Part shown: piece by piece, positions 1-32,881 of the stretch | Layout of the letters: each line of letters opens with the position of its first letter | Numbering within the stretch: the stretch's first letter is position 1 | IMG/VR virus record: IMGVR_UViG_3300038652_000297 | Coordinates: 8,598 to 41,478 of that record | DNA: 32,881 bases | From: a virus | Reading direction: 5' to 3' (one strand) | Program-made: the position numbers and the translations under genes | Notes under the pieces: generated by a model | The model's database searches: none | Told to the model about the DNA's origin: nothing | The model's input: only the letters and a program-made list of their open reading frames with translations

Positions 1-3000
1 TTATTAATAAAACTTTGTATTTCATTTTTAGATAATTCTTTTAAATTTTCATTATTATAAAAACTAAATATTTCTTTATAATCAATTTTGGCTTTTAATT
101 CATTTTTTTCTTTTTCCCAATCATCATAAATTACATTAAATATTTCATTAATAGCATTTTGTATATCATTTTCTAATGGTTTAGGATCTAAACTATCAAT
201 TATTTGAGTAATTCTATTTTTTTGTTTTACATTTAAATTTTCAGTTTCAAATTGTTCTTCAATTTTTTTAGTTAAACTTTCACTATCAAATTCATCTGAT
301 AATAATGATAAATCTCTCCATATTTTAATTATATTATTTTGTGCTTTAGTATATGTTTTAACTTCTTTTTCCATTTTTTCTATATCAGTTAAACCTTCTT
401 TATTACCAAAAAGTTTAATTTCTTTTAAATCTAATTCTAAACTTTCTTTAACACCTTTTATTGAATCTTGTAAATCTTGAAATTTTTCTCTTATATCGTC
501 TAATGGATTTTTTAAATTTTCTAAATTAGCTAAATAATTATCTATACCATCATCATCATATTCTTTATTCAATTCTTTTAAATATTCATTATGTAAATTT
601 ATTGATTTATTAGCTTTATTAATTTGTAAAATTGTATTAGAAAAATTATTTTTAGCTTGAACAAGTTCTTTATTAACTTTAGACCATTCTAAACTATTTT
701 TATCTTTATCTATAGTTGATAATTCTTTTTCTAATTCACCAATTTCTTCAGCATATCCTTCTTTAGCACTTTTTAAATCATCAAGGACTTCATTATTTAA
801 TCTATCTAAATTATCTTCAAGTGTATTTATAAATTCTTCTAAAGCACTACCACCTAAACCATATTCTTGTTGACTTTCTTTTAATATAGCGTCAAGTGTA
901 TCAACAAAATTATTACCTTCTCTAGATAATGCAGGAAATTGACTTTCTAAATCTTTAGTAACTGCTATTAATTGTGCTTGTTCTTCTGCAACCAATCCAC
1001 TTTTATTAGATAATTCTTTATAAGTTTTAACTTTTTCTTTTAATAAATGATTTTCTCTTCTATGTTGTTCTATCATTTCATATATTTTTTTAGTATGTTT
1101 ACTTATGTAAGCATTAGTACCTTCAATTGTTATTTGATAATCCATTAAAGTTTTATTAACTTCATTTAAAAATTTATCATTTTTTTTATATTCTTCTGAT
1201 AAATTGGGGAAAGTAAATCTTAAAGTTTCTATTATATCTTTTCTTTTTTCTTCAGCTTTTTTAATATCAGAATCACCAAAAGGTAAAAAATCTTGTATCA
1301 TATAAAAACCAGATTCAATAACGTTCATTTCATTAAGCATTTTATCAATTTCATTTGGTAATTTAGAAACTTCATCTACTAATCCAGAATAATGACCAAC
1401 TAAATCACCAATATTACTTATTTCTTCTTCGCTTAATTCGTTACCTCTTTCAGTTAAATTATTAAATTTTTCTTTATTATTATTTACTTCATCTAATTTT
1501 AATTGGTATTCACCATATTCAGAAACTAAATCAGCAATTGAATAAGCCATCAAACTTAAACTGCCTATTACAGGATGACTTGCTAATAAAGTGTAACCAA
1601 AATATGTTGCAATACCACCTAATATTACTTTTAAATCTTTTAAAGCACCTGATAATTTATTAGATTGTTCTTCAATTGCTTTTAATCCAAATACTAAATT
1701 CATACTTTCTTCTAATAAATTTTTAGCATAACCAGCAGCAGCTAATAATACACTTTCTCCACCAGCATCACCGATCATAACTGCTAATTTTTCAAAAGTT
1801 GCTCTAGCTTGTGTCCACTGTGCTGATATACTTTGCATATAAGTTTCATTTTCTTCAATTGCAGAATTCATTGAATTCATTGAAGTTGTAGTTGCTTTCA
1901 TTGCAATATCCCAATTTTCTATTAAAGATATTACATCTGAATACCTTCTTCTACCACCCATAGCACGAGCAATATTATCTTTCATTACACCATCTAATGT
2001 ATCCCATGTTAAAGATAAATCCGTTAATACATTAGTTAAATCTCTATAAGTAGTTTCGTTAATTCTTATTGCTATACCTATTTCATTTAATTGTTGTTCT
2101 ACTTTACCTAAAGATTCTACTGTACTATTAGTATCACCACGTATTCTACTAAAAATAGTCTTTAATGCATTACCTATTCTATTACCACTCTTACCAGTAG
2201 CAGCAGTTAAAGCAGTAGTCATACCTATTAAAGAATCTATACTTACTCCAGCATTATTAGCAGCACTACCAGCTTCTTTTATACTTTCAGCTAGATCAGT
2301 AGCAGTTGTAGCAAAATTATTAGCAGTTTCATTTAATCTATCAACTACATTAACAGCTTCTGATGCATCTAAATTAAATTGTAATATTGCACTTGTTAAA
2401 TATTCTACACTACGAGCAGCATCCATTTCTGCTACATTTGAAGCAAGTAAAGCAGCTTTAGTTAATTCTATCACTTGTATCTGTTCTTTACCTTGTCGCC
2501 CCCATTTAACCATACCTTGTATTACATCACCAATATTTTTAGCAAATTCTACTCCTAAATCAGCAGCAGATTCTTTTAATTCTTGAAAATTAGTAATAGA
2601 AGGATTCATTACTTTTTGTAATTCTACCATTTCTCTATTTACTGTTTTAATTACAGTTGTTATTTCTTCTAAAGCACGTTTAGTACCATAAATTACAGTT
2701 GTTGCTCCACCCCAAATTGCAGTACTTTTTATTGCTATCTGGAGTGATTCAGAGTAACTACTTAACCAACTGTCATTAGCTTTTTTTGCATCATTTGTTC
2801 CTTTTTTATTATCTTTTAATTTTTTATTTAAATTATTAATTTCTTTAGATTGTTTATTAATGGTTTTTTTAAGTTTATTATTATTACTTGTTAATTCTTT
2901 TTTTTCTTTATTTACTTTTTCTAAATTATTTTCTAATTCTTTATATTCTTTACTTTCTTTATCAACAATTCTAGTAACTTTTTTTGTTTCTGTATTTAAA

Positions 3001-3128
3001 TTTTTATTAACTTTAGACATAGTTTTACCTAATTTTTCAAATCTATCTCCAAGTTTTTTTAATTGTTGATTAATTTTATTTTCTTTTAATTCTACTTCTA
3101 TGCCTAAATTATAAGTTTCACCTGGCAA
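1..3128 (-). CDS. Tail tape measure protein (C-terminus beyond window)
   Basis: The tape measure sets tail length and fills the tail tube lumen. The frame is open from a TTG at 3126-3128 to the window edge, about 1042 codons. An AGGAGGTG site sits just upstream and no ATG start is available. The N-terminus (about residues 15-110) is Lys/Glu/Asn-rich coiled coil. A TP901-type core follows, with the typical alternation around TALTAATGKSGNRIGNALK and TIFSRIRGD (about residues 300-335). A hydrophobic stretch (VILGGIATYFGYTLLASHPV) comes next, then long coiled coil to the edge. It follows the tail-assembly chaperone and neck genes, as expected. The family call is secure; total length is unknown because the 3' end is missing. 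Confidence 0.93.
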   Translation of the reverse strand, partial: MPGETYNLGIEVELKENKINQQLKKLGDRFEKLGKTMSKVNKNLNTETKKVTRIVDKESKEYKELENNLEKVNKEKKELTSNNNKLKKTINKQSKEINNLNKKLKDNKKGTNDAKKANDSWLSSYSESLQIAIKSTAIWGGATTVIYGTKRALEEITTVIKTVNREMVELQKVMNPSITNFQELKESAADLGVEFAKNIGDVIQGMVKWGRQGKEQIQVIELTKAALLASNVAEMDAARSVEYLTSAILQFNLDASEAVNVVDRLNETANNFATTATDLAESIKEAGSAANNAGVSIDSLIGMTTALTAATGKSGNRIGNALKTIFSRIRGDTNSTVESLGKVEQQLNEIGIAIRINETTYRDLTNVLTDLSLTWDTLDGVMKDNIARAMGGRRRYSDVISLIENWDIAMKATTTSMNSMNSAIEENETYMQSISAQWTQARATFEKLAVMIGDAGGESVLLAAAGYAKNLLEESMNLVFGLKAIEEQSNKLSGALKDLKVILGGIATYFGYTLLASHPVIGSLSLMAYSIADLVSEYGEYQLKLDEVNNNKEKFNNLTERGNELSEEEISNIGDLVGHYSGLVDEVSKLPNEIDKMLNEMNVIESGFYMIQDFLPFGDSDIKKAEEKRKDIIETLRFTFPNLSEEYKKNDKFLNEVNKTLMDYQITIEGTNAYISKHTKKIYEMIEQHRRENHLLKEKVKTYKELSNKSGLVAEEQAQLIAVTKDLESQFPALSREGNNFVDTLDAILKESQQEYGLGGSALEEFINTLEDNLDRLNNEVLDDLKSAKEGYAEEIGELEKELSTIDKDKNSLEWSKVNKELVQAKNNFSNTILQINKANKSINLHNEYLKELNKEYDDDGIDNYLANLENLKNPLDDIREKFQDLQDSIKGVKESLELDLKEIKLFGNKEGLTDIEKMEKEVKTYTKAQNNIIKIWRDLSLLSDEFDSESLTKKIEEQFETENLNVKQKNRITQIIDSLDPKPLENDIQNAINEIFNVIYDDWEKEKNELKAKIDYKEIFSFYNNENLKELSKNEIQSFIN

Positions 3129-3170
3129 ATTAATTCACCTCCTATATAATACCACCCCTTCCTTTTTATT

Positions 3171-3668
3171 TTAAAATTCTTTATAAATTATAAACTTTAA
3201 AATTTGTTGACTTGCATATAAATTATCAGATTTTTTACTTAATATACCATTAGAATAATTAATATCTACATTTTTAAATTCATCTAAATAATTTTTATAA
3301 TTATCAAATTTATATTTTATTTTACTTGATATTTCATTTAATAATATTTTACGTTTTTTATTAGGAAGATAATTTTCATTAATTACAGAAAATATAGAAT
3401 AATTAAAATAATTAGTTTGTACTTTTAATTCTCCATCACCATAAGTTTCTTTATCATTACTAATATTATTTTCAACTATATGTATTATAGGTTTATTAGT
3501 TAAATTATCTTTATCAATTTCTTGATTACATTTTTGTACATCTTTATAATCAAATACAACATATATATCATATATAGGGTCATCTACATTATATTGATTA
3601 CTTAAAAATTCTTCTAAAATAACTTCTACTGAATTTTTAAAATTAATTTTATCTACTTTATTTTCCAT
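3171..3668 (-). CDS. Probable tail terminator / minor tail-completion protein
   Basis: A 165-aa alpha/beta protein directly before the tape measure. It starts at ATG, with AAGG about 12 nt upstream. Length, position (third of three small genes after two neck-like proteins) and a pattern of early helix, central strands (YDIYVVFDY, PIIHIVE) and late helix fit tail terminator proteins, which cap the tail tube and contact the neck. No diagnostic motif is visible, so the role rests on synteny. Confidence 0.5.
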   Translation of the reverse strand: MENKVDKINFKNSVEVILEEFLSNQYNVDDPIYDIYVVFDYKDVQKCNQEIDKDNLTNKPIIHIVENNISNDKETYGDGELKVQTNYFNYSIFSVINENYLPNKKRKILLNEISSKIKYKFDNYKNYLDEFKNVDINYSNGILSKKSDNLYASQQILKFIIYKEF

Positions 3669-3680
3669 CTAATCACAACC

Positions 3681-4208
3681 TTAATTAGACCATTTTTTTA
3701 AAATAGGATTAATAATTTCAATTGGATCAGCTTCGCCATTAATTACATCACTAACTAATTCATTAAAAGTTTCTTCCATATAATGTGAACCTTTTCTATT
3801 ATAATCATGACCTCTTTCATTCCTATAATTAAAATCTTTTTCTACTCTTAAAGAATAAGGTGTAGAAGGATTACCATGAGCATTTGTAGCAGTACCAGTT
3901 GATTTAGATTTATTAATCACTTGTGGTCTAGTTGATAACCATTCATCATCTATATATAAAATTGTTTTATTATCTGTTTTCATAACTTTTACTGAATTAA
4001 ATAAATCATAAGTTCTTTCGTAAAAATCAGGTTCTTCTGTTTGGTAAACTAATTTATTAATTTTACTTTTCAATTTACCTTGTATATTAATATTACTACT
4101 ACCAATTAACATTTTTAAATATCTTTTTTTACCTATTTTTATATTACTCTTTAAATTTTTAATTCTATTAGCCATTTTATTAATTTCATTAATATCAAAT
4201 TTAATCAT
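3681..4208 (-). CDS. Probable HK97 gp10-like neck / tail-completion protein
   Basis: A 175-aa protein. Its ATG overlaps the stop of the upstream gene (ATGA), so the two are probably translationally coupled. The N-terminal 60 residues are basic and helical. The centre has strands ending ILYIDDEWLSTRPQVI, followed by a Gly/Ser/Thr-rich loop (SKSTGTATNAHGNPSTP) and an acidic C-terminal helix. This arrangement and the neighbours resemble gp10-type proteins that join head completion to tail. The assignment is by context and general shape. Confidence 0.45.
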   Translation of the reverse strand: MIKFDINEINKMANRIKNLKSNIKIGKKRYLKMLIGSSNINIQGKLKSKINKLVYQTEEPDFYERTYDLFNSVKVMKTDNKTILYIDDEWLSTRPQVINKSKSTGTATNAHGNPSTPYSLRVEKDFNYRNERGHDYNRKGSHYMEETFNELVSDVINGEADPIEIINPILKKWSN

Positions 4209-4594
4209 CTTTTACCCACCAACATATAATATAATATATTCTCATTTATAGTACTTTGTGGTATTAAACCTTCATTAGTTGTATATTCTATATCATTATA
4301 TTTTATTTTATATTTATCACTATCAGGTAATGTAGTACTAGAATTAATATATAATATTAAATCACCTGTTTTTAAATCTCCATAAGGAAATCTTTTGATA
4401 TTAACTTTGGATATTTTTTCTTTACCACACCAATAATTATCATAACTTGACCAACCACTACCTACATCTGAATGTCCAGGATTCCAACCACTATCATTAA
4501 AATAAGATATAGGTAATTCTATTTGATGTGTTAATTGTTTTATATCATTTTTAATTTGTTTTAATTCTAATGGTGATAACTTAATATCGTTCAT
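4205..4594 (-). CDS. Probable head-closure (stopper) protein
   Basis: A 129-aa protein. I use the ATG at 4594 because GAGGTG lies 6 nt upstream; a GTG three codons earlier overlaps that site. It is the first of three genes between the chaperone and the tape measure. The sequence is aromatic- and Gly-rich in the middle (SGWNPGHSDVGSGWSSYDNYW) and strand-rich afterwards, compatible with a small beta-barrel head-closure protein. It begins just after an intrinsic terminator, so its expression may depend on read-through or a promoter I could not see. Confidence 0.4.
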   Translation of the reverse strand: MNDIKLSPLELKQIKNDIKQLTHQIELPISYFNDSGWNPGHSDVGSGWSSYDNYWCGKEKISKVNIKRFPYGDLKTGDLILYINSSTTLPDSDKYKIKYNDIEYTTNEGLIPQSTINENILYYMLVGKR

Positions 4595-4610
4595 GAAAAT
4601 CACCTCATTT

Positions 4611-4643
4611 AAATAAAAGGGATAGAAATGAATCCTATCCCTT
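4611..4643 (-). terminator. Rho-independent terminator after the tail chaperone
   Basis: A perfect 9-bp inverted repeat (4617-4625 with 4635-4643, arm AAGGGATAG) with a 9-nt loop. On the minus strand it is followed by TTTTATTT. It begins within the stop codon of the frameshifted chaperone product and ends 17 nt before the next ATG. Confidence 0.8.
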
Positions 4644-5372
4644 AATTATTTTTCATTTTTTTATTTTGTCTTATTTCAAATTCTGTATCAAGTTGCCTTT
4701 TAGCTAATAATTCTAATTGTAATTCTCTATCTAATTTATCCCATTCTAACGGATTTATGCTAAATTTTTCCCAAGTATCTAACAGAACATATCTAAAAGA
4801 TATTCCATCTTCTATATATCCTGTTTGATTATTGGGTTTTAAGAGTTTTTTGTTGAATCTTCAAGTTTCTTACTAAAATTATTTATTTTATTACCTACTT
4901 TTATAATTTCTAAACAATCTGCATAAGGTAAAGCATCATCTAATATTTCCACTCCTTCATCTGGATCATCAGAAGGTCTTTCATTTTCTTTCATAAATTC
5001 ATAAGCTAATCTATAATTTCTTTCTTTATCAATAGGTTTACATTCTTTTTCCCATTCTTCAATTAATTTTTTAGCTTCTGGTTTATCATTAAATATTTTA
5101 TATTTTTCATCTTCATTTGGTACTTCAAGTGTAACTTTTTCACCACTTACTTTAACTTCGACCTTAGGTTTACTAGGAATCTTTTTAGAATATTCTTCAT
5201 AAATATCCTGTATCATATCAATATCTCTAAATATAACTGTTATTTCACCTTTGCAACCATTAAAATTAATTGGTACAATTTCTTTAATTTCATCTTTAGC
5301 ACCTTTCAAATTATTCCATAATGATTTCCCTTTTAATACCTTTTGTTCTTCCTTTTTATTTTCCTTTACCAT
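4642..5372 (-). CDS. Tail assembly chaperone, long (GT-like) -1 frameshift fusion
   Basis: If ribosomes slip -1 on A AAA AAC (4851-4845), the first 176 residues join 67 more, giving 243 aa. The added part begins LLKPNNQTGYIEDG, runs through DTWEKFSINPLEWDKLDREL and ends KKMKNN at a TAA (4642-4644). That frame is open only from the slip site to a stop that touches the terminator. It lacks its own start and ribosome binding site, so frameshifting is the economical explanation. The ratio of short to long product is normally important for tail assembly. Homology was not computed; the case rests on heptamer, frame and context. Confidence 0.8.
4839..5372 (-). CDS. Tail assembly chaperone, short (G-like) product
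   Basis: A 177-aa acidic and lysine-rich protein directly downstream of the tail-tube-like gene and ending in a frameshift site. Tail assembly chaperones bind the tape measure and recruit tail-tube subunits. The 0-frame product ends Thr-Lys-Asn-Ser then TAA, two codons after the slippery AAA AAC. A beta-rich region (FNGCKGEITVIFRD, VEVKVSGEKVTLEVP) is followed by a helical C-terminus. The start is ATG with GGAG 10 nt upstream. The short/long pair is the defining feature of this gene family. Confidence 0.8.
   Translation of the reverse strand: MVKENKKEEQKVLKGKSLWNNLKGAKDEIKEIVPINFNGCKGEITVIFRDIDMIQDIYEEYSKKIPSKPKVEVKVSGEKVTLEVPNEDEKYKIFNDKPEAKKLIEEWEKECKPIDKERNYRLAYEFMKENERPSDDPDEGVEILDDALPYADCLEIIKVGNKINNFSKKLEDSTKNS
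4845..4851 (-). promoter_or_regulatory. Programmed -1 ribosomal frameshift heptamer A AAA AAC
   Basis: On the coding strand the 0-frame codons are ACA AAA AAC TCT TAA, so the X XXY YYZ heptamer is in the correct phase. The 0-frame stop follows one codon later. A -1 slip continues into a 67-codon extension. I see no strong pseudoknot just downstream. Confidence 0.82.
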
Positions 5373-5418
5373 AATAAAAATCCTCTCCTTTAATTTAATT
5401 TTATTATTATTTATAATA

Positions 5419-6183
5419 TTATAAATATTCTTTTTCTAGAATATCCATACCATCACCTGAACTATTTTGTATGATTAAACCATTACTTTCATTAAAACTT
5501 TTATCATACCTATCAAATGTTACACCAACTAAATATCTTTCATATTCCTCATATGTATCTTCATTTTTTTCATAATAAGTTATCATAAATTCATCATCAC
5601 TATTAATTTTATCATATAAATCCCAATTAACACTTAATTTACCAAAACTAAAACTATATGTAACACCGTTTTTCTTTTTATAATTAATTTTATTACTATT
5701 AAATTTTTTAATTTTATTAAAAGAATTATCAGTATTTATTCTTAAATTTCTAATATAATTTAATTGATTATTATTTTGATATTTATTATAAATTATATTA
5801 ATATCAACTGTACCTGTAAAATTAAATTCTAATGTATTTTCTATATTAGCAATAAATTTTAATCTTTTATTATTAGTAAAATCTATATCATTAATAATAG
5901 AAACATTATTTAATTTATATATTTGATTTTCAAAATCTAAACTAATAATATCCGTATCAGATAAATTTAGACTATTTATATCTACTATCTTCTGACTATT
6001 ATTACTTATACTATTGAGTGTTACACTACCATTAGCAATAATTTCTATTATAGGGAATACTGTTCTATTAGCTAGATTATTAACAACATATTCACTAGTA
6101 TCAGTTATAGTAGTAGTATCAGTATAAGATTCTAATTTAGAAATTTTTATATTAGTTTCATATGCAGCAAATACTTCTGCCAT
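5419..6183 (-). CDS. Probable major tail tube protein, possibly with a Dit-like domain
   Basis: A 254-aa beta-strand-rich protein whose ATG overlaps the upstream stop (TAATG), 46 nt before the chaperone gene. That is the normal site of the tail tube gene. Residues 55-135 (NGSVTLNSISNN, DIISLDFENQIYKLNN, FNFTGTVDINIIYNKY) resemble the end domain of distal-tail proteins. Residues 175-250 (VTYSFSFGKLSVNWDLYDK, YERYLVGVTFDRYDKSFNES) look like a tail-tube fold. I favour tail tube on synteny; a distal-tail-like role is the alternative. Confidence 0.6.
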   Translation of the reverse strand: MAEVFAAYETNIKISKLESYTDTTTITDTSEYVVNNLANRTVFPIIEIIANGSVTLNSISNNSQKIVDINSLNLSDTDIISLDFENQIYKLNNVSIINDIDFTNNKRLKFIANIENTLEFNFTGTVDINIIYNKYQNNNQLNYIRNLRINTDNSFNKIKKFNSNKINYKKKNGVTYSFSFGKLSVNWDLYDKINSDDEFMITYYEKNEDTYEEYERYLVGVTFDRYDKSFNESNGLIIQNSSGDGMDILEKEYL

Positions 6184-6467
6184 TAGTCATCACCTACCCA
6201 TATTCTAGGGATTTTCTCCCTCCTTAAAGCAGTTTTACCTCCTATTTCACATTGATATTCATATATGAGATAACCAAAACCATCTGGAATAGTATATTCA
6301 TAATGATATTCACCTACATCAACGTTATCTATCCCAGTAGTTATATTTTCTACTACATTTTTGTTTTTGTCATATATATTTATTTGTATATTACTACCAT
6401 TAGTAGGTATACCATCATAATCATAAAATTTAGATTTTAAAATTATGCTATCTCCAATTATCGGCAA
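6183..6467 (-). CDS. Small Ig-like beta-sandwich phage protein
   Basis: About 94 aa from TTG at 6467, preceded by GAGGTG at a 6-nt spacing. An ATG at 6485 gives 100 aa but has no ribosome binding site. Alternating strands (DSIILKSKFYDYDG, SNIQINIYDKNKNVVENI, GEYHYEYTIPDG, YLIYEYQCEIGG) suggest an Ig-like beta sandwich. It overlaps the start of the tail-tube-like gene by one base, so it belongs to the tail operon. I do not recognise a specific family; it could be a minor virion protein. Confidence 0.6.
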   Translation of the reverse strand: MPIIGDSIILKSKFYDYDGIPTNGSNIQINIYDKNKNVVENITTGIDNVDVGEYHYEYTIPDGFGYLIYEYQCEIGGKTALRREKIPRIWVGDD

Positions 6468-6558
6468 ATGTATCACCTCTTCCATAATATTGTTTAACTT
6501 TATTTAATATTTATATATTAAAAACTTTCTTACTATTGTTGCACTTCACCACTAATAA

Positions 6559-6738
6559 TTAAGCCAAAACTTCTTCATCTACTGGAAACACATAGCCTAA
6601 TTCTTCTGCTCTAGTTTTCCAATCTGTTTCATCATAAAATTCTTCTAAGATAGGCTGTGCTGTTACCAGTTGATTACCTTCTGGTATTTCCCCAACGTGA
6701 ATAATAGACTTATCTTCATTATAAGCTATATAATACAT
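6559..6738 (-). CDS. Small hypothetical protein, 59 aa
   Basis: Begins MYYIAYNEDKSIIHVGE and ends at TAA (6559-6561). GGAG lies about 11 nt upstream of the ATG. It is acidic, with two short strands followed by a helix (WKTRAEELGYVF). Size and place in the tail region fit the many small tail-associated phage proteins. No function recognised. Confidence 0.6.
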   Translation of the reverse strand: MYYIAYNEDKSIIHVGEIPEGNQLVTAQPILEEFYDETDWKTRAEELGYVFPVDEEVLA

Positions 6739-6771
6739 TTTAAATATTACTCCATCTAAAATAACCCAACC

Positions 6772-7083
6772 TTAATTAGAAGATGTAGTATTAAGTCTTG
6801 GATTAGAAAATGTAGTATTAGGTCTTGAATAAATTTCATATTGTATATTAATTAATCTTTCTTCATATTGTATATTAATTAATCTTTCTTCATATTCTAA
6901 ATTAATTAATTTTTCTTCATACTTTAAATCTTGATAAATAACAAGAAATACATCATGTTCACCAAATAATTCATCAAAAAATATACTAATATCTCGATAA
7001 TCATCTATTTCAAATGTATCATCTATTTCATGAGTATCATCTTGTCCAGTTGTTTCTTCCCAACCAGAATAGGTATCACTCAT
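6772..7083 (-). CDS. Repeat-containing acidic hypothetical protein
   Basis: 103 aa with a good GGTGG site before the ATG. Three kinds of internal repetition are visible: HEIDDTFEIDD near residue 20, three or four copies of a 9-residue unit YEERLINIQ (about residues 55-85), and NTTFSNPRLNTTSSN at the C-terminus. The 9-residue unit matches a 27-bp DNA repeat. Charged Glu/Arg heptad-like units could form an extended helix. Function unknown; copy number may vary between relatives. Confidence 0.6.
   Translation of the reverse strand: MSDTYSGWEETTGQDDTHEIDDTFEIDDYRDISIFFDELFGEHDVFLVIYQDLKYEEKLINLEYEERLINIQYEERLINIQYEIYSRPNTTFSNPRLNTTSSN
6836..6916 (-). repeat. 27-bp tandem repeat, three copies plus a partial copy
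   Basis: Copies at 6836-6862, 6863-6889 and 6890-6916, with a diverged partial copy from 6917. The first two are identical. The period is a multiple of three, so each copy adds nine residues in frame. Confidence 0.9.
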
Positions 7084-7084
7084 A

Positions 7085-7363
7085 TTAAAACACCACCTTT
7101 ACAAATACACCACCTGTTATAGTAACTACTATATCCATTAATTTTACTGAATAACTATCACTAAGATAATCATGTAATTCTTTCGTCAAACTTACTCCTA
7201 TTACCATAATTATTGGTTTTTCAAAGTTTAATTGTTCTGACATAAAATATACAAAATTTCCTGCTCCAAAATGATATAATTTATCTTTTTCTAATGCTTG
7301 TATACTAAAAGTTAATGTTAAAATTAAAATTAATGTTATAATTAATAATTTAATAAATATCAT
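7085..7363 (-). CDS. Secreted or membrane-anchored DUF2279/YfiM-like protein
   Basis: 92 aa. Residues 3-24 are a strongly hydrophobic signal or anchor segment. Then comes KDKLYHFGAG, a central GVSLTKELHDYL and a C-terminal MDIVVTITGG. The pattern DK-x-x-H-F-x-A-G, K-E-x-x-D-Y, D-x-x-x-x-x-x-G-G is that of the DUF2279 (YfiM-like) family of small envelope proteins, also found in phages. Its role is unknown; envelope or lysis-related is possible. The stop is 1 nt before the next ATG. Only a weak AAAGAAG precedes the start, and an inverted repeat overlaps that region. Confidence 0.65.
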   Translation of the reverse strand: MIFIKLLIITLILILTLTFSIQALEKDKLYHFGAGNFVYFMSEQLNFEKPIIMVIGVSLTKELHDYLSDSYSVKLMDIVVTITGGVFVKVVF

Positions 7364-7368
7364 CTTCT

Positions 7369-7384
7369 TTAAGCAAATGCTTAA
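7369..7384 (-). repeat. Inverted repeat upstream of the DUF2279-like gene
   Basis: Arms TTAAGCA and TGCTTAA are separated by 2 bp, 6-21 nt upstream of the ATG at 7363. It could be an operator or a small hairpin affecting initiation. Seen directly; function inferred. Confidence 0.45.
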
Positions 7385-7440
7385 TTGAAATGATAATCTA
7401 TATTACTCTTATCTACCTCTATATATCTTTTTGTAGTATT

Positions 7441-7463
7441 AATTTGACACTCCTCGGGGCAAG
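7441..7463 (-). repeat. GC-rich 23-bp dispersed repeat, copy 1
   Basis: A GC-rich block (core ctcctcggggcaag on the plus strand) in otherwise AT-rich DNA, 23 nt downstream of the truncated recombinase. It matches 30625-30647 at 22 of 23 positions in the same orientation. Here it can also fold (CCTCG with CGAGG, 7452-7456 and 7468-7472). Possibly the end of a mobile element; see the findings. Confidence 0.75.
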
Positions 7464-7486
7464 TCCACGAGGTTTGCTAGCAGACT

Positions 7487-7990
7487 TTAATTTCTATCAC
7501 CTTTACCATGTCTTACTTTGATTTCTCTATCATGAAAATCAATATCTTTCCAATCAAGATCTGCAAATTCACTTACCCTTAATCCACTACTAAGAAATAA
7601 TTCAAACATAGTAATATCAAATAAATCATTAATATCTAATCTAATTAATTCTACTTTTTCTGGTTTCAAATGACGTCTTACATTATCATTAATATGTGGT
7701 TTTTGTATTCTTTTAGCTGGATTTTCTTTAATATATTTTTCTTCTTTTAACCATTTATAAAAAGTTTTTATTATAGTTATTTTATTTTTAAGAGTTGATT
7801 TTTTAACAGTTTTTTTCTTTTCTCTTAAATAAGAACGAATATCTTTAATTTTAATTTCGTCAAATTTTTTATTCTCAAAAAAATTATAAAATTCATTGAA
7901 AGCATAGCCATAATTAGTAATTGTTAATTGACTATGCCCTCTTAATTCAAATAAAGAGAAATATTCTTCTAATACTTCTGTATTATTCAT
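7487..7990 (-). pseudogene. Tyrosine recombinase, truncated after the first catalytic Arg
   Basis: 167 aa. Residues 1-95 are a SAM-like core-binding domain (TITNYGYAFNEFYNFF, TLKNKITIIKTFYKWLKEE). The catalytic domain begins with SSGLRVSEFADLDW (Arg138, box I) and the beta-hairpin Lys in RHGKGDRN. It then stops at a TAA exactly where families normally continue toward the H-x-x-R and Tyr motifs; those residues are absent from the window. About half of a typical 300-aa enzyme is missing, so it cannot catalyse recombination alone. The break is next to the GC-rich repeat. It lies between the DGR and tail genes, an unusual place for an integrase. Confidence 0.8.
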
Positions 7991-8031
7991 AAATATTCTC
8001 CTATTTTTTGAATTTAATTCTTACTATTGTG

Positions 8032-8121
8032 TTACTCTAAACTTTCAATAATCGACTCTAATTCTTTTATTCTTTTAGCAAATTTCTTTATAATTTCAGC
8101 TTGTCTTTCTGTTAATTCCAT
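8032..8121 (-). CDS. Very small helical protein, 29 aa
   Basis: Begins MELTERQAEIIKKFAKRI and continues with a heptad-like amphipathic helix. It starts 16 nt after the stop of the upstream 73-aa gene, with GGGA before the ATG. Small coiled-coil peptides are common near tail-fibre and lysis genes. Function unknown; the reading is tentative because of its length. Confidence 0.4.
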   Translation of the reverse strand: MELTERQAEIIKKFAKRIKELESIIESLE

Positions 8122-8137
8122 TAATTCCCAGCAGATA

Positions 8138-8359
8138 TTAGAACATTTCTCCTTCCGTTTCTGAGTTATCTTGAACCACTTCCTTAACCTCAACTTCAAC
8201 AAATATATAATCTTCCTTTTCTATAAAATTGCTTTCAAAAATTGCTTCATTAATCTGGTCGAATTCAGGAATATCATCATATATAATAACTTTTGCTCCT
8301 GGTGTATCTTCAGTTGTTTTCTTGAGCTTTCCGTTTTCTATAATTCCGAACTTTTGCAT
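8138..8359 (-). CDS. Small acidic hypothetical protein overlapping the RT gene
   Basis: 73 aa from ATG 8359, preceded by AAGGTGGTGAG; an upstream GTG lies inside that site. The first 50 nt overlap the 3' end of the reverse transcriptase gene in another frame. It is strongly acidic, with a strand-helix pattern (AKVIIYDDIPEFDQINEAI, EDYIFVEVEVKEV). It resembles small proteins that follow tail-fibre genes. It is not basic or helical enough to be the DGR accessory protein Avd. Confidence 0.6.
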   Translation of the reverse strand: MQKFGIIENGKLKKTTEDTPGAKVIIYDDIPEFDQINEAIFESNFIEKEDYIFVEVEVKEVVQDNSETEGEMF

Positions 8360-9389
8360 GAGCACTCACCACCTTTTTAGCTTTCCATAGACTGACTTTA
8401 GGTTTCATATATTTGTGATAGAAATTATAACTATCGCATCTTTTAATCCAACCCCAATAAGAAATTATTGCACACGCGTCTTTATAATTTAGATTTTTCT
8501 TTTTACTTATTTTATTAAATCTTCTTCTAATTCTAAGTGCATTTCTTTTTCTGAGTATAGTTTTGTTGCGGAAAAATCTAAACCCAAGAAAATCTATCGC
8601 TCTACAATTAATCTTAAAAACTTGCCAATCACCTTTTATTTTTAATTTTATTTTTTTGAGATAAATATCAATTTTTCTTTTAGCTTTGTGTAATTTCTTT
8701 TTGTTGGCTCCTAATAGAACTAAATCATCAACATATCTAATGTAATATTTTATCTTTAATTTTTCTTTAATATAATGGTCTAACCCTTCTAAAAAGAAAT
8801 TGGAAAACCATTGGCTTGTATAATTACCGATTGGCAAGCCTTTGGCACTGTCTATAATACTATCGATTAACCAAAGGCAATCTTTATCTTTAATTTTTCT
8901 TCTGAACATTTCTTTTAAAATTTTATTATTAATTGAAGGATAAAACTTTTTTATATCCATTTTTAAACAATATTTTGTATTTATATAATCTCTGTCTATC
9001 CATTTCCTTAAAGTTTTTTGCCCTAAATTAGTACCTCTACCTGGCACACTTCCACAAGTATAATAATACATGCCCCTCATGATTATATGCTGAATCTGTT
9101 GCATTAAAGCCCAATGTATTATCTGGTCTGAAAAATATTTTGGCTTGTAAATATTTCTGGTTTTATTGTTTGCTCCGTCTTTAATCTCTTTTATAATATA
9201 TGGCGAAGGTTCATAAGTTTTATTTCTTAGCATATTTTTTATTTTTTCCCCATAAAAATTTATATTGTTTAATATTTTTTTAACTCTGTTTTGATTTCTC
9301 TTTTCTTTAGAAGAATTCATTACTGCAGCTTTTATATTCTCTATATCGTATATTTTGCTATAAATATAACCTTCTCTTTTCAAAATCAT
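8310..9389 (-). CDS. DGR reverse transcriptase
   Basis: A 359-aa error-prone reverse transcriptase that copies the template-repeat RNA and drives mutagenic homing into the variable gene. Visible motifs: MDIKKFYPSI (144-153, catalytic Asp), GLPIGNYTSQWFSNFFLEGLD (184-204) and RYVDDLVLLG (218-227) with the YVDD active site at 219-222. LPIGNYTSQ is typical of the DGR/retron-group enzymes, where retroviral RTs have LPQG. The C-terminus is very basic, as expected for RNA binding. The start is ATG at 9389. The TR lies 141 nt upstream. The length is typical of DGR RTs, and all catalytic residues seen are intact. Confidence 0.95.
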   Translation of the reverse strand: MILKREGYIYSKIYDIENIKAAVMNSSKEKRNQNRVKKILNNINFYGEKIKNMLRNKTYEPSPYIIKEIKDGANNKTRNIYKPKYFSDQIIHWALMQQIQHIIMRGMYYYTCGSVPGRGTNLGQKTLRKWIDRDYINTKYCLKMDIKKFYPSINNKILKEMFRRKIKDKDCLWLIDSIIDSAKGLPIGNYTSQWFSNFFLEGLDHYIKEKLKIKYYIRYVDDLVLLGANKKKLHKAKRKIDIYLKKIKLKIKGDWQVFKINCRAIDFLGFRFFRNKTILRKRNALRIRRRFNKISKKKNLNYKDACAIISYWGWIKRCDSYNFYHKYMKPKVSLWKAKKVVSAHAKVRNYRKRKAQENN

Positions 9390-9530
9390 AAATCCTTTCT
9401 ATTATTTCTTATTAACCTCAAGGTTTTTCGACTCAATGCTACTAGACCTTGCTCTATACGGTTTAATTTTCACCAAGCGGTGTGGAATATAAGATGCTAG
9501 AAAAACTTTTTATCTTCTTTTAATAAGAGT
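9390..9530 (-). ncRNA. Spacer between TR and RT, probably part of the DGR template RNA
   Basis: 141 nt without an ORF and more GC-rich than the phage average. It can fold: caaggt (9419-9424) pairs with accttg (9446-9451), and cacc (9471-9474) with ggtg (9479-9482). In the Bordetella phage DGR, the RNA downstream of TR, up to the RT gene, is needed for cDNA priming. I infer the same role here from position. Confidence 0.55.
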
Positions 9531-9634
9531 CTGCCTACCAAGGTTCGAGTTCGAATTCCCAGACGAATTGTTCAAGTTCCAGTTAGACAACCCATCATTC
9601 GAGCCGTTATTCCAGTTACCACCAAACTGAGCAA
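9531..9634 (-). repeat. DGR template repeat (TR)
   Basis: 104 bp, aligned without gaps to VR at an offset of 209. On the coding sense it is rich in AAC/AAT codons and would read QFGGNWNNGSNDGLSNWN and onward: the usual Asn-rich pattern that lets A-to-N mutation reach many residues without creating stop codons. It lies outside any protein gene, between the variable protein and RT. Of 26 adenines on this strand, 16 differ in VR; no other base differs. Confidence 0.96.
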
Positions 9635-9688
9635 GCACGCACCCTATACCCCCTAAATCTTTAAAAAACATAAAACATTAAAAACATT

Positions 9689-9708
9689 TTTGGGGGTAGA
9701 CCCCCAAA
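9689..9708 (-). other. DGR target-associated hairpin/cruciform
   Basis: A perfect 8-bp stem (TTTGGGGG 9689-9696 with CCCCCAAA 9701-9708) and a 4-nt loop, starting about 31 bp beyond the 3' end of VR and just after the variable-protein stop. In the Bordetella phage DGR, a 7-10 bp stem with a 4-nt loop downstream of VR promotes target recognition, and size and position match. It could also act as a transcription terminator, but the following T-run is interrupted. Confidence 0.75.
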
Positions 9709-9712
9709 CCCC

Positions 9713-11062
9713 CTAAAAAGATAGAGGTTTCTTAAGAAGCCGCCCACCAAGGTACGAGTACGAAGTCCCAGACGAATAGTACAAGGACCAGCGAGACAAC
9801 CCAACACTCGAGCCGTAATACCAGTTACCACCAAACCGAGCAATTCTTTGACCGTTTGTTTCATAATAATAATCACTATAGTAAGTTGATGAGCTTCCTC
9901 CTATTTCTACAGCTAGTTCCACAAACGGATATTCAGAATCAAAACCCATTTCTGTTACATATCCACTATCATTATGATTAAGATATCCGATTTGTTCATA
10001 AGGAGAAGCGAATACATTACTTGCATAATTTTGAGCATTTTCACATACCCATGTTTGCCAGTCATTGATATTAATACCGTCGACAAACTGCCAGATATCT
10101 CCGAATGGACTTTCTATCCCTCTGTAACTGCAAGGAAATTTTCCACTTGAATTACTACTTATACTACCGGATGTCGCCAAAATATTAGCTGAAAATCCAT
10201 TTTTCCATCCTGTATTATACACTACATCATCTATCGCAATATCTACAGAGTCTCCATCGAAAACGATAGCAGATTGTCCTGCAGAAGGTGTGTCAACTTG
10301 TATATCTGTAATGTCACGACCGTAAAAAACACTATTATTTCCACGACTAGAACCAACAGAAATTGGTTGACCAATCTCGTAATTGTCTGCAACACTGTTA
10401 TCGACAACTATACGATTAACACCTGTTTCTGATATTAATGCTGTGTGACTATCCCTATATTCTCCTTCGCTGAATCCTTTCATAATCGTTTGTATATTAA
10501 GTGTTGCGAATTCAATTATCATTAATGTTCTAATTACATCTACAGCATGTACATCTAATTGCTGATAACCTGCTCCGTTATTTTCTGCATAAGTTCTCAT
10601 GTCAACTATATTTTCATCAACTAAAGGATATTTATCGGTTATTGATTGTAATTTATTGTCTCCATCTTTTGTTGCTTTGTGTTTCGCAAAGTCAAAATAA
10701 GGTAGTTCTCTATCATTATCAAAATCCCAAAAAACTTTTGGAAGATAATATCCGTCATATTGTACTTTTGAAACTCTCCAGGTTCGATAATTTTCGGCAA
10801 CTTCTTTTTTAATATAGAATTTTGGAATACGTATGAAAGTATTTCCTAACGAGTCTGTGACTTCTTCCATTTCGCCCCAAATCGGAAGATTATCAAAATC
10901 ATTAAGAACTAGCTGCGAATCTAATCCTACATTGGCATTTTTGCCAATTGCGTCATCTGTTCTGGTGAGAACAGGGTCAGAATCTCTATCCCAATACACA
11001 CCGAATACTCTACTATCCTGCACATATTTTTTCAGTCTTCTAGCTTGGAATAAATTACTCAT
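9713..11062 (-). CDS. DGR variable protein, C-type-lectin-fold tail/receptor-binding protein
   Basis: 449 aa. The N-terminus (FGVYWDRDSDPVLTRTDDAIG) is of the type found on phage tail and adhesin proteins. From about residue 310 a formylglycine-enzyme-like C-type-lectin domain appears (CSYRGIESPFGDIWQFVDGI), ending in GGNWYYGSSVGLSRW and GGRLLKKPLSF. Residues 408-441 are the VR; 14 codons differ from TR, giving Tyr, Ser, Arg, Thr and Val where TR encodes Asn or Asp. The ATG is 1 nt after the upstream stop. Base composition is clearly more GC-rich than its neighbours. Displayed lectin domains of this sort bind host receptors, which is the inferred role. Confidence 0.93.
   Translation of the reverse strand: MSNLFQARRLKKYVQDSRVFGVYWDRDSDPVLTRTDDAIGKNANVGLDSQLVLNDFDNLPIWGEMEEVTDSLGNTFIRIPKFYIKKEVAENYRTWRVSKVQYDGYYLPKVFWDFDNDRELPYFDFAKHKATKDGDNKLQSITDKYPLVDENIVDMRTYAENNGAGYQQLDVHAVDVIRTLMIIEFATLNIQTIMKGFSEGEYRDSHTALISETGVNRIVVDNSVADNYEIGQPISVGSSRGNNSVFYGRDITDIQVDTPSAGQSAIVFDGDSVDIAIDDVVYNTGWKNGFSANILATSGSISSNSSGKFPCSYRGIESPFGDIWQFVDGININDWQTWVCENAQNYASNVFASPYEQIGYLNHNDSGYVTEMGFDSEYPFVELAVEIGGSSSTYYSDYYYETNGQRIARFGGNWYYGSSVGLSRWSLYYSSGTSYSYLGGRLLKKPLSF
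9740..9843 (-). repeat. DGR variable repeat (VR)
   Basis: The 3' end of the variable-protein gene, 24 bp before its stop codon. All 16 mismatches to TR are at TR adenines (A to T, C or G). The mismatches extend to the last adenines at the 3' border (AGG to GGG and CAG to CGG), so the invariant part of the homing site there is short, around CCTTGGT. Confidence 0.96.
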
Positions 11063-11063
11063 A

Positions 11064-11408
11064 TTACATCAACACCCATTGAGTTCCGTCATAATAGTAT
11101 TCATTAGTCCCATCCATTTCGATTAAAGTAGAAAATTTTGGGATATCTCCTGTAGGTTTCGTGCTGCCAGATTCGAATCTGTACTCTTTTGGCTGTTCGC
11201 TTTCTAGAGAACCATCTGAATTAACTGCAACAATACTACCCGTTTGTTGCATTTCACCTTTTATTTTTAAGTTACCATCTACATCTACTAAACTATTATT
11301 ACTACCATCAGTCGGATGTACAGAAGGTGAGTCTGTATTTTCACTTGCCACCCATTCTTTTACTCTATTCCATAAATTAAAATAATCTAAAGAATATTTT
11401 ATTCCCAT
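11064..11408 (-). CDS. Small tail-fibre-like structural protein
   Basis: 114 aa, with GAGAGGTG upstream of the ATG. A helical N-terminus (SLDYFNLWNRVKEWVAS) is followed by turns and strands (NSLVDVDGNLKIKGEM) and a C-terminal motif ESGSTKPTGDIPKFST..YYYDGTQWVLM. That ending resembles short domains found in phage fibres and neck appendages. It directly precedes the variable protein and may be its carrier or partner in the virion. Confidence 0.55.
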   Translation of the reverse strand: MGIKYSLDYFNLWNRVKEWVASENTDSPSVHPTDGSNNSLVDVDGNLKIKGEMQQTGSIVAVNSDGSLESEQPKEYRFESGSTKPTGDIPKFSTLIEMDGTNEYYYDGTQWVLM

Positions 11409-11427
11409 TTATTTACACCTCTCTCTT

Positions 11428-11736
11428 TTAATCAAAATACAAACTTAATCTAAATTCAGTTTGATCTACGCTATCATTTATAAATTTAACTTTTGCATAA
11501 TTACAAAATAATTCATGATTATATAGAGTAACTTCTTCACTATTTATAGTAAATTCATGAGTTACATCATATTCCTCTTTATCATCAGATTCTAGAATTT
11601 GGAAAGTACCACTTTGATCTGCATAAATTTTGCCACATATTTCATCATATGTAGGTATTCGATAAGAATCGCTTTCATATACACCATTAGCAGATAAAGT
11701 TTCTTTTGTATTTTCAAATAATTTTCTATCTTTCAT
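11428..11736 (-). CDS. Beta-sandwich virion-surface protein
   Basis: 102 aa. The stretch KIYADQSGTFQILESDD followed by FCNYAKVKFINDS and TEFRLSLYFD resembles beta-sandwich phage proteins that read YADQSGTLYIEQS..ARIRYVNGS..FRL. These occur among head and tail surface proteins. It starts at ATG after GGAAGTGA and immediately follows the alternative-hairpin element at 11761-11807. Role in the virion inferred. Confidence 0.55.
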   Translation of the reverse strand: MKDRKLFENTKETLSANGVYESDSYRIPTYDEICGKIYADQSGTFQILESDDKEEYDVTHEFTINSEEVTLYNHELFCNYAKVKFINDSVDQTEFRLSLYFD

Positions 11737-11760
11737 AATTCACTTCCTTTCATAATAAAA

Positions 11761-11807
11761 AAACACGCAATAACGGTATAGTTATTACGTGTTTCCATAC
11801 CGTTATT
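11761..11807 (-). promoter_or_regulatory. Terminator/antiterminator-like pair of exclusive hairpins
   Basis: Hairpin T: 11761-11774 pairs with 11781-11794 (14 bp including one G-U, 6-nt loop), followed on the minus strand by seven T's. It is a strong intrinsic terminator. Hairpin A: 11769-11779 pairs with 11797-11807 (11 bp, perfect, 17-nt loop). The two share 11769-11774, so they cannot coexist; hairpin A would form first in the transcript. It lies between two structural genes. Pairing is seen directly; regulation is inferred. Confidence 0.7.
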
Positions 11808-11821
11808 CCCACCTTAAAAAA

Positions 11822-12148
11822 TTAATATCGAACAACTGCCACCTCTGCTAAAGTATAATCATTATAATCTATTTGTACATCTCCATTTTCATCATTAAAT
11901 CTACTTGTTTCCATTTCACTTATTACAACTTCTTCTCCTGCTGCAACTGTAATCTCTTGGTCATGTAAAAAACCATGGTTACATTGTCTTTGAGCAGAAA
12001 TAGTAACTGTTAAACTAGAAACATCTGTATTTTTTATAAATAAATTAGTCGAATCATTATTTCTAAAATAATCTCCACCATCACTAGCAGATACATAATT
12101 TAAAGAAGTACCTGATAAACTTAAATTTTGTCTAGTAATTTCTGCCAT
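11822..12148 (-). CDS. Beta-rich phage structural protein, possibly decoration
   Basis: 108 aa. The pattern SDGGDYFRNNDSTNLFIKNTD, SLTVTISAQ, CNHGFLHDQEITVAAGEEV and RFNDENGDVQIDYND matches a widespread group of small phage beta-sandwich proteins (NDG.TFLHVKN..VTV..PAG..G.F....D..G.V.V.YS). These lie beside capsid genes and are thought to decorate the virion. Upstream GGAAGTGGTGA supports the ATG. The stop is followed by the paired hairpins. Confidence 0.6.
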   Translation of the reverse strand: MAEITRQNLSLSGTSLNYVSASDGGDYFRNNDSTNLFIKNTDVSSLTVTISAQRQCNHGFLHDQEITVAAGEEVVISEMETSRFNDENGDVQIDYNDYTLAEVAVVRY

Positions 12149-12183
12149 TTATATATCACCACTTCCTTCATTTCGAATTTTTA

Positions 12184-12645
12184 CTATGCATGGTCTATAA
12201 CCCAATCTTCAGAACCTATGGGTTCAGTATCTTGATAATCATCAAATCTACCACTAAGTTCAATCATAAATTCACCTTGATTAGGAATTTCATTTAATTG
12301 AGGTCTTCTAGCACAAAAATTAGTATAATATCTTTCTGCTTGTGTTGGTGCATCCCCTTCATCAGGAACAATTTCAGCTTTAATAACTAAACCATCTAAA
12401 CCATTATAAGCATCAAGACCTAATCCCCAACCTTTAAATTTTTGTGATAATGTAATAGAATCTTCTACCTGTATTTTCTTCTCACCTTTATAAATTAAAC
12501 CATCATATATACCTTCGCTGTCATCAGGGGTATCTGGATTAAAACCTTCTCTATATTCGATTACTTCATATACCCAAGTATCAGTTTCCCATTTACCAAT
12601 AGATATTTTTATTTCTGATCCATACCAAATATCTGTTAAAGCCAT
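12184..12645 (-). CDS. Beta-rich structural protein, tail-tube- or decoration-like
   Basis: 153 aa starting MALTDIWYGSEIKISIGKW, with strands through IYKGEKKIQVEDSITLSQKF, GLDGLVIKAEIVPDEG and GEFMIELSGRFDDYQD. The overall impression is of a tail-tube-like beta barrel. The better-placed tail tube candidate is at 5419-6183, so this could be a second tube-like or decoration protein. It follows connector genes in a tight operon. Confidence 0.5.
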   Translation of the reverse strand: MALTDIWYGSEIKISIGKWETDTWVYEVIEYREGFNPDTPDDSEGIYDGLIYKGEKKIQVEDSITLSQKFKGWGLGLDAYNGLDGLVIKAEIVPDEGDAPTQAERYYTNFCARRPQLNEIPNQGEFMIELSGRFDDYQDTEPIGSEDWVIDHA

Positions 12646-12653
12646 CTATTAAC

Positions 12654-12911
12654 TCACTCCTTTAGTTGTTTATTTAATTTATTTATCATTTTTAAAGTTT
12701 CTCTAGGTAAATTATTAAAATTATCTAAAATTTTCTTCCTTAGTAAATCTTTTTTATTTACTGAACCTTCTGCAATTTCATCTAATAAATTAAGACTATC
12801 TACCATATCTTTTTTAATACCATCAATTTCTCTATAAAAATTAAATAAAGATACTGCAATTTTTCTATTTTCTATTTCTAAAATTTCTTCTAAAACTTTT
12901 TCTTCTTCCAT
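12654..12911 (-). CDS. Small helical protein in the connector region
   Basis: 85 aa from ATG 12911, chosen because AGGAGGG lies 8 nt upstream. An earlier start at 12965 would overlap the upstream gene and lacks a site. It is almost wholly helical and charged (EEEKVLEEILEIENRKIAV, KMINKLNKQLKE). Function unknown; its place between head connector and tail genes suggests an assembly role. Confidence 0.55.
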   Translation of the reverse strand: MEEEKVLEEILEIENRKIAVSLFNFYREIDGIKKDMVDSLNLLDEIAEGSVNKKDLLRKKILDNFNNLPRETLKMINKLNKQLKE

Positions 12912-12931
12912 ACCCTTTACCCTCCTAATAT

Positions 12932-13369
12932 TTATAATGTTTCTATATATAACCAATTTTCCCATCTATTTGCATATTCATCTAATTCAGTATTTGTTAA
13001 TCCAATACAATCTAAAGTAACTATAGAATTAATTACATCATCAATTTTATTTTGTAATATTTTTTTATTATCACTTTTACGTGTTACTGATAATGAGTTA
13101 CTTTTAAAACTTATATCAGGTTTGTTTTTCATCATTTCTAATTTAGAATACATTACAATTAACATTTGATGAGCAGGAATTACATCAGGTTCTATTTCAT
13201 GATTATCTCTATCTACAACATAATCATGTTTCCATTCTAAATACAATTGATCAACAGAATCTTCTATATATTCTGATAAAGCATTATCTGTATAAGCATA
13301 AGGTTCTTCTGTATCAGCAATTGCACGTCTAAATTTAGGAACAATTTCATCAATAATGGAGGTTGCCAT
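12932..13369 (-). CDS. Probable head-tail connector (adaptor) protein
   Basis: 145 aa, preceded by GGGGGTGGG. It begins with a helix (IIDEIVPKFRRAIADTEE), a tyrosine-containing turn and a second helix (NALSEYIEDSVDQLYLEW). A helical C-terminus follows (HQMLIVMYSKLEMMKN). Length, helix pattern and position two genes after the major capsid protein fit gp6/gp15-type adaptors that dock under the portal. No unique motif. Confidence 0.55.
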   Translation of the reverse strand: MATSIIDEIVPKFRRAIADTEEPYAYTDNALSEYIEDSVDQLYLEWKHDYVVDRDNHEIEPDVIPAHQMLIVMYSKLEMMKNKPDISFKSNSLSVTRKSDNKKILQNKIDDVINSIVTLDCIGLTNTELDEYANRWENWLYIETL

Positions 13370-13381
13370 TTACCCACCCCC

Positions 13382-13717
13382 TTATTCTTCAAGTTCTTTA
13401 ATTTTTTCTTTTAATGTAGATTCTTTCATTACCCAATAATTATCAATTCCTAATTCTTTAGCTTTTTCTTTTAAATTATTATCTTCTTTTTCTTTTTTAT
13501 CATTTTCATTTTTTACTTCTAATTCTTTTTTATCTTTTTTAAAATATTTTTTACCTTTAATCCATTCATTATTTTTGTAAATTAAAATTTCATAACCATC
13601 ATTAATTTTATTTTTTATATCTTCTTCATATTTTTCATCTATTTTTTCAGTAAAACCATCACAGCAATATTTATTACCTATTACAAAGTTATCATTTAAT
13701 AATTTTATATACACCAT
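13382..13717 (-). CDS. Lys/Glu-rich protein with a C-terminal HeH/LEM-like motif
   Basis: 111 aa. The N-terminus (MVYIKLLNDNFVIGNKYCCDGF) is strand-like. The middle (about residues 63-82) is a run of Lys/Glu/Asp, and the C-terminus (KAKELGIDNYWVMKESTLKEKIKELEE) has the helix-extended loop-helix form seen next to phage capsid genes. Such proteins are commonly found between major capsid and connector. The exact role is not established. Confidence 0.5.
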   Translation of the reverse strand: MVYIKLLNDNFVIGNKYCCDGFTEKIDEKYEEDIKNKINDGYEILIYKNNEWIKGKKYFKKDKKELEVKNENDKKEKEDNNLKEKAKELGIDNYWVMKESTLKEKIKELEE

Positions 13718-13733
13718 ACCATCCCTTTCCTAA

Positions 13734-13760
13734 AATAATGAGAGGAGAATAACCCCCTCT
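13734..13760 (-). terminator. Probable terminator after the major capsid gene
   Basis: Stem AGAGG (13741-13745) with CCTCT (13756-13760), extended by G47-C54 past one mismatch. On the minus strand it is followed by CATTATTTT. It begins 12 nt after the capsid stop. The weak T-run suggests partial termination, perhaps to raise capsid over connector expression. Confidence 0.5.
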
Positions 13761-13771
13761 TTATTTATTTA

Positions 13772-14890
13772 CTAGGCTTTATCTTGTATTTTTACTCTAG
13801 CATAATTTACTCTTTGTTTAGGTGTTTGGAACATCATAAGAGTTTTCTTTAAATTATAATAAAGTCTATTAGCATCTTCATGACTATACTCATCAGAGAA
13901 GTTTCCACCTTGCAAATATCTAAGATGACCAGACCCTCCACCAGAAAACTTAATCCACATATAAATAGCATCTTCTGTAGCATCATCATTAAGAGTATTT
14001 ACTGATTGAATATTAAAGTTTCTACCAAATAATTGTCCTGGTACACCTTCTGTAACTAATTTTTCTCTTAATACAGTAGGTATTAATTCAGTAGGAGGAT
14101 TACCATCTTGACCATCATACTGTTCAGGTACATCTAACCAATCCCACATATCAGTTTCTACACTCACAGGTGCATAAATAGCTTCAATTTCTTGACCTAT
14201 TCTTTTAGCATAAACAGCTATATCTTTAAAAGTATTAAGTGTAACTCCACCATAACTAGATAAATCTAAATCATTACTAGAAGGGAAATTAGAAATCTTA
14301 TCACTAATCTCAATACCATTGATAGTATTTATATCATCATACAATCCATTAGTTAAAATAGTTTCAGCATCATCTTCTAATTTCCAAGCAATATTTGCAC
14401 TTGCTTTATTATATAATCTAGTAGGTTCTTCTATAATACCTAATTCTAAAGCAAATTTATCCATATAGTATTCTTTTGATGTAATTTGATAAGGTTGTAC
14501 TTGTACATAAGTTTCATCAGTAAGTACTTCTGCTCTAGGAGCATTACCATTTCTATAAATTCTATAAACTTCAACTTCATTATCAATATCTACATCATTT
14601 TCTTCAACTGGGTAATACCAACTTCTCCTATCAGGAGTAAAGTTACCCATTTCAAAAAACTGTCCAAACATTGTTTGAGCAGGAATAGCTATTGTTACAT
14701 TTTCAACTAAAGCATTAGTAAATTTCTGTCTAATTTTTGGATCACCTTTAGAAAGTTTAGTTAAAAACTTATTCTGTTCTTCAATTAAGTTCTTAGAATT
14801 CTGAATTTTCTCTTTATTATTTTCTAATTCTTTTCCCTTATTTTTTAACCTTTTATAAAATTTATCATTTACACTTGATTTAAAAATCAT
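13772..14890 (-). CDS. Major capsid protein (HK97-fold type)
   Basis: 372 aa with GGAGG before the ATG. The N-terminal 60 residues are a charged helical region like the delta domain removed or buried in HK97-type capsids. The body has strands and loops typical of the fold (ALVENVTIAIPAQTMFGQFF, DRRSWYYPVEENDV, VQVQPYQITSKEYYMDKFALELG, AETILTNGLYDDI, FKDIAVYAKRIGQEIEAIYAP). It lies after protease/scaffold and a decoration-like gene and before the connectors. The assignment is mainly by position, length and fold impression. Confidence 0.75.
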   Translation of the reverse strand: MIFKSSVNDKFYKRLKNKGKELENNKEKIQNSKNLIEEQNKFLTKLSKGDPKIRQKFTNALVENVTIAIPAQTMFGQFFEMGNFTPDRRSWYYPVEENDVDIDNEVEVYRIYRNGNAPRAEVLTDETYVQVQPYQITSKEYYMDKFALELGIIEEPTRLYNKASANIAWKLEDDAETILTNGLYDDINTINGIEISDKISNFPSSNDLDLSSYGGVTLNTFKDIAVYAKRIGQEIEAIYAPVSVETDMWDWLDVPEQYDGQDGNPPTELIPTVLREKLVTEGVPGQLFGRNFNIQSVNTLNDDATEDAIYMWIKFSGGGSGHLRYLQGGNFSDEYSHEDANRLYYNLKKTLMMFQTPKQRVNYARVKIQDKA

Positions 14891-14926
14891 TTATTTTATT
14901 CCTCCTTATATTCCATATTGTTTTGA

Positions 14927-15886
14927 TTAATCTAAATCATAGTAATATACATATATATCTGCATCTAGTTCTTCAAAGTCAGCACTACCAGCAGTAAATG
15001 TTAATACTTTACCTCCACTAGCAATATCTTTTTCAGGTACTAATGCACCAGCACCATCTTCATCAACGGTCAATAATTCACCTAATGTTTGTCCACTATT
15101 AGCAAGTGTACCTTTTACAAGCCCTGTACCAGAAACATCAACACCAGCTAAATAACCATCAGCATCTCCACTATCTGTACTATCAATACCTACACTAATA
15201 GTTTTAGTAGTGCCTGTAGCTTCAGCAGTATTAACCTTTAATACTATATCTTGTACTACAGCATTTTCAGGAACAATAAATTCAGTATCATTTTCACTAC
15301 CATCAGCAGGAGCAGTAATATTAATTTTTTTAACCTTTTCTGCTAATGTATATTTTCTATCAGATACTCCACCATTTAATGCAATTACAGCAAAACTATT
15401 ATCATTTAAAGTTTTAGTATCAATAACTTTACCAATACTAATACCTTCTCCATCAAGTGGATCTGTATCAGAAAATTTACCACCATTAATATAAATATCA
15501 TCATCTTTAGAAGATGTATATCCATCTGCAAGTAATTTAGTATCTAACATTCCACCCATTTTATTAATAACGAAAGGTGCTGGATTACCCGCTACAATAA
15601 ATTTCCTATTTCTTCTTTGAATATAAAAATCATCTTCATCAGGATAAGGTTCTTTTACAGGTAATTGTAAATAACCATCAGGTACTTGACCATCAGGACA
15701 TACTTTCAATTCAAAACTTTCACTTAAATCAATTTGAATAGGTGTACCTACTTCTTTTTCACCATCTCCATCACTAGTCCAAGTTGACTTAGATTTATAA
15801 ATTGCAACTACATCTTCTCCAACTTCATTTGCATTAAAACCTTTATCAGAAAAACCCATCATAAAATTTGTATATGCTCTCTTCAT
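14927..15886 (-). CDS. Capsid-associated (decoration-like) structural protein
   Basis: 319 aa with GGAGG before the ATG. Residues 1-130 include RRNRKFIVAGNPAPFVINKMGG. The C-terminal half (from about residue 180) is strand-rich and Gly/Ala/Thr-rich: NITAPADGSENDTEFIVPEN, VVQDIVLKVNTAEATGTTKT, ISVGIDSTDSGDADGYLAG, LTFTAGSADFEELDADIYV. This half resembles beta domains seen in phage head structural proteins that report on mixed sequence time-series of strands. It sits between scaffold and major capsid, where head decoration genes are usual. Confidence 0.6.
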   Translation of the reverse strand: MKRAYTNFMMGFSDKGFNANEVGEDVVAIYKSKSTWTSDGDGEKEVGTPIQIDLSESFELKVCPDGQVPDGYLQLPVKEPYPDEDDFYIQRRNRKFIVAGNPAPFVINKMGGMLDTKLLADGYTSSKDDDIYINGGKFSDTDPLDGEGISIGKVIDTKTLNDNSFAVIALNGGVSDRKYTLAEKVKKINITAPADGSENDTEFIVPENAVVQDIVLKVNTAEATGTTKTISVGIDSTDSGDADGYLAGVDVSGTGLVKGTLANSGQTLGELLTVDEDGAGALVPEKDIASGGKVLTFTAGSADFEELDADIYVYYYDLD

Positions 15887-15918
15887 TTATTTATTTTCCT
15901 CCTTTATTAAGTGCTTAA

Positions 15919-16416
15919 CTAAAATAAACTACTAACTATTTCTAAGTCTTCATCTTCAGATTCATCATCAATCAAATTTAAATTAGGATCAAAATCATTA
16001 TCAATATCATTATCATTCTTTTTATTTAATTTAGCAGCTTTAATAATCATATTAAATGCTTTCTTACTCATGTTAGTAATTTCTTCTTTATTTTCATCTT
16101 CAACTTCTAAACCAGCATTAACCATTTTAGTTTTTCTAGAATTAAATATTCTTTCTTCTTTAACTTCTTTTTTGTAATTTTCAAACTTTTCTTTTTCTTT
16201 TTCATAATTACTTTTTAATCCTTTTACAGAATTTTTAATATCTTTTAAATCTTCACCTTCTAATTTTAAATTCTTAAATTCATTAATAATATTTTCTATT
16301 GATATATAACCATTTCTAATACTATTAATAAAATCTTCATTTTCTTTTAATTCTTTTTTATAATCATTTTTAAAAGAATTAAAATCTTCTTCAGTCTTAA
16401 ATTCTTTATATGCCAT
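15919..16416 (-). CDS. Scaffold protein from an internal in-frame start
   Basis: Inside the protease-scaffold gene, Met236 (ATG 16416) is preceded by AAAGGAG, 11 nt upstream. It begins MAYKEFKTEEDFNSFKN and gives 165 aa. The product is coiled coil with an acidic end, like scaffolding proteins. The arrangement parallels lambda C/Nu3, in which the scaffold is the C-terminal part of the protease gene. Separate expression is inferred. Confidence 0.6.
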   Translation of the reverse strand: MAYKEFKTEEDFNSFKNDYKKELKENEDFINSIRNGYISIENIINEFKNLKLEGEDLKDIKNSVKGLKSNYEKEKEKFENYKKEVKEERIFNSRKTKMVNAGLEVEDENKEEITNMSKKAFNMIIKAAKLNKKNDNDIDNDFDPNLNLIDDESEDEDLEIVSSLF

Positions 16417-17121
16417 ATTTTCTTTCACTCCTTTTTTTGATTTGTTATTTATATTATTATTATATTTAGCAACTAATTTATCAGGTTGCTTAAATTTATT
16501 TAAATTATGTTTAATACCATTCATAATTAATTGATTATTACTAATTGAAGCTGCAATTTTTTCACTTTCTATTTCATCAGCAAAACCTTTTTCTACACAA
16601 TCATCTGCTGTTAAGAAAGTTTCATTATCAAGTAATTCAATTAATTCTTCTTCAGAAATATTAATTTTTTTCATATATGCAGCAATCATAGATTCTCTTA
16701 AAGTTTCTAACCTGTCTGCTAACTCACGAAGTTCATCTGCATTACCATAAACTTCTACTAAAGGATTATGTACCATCATTAAAGCATTAGAAGGTATTAT
16801 AATTTTATCTCCTGCCATTGCTATAATTGTAGCTGCACTAGCTGCTATACCATCTATATAAACATTCACAGTAGCATCAAATCTTTTTAAACCAGATAGT
16901 ATTGCTTGTGCTGATATTAAATCACCACCATCAGAATTAATTCTTACATCTAAAGTATCAATATCACCAATTTCTTTTAATTCCTCAATTACTTTTTGAG
17001 GTGATATATAATTTTCTTCTAACCACCATAAATCTCTACTTAAAATATCACCATATAATAATAATTCTGCACTATTATTATTTTTATTTTTAATTCTTAA
17101 TATTTTTTCGCTCAAATACAA
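15919..17121 (-). CDS. ClpP-like prohead protease fused to scaffold
   Basis: 400 aa. Residues 20-190 are a ClpP/SppA (S14-like) protease: INSDGGDLISAQAILSG (61-77), nucleophile Ser95 in IDGIAASAATIIAMAGD, His118 in ALMMVHNP, and an Asp candidate at FLTADDCVEKGFAD (169-182). Residues 236-400 are charged coiled coil with a very acidic tail: a scaffold domain. The protease matures the head by cleaving scaffold and perhaps capsid. The start is TTG (17121); a TTG two codons later at 17115 has better spacing to AGGAGGTG. It lies between portal and capsid genes, the standard place. Confidence 0.88.
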   Translation of the reverse strand: MYLSEKILRIKNKNNNSAELLLYGDILSRDLWWLEENYISPQKVIEELKEIGDIDTLDVRINSDGGDLISAQAILSGLKRFDATVNVYIDGIAASAATIIAMAGDKIIIPSNALMMVHNPLVEVYGNADELRELADRLETLRESMIAAYMKKINISEEELIELLDNETFLTADDCVEKGFADEIESEKIAASISNNQLIMNGIKHNLNKFKQPDKLVAKYNNNINNKSKKGVKENMAYKEFKTEEDFNSFKNDYKKELKENEDFINSIRNGYISIENIINEFKNLKLEGEDLKDIKNSVKGLKSNYEKEKEKFENYKKEVKEERIFNSRKTKMVNAGLEVEDENKEEITNMSKKAFNMIIKAAKLNKKNDNDIDNDFDPNLNLIDDESEDEDLEIVSSLF

Positions 17122-17142
17122 TTCACCTCCTTATTATGATAA

Positions 17143-18516
17143 TTAACTATTAGGTCTAGGTTGTTGTGTATTGTTTTCATCACCTTCATCATTTTCTCCA
17201 CCATCTTTATTTACACCACCCATACCTTGACTACTTTCATAATGTAAATAAACATTATCTTCATATTTCTTTTCTTCTTCTTTTTTATCCATTTGAAATT
17301 TGAAATCATAACCAGATTTTTCATGTAATTCTTCTATTGATAATGTTCCTGTATTATATAAAAATTTAAGCATATCATTTATTTGTTTTTCATCATCTAA
17401 AGCAGATTCATTAAAATGTACTCTAGGTACAATAGTTTTACCATAATAAGTGAAACCTTGACGTTCAGAAACCTTCCTATTAAATTCATCTAAAGATTTT
17501 TTTATCTCTTTTCTAGCATTTCTAACTTCTTGTTTTAATGGTTTTAATTTAATTACACCTTTTGAATAACTATCTCCATCACTAAAAAACATTTGACAAC
17601 CAGCCCACCATAAAATATGAATAATTACACCTTGATATTTCTCATTACTAAAAATTTTAAGGTCAGGTATTTTATAATCAAGATCTACAAAATATTGAGT
17701 AATTAATTCAGCAGATTTGTAAGGATCATTAAATAAATCTTTTACACCTTCCATTATATCTTTATCAACTGGTTTACCATTATTTAACTTTTCACTACCT
17801 ACTTTAACATGTAAAAATAATTGTTTTAACTTTTTAGCAGTAGCAAAATCAGCTTCTTTTAAATTTCTTAATATTTCTAATTCACTAAAAATAGGTTCTA
17901 TTGGACTATGAGGTTCTTTTTCATGATATGCTTTAAGATTTAAATATCTTTTAGCATTTTCAATATGAACTTCTTTACCTCTTTTCCATTTTTTAATAAA
18001 TTCTTTAGGTATAATTTTTCTTAATTCTTTTTCTATTTTTTTATCCTCTGTATTTAATAAAACTTGAACATCATTAGAAGGTTTTAAAAATATAAAATCT
18101 TTACCCATAGCTGATTTTACATTCACAAGTTCTGGATTAAAAATAGTTATATAATTAGGTTCTGAACCATTAAAATTAAAATGAGGTGTAAATTCACCAG
18201 CAGTAAAATATTCAAAATTAGCATTACGAACATATTTTTGTATATCTAATTTTTCAAAATATAACTTATTAAAATAATCATGAACTTTATCGTTTTCTGA
18301 AACAACTCTTAAACCAGCAGAAGCAAAATCACATTTCATCTTAATAATTGCATATAATAAAGCAGTAGTCCAAACATATTCTCTAGCTTTTTTTAATGTA
18401 TCTTTCCGATTATTTGGTTTCACTTTATCAATTAAAGAAGGAGTTAAACTATCCCAATCTATACTATCAGTATAATAATCACTATCATTAATATTATTGG
18501 AATAATTACCAATCAC
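17143..18516 (-). CDS. Portal protein
   Basis: 457 aa. The dodecameric portal is the DNA entry channel at the capsid vertex. The gene lies between large terminase and prohead protease. The N-terminus KAREYVWTTALLYAIIKMKCDFASAGLRVV is typical of the portal wing helix. The central region (YFTAGEFTPHF, PNYITIFNPELVNV) and the helical stem (LKPLKQEVRNARKEIKKSL) also fit. The Gln/Asn/Gly-rich C-terminus is probably disordered. The start is GTG with AGAGGAAG upstream. Confidence 0.8.
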   Translation of the reverse strand: MIGNYSNNINDSDYYTDSIDWDSLTPSLIDKVKPNNRKDTLKKAREYVWTTALLYAIIKMKCDFASAGLRVVSENDKVHDYFNKLYFEKLDIQKYVRNANFEYFTAGEFTPHFNFNGSEPNYITIFNPELVNVKSAMGKDFIFLKPSNDVQVLLNTEDKKIEKELRKIIPKEFIKKWKRGKEVHIENAKRYLNLKAYHEKEPHSPIEPIFSELEILRNLKEADFATAKKLKQLFLHVKVGSEKLNNGKPVDKDIMEGVKDLFNDPYKSAELITQYFVDLDYKIPDLKIFSNEKYQGVIIHILWWAGCQMFFSDGDSYSKGVIKLKPLKQEVRNARKEIKKSLDEFNRKVSERQGFTYYGKTIVPRVHFNESALDDEKQINDMLKFLYNTGTLSIEELHEKSGYDFKFQMDKKEEEKKYEDNVYLHYESSQGMGGVNKDGGENDEGDENNTQQPRPNS

Positions 18517-18575
18517 AACTTCCTCTTCTTTCCCAAATAAATTTAATTGTTTAACTATATCAATCCCCTCCTTTC

Positions 18576-20213
18576 TTATTGGTTACTTCTCCAACCACCT
18601 ACATATACGTTTTCTTCTTGTTTAAAATCATTTTTAATAAATTCATCACACATCCATGTGCCTAACTCACAAACTGTAAATCTATCTTTTCTTTGTCTAG
18701 ATTTTGCAGACCTATATTGCATATATTTACCAGATGCTTTTGGTCTAATACTAATAATCTCATTAACAACTTTTTTAAATTCATTATGTAATTTAATTTC
18801 TTTTTTAGTATCTTGTGAAATAGGTGCAGGTATTTTAAATCTATCTTTTTCAATTTCATTGAGAAAATGTCTAGCACGTAATTCATTTGTATTACCAGAA
18901 AAATTATGAACTTTAATAATATTTCTATAATCAATACTTCTACCATATCTATTTCTTACATATTCTAATTGTTCTTCATCATCTTCCATTAAAATAGGTA
19001 CTCCAACTTTACCATCAGAATAGTAGAATTTTTCAGCTAAATTATCAGTTACACCTTTATGTCTTTGATCACAAGCAATAAATAAAATATTAAAATTTCT
19101 TAATACTTCTCTTATTTTTCTTACTTTTTCCTGTATAGGTGCATTATTTAAAGCTTCTAATTTTACTAATCTTTTAATATTACCATCTATTTTAAATACA
19201 CCATAGCAAAAATTATCATTACCCTGATCAGCATCATCAAAGATTAAAGCATATTTATCAAGTGGATTACCTTGTTTATCTAATGGTTGTTTTAATTCTA
19301 ATTTAGTTTCAGGTTCTTTATATTTATTATTTTCAACATCTACATATTCTTTATTATCAATAACCTTCTTCTGAATTAAATCATAAGAAATATAATCAGA
19401 ACCACCAGAAATAAAAATATTCAAATATTCTTTTTTTCTTGTTATGCTATCAGCTTGTTTAACTTTCTTTTTAACCATTTTTTCTTCAAAAAGACCAGCT
19501 TTAAGTCCATCCCTATAATCATAACTAATAATGTCATATTCTCTATCATTTTTTTCTATTTGTTCTTGATAATGTCTTAATTTTAAATGTAAATCAGAAC
19601 CTTCATAATTAGCAGTACTACTAATAATTAATTGATTACCAATATCAGTAATTTCTTTATTCTTACCAGTTTTTAATTCTTTTTTAGTTAATATCATAGG
19701 TTCTATAATATTTTCTACATCATTATTCATTCCTTCTCTAAAACCATACTCATCAATATGTATAATATTAAAACCATAAGAACGAATATTATCCGATAAA
19801 GGAATAGCAATTATTGTACTACCATTTTTAAATTCTATTTTAAATTCTGAAGAACCATGAATAGGATTACCTATTATTTGCGAACCAAAAAAATCAGAAC
19901 TTTTCATTATATTTTCAATTTCATTAAAAACATTTTTACTTTGTCTATAAACAGGTGCTACAATACCAATTTTTGTTTTAGGATATAATAATGCTCTTTC
20001 TGATAAACCAACAGCAATTACATAAGTTTTACCAGTACGTCTTGAACATAAATATAAAGGATACTTATGCCACCACATTCTTTGCAACATATCCATTTGA
20101 TAAATTGGTAAATTTACATTTAATATTTTTTTTGCTCCATATGCAGGAAATCTTTTAGAAAATTGAAATATTTTATATAATTTCTTTTCTCTTTCAGTTA
20201 ATTTTCTAACCAT
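18576..20213 (-). CDS. terL: Terminase large subunit
   Basis: Packaging motor ATPase and nuclease, 545 aa from ATG 20213 (MVRKLTEREKKLY). A start at 20303 would add 30 residues lying in the terS coding region and seems wrong. The ATPase has Walker A CSRRTGKTY, an adenine-binding segment upstream (LPIYQMDMLQRMWWHKYPL), Walker B FNIIHIDEYGF and a coupling motif near LIISSTAN. The nuclease domain starts at YALIFDDADQGNDNF with further acidic residues later (FIACDQRH). Its start overlaps terS by 8 nt. Confidence 0.92.
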   Translation of the reverse strand: MVRKLTEREKKLYKIFQFSKRFPAYGAKKILNVNLPIYQMDMLQRMWWHKYPLYLCSRRTGKTYVIAVGLSERALLYPKTKIGIVAPVYRQSKNVFNEIENIMKSSDFFGSQIIGNPIHGSSEFKIEFKNGSTIIAIPLSDNIRSYGFNIIHIDEYGFREGMNNDVENIIEPMILTKKELKTGKNKEITDIGNQLIISSTANYEGSDLHLKLRHYQEQIEKNDREYDIISYDYRDGLKAGLFEEKMVKKKVKQADSITRKKEYLNIFISGGSDYISYDLIQKKVIDNKEYVDVENNKYKEPETKLELKQPLDKQGNPLDKYALIFDDADQGNDNFCYGVFKIDGNIKRLVKLEALNNAPIQEKVRKIREVLRNFNILFIACDQRHKGVTDNLAEKFYYSDGKVGVPILMEDDEEQLEYVRNRYGRSIDYRNIIKVHNFSGNTNELRARHFLNEIEKDRFKIPAPISQDTKKEIKLHNEFKKVVNEIISIRPKASGKYMQYRSAKSRQRKDRFTVCELGTWMCDEFIKNDFKQEENVYVGGWRSNQ

Positions 20214-21021
20214 AAAAATTACCAGACTTTTCTCTACGTTTTTTAGCTTCTTTTTTATATTTTTTAATTTCAGTAAATTCCTGCATAAATTCTTTAAATT
20301 CATTATCTATATTTAAATCTTCATTTAATTCTTCATCCTCACTTATTAAAATAGTTAAAGCATCCTGTTCATCTTCATTTTCTCTTGTGCCTTTACTAAA
20401 TTGTAAATCAGAAGTTAAATCTCTATATAAAGCATAAATATCTTTCGCTTTCATTCTATCAACTTCAATACCTACTGCTTCTTTACGTTCAATATTATAA
20501 ATTTGCAATTCTTTAATAACCATAGAACGAATCATCATAGGATCTGCACCTTTTGCTTTACCTGTTTGTTCCATCAATTCATTAAATCTTTTCTTTAAAA
20601 ATTCTATTTCAGATTGAGTATATTCTCCAGAATTAAAATCATCTATTGAATATTTTAAATTTCTCAAATCTTTTTCTTTAGGTTTTTGTTCATTTCTTTT
20701 TTTAGCTAATCTAATAGAAAATACTTCTTTAATTACAGAATATAATTTTCTTGAAGTACAACCTAACTTTACAGCTTCTTGATGTTCTAATATTTTATCA
20801 ATTTTATTTCCACAATTAGTACATATAGCTTTATTATGATAATAATCAAATTCTTTATTACCACACTCTGAACATTTTTTTGCAGGATATTTTTCTTCAA
20901 TATATTCACTCATTCTATTAAATCTTTTTTGTAATAAATCAATAGCATCCTGTATCAAATCATCATCAATTAAATCTTCATTTTGTTTAACTGTCCAATA
21001 TGTTAGTTTTTTTCTCGCCAT
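20206..21021 (-). CDS. Probable terminase small subunit with a zinc ribbon
   Basis: 271 aa from ATG 21021; AAAGGTG lies upstream, and the GTG at 21030 falls inside that site. It includes a Cys4 zinc ribbon, CSECG with CTNCG (about residues 50-71), and helical segments. It directly precedes and overlaps terL, so terminase small subunit is the natural reading: it would recognise the packaging site and recruit the large subunit. Sequence similarity to known small terminases is not obvious by eye. Confidence 0.65.
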   Translation of the reverse strand: MARKKLTYWTVKQNEDLIDDDLIQDAIDLLQKRFNRMSEYIEEKYPAKKCSECGNKEFDYYHNKAICTNCGNKIDKILEHQEAVKLGCTSRKLYSVIKEVFSIRLAKKRNEQKPKEKDLRNLKYSIDDFNSGEYTQSEIEFLKKRFNELMEQTGKAKGADPMMIRSMVIKELQIYNIERKEAVGIEVDRMKAKDIYALYRDLTSDLQFSKGTRENEDEQDALTILISEDEELNEDLNIDNEFKEFMQEFTEIKKYKKEAKKRREKSGNFYG

Positions 21022-21048
21022 AATAATCACCTTTTTATTTTTTTACAT

Positions 21049-21108
21049 AAAAAAAAGATAACAAAAAAAGGCAGGGAAATGACCTTTATTAAATAGTTAT
21101 CCTTTAAA
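21049..21108 (-). terminator. Compound hairpin terminator before the packaging genes
   Basis: The outer stem pairs 21054-21062 (aaagataac) with 21096-21105 (gttatccttt, one G-U on RNA), and an inner AAGG/CCTT stem lies between. On the minus strand it is followed by eight T's. It separates the phosphoesterase gene from terS, so late transcription probably starts or is antiterminated here. Confidence 0.65.
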
Positions 21109-21113
21109 AAATA

Positions 21114-22137
21114 TTAATCTATTTTAAAATCTTTTGTCTTATTATAATCCATCTTACAATTGTTAAATGTAACTATACCATAACCATATTCCCATTTATT
21201 ACTTTTAGCATTTCTATGCCTATAATCTACATTTTTATTAATAATACAACCAAACTCATAAGCATATCTACCAAAAGCTTCACCACTACCAATTCTATGT
21301 GTATGACCAATACCTACACCTTCAAAAAAACCAAATTCTTTATCTATTTTATTTTTTATAAAATATTTAACAGCATTTTCTACTGTTCTTAAAGTAATTT
21401 TACTATATCTACTAGGATGAGCAAATATAAAATCTCGTAATTTCATCCACCAATGATTTATATAAGTTATATTATCAAAATACCTAGTAATTTCAGCTAA
21501 AGGTTTATGTTTGTCCATTAAATAACCATTTAAACCTGTAATTATTTTATATTTAAAATAATTTTTTAACCTTTTTTCATGATTACCATTTATTATATAT
21601 ATTTCATCATATATCTTAGATAATTCATTTAAAGTTTTATAACCTACTTTGTATTCTTTACTAACATCAATATTTTTAACTTGACCATAATTACTAATAG
21701 AATTATAATCTAAGAAATCACCAGCAATAACTAATATATCTGCACCTTGATTTTTATGTATTATTGTTTCTAAAACATCAATATTAGTAAAAGGAACATG
21801 TAAATCATTAATAGTTAAAACTTTTATTTCTTTATCAGAATATTTATTTATAAATTTTTTATTTATTTTTTTAATTCTTTTTTTCTCTTCTTCATAATTA
21901 GAAATAGGTTCATCATCATTTAAATTAGCAAATATTCCTTTACCTCTTTTATTAGGTATATAATCAATTATAGGACTTCTTCTAATTCTATTTCTAGTAG
22001 AATCTTTTGTAAATTCTTTTATATGACCAAACTCATTATTAAGTATTTGATTAATTTTATTATAATCACTACCATATTCATCATATAAATCAGCTAATCT
22101 TTTTTTCTATTTTAGGATTATCATCCCAATAAAACAA
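21114..22137 (-). pseudogene. Calcineurin-like metallophosphoesterase, one-base frameshift near the N-terminus
   Basis: Removing one base from the A7 run at 22100-22106 gives a continuous 340-aa protein from TTG 22137 (GGAAGGTGATAATGA upstream), beginning MFYWDDNPKIEK then RLADLYDEYGSDYNK. Metal-binding motifs are intact: NDLHVP, AGDFLDYNS, NGNHEKR and GVGIGHTH. Without the correction, the downstream frame has no ATG, GTG or TTG until ATG 21518, which would remove the first three motifs. Such phage phosphoesterases may act on nucleotides or nucleic acids. The lesion may be a sequencing error, since the rest is clean. Confidence 0.8.
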
Positions 22138-22179
22138 TCATTATCACCTTCCCTTCCTTACCTTGTATGAGTATAAAAA

Positions 22180-22302
22180 CTAAACTAAAACTTTTTTTAA
22201 TTCTTTTTCTTCATGATTAAAATATAATTCAGAAGAACATTTTTTACAATAAACTCTATAACTTTCATTTACAGCATCACAATCTCTACATACTTTTTTC
22301 AT
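22180..22302 (-). CDS. Small zinc-ribbon protein, 40 aa
   Basis: Begins MKKVCRDCDAVNESYRVYC and continues KKCSSELYF. Two C-x2-C knuckles 11 residues apart form a zinc ribbon. AGAGGTGAT lies 6 nt upstream of the ATG. Tiny zinc-ribbon proteins are common early phage products. Function unknown. Confidence 0.65.
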   Translation of the reverse strand: MKKVCRDCDAVNESYRVYCKKCSSELYFNHEEKELKKVLV

Positions 22303-22362
22303 TTTTTATCACCTCTTATAATTTTATAAACTTATAGCGTTATATTTTAATTATCTAGTTAA

Positions 22363-22551
22363 TTAACACCATCTATTGAAACTTTTATACTTATAAGGAT
22401 TATAGAATGTTTCACAACCAATAATAATGGTATCAATCTTCATTACATCTAAATTAAGTTTTTTAGCTTCTTTTTTAAATTTTTTCTTAACTTTTGCAAT
22501 ACTTATTTTATTATCTTTTTCAGGATTAGGTCTTGTATATCTTACTTCCAT
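22363..22551 (-). CDS. Small basic hypothetical protein, 62 aa
   Basis: GGGAGG precedes the ATG. It is basic, with a Lys-rich helix (IAKVKKKFKKEAKKLNL) and a following strand (VMKIDTIIIGCETFYNP). It lies between the sigma-like and zinc-ribbon genes. Not recognised. Confidence 0.5.
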   Translation of the reverse strand: MEVRYTRPNPEKDNKISIAKVKKKFKKEAKKLNLDVMKIDTIIIGCETFYNPYKYKSFNRWC

Positions 22552-22611
22552 TGTATTCCTCCCAATATGACTTAAATTTTCCTAAGTCACTAATGATACC
22601 AACCTTTTGTT

Positions 22612-23226
22612 TCATTTATTACAAACATACTTTTTAATTTTTTTTAATATTCTATTTTTATAAATATTTATAGCTTGTTGTGATACATTTAATTTATCTG
22701 CTATTTTTTGTTGTGTATAATCTTTTATAAAAATATAATTAAAAACTTCTTTTTCACGTTTAGATAATACTTTCCTAAATTCTTTTAAATATAATTTAGA
22801 ATTAACTTCATCAGAAAAATCTTTCTCAATAAATTTATCATTTAAACTTTCAATATTAATATTCAAACCACTTAAATTAATCACTAAAGTTTCTTTATTA
22901 TATTCTCTAAAATCAATTTTATTTTTATAATTAAATAATCTTTTATATAAAATACATTTTAATAAACTTAAAAAATCTCTGGCAATATAAATATTATCAT
23001 CTACTTTAAATTCATCTTCTAATAAATTAAATATAATTTCTCTGCACATATTTTCAGTATCATCATATTCAACACCTGTATTATTATTAAAATCATATGC
23101 AGTTTTACCAATGATATTTTCAATAAATTCATGTTTAAATAAATCATTATATCTATCTTTATTATTTATTAAAATATCAAATAAAATATTATTTAATTTT
23201 ATTTTATTCCATTTTGTTTTTTTCAT
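22612..23226 (-). CDS. Sigma-70 region 4-like transcription regulator
   Basis: 204 aa. Residues about 152-200 (LSKREKEVFNYIFIKDYTQQ, KIADKLNVSQQAINIYKNRI) form a helix-turn-helix of the sigma-70 region 4/ECF type. The N-terminal 140 residues are helical, as in phage ArpU/sigma-like late regulators. It starts at ATG after AGAGGT and overlaps the upstream small membrane gene. It is transcribed just before the packaging module, so a role in late gene activation is likely. No clear region 2 motif, so it may not be a complete sigma factor. Confidence 0.75.
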   Translation of the reverse strand: MKKTKWNKIKLNNILFDILINNKDRYNDLFKHEFIENIIGKTAYDFNNNTGVEYDDTENMCREIIFNLLEDEFKVDDNIYIARDFLSLLKCILYKRLFNYKNKIDFREYNKETLVINLSGLNINIESLNDKFIEKDFSDEVNSKLYLKEFRKVLSKREKEVFNYIFIKDYTQQKIADKLNVSQQAINIYKNRILKKIKKYVCNK

Positions 23227-23407
23227 TTAAAATTACCTCTTTTATTAATTCCTTTTTACTTATATTTCGTTCAAGAATATTTAAAAAAACTAAAACTAAC
23301 ATAAATATAAAACAATATATCAAATTATCACTTAAACCACTTTTTAATATAGCTACTAATAAACTTGATTTAAAAATAATATAAATCAAACCTAATAAAA
23401 AAGACAA
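23204..23407 (-). CDS. Small membrane protein with two transmembrane segments
   Basis: 67 aa from TTG 23407, with AGGAGG 7 nt upstream. Hydrophobic segments at about residues 3-22 and 28-46 (NLIYCFIFMLVLVFLNIL) are followed by a charged tail. It is coupled to its neighbours: the site lies in the phoH stop region, and its end overlaps the sigma-like gene. Function unknown. Confidence 0.6.
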   Translation of the reverse strand: MSFLLGLIYIIFKSSLLVAILKSGLSDNLIYCFIFMLVLVFLNILERNISKKELIKEVILNEKNKME

Positions 23408-23408
23408 T

Positions 23409-24525
23409 TTAATTACCTCCTAATTTTTCTCTATATATTTTACCAAGTTTAGCAGTTTCACTTCTCATTATTTCATTTAATAATATACTACCTGTTAATT
23501 TTTGATTTTTCAAATAATTTATTAAACAAGTTAAACCATTATAATTTTTACTTAATTTTTTATTATTAATTTGTTCTATATCACCTTCAAATATAACTTT
23601 AGCATTTTTATCTATGTATTCAATAAAACAATCCATATCATTAGGATGTATATTCTGTGCTTCTGTTACTAATAATATAGAATTATCAATATTTCTATCT
23701 TGTATCAATGATAAACCTTCAACTTCAAAATTCAACATTGTTTATTCTTTAATATTATCCCAATAAGGTTGTAAAAAAGGATTAAGTTTTTCTGATAAAG
23801 TTCCAGGGAAACTACCAAACTTTTCTTCTTTAAAACCTTTTTGTATTTTAGGTCTTGTTAATATTATTTTATCATATTGCCCTCTTTTAACTTGTTTTAT
23901 AGCACTATTAATTGCTAAACTAGTTTTACCTGAACCTGCACCTCCAATAATACTTACAACTGTAACTTTTTTATCAAATAATAAATTAGATAACATTATT
24001 TGTTTTCTATTTAATTTACCTACACCTTCCATGTTATTATTCCATTTTATTTTATGTAAAAAACCTTCTTTATATCTACAAATCATATTTTCACTATCAA
24101 TAAATTGATTCTCATATAAATCCATATTTGTTTTTATTTTATCTTTATTATATAATCTATCAATCATTTTAGGATCTAATTCTTTTTTAATTAAACCTTC
24201 ATACAAACTTTGTTTATCTTTTGTATAATAAAAAATATTACTTTTTCTAGACTTACCTTTTAAAAATAATGCAGCATTTTTAGTAAAAACTTTATATTTT
24301 TTATACCTAACTGAATTAATTTTTCATCATTAGTATCTCCACTCACTTTCATATTCTTACATTTTATATCATTATTTAATATATTTTTAATAGTTTGTCT
24401 AGCACCATATAAATCATTTTTATTATTTTCTAACTCATCTAAATAAAATAAGGGATTACACAATCTGATTTTAATAAGATATCTGGTTCATCTATTAATA
24501 TATTAGTATCATATATTTGTTGCAA
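23409..24525 (-). pseudogene. PIN-PhoH family ATPase, broken by two frameshifts and one stop
   Basis: Conceptually 372 aa from TTG 24525 (GGGGAATAAAA upstream). The PIN domain (IYDTNILIDEPDILLKSDCV then YLDELENNKNDLYGARQTIK) is interrupted by one missing T near 24441-24443. One A is missing from the A-run at 24297-24302, before VFTKNAALFLKGKSR. The ATPase has Walker A SIIGGAGSGKTS and SFPGTLSEKLNPFLQPYWDN. An in-frame TAA at 23742-23744 then precedes FEVEGLSLIQDRN and the Walker B-like ILLVTEAQNI. The two lost bases restore exactly one frame. PhoH-like proteins are RNA-linked ATPases of unclear phage role. Either real decay or assembly error. Confidence 0.8.
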
Positions 24526-24562
24526 TTTTATTCCCCTTTCATATTTAATATCCTTATATTAT

Positions 24563-24591
24563 ATTATACCTTAAATTTACAAAAAATACAA
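24563..24591 (-). promoter_or_regulatory. Strong sigma-A-type promoter upstream of PIN-PhoH
   Basis: -35 TTGTAT (24591-24586), 17-bp spacer, -10 TATAAT (24568-24563), so the start would be near 24556, about 30 nt before the TTG codon. A second promoter with the same hexamers and spacer is at 31651-31679. The perfect palindrome AGAATATTCT (24601-24610) lies 9 bp upstream of the -35 and could be an operator. Confidence 0.8.
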
Positions 24592-24628
24592 GTAATATTA
24601 AGAATATTCTGAATTTATTTTTAAAAAA

Positions 24629-24657
24629 AAATAAATAATTTAAATTCTAATTTATTT
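24629..24657 (-). terminator. AT-only hairpin with T-run, possible terminator
   Basis: aaataaat (24629-24636) pairs with atttattt (24650-24657), followed by a run of at least six T's on the minus strand. It comes after the Cys-rich small gene and before the PIN-PhoH promoter. An A/T-only stem is weak, so confidence is modest. Confidence 0.4.
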
Positions 24658-24669
24658 CCCATTTATTTT

Positions 24670-24827
24670 TTAAATAATTAACTCTACCTTTCCACAACGA
24701 TCCTCACACCTTTTACAAACCCGATTCATTTTATAGTTAATAGTCAATAATTTACCAGTTTTAGGATTTATACTTTTACCATCACGCCAGTAAACATTTT
24801 AGTTTTATTTTCCATTTTTGATTGCAT
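24670..24827 (-). pseudogene. Small Cys-rich zinc-binding protein with a one-base deletion
   Basis: With one T restored at 24792-24794, it reads 52 aa: MQSKMENKTKMFYWRDGKSI and onward to NRVCKRCEDRCGKVELII. The C-x2-C-x3-C motif suggests a partial metal knuckle. GAGG lies about 10 nt upstream of the ATG. Without the correction, translation ends after 19 codons. Confidence 0.5.
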
Positions 24828-24842
24828 TATTTTAGAACCTCT

Positions 24843-24954
24843 CTATTCATAAATTATTTTTTCAGTTGTTTCTGCTGGAATCACTTTTAATTAATTTTAA
24901 TACAAATTTATCTTTAAGTCTATTTGCCATATCTTTAGTAGTAGTAATTTGCAT
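24843..24954 (-). pseudogene. Small ORF of 36 aa with a one-base insertion
   Basis: Reads MQITTTKDMANRLKDKFVLK, then LIKVIPAETTEKIIYE if one base is removed from the A4 run at 24885-24888. TTTTGGAG lies upstream of the ATG. Function unknown. It shows the same type of lesion as its neighbours. Confidence 0.4.
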
Positions 24955-24984
24955 ACTACAAACTCCAAAAGAATACCACTATGT

Positions 24985-25008
24985 GAACCTCCCGGCAATT
25001 GAATTGCC
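24985..25008 (-). repeat. Hairpin and GC-rich tail downstream of the IscB relic
   Basis: GGCAATT (24994-25000) and AATTGCC (25002-25008) form an inverted repeat, effectively a 6-bp stem with a 3-nt loop. On the minus strand GGGAGGTTCAC follows. It starts 20 nt after the relic stop, where the right end of an IS200/IS605-type element would lie. The flank resembles the GC-rich repeats at 7441 and 30625 (TTGCC..GGAG..TCA). Confidence 0.5.
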
Positions 25009-25028
25009 TATGATATTTGTTTTCTAAT

Positions 25029-25767
25029 TCAGTTATTATTCCTACATATCAACTTTATATTATCAGAATTTATTTGCTTATAGGATTTAGATGGCAACTG
25101 TAAATATTCTCCATTTATGTCCTGTACGTATATCCATTTCCCTGTGAATCCTGATATAAAACCTGATGTTTCTAATTTTGAAATATATACTTTATCCCAT
25201 AATGACCACAATTTATTATTCTTAAAGATTTGTTTAGTGTTTTTGGAATTACGTTTTTGGTTACAATTTATTTTATTACCTCTGCCAGCACGAGGAATAG
25301 CTTCATGTAATGACCGTTTCTTTTTGCGAACCTGCTTAATATATATTGAATCAACATAATTTTCTATTGATTTTTTATTCATTACTATAGCATCATTATA
25401 ATGAGTTTTTGATAATCCTAATTATCTGCGATTAATATTAGTAATATATCCGTATGTGAAATTAACTTTGTCATTATATATATTAGACAAATCTCTATAA
25501 AGCTTATTCTTTATGATATTCATGAACGTAGTATATTTGAAATTTTTACTACCATTATTGATCAAATTCTTTGTTTTTTGTTCAATCTTTTCATCTAAAT
25601 TATTATTATGAAGTTTTTCATGACATTCGCTATGAAGCAAAGCAAGATTATCAGGAGTATCAGTACCACCATCTTTTTTTTGGAACTAAATGATGAATAT
25701 TCCAACTATCTTTGCTTTTATATTTTTTACATAATTGACATTTTGCACTTTCTCTAAATATAAGATA
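25029..25767 (-). pseudogene. IscB-like nuclease relic, C-terminal half (HNH + RuvC-III)
   Basis: About 245 conceptual residues. HNH: ESAKCQLCKKYKSKD, WNIHHLVPKK, DGGTDTPDNLALLHSECHEKLH, in the correct frame only if one base is dropped from the A8 run (25674-25681). It then runs through TYGYITNINRR, an in-frame TAA (25422-25424), then LGLSKTHYNDAI, the RuvC-III motif. RKKKRSLHEAIPRAGRG and LWDKVYISKLETSGFISG close a C-terminal domain of the IscB type. The N-terminal PLMP, RuvC-I and bridge-helix parts are absent. IscB proteins are RNA-guided nucleases of IS200/IS605 elements and ancestors of Cas9. The assignment is by motif recognition. Confidence 0.72.
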
Positions 25768-25920
25768 TTATTTCATATTTTCATAACCATATAAATGACT
25801 TCCTGTTAGCGTTAAATATAATAATCTGTCGCCATTGTGTAAGATATTATTTTTTATAAATTGTGGATAATTTACATTTTCTCTTCCTTTATTTTTTACC
25901 AATTCTAATAGTTCTTCCAT
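25768..25920 (-). pseudogene. Nucleotidyltransferase N-terminus joined to the IscB relic
   Basis: 50 aa with GGAGAGG before the ATG. It begins MEELLELVKNKGRENVNYPQ and reaches LLYLTLTGSHLYG, the start of phage/bacterial polymerase-beta-type nucleotidyltransferases (usually GSHxYG then SDxD). Instead of the catalytic SDxD it continues YENMK and TAA. LYGYENMK is also the sequence expected before HNH in IscB, so the junction falls within a shared LYG. The catalytic part is absent from the window. Confidence 0.55.
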
Positions 25921-25945
25921 AAAAACCTCTCCTTTTTTTACTAAA

Positions 25946-26482
25946 TTAAAATCTAACTATACCTACTAAACTTACATCATTTTCAATTTCATAATCAACA
26001 TTCCAATCAATGAATTTATCCTCTAATCTCATTCTTTTATCCTGACAAAAATCATTTTCTGCATATATAATTAATGTAGAATAATTAGGCACTTCAGGGT
26101 CATGACTTACATGAACCTTTAAATTATCTACACCACACATTTCTTTTATTTTAAAAGGGATTTTCTTTAACACTTCACATTGTTTTTTAGTATAATTATT
26201 TTTGATATGCTGAAATATTTCATCTTTATCATAAGTTCCAAAAGTACTCTCTCCATTACTAACTTCAAAATACTCTTCAAAAAATTCTCTACTAAAATCA
26301 TTATCCCTTTCTATATCATCAAATTTATATCCTCTCTTACCTCCATCATCAAAATCTACAACATACCATATTTTATTTTTATAAATATATAATCTTTCAA
26401 TTTCTCCTTTACCTAAAGGTGTTTCAACTCTATCTCCTATTGTGATTGGGAAATAGAATCTATTTTTGTTTTCATTGTTCAT
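25946..26482 (-). CDS. Hypothetical protein with an SH3/Tudor-like N-terminus
   Basis: 178 aa, GAGGTG upstream of the ATG. Residues 14-50 (GDRVETPLGKGEIERLYIYK then WYVVDFDDGG) resemble the small beta-barrel of CarD/Tudor-like domains: GDxVxTPxGxGxI followed by VxxDDG. The middle is helical, and the C-terminus has strands (VHVSHDPEVPNYSTLIIYAE). It follows the ThyA-like gene by 0 nt in a tight operon. Function unknown. Confidence 0.55.
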   Translation of the reverse strand: MNNENKNRFYFPITIGDRVETPLGKGEIERLYIYKNKIWYVVDFDDGGKRGYKFDDIERDNDFSREFFEEYFEVSNGESTFGTYDKDEIFQHIKNNYTKKQCEVLKKIPFKIKEMCGVDNLKVHVSHDPEVPNYSTLIIYAENDFCQDKRMRLEDKFIDWNVDYEIENDVSLVGIVRF

Positions 26483-27232
26483 TTAAATAAGCACCTCGAT
26501 CTCTTTACTGCTCCAGGTTCTTTCAGACCAGCTTCTATCTTCAAAAGATGATAGTGTCTGTTCTACTTCTTCAAAATAAGAACCATATATATGTAAACTG
26601 TCAGCAATATGGCAGTAAGTTCCAACAGGAACATCCAATTTATCAGCTATTAGTTGTTGTATATTATAAAAAGCTATCATATTAGAAAAAGTAGCCTTAA
26701 ATAAATCATTACTACGCATATGTATATTCATATTTAACTTGCCATCTATTATTCTAAACCAGAGTCTCTGCAGACAGGGTACGTCTTCACCCCCACTCAC
26801 AGTATCAACCTTTGGATTCCAGATAACCATCTGTGCTCTCCTGGAATAGCCTGATCTTTTTAACTCATTCACAACATAATCAAATTGATTAATACCATTA
26901 TCTTCTTCTAGATTATCTCTAAAATTGGCCATTCTGTCATGATATGTATAACCTAATTTCTCAGCAAGATGATCTCTGGTGCCATCCACTACTTCATCTA
27001 TATAATCATTTAGATCATTAATACCCATAGGAAAAGCAGCTCGGTGATACATAGGCTCACTATGAGGTCTTTCAACTACCATCATTGCCGTAATATCACG
27101 AGAAGGTGGATCTTCTTTTTTATCATAATCTGTTTTAACTCTTTTGCCATCCTGCCAACATATTTTTAAAGACTTTTCCCAAGTTTCAGGAAAATTCCTT
27201 CCTTTGATACATGTAATTAATTGAGATTCCAT
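26483..27232 (-). CDS. Thymidylate synthase family (ThyA-like) protein
   Basis: 249 aa. Methylates dUMP, or hydroxymethylates a pyrimidine dNMP. Visible active-site features: GYSRRAQMVIWNP (128-140, Arg), catalytic Cys153 in EDVPCLQRLWF, HMRSNDLFKATFSNM (171-185) with Asn184, and CHIADSLHIYG (207-217). Asn at the base-selecting position favours dUMP over dCMP. The PCLQ form resembles divergent archaeal/phage types rather than PCHxxxQF of E. coli ThyA. GGGGGAAA precedes the ATG. It is in an operon with dUTPase. A dUMP hydroxymethylase is the alternative. Confidence 0.8.
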   Translation of the reverse strand: MESQLITCIKGRNFPETWEKSLKICWQDGKRVKTDYDKKEDPPSRDITAMMVVERPHSEPMYHRAAFPMGINDLNDYIDEVVDGTRDHLAEKLGYTYHDRMANFRDNLEEDNGINQFDYVVNELKRSGYSRRAQMVIWNPKVDTVSGGEDVPCLQRLWFRIIDGKLNMNIHMRSNDLFKATFSNMIAFYNIQQLIADKLDVPVGTYCHIADSLHIYGSYFEEVEQTLSSFEDRSWSERTWSSKEIEVLI

Positions 27233-27249
27233 AATTATTTCCCCCTTTA

Positions 27250-27281
27250 AATTTTATAAAAGCCAGGAAATTAATCCTGGC
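27250..27281 (-). terminator. Intrinsic terminator upstream of the ThyA-like gene
   Basis: Perfect 7-bp stem GCCAGGA (27262-27268) with TCCTGGC (27275-27281) and a 6-nt loop. On the minus strand it is followed by TTTTATAAAATTT. Between the 86-aa gene and the ThyA-like gene; termination probably partial. Confidence 0.7.
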
Positions 27282-27305
27282 CTCTATATTTATTGTATAA
27301 ATTTT

Positions 27306-27566
27306 TTATTGTGCTAAAATTCTGTCCGCTATATTCCAGGCACTTATTTTTGTTACTACAGTATTTTCACCATGTATTTCCCACATATGTTTATCTTCAT
27401 CAAATTCAAGGAGGCAATCACCATCATTATATTTATTATAAGCAGCTTCCAATTTAACCATACCAGGACTATTAACAACCCTGTCTATTAATATAGTTTT
27501 TATTTCGTTCCAGAGTATGTAATCCTCTTTTTTTAACTCAGAACTTGTTACTACTCTATTTTTCAT
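27306..27566 (-). CDS. Hypothetical protein, 86 aa
   Basis: GGGAGAA precedes the ATG. Helix-rich start (SSELKKEDYILWNEIKTILIDRV), then strands (DGDCLLEFDEDKHMWEIHGE). No family recognised. It lies in the nucleotide-metabolism operon. Confidence 0.55.
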   Translation of the reverse strand: MKNRVVTSSELKKEDYILWNEIKTILIDRVVNSPGMVKLEAAYNKYNDGDCLLEFDEDKHMWEIHGENTVVTKISAWNIADRILAQ

Positions 27567-27583
27567 TTAAATTCTCCCTTTAA

Positions 27584-27931
27584 TTAATTGTCCAAAATAT
27601 TTATACCTAACTCTATTTGTTTTTCTAAATCAACTTCTATATCGTCATATTCATAGTTATAAAAAGTGAAAAAAGGATCGGTATATACAGCTTTAATTCT
27701 TCTGCCTATGTTTGGAGGGACAGGTTTTTTATTATTTGTTTCAGGATATTTACATATATAGATTCTTCCTTCCATACCGTCTTCAGCAACTTTACTTTCT
27801 ATAGTAACTGATTTATATTTCTTATTAAGTCTTTCAATCATTTTATTAAATTTATTTTTTCTTATAGCTTTATCACTTAAATCTCTATCAACTTCCTCAT
27901 TCTTTATAATATAATCTTCTTTTGTTTGCAA
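27584..27931 (-). CDS. Hypothetical protein, 115 aa
   Basis: Starts at TTG 27931 with GGGGGATAA upstream. A charged N-terminal helix (DLSDKAIRKNKFNKMIERLNKK) is followed by beta strands (YKSVTIESKVA, GRIYICKYPET). Not recognised. Confidence 0.55.
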   Translation of the reverse strand: MQTKEDYIIKNEEVDRDLSDKAIRKNKFNKMIERLNKKYKSVTIESKVAEDGMEGRIYICKYPETNNKKPVPPNIGRRIKAVYTDPFFTFYNYEYDDIEVDLEKQIELGINILDN

Positions 27932-27949
27932 TTAATTTATCCCCCTTTT

Positions 27950-28366
27950 TTATAAATAAAACTTTTGATCAACATAATTTTCTTTTGTTATTTTATCATC
28001 AGCAGATTCATATTTTATTGATTTAATAATATCTCCTTCATCATAGTATTTAGCTATATAAAGAAGTACATTATGCTCTAGACAAATATTAGCTTCATCC
28101 ATACATCCTGAAGAAATGCCAAACATTAATCCTTTGTCAATATTCATATTTTCAATACAATCTGTAGAAAATTGCATAACGTCATCTCTAAATTTTGGTT
28201 CATCTTTATCAAAATAAGAAAAGAAATGAATCGGTGATACTGGTAATATCATATCTCCATAATCTCTTTTAACACATCGACATATTTTATCTACCCTCTT
28301 AAAATTTTCTTCTGAGTTGTTAGCATAGGGATGAATTATATATGCTCTATCACGCAATTTCATCAT
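27950..28366 (-). CDS. DUF4406-type (nucleoside deoxyribosyltransferase-like) protein
   Basis: 138 aa with a Rossmann-like pattern: RAYIIHPYANNSEENFKRV at the N-terminus, DYGDMILPVSPIHFFSYF, and SSGCMDEANICLEHNVLLYI. HPYxxN..N and PxxPIHFF are the DUF4406 hallmarks, a family related to nucleoside 2-deoxyribosyltransferases. A nucleotide or nucleoside substrate is likely, though the biochemical activity is unknown. Its ATG overlaps the upstream gene by 17 nt with GAGG before it. A second, damaged homologue is at 29715-30102. Confidence 0.7.
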   Translation of the reverse strand: MMKLRDRAYIIHPYANNSEENFKRVDKICRCVKRDYGDMILPVSPIHFFSYFDKDEPKFRDDVMQFSTDCIENMNIDKGLMFGISSGCMDEANICLEHNVLLYIAKYYDEGDIIKSIKYESADDKITKENYVDQKFYL

Positions 28367-28706
28367 CCTCTTCTTCAGGTAGTGTAACTGAAAAATCTTC
28401 AGCTTTTAAAATAAAATCTTCTCTAGTTTCTATAAACTCGACTTGGTCTAAATAAATTAAGATTTCTCTTTTATATTGTTCTGTATTTTTATCTATAAAC
28501 TTAATATGATCTTTTAAGCTATTTAAGCTATTTAAATTAATATCTTTTGCTTCTTTTTCATTACAACAGTCAATAAAAATTGTAGTATCATTTACAGTAT
28601 ATAATATTATCCTGGTTACTTTTATTTCATCAACTATCTTACCACCTTCATTTTCACCAAAAACTTCATCAATATCAAAATCTTTATAGTATTTTCTTAA
28701 TTCCAT
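28350..28706 (-). CDS. Hypothetical acidic protein, 118 aa
   Basis: AAAGGAGG lies about 12 nt upstream of the ATG. Strand-rich middle (KVTRIILYTVNDTTIFIDCC, EILIYLDQVEFIE) and a very acidic C-terminus (PEEEDDEIA). Overlaps the following DUF4406 gene. Not recognised. Confidence 0.55.
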   Translation of the reverse strand: MELRKYYKDFDIDEVFGENEGGKIVDEIKVTRIILYTVNDTTIFIDCCNEKEAKDINLNSLNSLKDHIKFIDKNTEQYKREILIYLDQVEFIETREDFILKAEDFSVTLPEEEDDEIA

Positions 28707-28724
28707 TATTAGATAAATCCTCCT

Positions 28725-29177
28725 TTAATTAGTAGAACCAATGCCGCCTTTTCTTCTTAAAACAGTACTGTCGCTATCTGTAATTAGATATTTCTGAAAA
28801 ATTCCCTGGAAAATTCTATCTCCTCTACTAAAAAACAAATCTTCGTCAGAAGTATTATAAATACAACAGCCTATATTTCCCTCATTATCAGAATTATTAT
28901 AATAAGAAGAATCAATCACACCAACAGCATTAACCAGTATTAATTTCTTCTTAAATCCAAGTGAACTCCTTATGATTAATGACAACCATTCATTATCTTG
29001 CATATAGGCCTTAACATTAGTAAAAAATGTTTGATACCCTCCAGCTGGCACAGCAAAATCAATGGGGGTATAAAAATCATACCCCGCATCATTTTTGTTT
29101 TGTCTTACTGGCAGGATTCCTTTTTTATCATACTTTCTATTCTCTTTATTTACATGTTCAAAGTCTCTTAATTTCAA
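28725..29177 (-). CDS. dut: dUTPase (trimeric type)
   Basis: Hydrolyses dUTP to dUMP, keeping uracil out of DNA and feeding thymidylate synthase. All five motifs are present: DAGYDFYTP (I), IRSSLGF (II), NAVGVIDSSYY..EGNIGC (III), GDRIFQGIFQKY (IV) and RKGGIGSTN (V, P-loop-like). I start at TTG 29177 because AGGAGG lies 6 nt upstream; this gives 150 aa, the usual size. Motif III has an Asn-rich insertion (YYNNSDNEGN) in place of the usual YxGE, slightly unusual but probably functional. Confidence 0.93.
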   Translation of the reverse strand: MKLRDFEHVNKENRKYDKKGILPVRQNKNDAGYDFYTPIDFAVPAGGYQTFFTNVKAYMQDNEWLSLIIRSSLGFKKKLILVNAVGVIDSSYYNNSDNEGNIGCCIYNTSDEDLFFSRGDRIFQGIFQKYLITDSDSTVLRRKGGIGSTN

Positions 29178-29221
29178 CAAAACCCTCCTTTTAATAAATT
29201 TTGGCAAGAATACTCGGTAAT

Positions 29222-29344
29222 TCAATTGTCGAGTAGTTGACAATAAAAATATTTACATAAATCATATTTATAATCATGGAATAAACAAAGACCATTATCT
29301 TTATTAGTTAAATTTCTACAACCATCAATTTTATATTCAATCAT
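29222..29344 (-). CDS. Small Cys/His-rich protein, 40 aa (paralogue pair, second member)
   Basis: Begins MIEYKIDGCRNLTNKDNGLC, followed by LFHDYKYDLCKYFYC. GGGAAGG precedes the ATG, and the gene overlaps its upstream neighbour by 8 nt. The pattern C-x10-C-x2-H-x6-C-x4-C repeats that of the adjacent 73-aa protein (C-x9-C-x2-H-x6-C-x2-C), so the two are likely duplicated zinc-binding proteins. Confidence 0.55.
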   Translation of the reverse strand: MIEYKIDGCRNLTNKDNGLCLFHDYKYDLCKYFYCQLLDN

Positions 29345-29558
29345 CTTTTTTACCTTCCCATTCATCAGGATTATTTATATTAATTTTTCTATTAAATTCA
29401 TCAACTTTAAATCTATCTTTAATTAAATCCTGGTTACTTTTTAAACAATTATCACATCTATATCTATTTAATTTATGCAAAAAACATTTATCTTTATTTT
29501 TATTATCAAATTTACATTCAATATTATTTTCCCATATAACTTTTTCTTTTATTTTCAT
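29337..29558 (-). CDS. Small Cys/His-rich zinc-binding protein, 73 aa
   Basis: From ATG 29558 with GGGGG upstream. The region ECKFDNKNKDKCFLHKLNRY then RCDNCLKSN gives a compact C-C-H-C-C cluster followed by a charged tail (DRFKVDEFNRKI). Presumed zinc-binding. Function unknown. Confidence 0.55.
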   Translation of the reverse strand: MKIKEKVIWENNIECKFDNKNKDKCFLHKLNRYRCDNCLKSNQDLIKDRFKVDEFNRKININNPDEWEGKKDD

Positions 29559-29563
29559 AATTA

Positions 29564-29728
29564 TTACCCCCAATTAATTTCAAATTTATTTACTTTAAAT
29601 CCACAAGTAGGACATACAAAATAATCACCTTTTAATTTCATCATTTCTTCACTATTTCCACAATTACAATAAACATATTTCCAAATACCATTTTTACTTT
29701 CTCTAATAATAGGTTTAATATAAACCAT
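29564..29728 (-). CDS. Small zinc-ribbon protein, 54 aa
   Basis: Begins MVYIKPIIRESKNGIWKYVY, then CNCGNSEE and CPTCGFKVNKF: a rubredoxin-like ribbon of C-x-C and C-x2-C. The AGGAG abuts the ATG directly, so the true start may be a few codons in. Ends 5 nt before the next ATG. Confidence 0.55.
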   Translation of the reverse strand: MVYIKPIIRESKNGIWKYVYCNCGNSEEMMKLKGDYFVCPTCGFKVNKFEINWG

Positions 29729-30102
29729 CTCCTTTTAATAATTTATAGTATTCTTCACAACTAAATGTTCTAACTTCTAATTCATTTTTTAAAGCTTCTA
29801 ATTTTTCATTATTATAACCAACTGAATTATCAGTATAATCAAATATCCAAATACTATCACATAATTTAACTACTTTTAAATCAAATAACATAATATCATC
29901 ATCATAAAGCATTTCATTTACATCAATTTCTTTAAAATAACCAAATAAATATAAAGGTGATATAAATAAATATTGAGGAAATAACTTATATAAATTATTA
30001 ATTATTTTTTTTATATTTTTTTTATTATTTTTAGGATCATTTCTATATGGATGACTTACATATATTACTTTTCTTTTACTATCAATTTTAATTTTTAAAC
30101 AA
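29715..30102 (-). pseudogene. Second DUF4406-type protein, one-base insertion near its start
   Basis: Removing one base from the A5 run at 30092-30096 joins the TTG start at 30102 (GGAG just upstream) to a continuous 128-aa frame: MFKIKIDSKRKVIYVSHPYR, then FPQYLFISPLYLFGYFK, MLFDLKVVKLCDSIWIF and GYNNEKLEALKNELE. This is a full DUF4406 domain. Uncorrected, only the part from ATG 29912 (65 aa) can be translated, and it lacks the HPYR motif. Homologous in kind to 27950-28366. Confidence 0.65.
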
Positions 30103-30372
30103 CTCCTTAATTTTATTTTTTAATTTATTTTCTACTTTTTTATTAGTAATACAATATCTATTACCACTATATTTTGTTGACACTACTTTATCTTTTTTAT
30201 CAAATTCTTTATCAGATATATAATAATATACAATTCCAGGTATTTCATTTTTACGAGGTTTTCTTGTAGTACAAGATACTAATTCAGAAACACCTCATTT
30301 TTTAAGATGTTTTCCTAATGTAGTTTTACCAGTACCACTTGCACCTAATATTAAAAATATCTTTTTATCCAT
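30088..30372 (-). pseudogene. Short P-loop kinase (guanylate-kinase-like) with an in-frame TGA
   Basis: Begins MDKKIFLILGASGTGKTTLG (Walker A), then TGA at codon 26 (30295-30297), then GVSELVSCTTRKPRKNEIPG and IVYYYISDKEF. SCTTRKPRxxE..G..YYYIS is the guanylate kinase GMP-binding signature. Total 94 aa, about half a normal enzyme; the lid and C-terminal half are absent. TGA could stand for Trp by one substitution. GGGGG precedes the ATG. It overlaps the following DUF4406 gene. Confidence 0.65.
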
Positions 30373-30382
30373 ATAAACCCCC

Positions 30383-30559
30383 TTATTTAAAATATTTTTG
30401 TACCTTTACTTCTTTTAAACTATTTTCTTTATATAATATTTCTATTATTTGATATTTTTTATTATTTTTTTTTATTATATTTAACATATTTGGTAAATCA
30501 TTAAATTCATAATCAAAACTACCTATTATACTACCATTTTTTTCAATAAAAACTTTCAT
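30383..30559 (-). CDS. Small hypothetical protein, 58 aa
   Basis: Begins MKVFIEKNGSIIGSFDYEFN, then a Lys/Asn helix and YQIIEILYKENSL. GGAG lies upstream of the ATG. A beta-hairpin-helix impression. Not recognised. Confidence 0.5.
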   Translation of the reverse strand: MKVFIEKNGSIIGSFDYEFNDLPNMLNIIKKNNKKYQIIEILYKENSLKEVKVQKYFK

Positions 30560-30624
30560 TACTATTAACCAACTCCAATATTTAATTTATTTTTAAAATA
30601 ATTTTTATCAATATTATGACTAAA

Positions 30625-30647
30625 AATTTGACCCTCCTCGGGGCAAG
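30625..30647 (-). repeat. GC-rich 23-bp dispersed repeat, copy 2
   Basis: Differs from 7441-7463 at one position (C for A) and has the same orientation. It lies 44 nt downstream of the RNA ligase stop, in a 132-bp gap with no supported gene. The sequence beside it (AAACC..ACGAGC) is only partly conserved between copies. Confidence 0.75.
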
Positions 30648-30691
30648 CTCGTCTGGTTTTCTGCCAATAAATTCTATAACATTCCTTTACT

Positions 30692-31603
30692 TTAAAATAA
30701 ATCTGATTTAACTTGCTTGATCTTATGAATAGTTAACTCTCGTAAATCAAAAAAATCTATTGTAGGTTTATTAAACTTTTTAATAATATCCCAAGCTTTT
30801 TCTGTAAATAAAGCATGAAATACTCTATCAAACAGTATAGATATATATTGACTTTTCCAACCATCTTTTTCATTTACTATTTTAGAATATTCTTTTTCTA
30901 TTAATGGTTTGGTAACATATTTAGTTATGATCTTTTCTTCAACTGATTTACTACCTTTCATCTTTGGTGCTCCCATTTCTTTGTAATGTTTTTCTTTAAA
31001 ATTATTTCTAACAATTTTTGCCCAAACTTTTCTACCATATTTGTTTTCAAAATCATAATTTTTAATAACTATCCCTTCACCTTTACCTTCTCCATCTTTA
31101 ATTAAATATTGACCTGTTTTATCAAGTTGATTAACTAAATTTTCACGTTTAGGATTTTCAATTACTGCAAGAGGTGGAATATATTCTATGTCATATTCTT
31201 CTAATAGTGGTTCGTATTCTAGATAAGTTAAATATTTCGGCTCTTTTCCACTTTCATCCAAAACATCAAATACATAAAATTTTCTCCAAGCATCTTCTCT
31301 ATAAGTTTTAAGTGTATGAGGTACTAACCATTCACCATATAGTCTTAATCTGGGATATTTTTTAAAAAATTCTTTTATATTATCCTGTTTTTTAATGTAT
31401 TTATAAAAACCTTGATTATCTTCATTTTTACCTAATCCTAATTTTTTATTTCTACTACCAACTTTAATCTCTCCATCATCACCTAACCAAACACTTCCAT
31501 TAGTACCGTCAATTTTGGTATAGATATAACAAGTACCTATATTAATTCCTTTAACATTATCAGTACCAAACCTTTCTATATGTTGATATTTCCTAAATTT
31601 CAT
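30692..31603 (-). CDS. RNA ligase (KxDG nucleotidyltransferase superfamily, Rnl2-like)
   Basis: 303 aa; seals RNA nicks through an enzyme-AMP intermediate. Motif I YTKIDGTNGSVW has the AMP-accepting Lys30; also RLRLYGEWLVPH (87-96), motif III WRKFYVFDV (106-114), motif IV GEGIVIKNY (175-183) and motif V KVWAKIVRN (192-200). A C-terminal helical domain follows. GGTGG precedes the ATG and a strong promoter lies about 50 bp upstream. The whole catalytic core is intact. Phage RNA ligases typically repair tRNAs cut by host defences; that role is inferred. Confidence 0.9.
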   Translation of the reverse strand: MKFRKYQHIERFGTDNVKGINIGTCYIYTKIDGTNGSVWLGDDGEIKVGSRNKKLGLGKNEDNQGFYKYIKKQDNIKEFFKKYPRLRLYGEWLVPHTLKTYREDAWRKFYVFDVLDESGKEPKYLTYLEYEPLLEEYDIEYIPPLAVIENPKRENLVNQLDKTGQYLIKDGEGKGEGIVIKNYDFENKYGRKVWAKIVRNNFKEKHYKEMGAPKMKGSKSVEEKIITKYVTKPLIEKEYSKIVNEKDGWKSQYISILFDRVFHALFTEKAWDIIKKFNKPTIDFFDLRELTIHKIKQVKSDLF

Positions 31604-31650
31604 TAATTATCTCCACCTTTTACTTAATTATTATTTTATATTTATATTAT

Positions 31651-31679
31651 ATTATAATCAAATAATACTCAAAATACAA
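31651..31679 (-). promoter_or_regulatory. Strong sigma-A-type promoter upstream of RNA ligase
   Basis: -35 TTGTAT (31679-31674), 17-bp spacer, -10 TATAAT (31656-31651). Upstream ACTTGTATTTT and downstream TATAATATAATATAA also match the 24563-24591 promoter. The predicted start is about 40 nt before the ATG. Confidence 0.8.
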
Positions 31680-31862
31680 GTAAAATAAATAAATATTATT
31701 AAAAAATTATATATATATAATTATCTTCTTCATAAACCATACTTTTAATTTTAAGGTTGCTCACAAATATACATATAACTATAATGAAATTTAAATTAAC
31801 ATTAATGGTATAGTTCATCTAAACATAAAATTTTACTATATAATTTGCATAAATTTATATAA
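31680..31862. other. AT-rich intergenic region
   Basis: Together with the promoter, this makes a 259-bp gap without a supported gene. It contains an A/T hairpin around 31707-31723 (attatatatatataat, T-run on the minus strand) that may terminate transcription from the methyltransferase side. Nothing else recognised. Confidence 0.4.
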
Positions 31863-32222
31863 CTAATTATTATTAAAATATTTTTCTGCTTTTTTATAAT
31901 TAGAAGGCATACTAAAACAATTACTAACACCACTTGATTTTCTTTTTTTACTTTTAAAAGAAATAAAATTACAAGAAGTAATTATACAAATACTTACAAT
32001 TGCATTTTCTTCTAAATATAATCTAACAAATTTAGCATCATTAAAATTTAATAATTCAATCGCCCATCTAATACCAGTTTTTTTATCTGAATGAAAATAT
32101 ACACCATCATCTCTAAGAGAAACATGGACTTCTTTTTCATATTTATTTAATTCTTTACTACTTTTTATTTTATAATCATATATAGGTTTATCTAATTTTT
32201 TTATATCATTAATTAATTTCAT
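31863..32222 (-). CDS. Hypothetical protein, 119 aa
   Basis: GAGGTGG precedes the ATG, which overlaps the upstream stop. Basic N-terminus (NDIKKLDKPIYDYKIKSSKE), a strand-rich core (VHVSLRDDGVYFHSDKKTGI, FVRLYLEENAIVSICI), then a basic Ser-rich tail. Not recognised. Confidence 0.5.
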   Translation of the reverse strand: MKLINDIKKLDKPIYDYKIKSSKELNKYEKEVHVSLRDDGVYFHSDKKTGIRWAIELLNFNDAKFVRLYLEENAIVSICIITSCNFISFKSKKRKSSGVSNCFSMPSNYKKAEKYFNNN

Positions 32223-32422
32223 AAAAGACCACCTCTCTTAGATTCTTTTTCGAAATAATTTTTATGTGGTTTTTCACTTTTTTTATTCAAATAAAAATAT
32301 TCATAACATTTTCTACAAAGTCCACCTCTTGAATTATGTTTAGGTACAACAATTCCACATTCCCTACATTTTATCATACCATCAGGTATATTATTTTCCT
32401 TAATATTTGAAATAAGAATCAT
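32219..32422 (-). CDS. Small zinc-finger protein, 67 aa
   Basis: Residues 19-39 hold C-x2-C and C-x2-C (IKCRECGIVVP, GGLCRKCYEYF), a zinc ribbon/finger with conserved KHNSRGGLCRKC. The C-terminus is basic. AGAAAGG sits very close to the first ATG, so an internal ATG at residue 16 is possible. Overlaps the next gene by 4 nt. Likely nucleic-acid binding. Confidence 0.55.
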   Translation of the reverse strand: MILISNIKENNIPDGMIKCRECGIVVPKHNSRGGLCRKCYEYFYLNKKSEKPHKNYFEKESKRGGLL

Positions 32423-32439
32423 CCTTTCTAATTTTATTT

Positions 32440-32881
32440 TTATTCACCAAATAAACTTTTAAATATAAATTCTAAAACATTAACTACAATACTATTACCT
32501 GCCATTTTATACATTTGACTATCTGACCTATCTCTACCATTATAATAAACTTTTTCTAATCTATTTCTTGTTTTCCAGTAATCTTTATCATCAAACCCCA
32601 TTAAACGCCAACATTCTAAAGGTGTTAATTTTCTTATTTTTTCTTTTAAGAATATGTCCTGTTCATGATTTCCTTGAGAACCCAAATAACCACAAATACC
32701 ATTAATATTATAAATATCTCCAGATTCATGGTTTGACGGATAAATGTTACCTAATTTATCTATTTGTAATACTCCATGTCTATCCTGCCCTGTTATAGTA
32801 AACATTTCCTCATTATTTTCTTTAAATCTTCTGCCATTCTGCCTTTTATCCAATCTATCAGGTGTAATACAGGGATTAACC
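32440..32881 (-). CDS. C5-cytosine DNA methyltransferase, C-terminal part
   Basis: The frame is open to the window edge, and upstream residues read VNPCITPDRLDKRQNGRRF, so the gene starts outside. Visible parts: FKENNEEMFTITGQDRHGV (target recognition border), motif IX-like REKIRKLTPLECWRLMGF, and motif X KMAGNSIVVNVLEFIF. The motif I, PC loop (IV) and ENV motifs lie upstream. It methylates cytosine, probably protecting phage DNA from restriction. The ending MAGNSIVVxVLE is diagnostic. Confidence 0.92.
   Translation of the reverse strand, partial: VNPCITPDRLDKRQNGRRFKENNEEMFTITGQDRHGVLQIDKLGNIYPSNHESGDIYNINGICGYLGSQGNHEQDIFLKEKIRKLTPLECWRLMGFDDKDYWKTRNRLEKVYYNGRDRSDSQMYKMAGNSIVVNVLEFIFKSLFGE

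Follow-up and report, generated by a model that had tools for sequence, protein, structure and literature searches.

The cassette and its parts

The window, by which we mean the whole stretch of 32,881 nucleotides that was analysed, comprises bases 8598-41478 of a 41,478-base IMG/VR virus record and has a G+C content of 25%. On its minus strand a gene for a variable (target) protein (VP), a variable repeat (VR) that is 3'-terminal in this gene, a hairpin, a template repeat (TR), a structured spacer and a gene for a reverse transcriptase (RT) follow one another in that order. A preliminary description had proposed a complete diversity-generating retroelement (DGR) with its parts in canonical order, and every part that it named is found, in the sequence in which it named them. 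We are almost certain that the cassette is a complete, Avd-less DGR of a tailed phage, the host of which is probably a member of the Bacillota. DGRs from IMG data have been catalogued in large surveys (e.g., PMC8144416).

The VP gene (9713-11062, minus strand) is an open reading frame of 449 aa that encodes a protein of the tail collar fibre type, the variable domain being C-terminal. Its sequence matches the tail protein phrog_5302 (1.2e-56) and has no match in the PDB. An AF2 model built from an alignment of 27 sequences has a pLDDT of 76 and a pTM of 0.78, and was used in place of a single-sequence model (pLDDT 32), which was discarded. When the model is compared with the PDB by Foldseek, the only chains found at E<=0.001 are three from TaqVP (5vf4), the variable protein of a Thermus DGR, at 1e-8, and in BFVD the model matches a tail collar fibre at 2e-32. 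TaqVP (PMC6328139) is the sole solved family that matches the model, but its identity to the window VP is 12%, the TM-score is a modest 0.40-0.47, and the variable segment of the window protein is modelled poorly. The target gene, which has VR at its 3' end, is predicted to finish in a variable domain of the C-type lectin type, the fold around VR being of low confidence (pLDDT < 50 for residues 411-435).

TR (9524-9634, minus strand) and VR (9733-9843, minus strand) form a 111-nt repeat pair, 209 nt apart, and VR ends 20 nt short of the end of the VP gene. An adenine-biased scan of the rest of the window gave no comparable repeat pair, and a search of the 41.5-kb record for a second VR belonging to this TR gave none, so that the element has a single VR. 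In several relatives (L057, L061, L062, L063 and L066-L070), two A-biased VRs, which derive from duplicated target genes, are served by one TR. The last approximately 12 nt of VR (9733-9744, GGCGGCTTCTTA) are IMH-like and the 3' end of TR (9524-9535, GGCAGACTCTTA) is IMH*-like; here GGCTTCTTA in VR is opposed by AGACTCTTA in TR, a difference that is fixed in the window and in most close relatives. This fixed difference at the 3' ends is as expected for IMH and IMH*.

Just past the VP stop codon, starting 4 nt after it and 24 nt after VR, lies the target hairpin, or cruciform (9689-9708, minus strand), TTTGGGGG-TCTA-CCCCCAAA, with a stem of 8 bp, five of them G-C pairs, and a loop of 4 nt. Counting the window, 18 of 24 loci have a stem of at least 7 bp after VR, where 0.025 per sequence are expected after shuffling. 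DGR hairpins are GC-rich, have 7-10 bp and a 4-nt loop and lie downstream of VR, and the stem and loop size seen here fit this description. In BPP-1, the stem shape and the 4-nt loop matter, and the loop consensus GRNA is critical (PMC3240598). This consensus refines the description of the hairpin and does not define it; the window loop TCTA does not fit it, and on the sense strand neither does any of the loci with a 4-nt loop. From this follows that the loop rule does not hold in the clade of the window element.

The RT gene (8310-9389, minus strand) encodes 359 aa with a YVDD active site and the DGR-type motif IGNYTSQ, and the reverse transcriptase is intact, as the preliminary description had it. 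With the DGR of the Bordetella phage BPP-1 (mtd-avd-TR-brt) the cassette shares the RT family, the A-specific difference between TR and VR, the position of VR at the 3' end of a tail gene, the 8-bp GC-rich hairpin with a 4-nt loop after VR, and a spacer between TR and RT. The two differ in that BPP-1 has avd between VR and TR, where the window has none, and in the hairpin loop, which is GAAA in BPP-1 (PMC3240598) and TCTA here.

Adenine-directed variation in the window and its relatives

Consider the 99-nt core of the repeat pair (TR 9536-9634), which has 25 adenines in TR. TR and VR differ here at 15 positions, all of which are TR adenines (A>T 8, A>G 4, A>C 3), and the chance of this outcome when mismatches are placed at random is 1.5e-11. 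Over the full 111 nt, 17 of 18 mismatches are at TR adenines. When TR is read in the frame of the target gene it gives AQFGGNWNNGSNDGLSNWNLNNSSGNSNSNLG, which is rich in Asn, while VR gives ARFGGNWYYGSSVGLSRWSLYYSSGTSYSYLG. The 25 core adenines are all at the first or second position of a VP codon and none is at the third, which means that nearly every adenine change is able to alter the protein.

An A-biased TR/VR pair adjoins the RT gene in nearly all relatives for which there is enough upstream sequence. At locus L010, the RT of which is 61% identical to that of the window, no TR/VR pair was found, and the residues at the end of VP resemble an unmutated template (LNNSSGNANANIGARLL).

Relatives were gathered by RT similarity, and those compared for changes in VR have RTs that are 64-66% identical to the window RT. 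Loci L008 and L009, which come from different metagenomes, have 20 differences in VR, all at TR adenines, and agree throughout 800 nt of VP, 901 nt of RT, TR, the gap between VR and TR, and the spacer. Among L014, L015 and L016 the VRs differ at 5, 18 and 19 positions, of which 5, 17 and 18 are TR adenines, with zero or one difference elsewhere. VR changes of which all or all but one are at TR adenines, in relatives that are otherwise near-identical, mean that close kin of the window element are active. In several other near-identical groups the VRs are identical, and from this follows that diversification is not constant. When viral contigs were searched with an A-masked TR pattern, no second copy of the window phage was found. 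The preliminary description had called the cassette apparently active and had named a VR identical in all relatives as the observation that would speak against it. In the groups L008/L009 and L014-L016 the VRs differ; for close relatives the activity therefore stands, while for the window phage itself it may be presumed by extension.

A DGR that had become a fossil, with its parts intact by sequence, its retrohoming lost and its VR frozen, would leave a single VR sequence, and one is all that is known for the window phage. It would also be in keeping with damaged neighbours, an integrase that is truncated and a PhoH gene that is split (see below), but such a fossil is hard to reconcile with close relatives that diversify, or with a TR/VR core without any non-A mismatch, as recent rewriting of VR would give. 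The hairpin loop departs from the BPP-1 consensus (PMC3240598), which could be read as decay, yet the hairpin itself, the RNA arms and the RT-18 RNA described below are intact, and RT and VP are both open and conserved. We consider the fossil unlikely, and judge the phage DGR to be genuine, complete and probably working.

The template RNA and the absence of Avd

No match to the Avd model PF22296 was found in the 41.5-kb record, which is possibly a fragment, while the Avd of BPP-1 was detected as a positive control; PF05635 is uninformative on this point, as it misses the BPP-1 protein as well. Neither between VP and RT nor in nearby small open reading frames is there an Avd, and the interval between VP and RT, in which TR directly precedes RT, leaves no room for it. 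About a quarter of DGRs are without an accessory-gene homolog (PMC7290462), and the cassette fits the Avd-less order target-VR-TR-RT given in that work, and is not of the BPP-1 type with Avd. The DGR of crAssphage LMMB has the same order of target gene, VR (IMH), TR (IMH*) and RT, without avd and with a tail-collar fibre as target (PMC7290462), so that the architecture of the window cassette is already known and published. Further, the RT of crAssphage LMMB falls in the same tree group as the window RT, and its TR/VR pair is found by the same scan, with 21 of 22 mismatches at A. The two elements differ in that the crAssphage RT is about 36% identical to that of the window, in that its phage is a crAss-like gut phage, and in that no clear helix enclosing TR was found there. 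The crAssphage LMMB element belongs to the 'lineage 3' DGRs of Wu et al., as these are cited in PMC7290462.

As a DGR, then, the cassette is ordinary, and its value lies in its RNA. What is added here is a finer RNA anatomy; of most use are the link between the DGR template spacer and the Rfam families RT-18 and RT-17, and a covarying helix that encloses TR.

The spacer between TR and RT matches the RT-18 RNA (Rfam RF03021) at 9405-9482 on the minus strand over the full length of the covariance model, with 67.2 bits in relation to a gathering score of 41.3, which bears out the structured spacer of the preliminary description. Of 14 relatives, 12 have RT-18 in the equivalent position, as do 3 of 14 loci in a second, more distant set; in four others of the distant set (L055, L060, L069 and L075) the spacer between TR and RT belongs to the sister family, RT-17 (RF03020). 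Every RT-18 or RT-17 match in the relatives sits between TR and RT. When the search was made in the opposite direction, starting from the RNA, RT-18 was found in 2 of 397 genomes of one order, one of which is an already known locus; in the other (G215) a TR/VR pair lies alongside, and 17 of its 18 mismatches are at A. An RNAalifold analysis of 25 spacers gave 15 pairs, 11 of which show compensatory changes. In Rfam the two families are named by RT neighbourhood only, whereas here they are placed as the DGR spacer between TR and RT, and the window spacer is a full-model member of RT-18.

The helix around TR has a 5' arm of 14 nt (GGGGTATAGGGTGC, 9639-9652, minus strand) just upstream of TR and a 3' arm of 14 nt (GCATCTTATATTCC, 9484-9497, minus strand) just before RT-18. 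For its evaluation each side was aligned separately by sequence, and partners were permuted between loci. Over 20 loci, 87.5% of the cells of the 14-bp helix are paired, and 10 of the 14 pairs show compensatory changes. None of 1000 row permutations gave a value as high, a result that is to be taken as support and not as a probability since the test keeps the relatedness among loci, and slid registers gave 36-57%. Among more distant relatives roughly every second locus has a similar helix (11 of 24 exceed the 95th percentile of shuffles), and in BPP-1 the same ungapped duplex scan gave no TR-enclosing helix above the shuffled level. For one of the conserved structures framing the template RNA, no description was found in the literature searched.

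On one reading, the template RNA of this Avd-less lineage is a conserved two-part scaffold, in which a long-range, covarying TR-enclosing helix like the a1/a2 pairing of retrons is combined with an RT-18 or RT-17 domain ahead of the RT, and this scaffold may take over work of Avd in BPP-1, for example to recruit the RT, to place the priming site and to stop the cDNA at the edge of TR. We hold this proposal to be evenly balanced between right and wrong. If it is right, RT-17 and RT-18 would be explained as DGR template-RNA spacers, the priority of this link being uncertain. The spacer RNA and the helix could instead act mainly on the DNA or on translation of the RT, for example as an RT leader, and not as part of a template RNA. 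In favour of such a role, a mere 15 nt separate RT-18 from the RT start codon, but the helix joins the two flanks of TR across TR itself, which a plain RT leader would not need, and in BPP-1 the spacer folds and recruits the RT-Avd complex (PMC12875486). We think it improbable that the main action of these elements is of this second kind.

The course of events that we infer for the window phage, its chemistry, priming, receptor role and present activity included, would be as follows. A single transcript would carry TR, the enclosing helix, the RT-18 RNA and the RT message. By analogy with BPP-1, the folded spacer RNA would be bound by the RT, and TR would be copied from its IMH* end with random bases placed opposite adenines. 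The cDNA would then, again if BPP-1 is a guide, take the place of VR in the terminal part of the VP gene, with the IMH-like 3' end directing the exchange and the downstream hairpin assisting it. The outcome would be a collar-fibre tip with varying exposed residues on a fixed scaffold, the likely purpose of which is altered host binding, provided that the fibre has the presumed role in receptor recognition.

Two named RNA families in this way gain a concrete and testable role. A compact Avd-less cassette, with covariation-backed elements at fixed places, is a simpler system in which to study how the template edge is chosen and how the cDNA is primed, and, if the helix replaces the functions of Avd, a DGR that needs only one protein could more easily be constructed for directed protein evolution.

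Reverse transcriptase, kinship and neighbouring genes

The RT matches phrog_1423 at 1.5e-106. Its best sequence match in the PDB is 8ub7 (1.1e-26), deposited as 'Reverse transcriptase', which we take to be the RT of BPP-1 in the DGR RT-Avd-RNA complex, whereas no group II RT comes nearer than 3e-14. In a maximum-likelihood tree 31 RTs, which include those of the window, BPP-1, crAssphage LMMB and relatives with TR/VR pairs, fall in one DGR group (97/97) that excludes four group II intron RTs and one retron-like RT. Long branches make the exact position of BPP-1 in this tree unsure and leave that of the window RT unaffected. A clustering with retrons or group II introns, the other outcome that the preliminary description had held to be damaging, is thus not what the tree gives. 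That the enzyme belongs with retron or group II RTs and happens to lie beside a repeat has virtually nothing left to recommend it. Its best NCBIfam matches are the group II RT and retron St85 models, and no DGR RT model is among the NCBIfam and Pfam matches, but these scores are far under the cut-offs (87.7 bits for a cut-off of 300, and 67.5 bits for one of 235) and reflect only the common RT fold. This identity is refuted by the position in the RT tree and by the A-only TR/VR difference that is conserved in relatives, with the best PDB match, 8ub7, on the same side.

The nearest named RTs are those of Alkalihalobacillus sp. BA299 and of a Bacillus MAG, at 66% identity, and these support the Bacillota host of the preliminary description. 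The terminase is at most 27% identical to those of named phages, many of the closest being from Bacillus phages, in agreement with the earlier statement that no described phage is close. By these comparisons a Bacillota host is likely, though not proven. The closest RT of a named phage is that of Lactobacillus phage LBR48, which is 53% identical, and the two phages have related VP N-termini. In LBR48 (L078/L130) the RT is intact, but no TR/VR pair was found across the record ends and VP is without the VR core. Ambiguous bases occur in this part of the record, and the missing pair may be a sequencing gap.

Outside the cassette there may be some decay in the genome, while RT and VP are themselves intact. 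A PhoH-like gene (23409-24206, minus strand) is interrupted at 23742-23744 by a single in-frame TAA, on either side of which the same frame is open, and the stop may be an error, the mark of a pseudogene or a site of readthrough. A recoded genetic code, a possibility raised by this stop, was rejected, since readthrough codes for TGA, TAG or TAA gave no coherent gain. A tyrosine recombinase (integrase) gene (7487-7990, minus strand) is truncated to 167 aa and ends beside sequence that resembles the end of a TnpB element, and it is possible that this is the scar of an insertion. At bases 600-1451 of the record (L092), the C-terminal part of a TnpB (250 aa) is followed by sequence like an omegaRNA and right end. 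The 14-mer CTCCTCGGGGCAAG from the end of the TnpB element recurs twice in the window, at 7450-7463 and 30634-30647, where none is expected by chance; the copies lie just past the truncated integrase and past an RNA ligase gene, and are like solo ends of TnpB elements.
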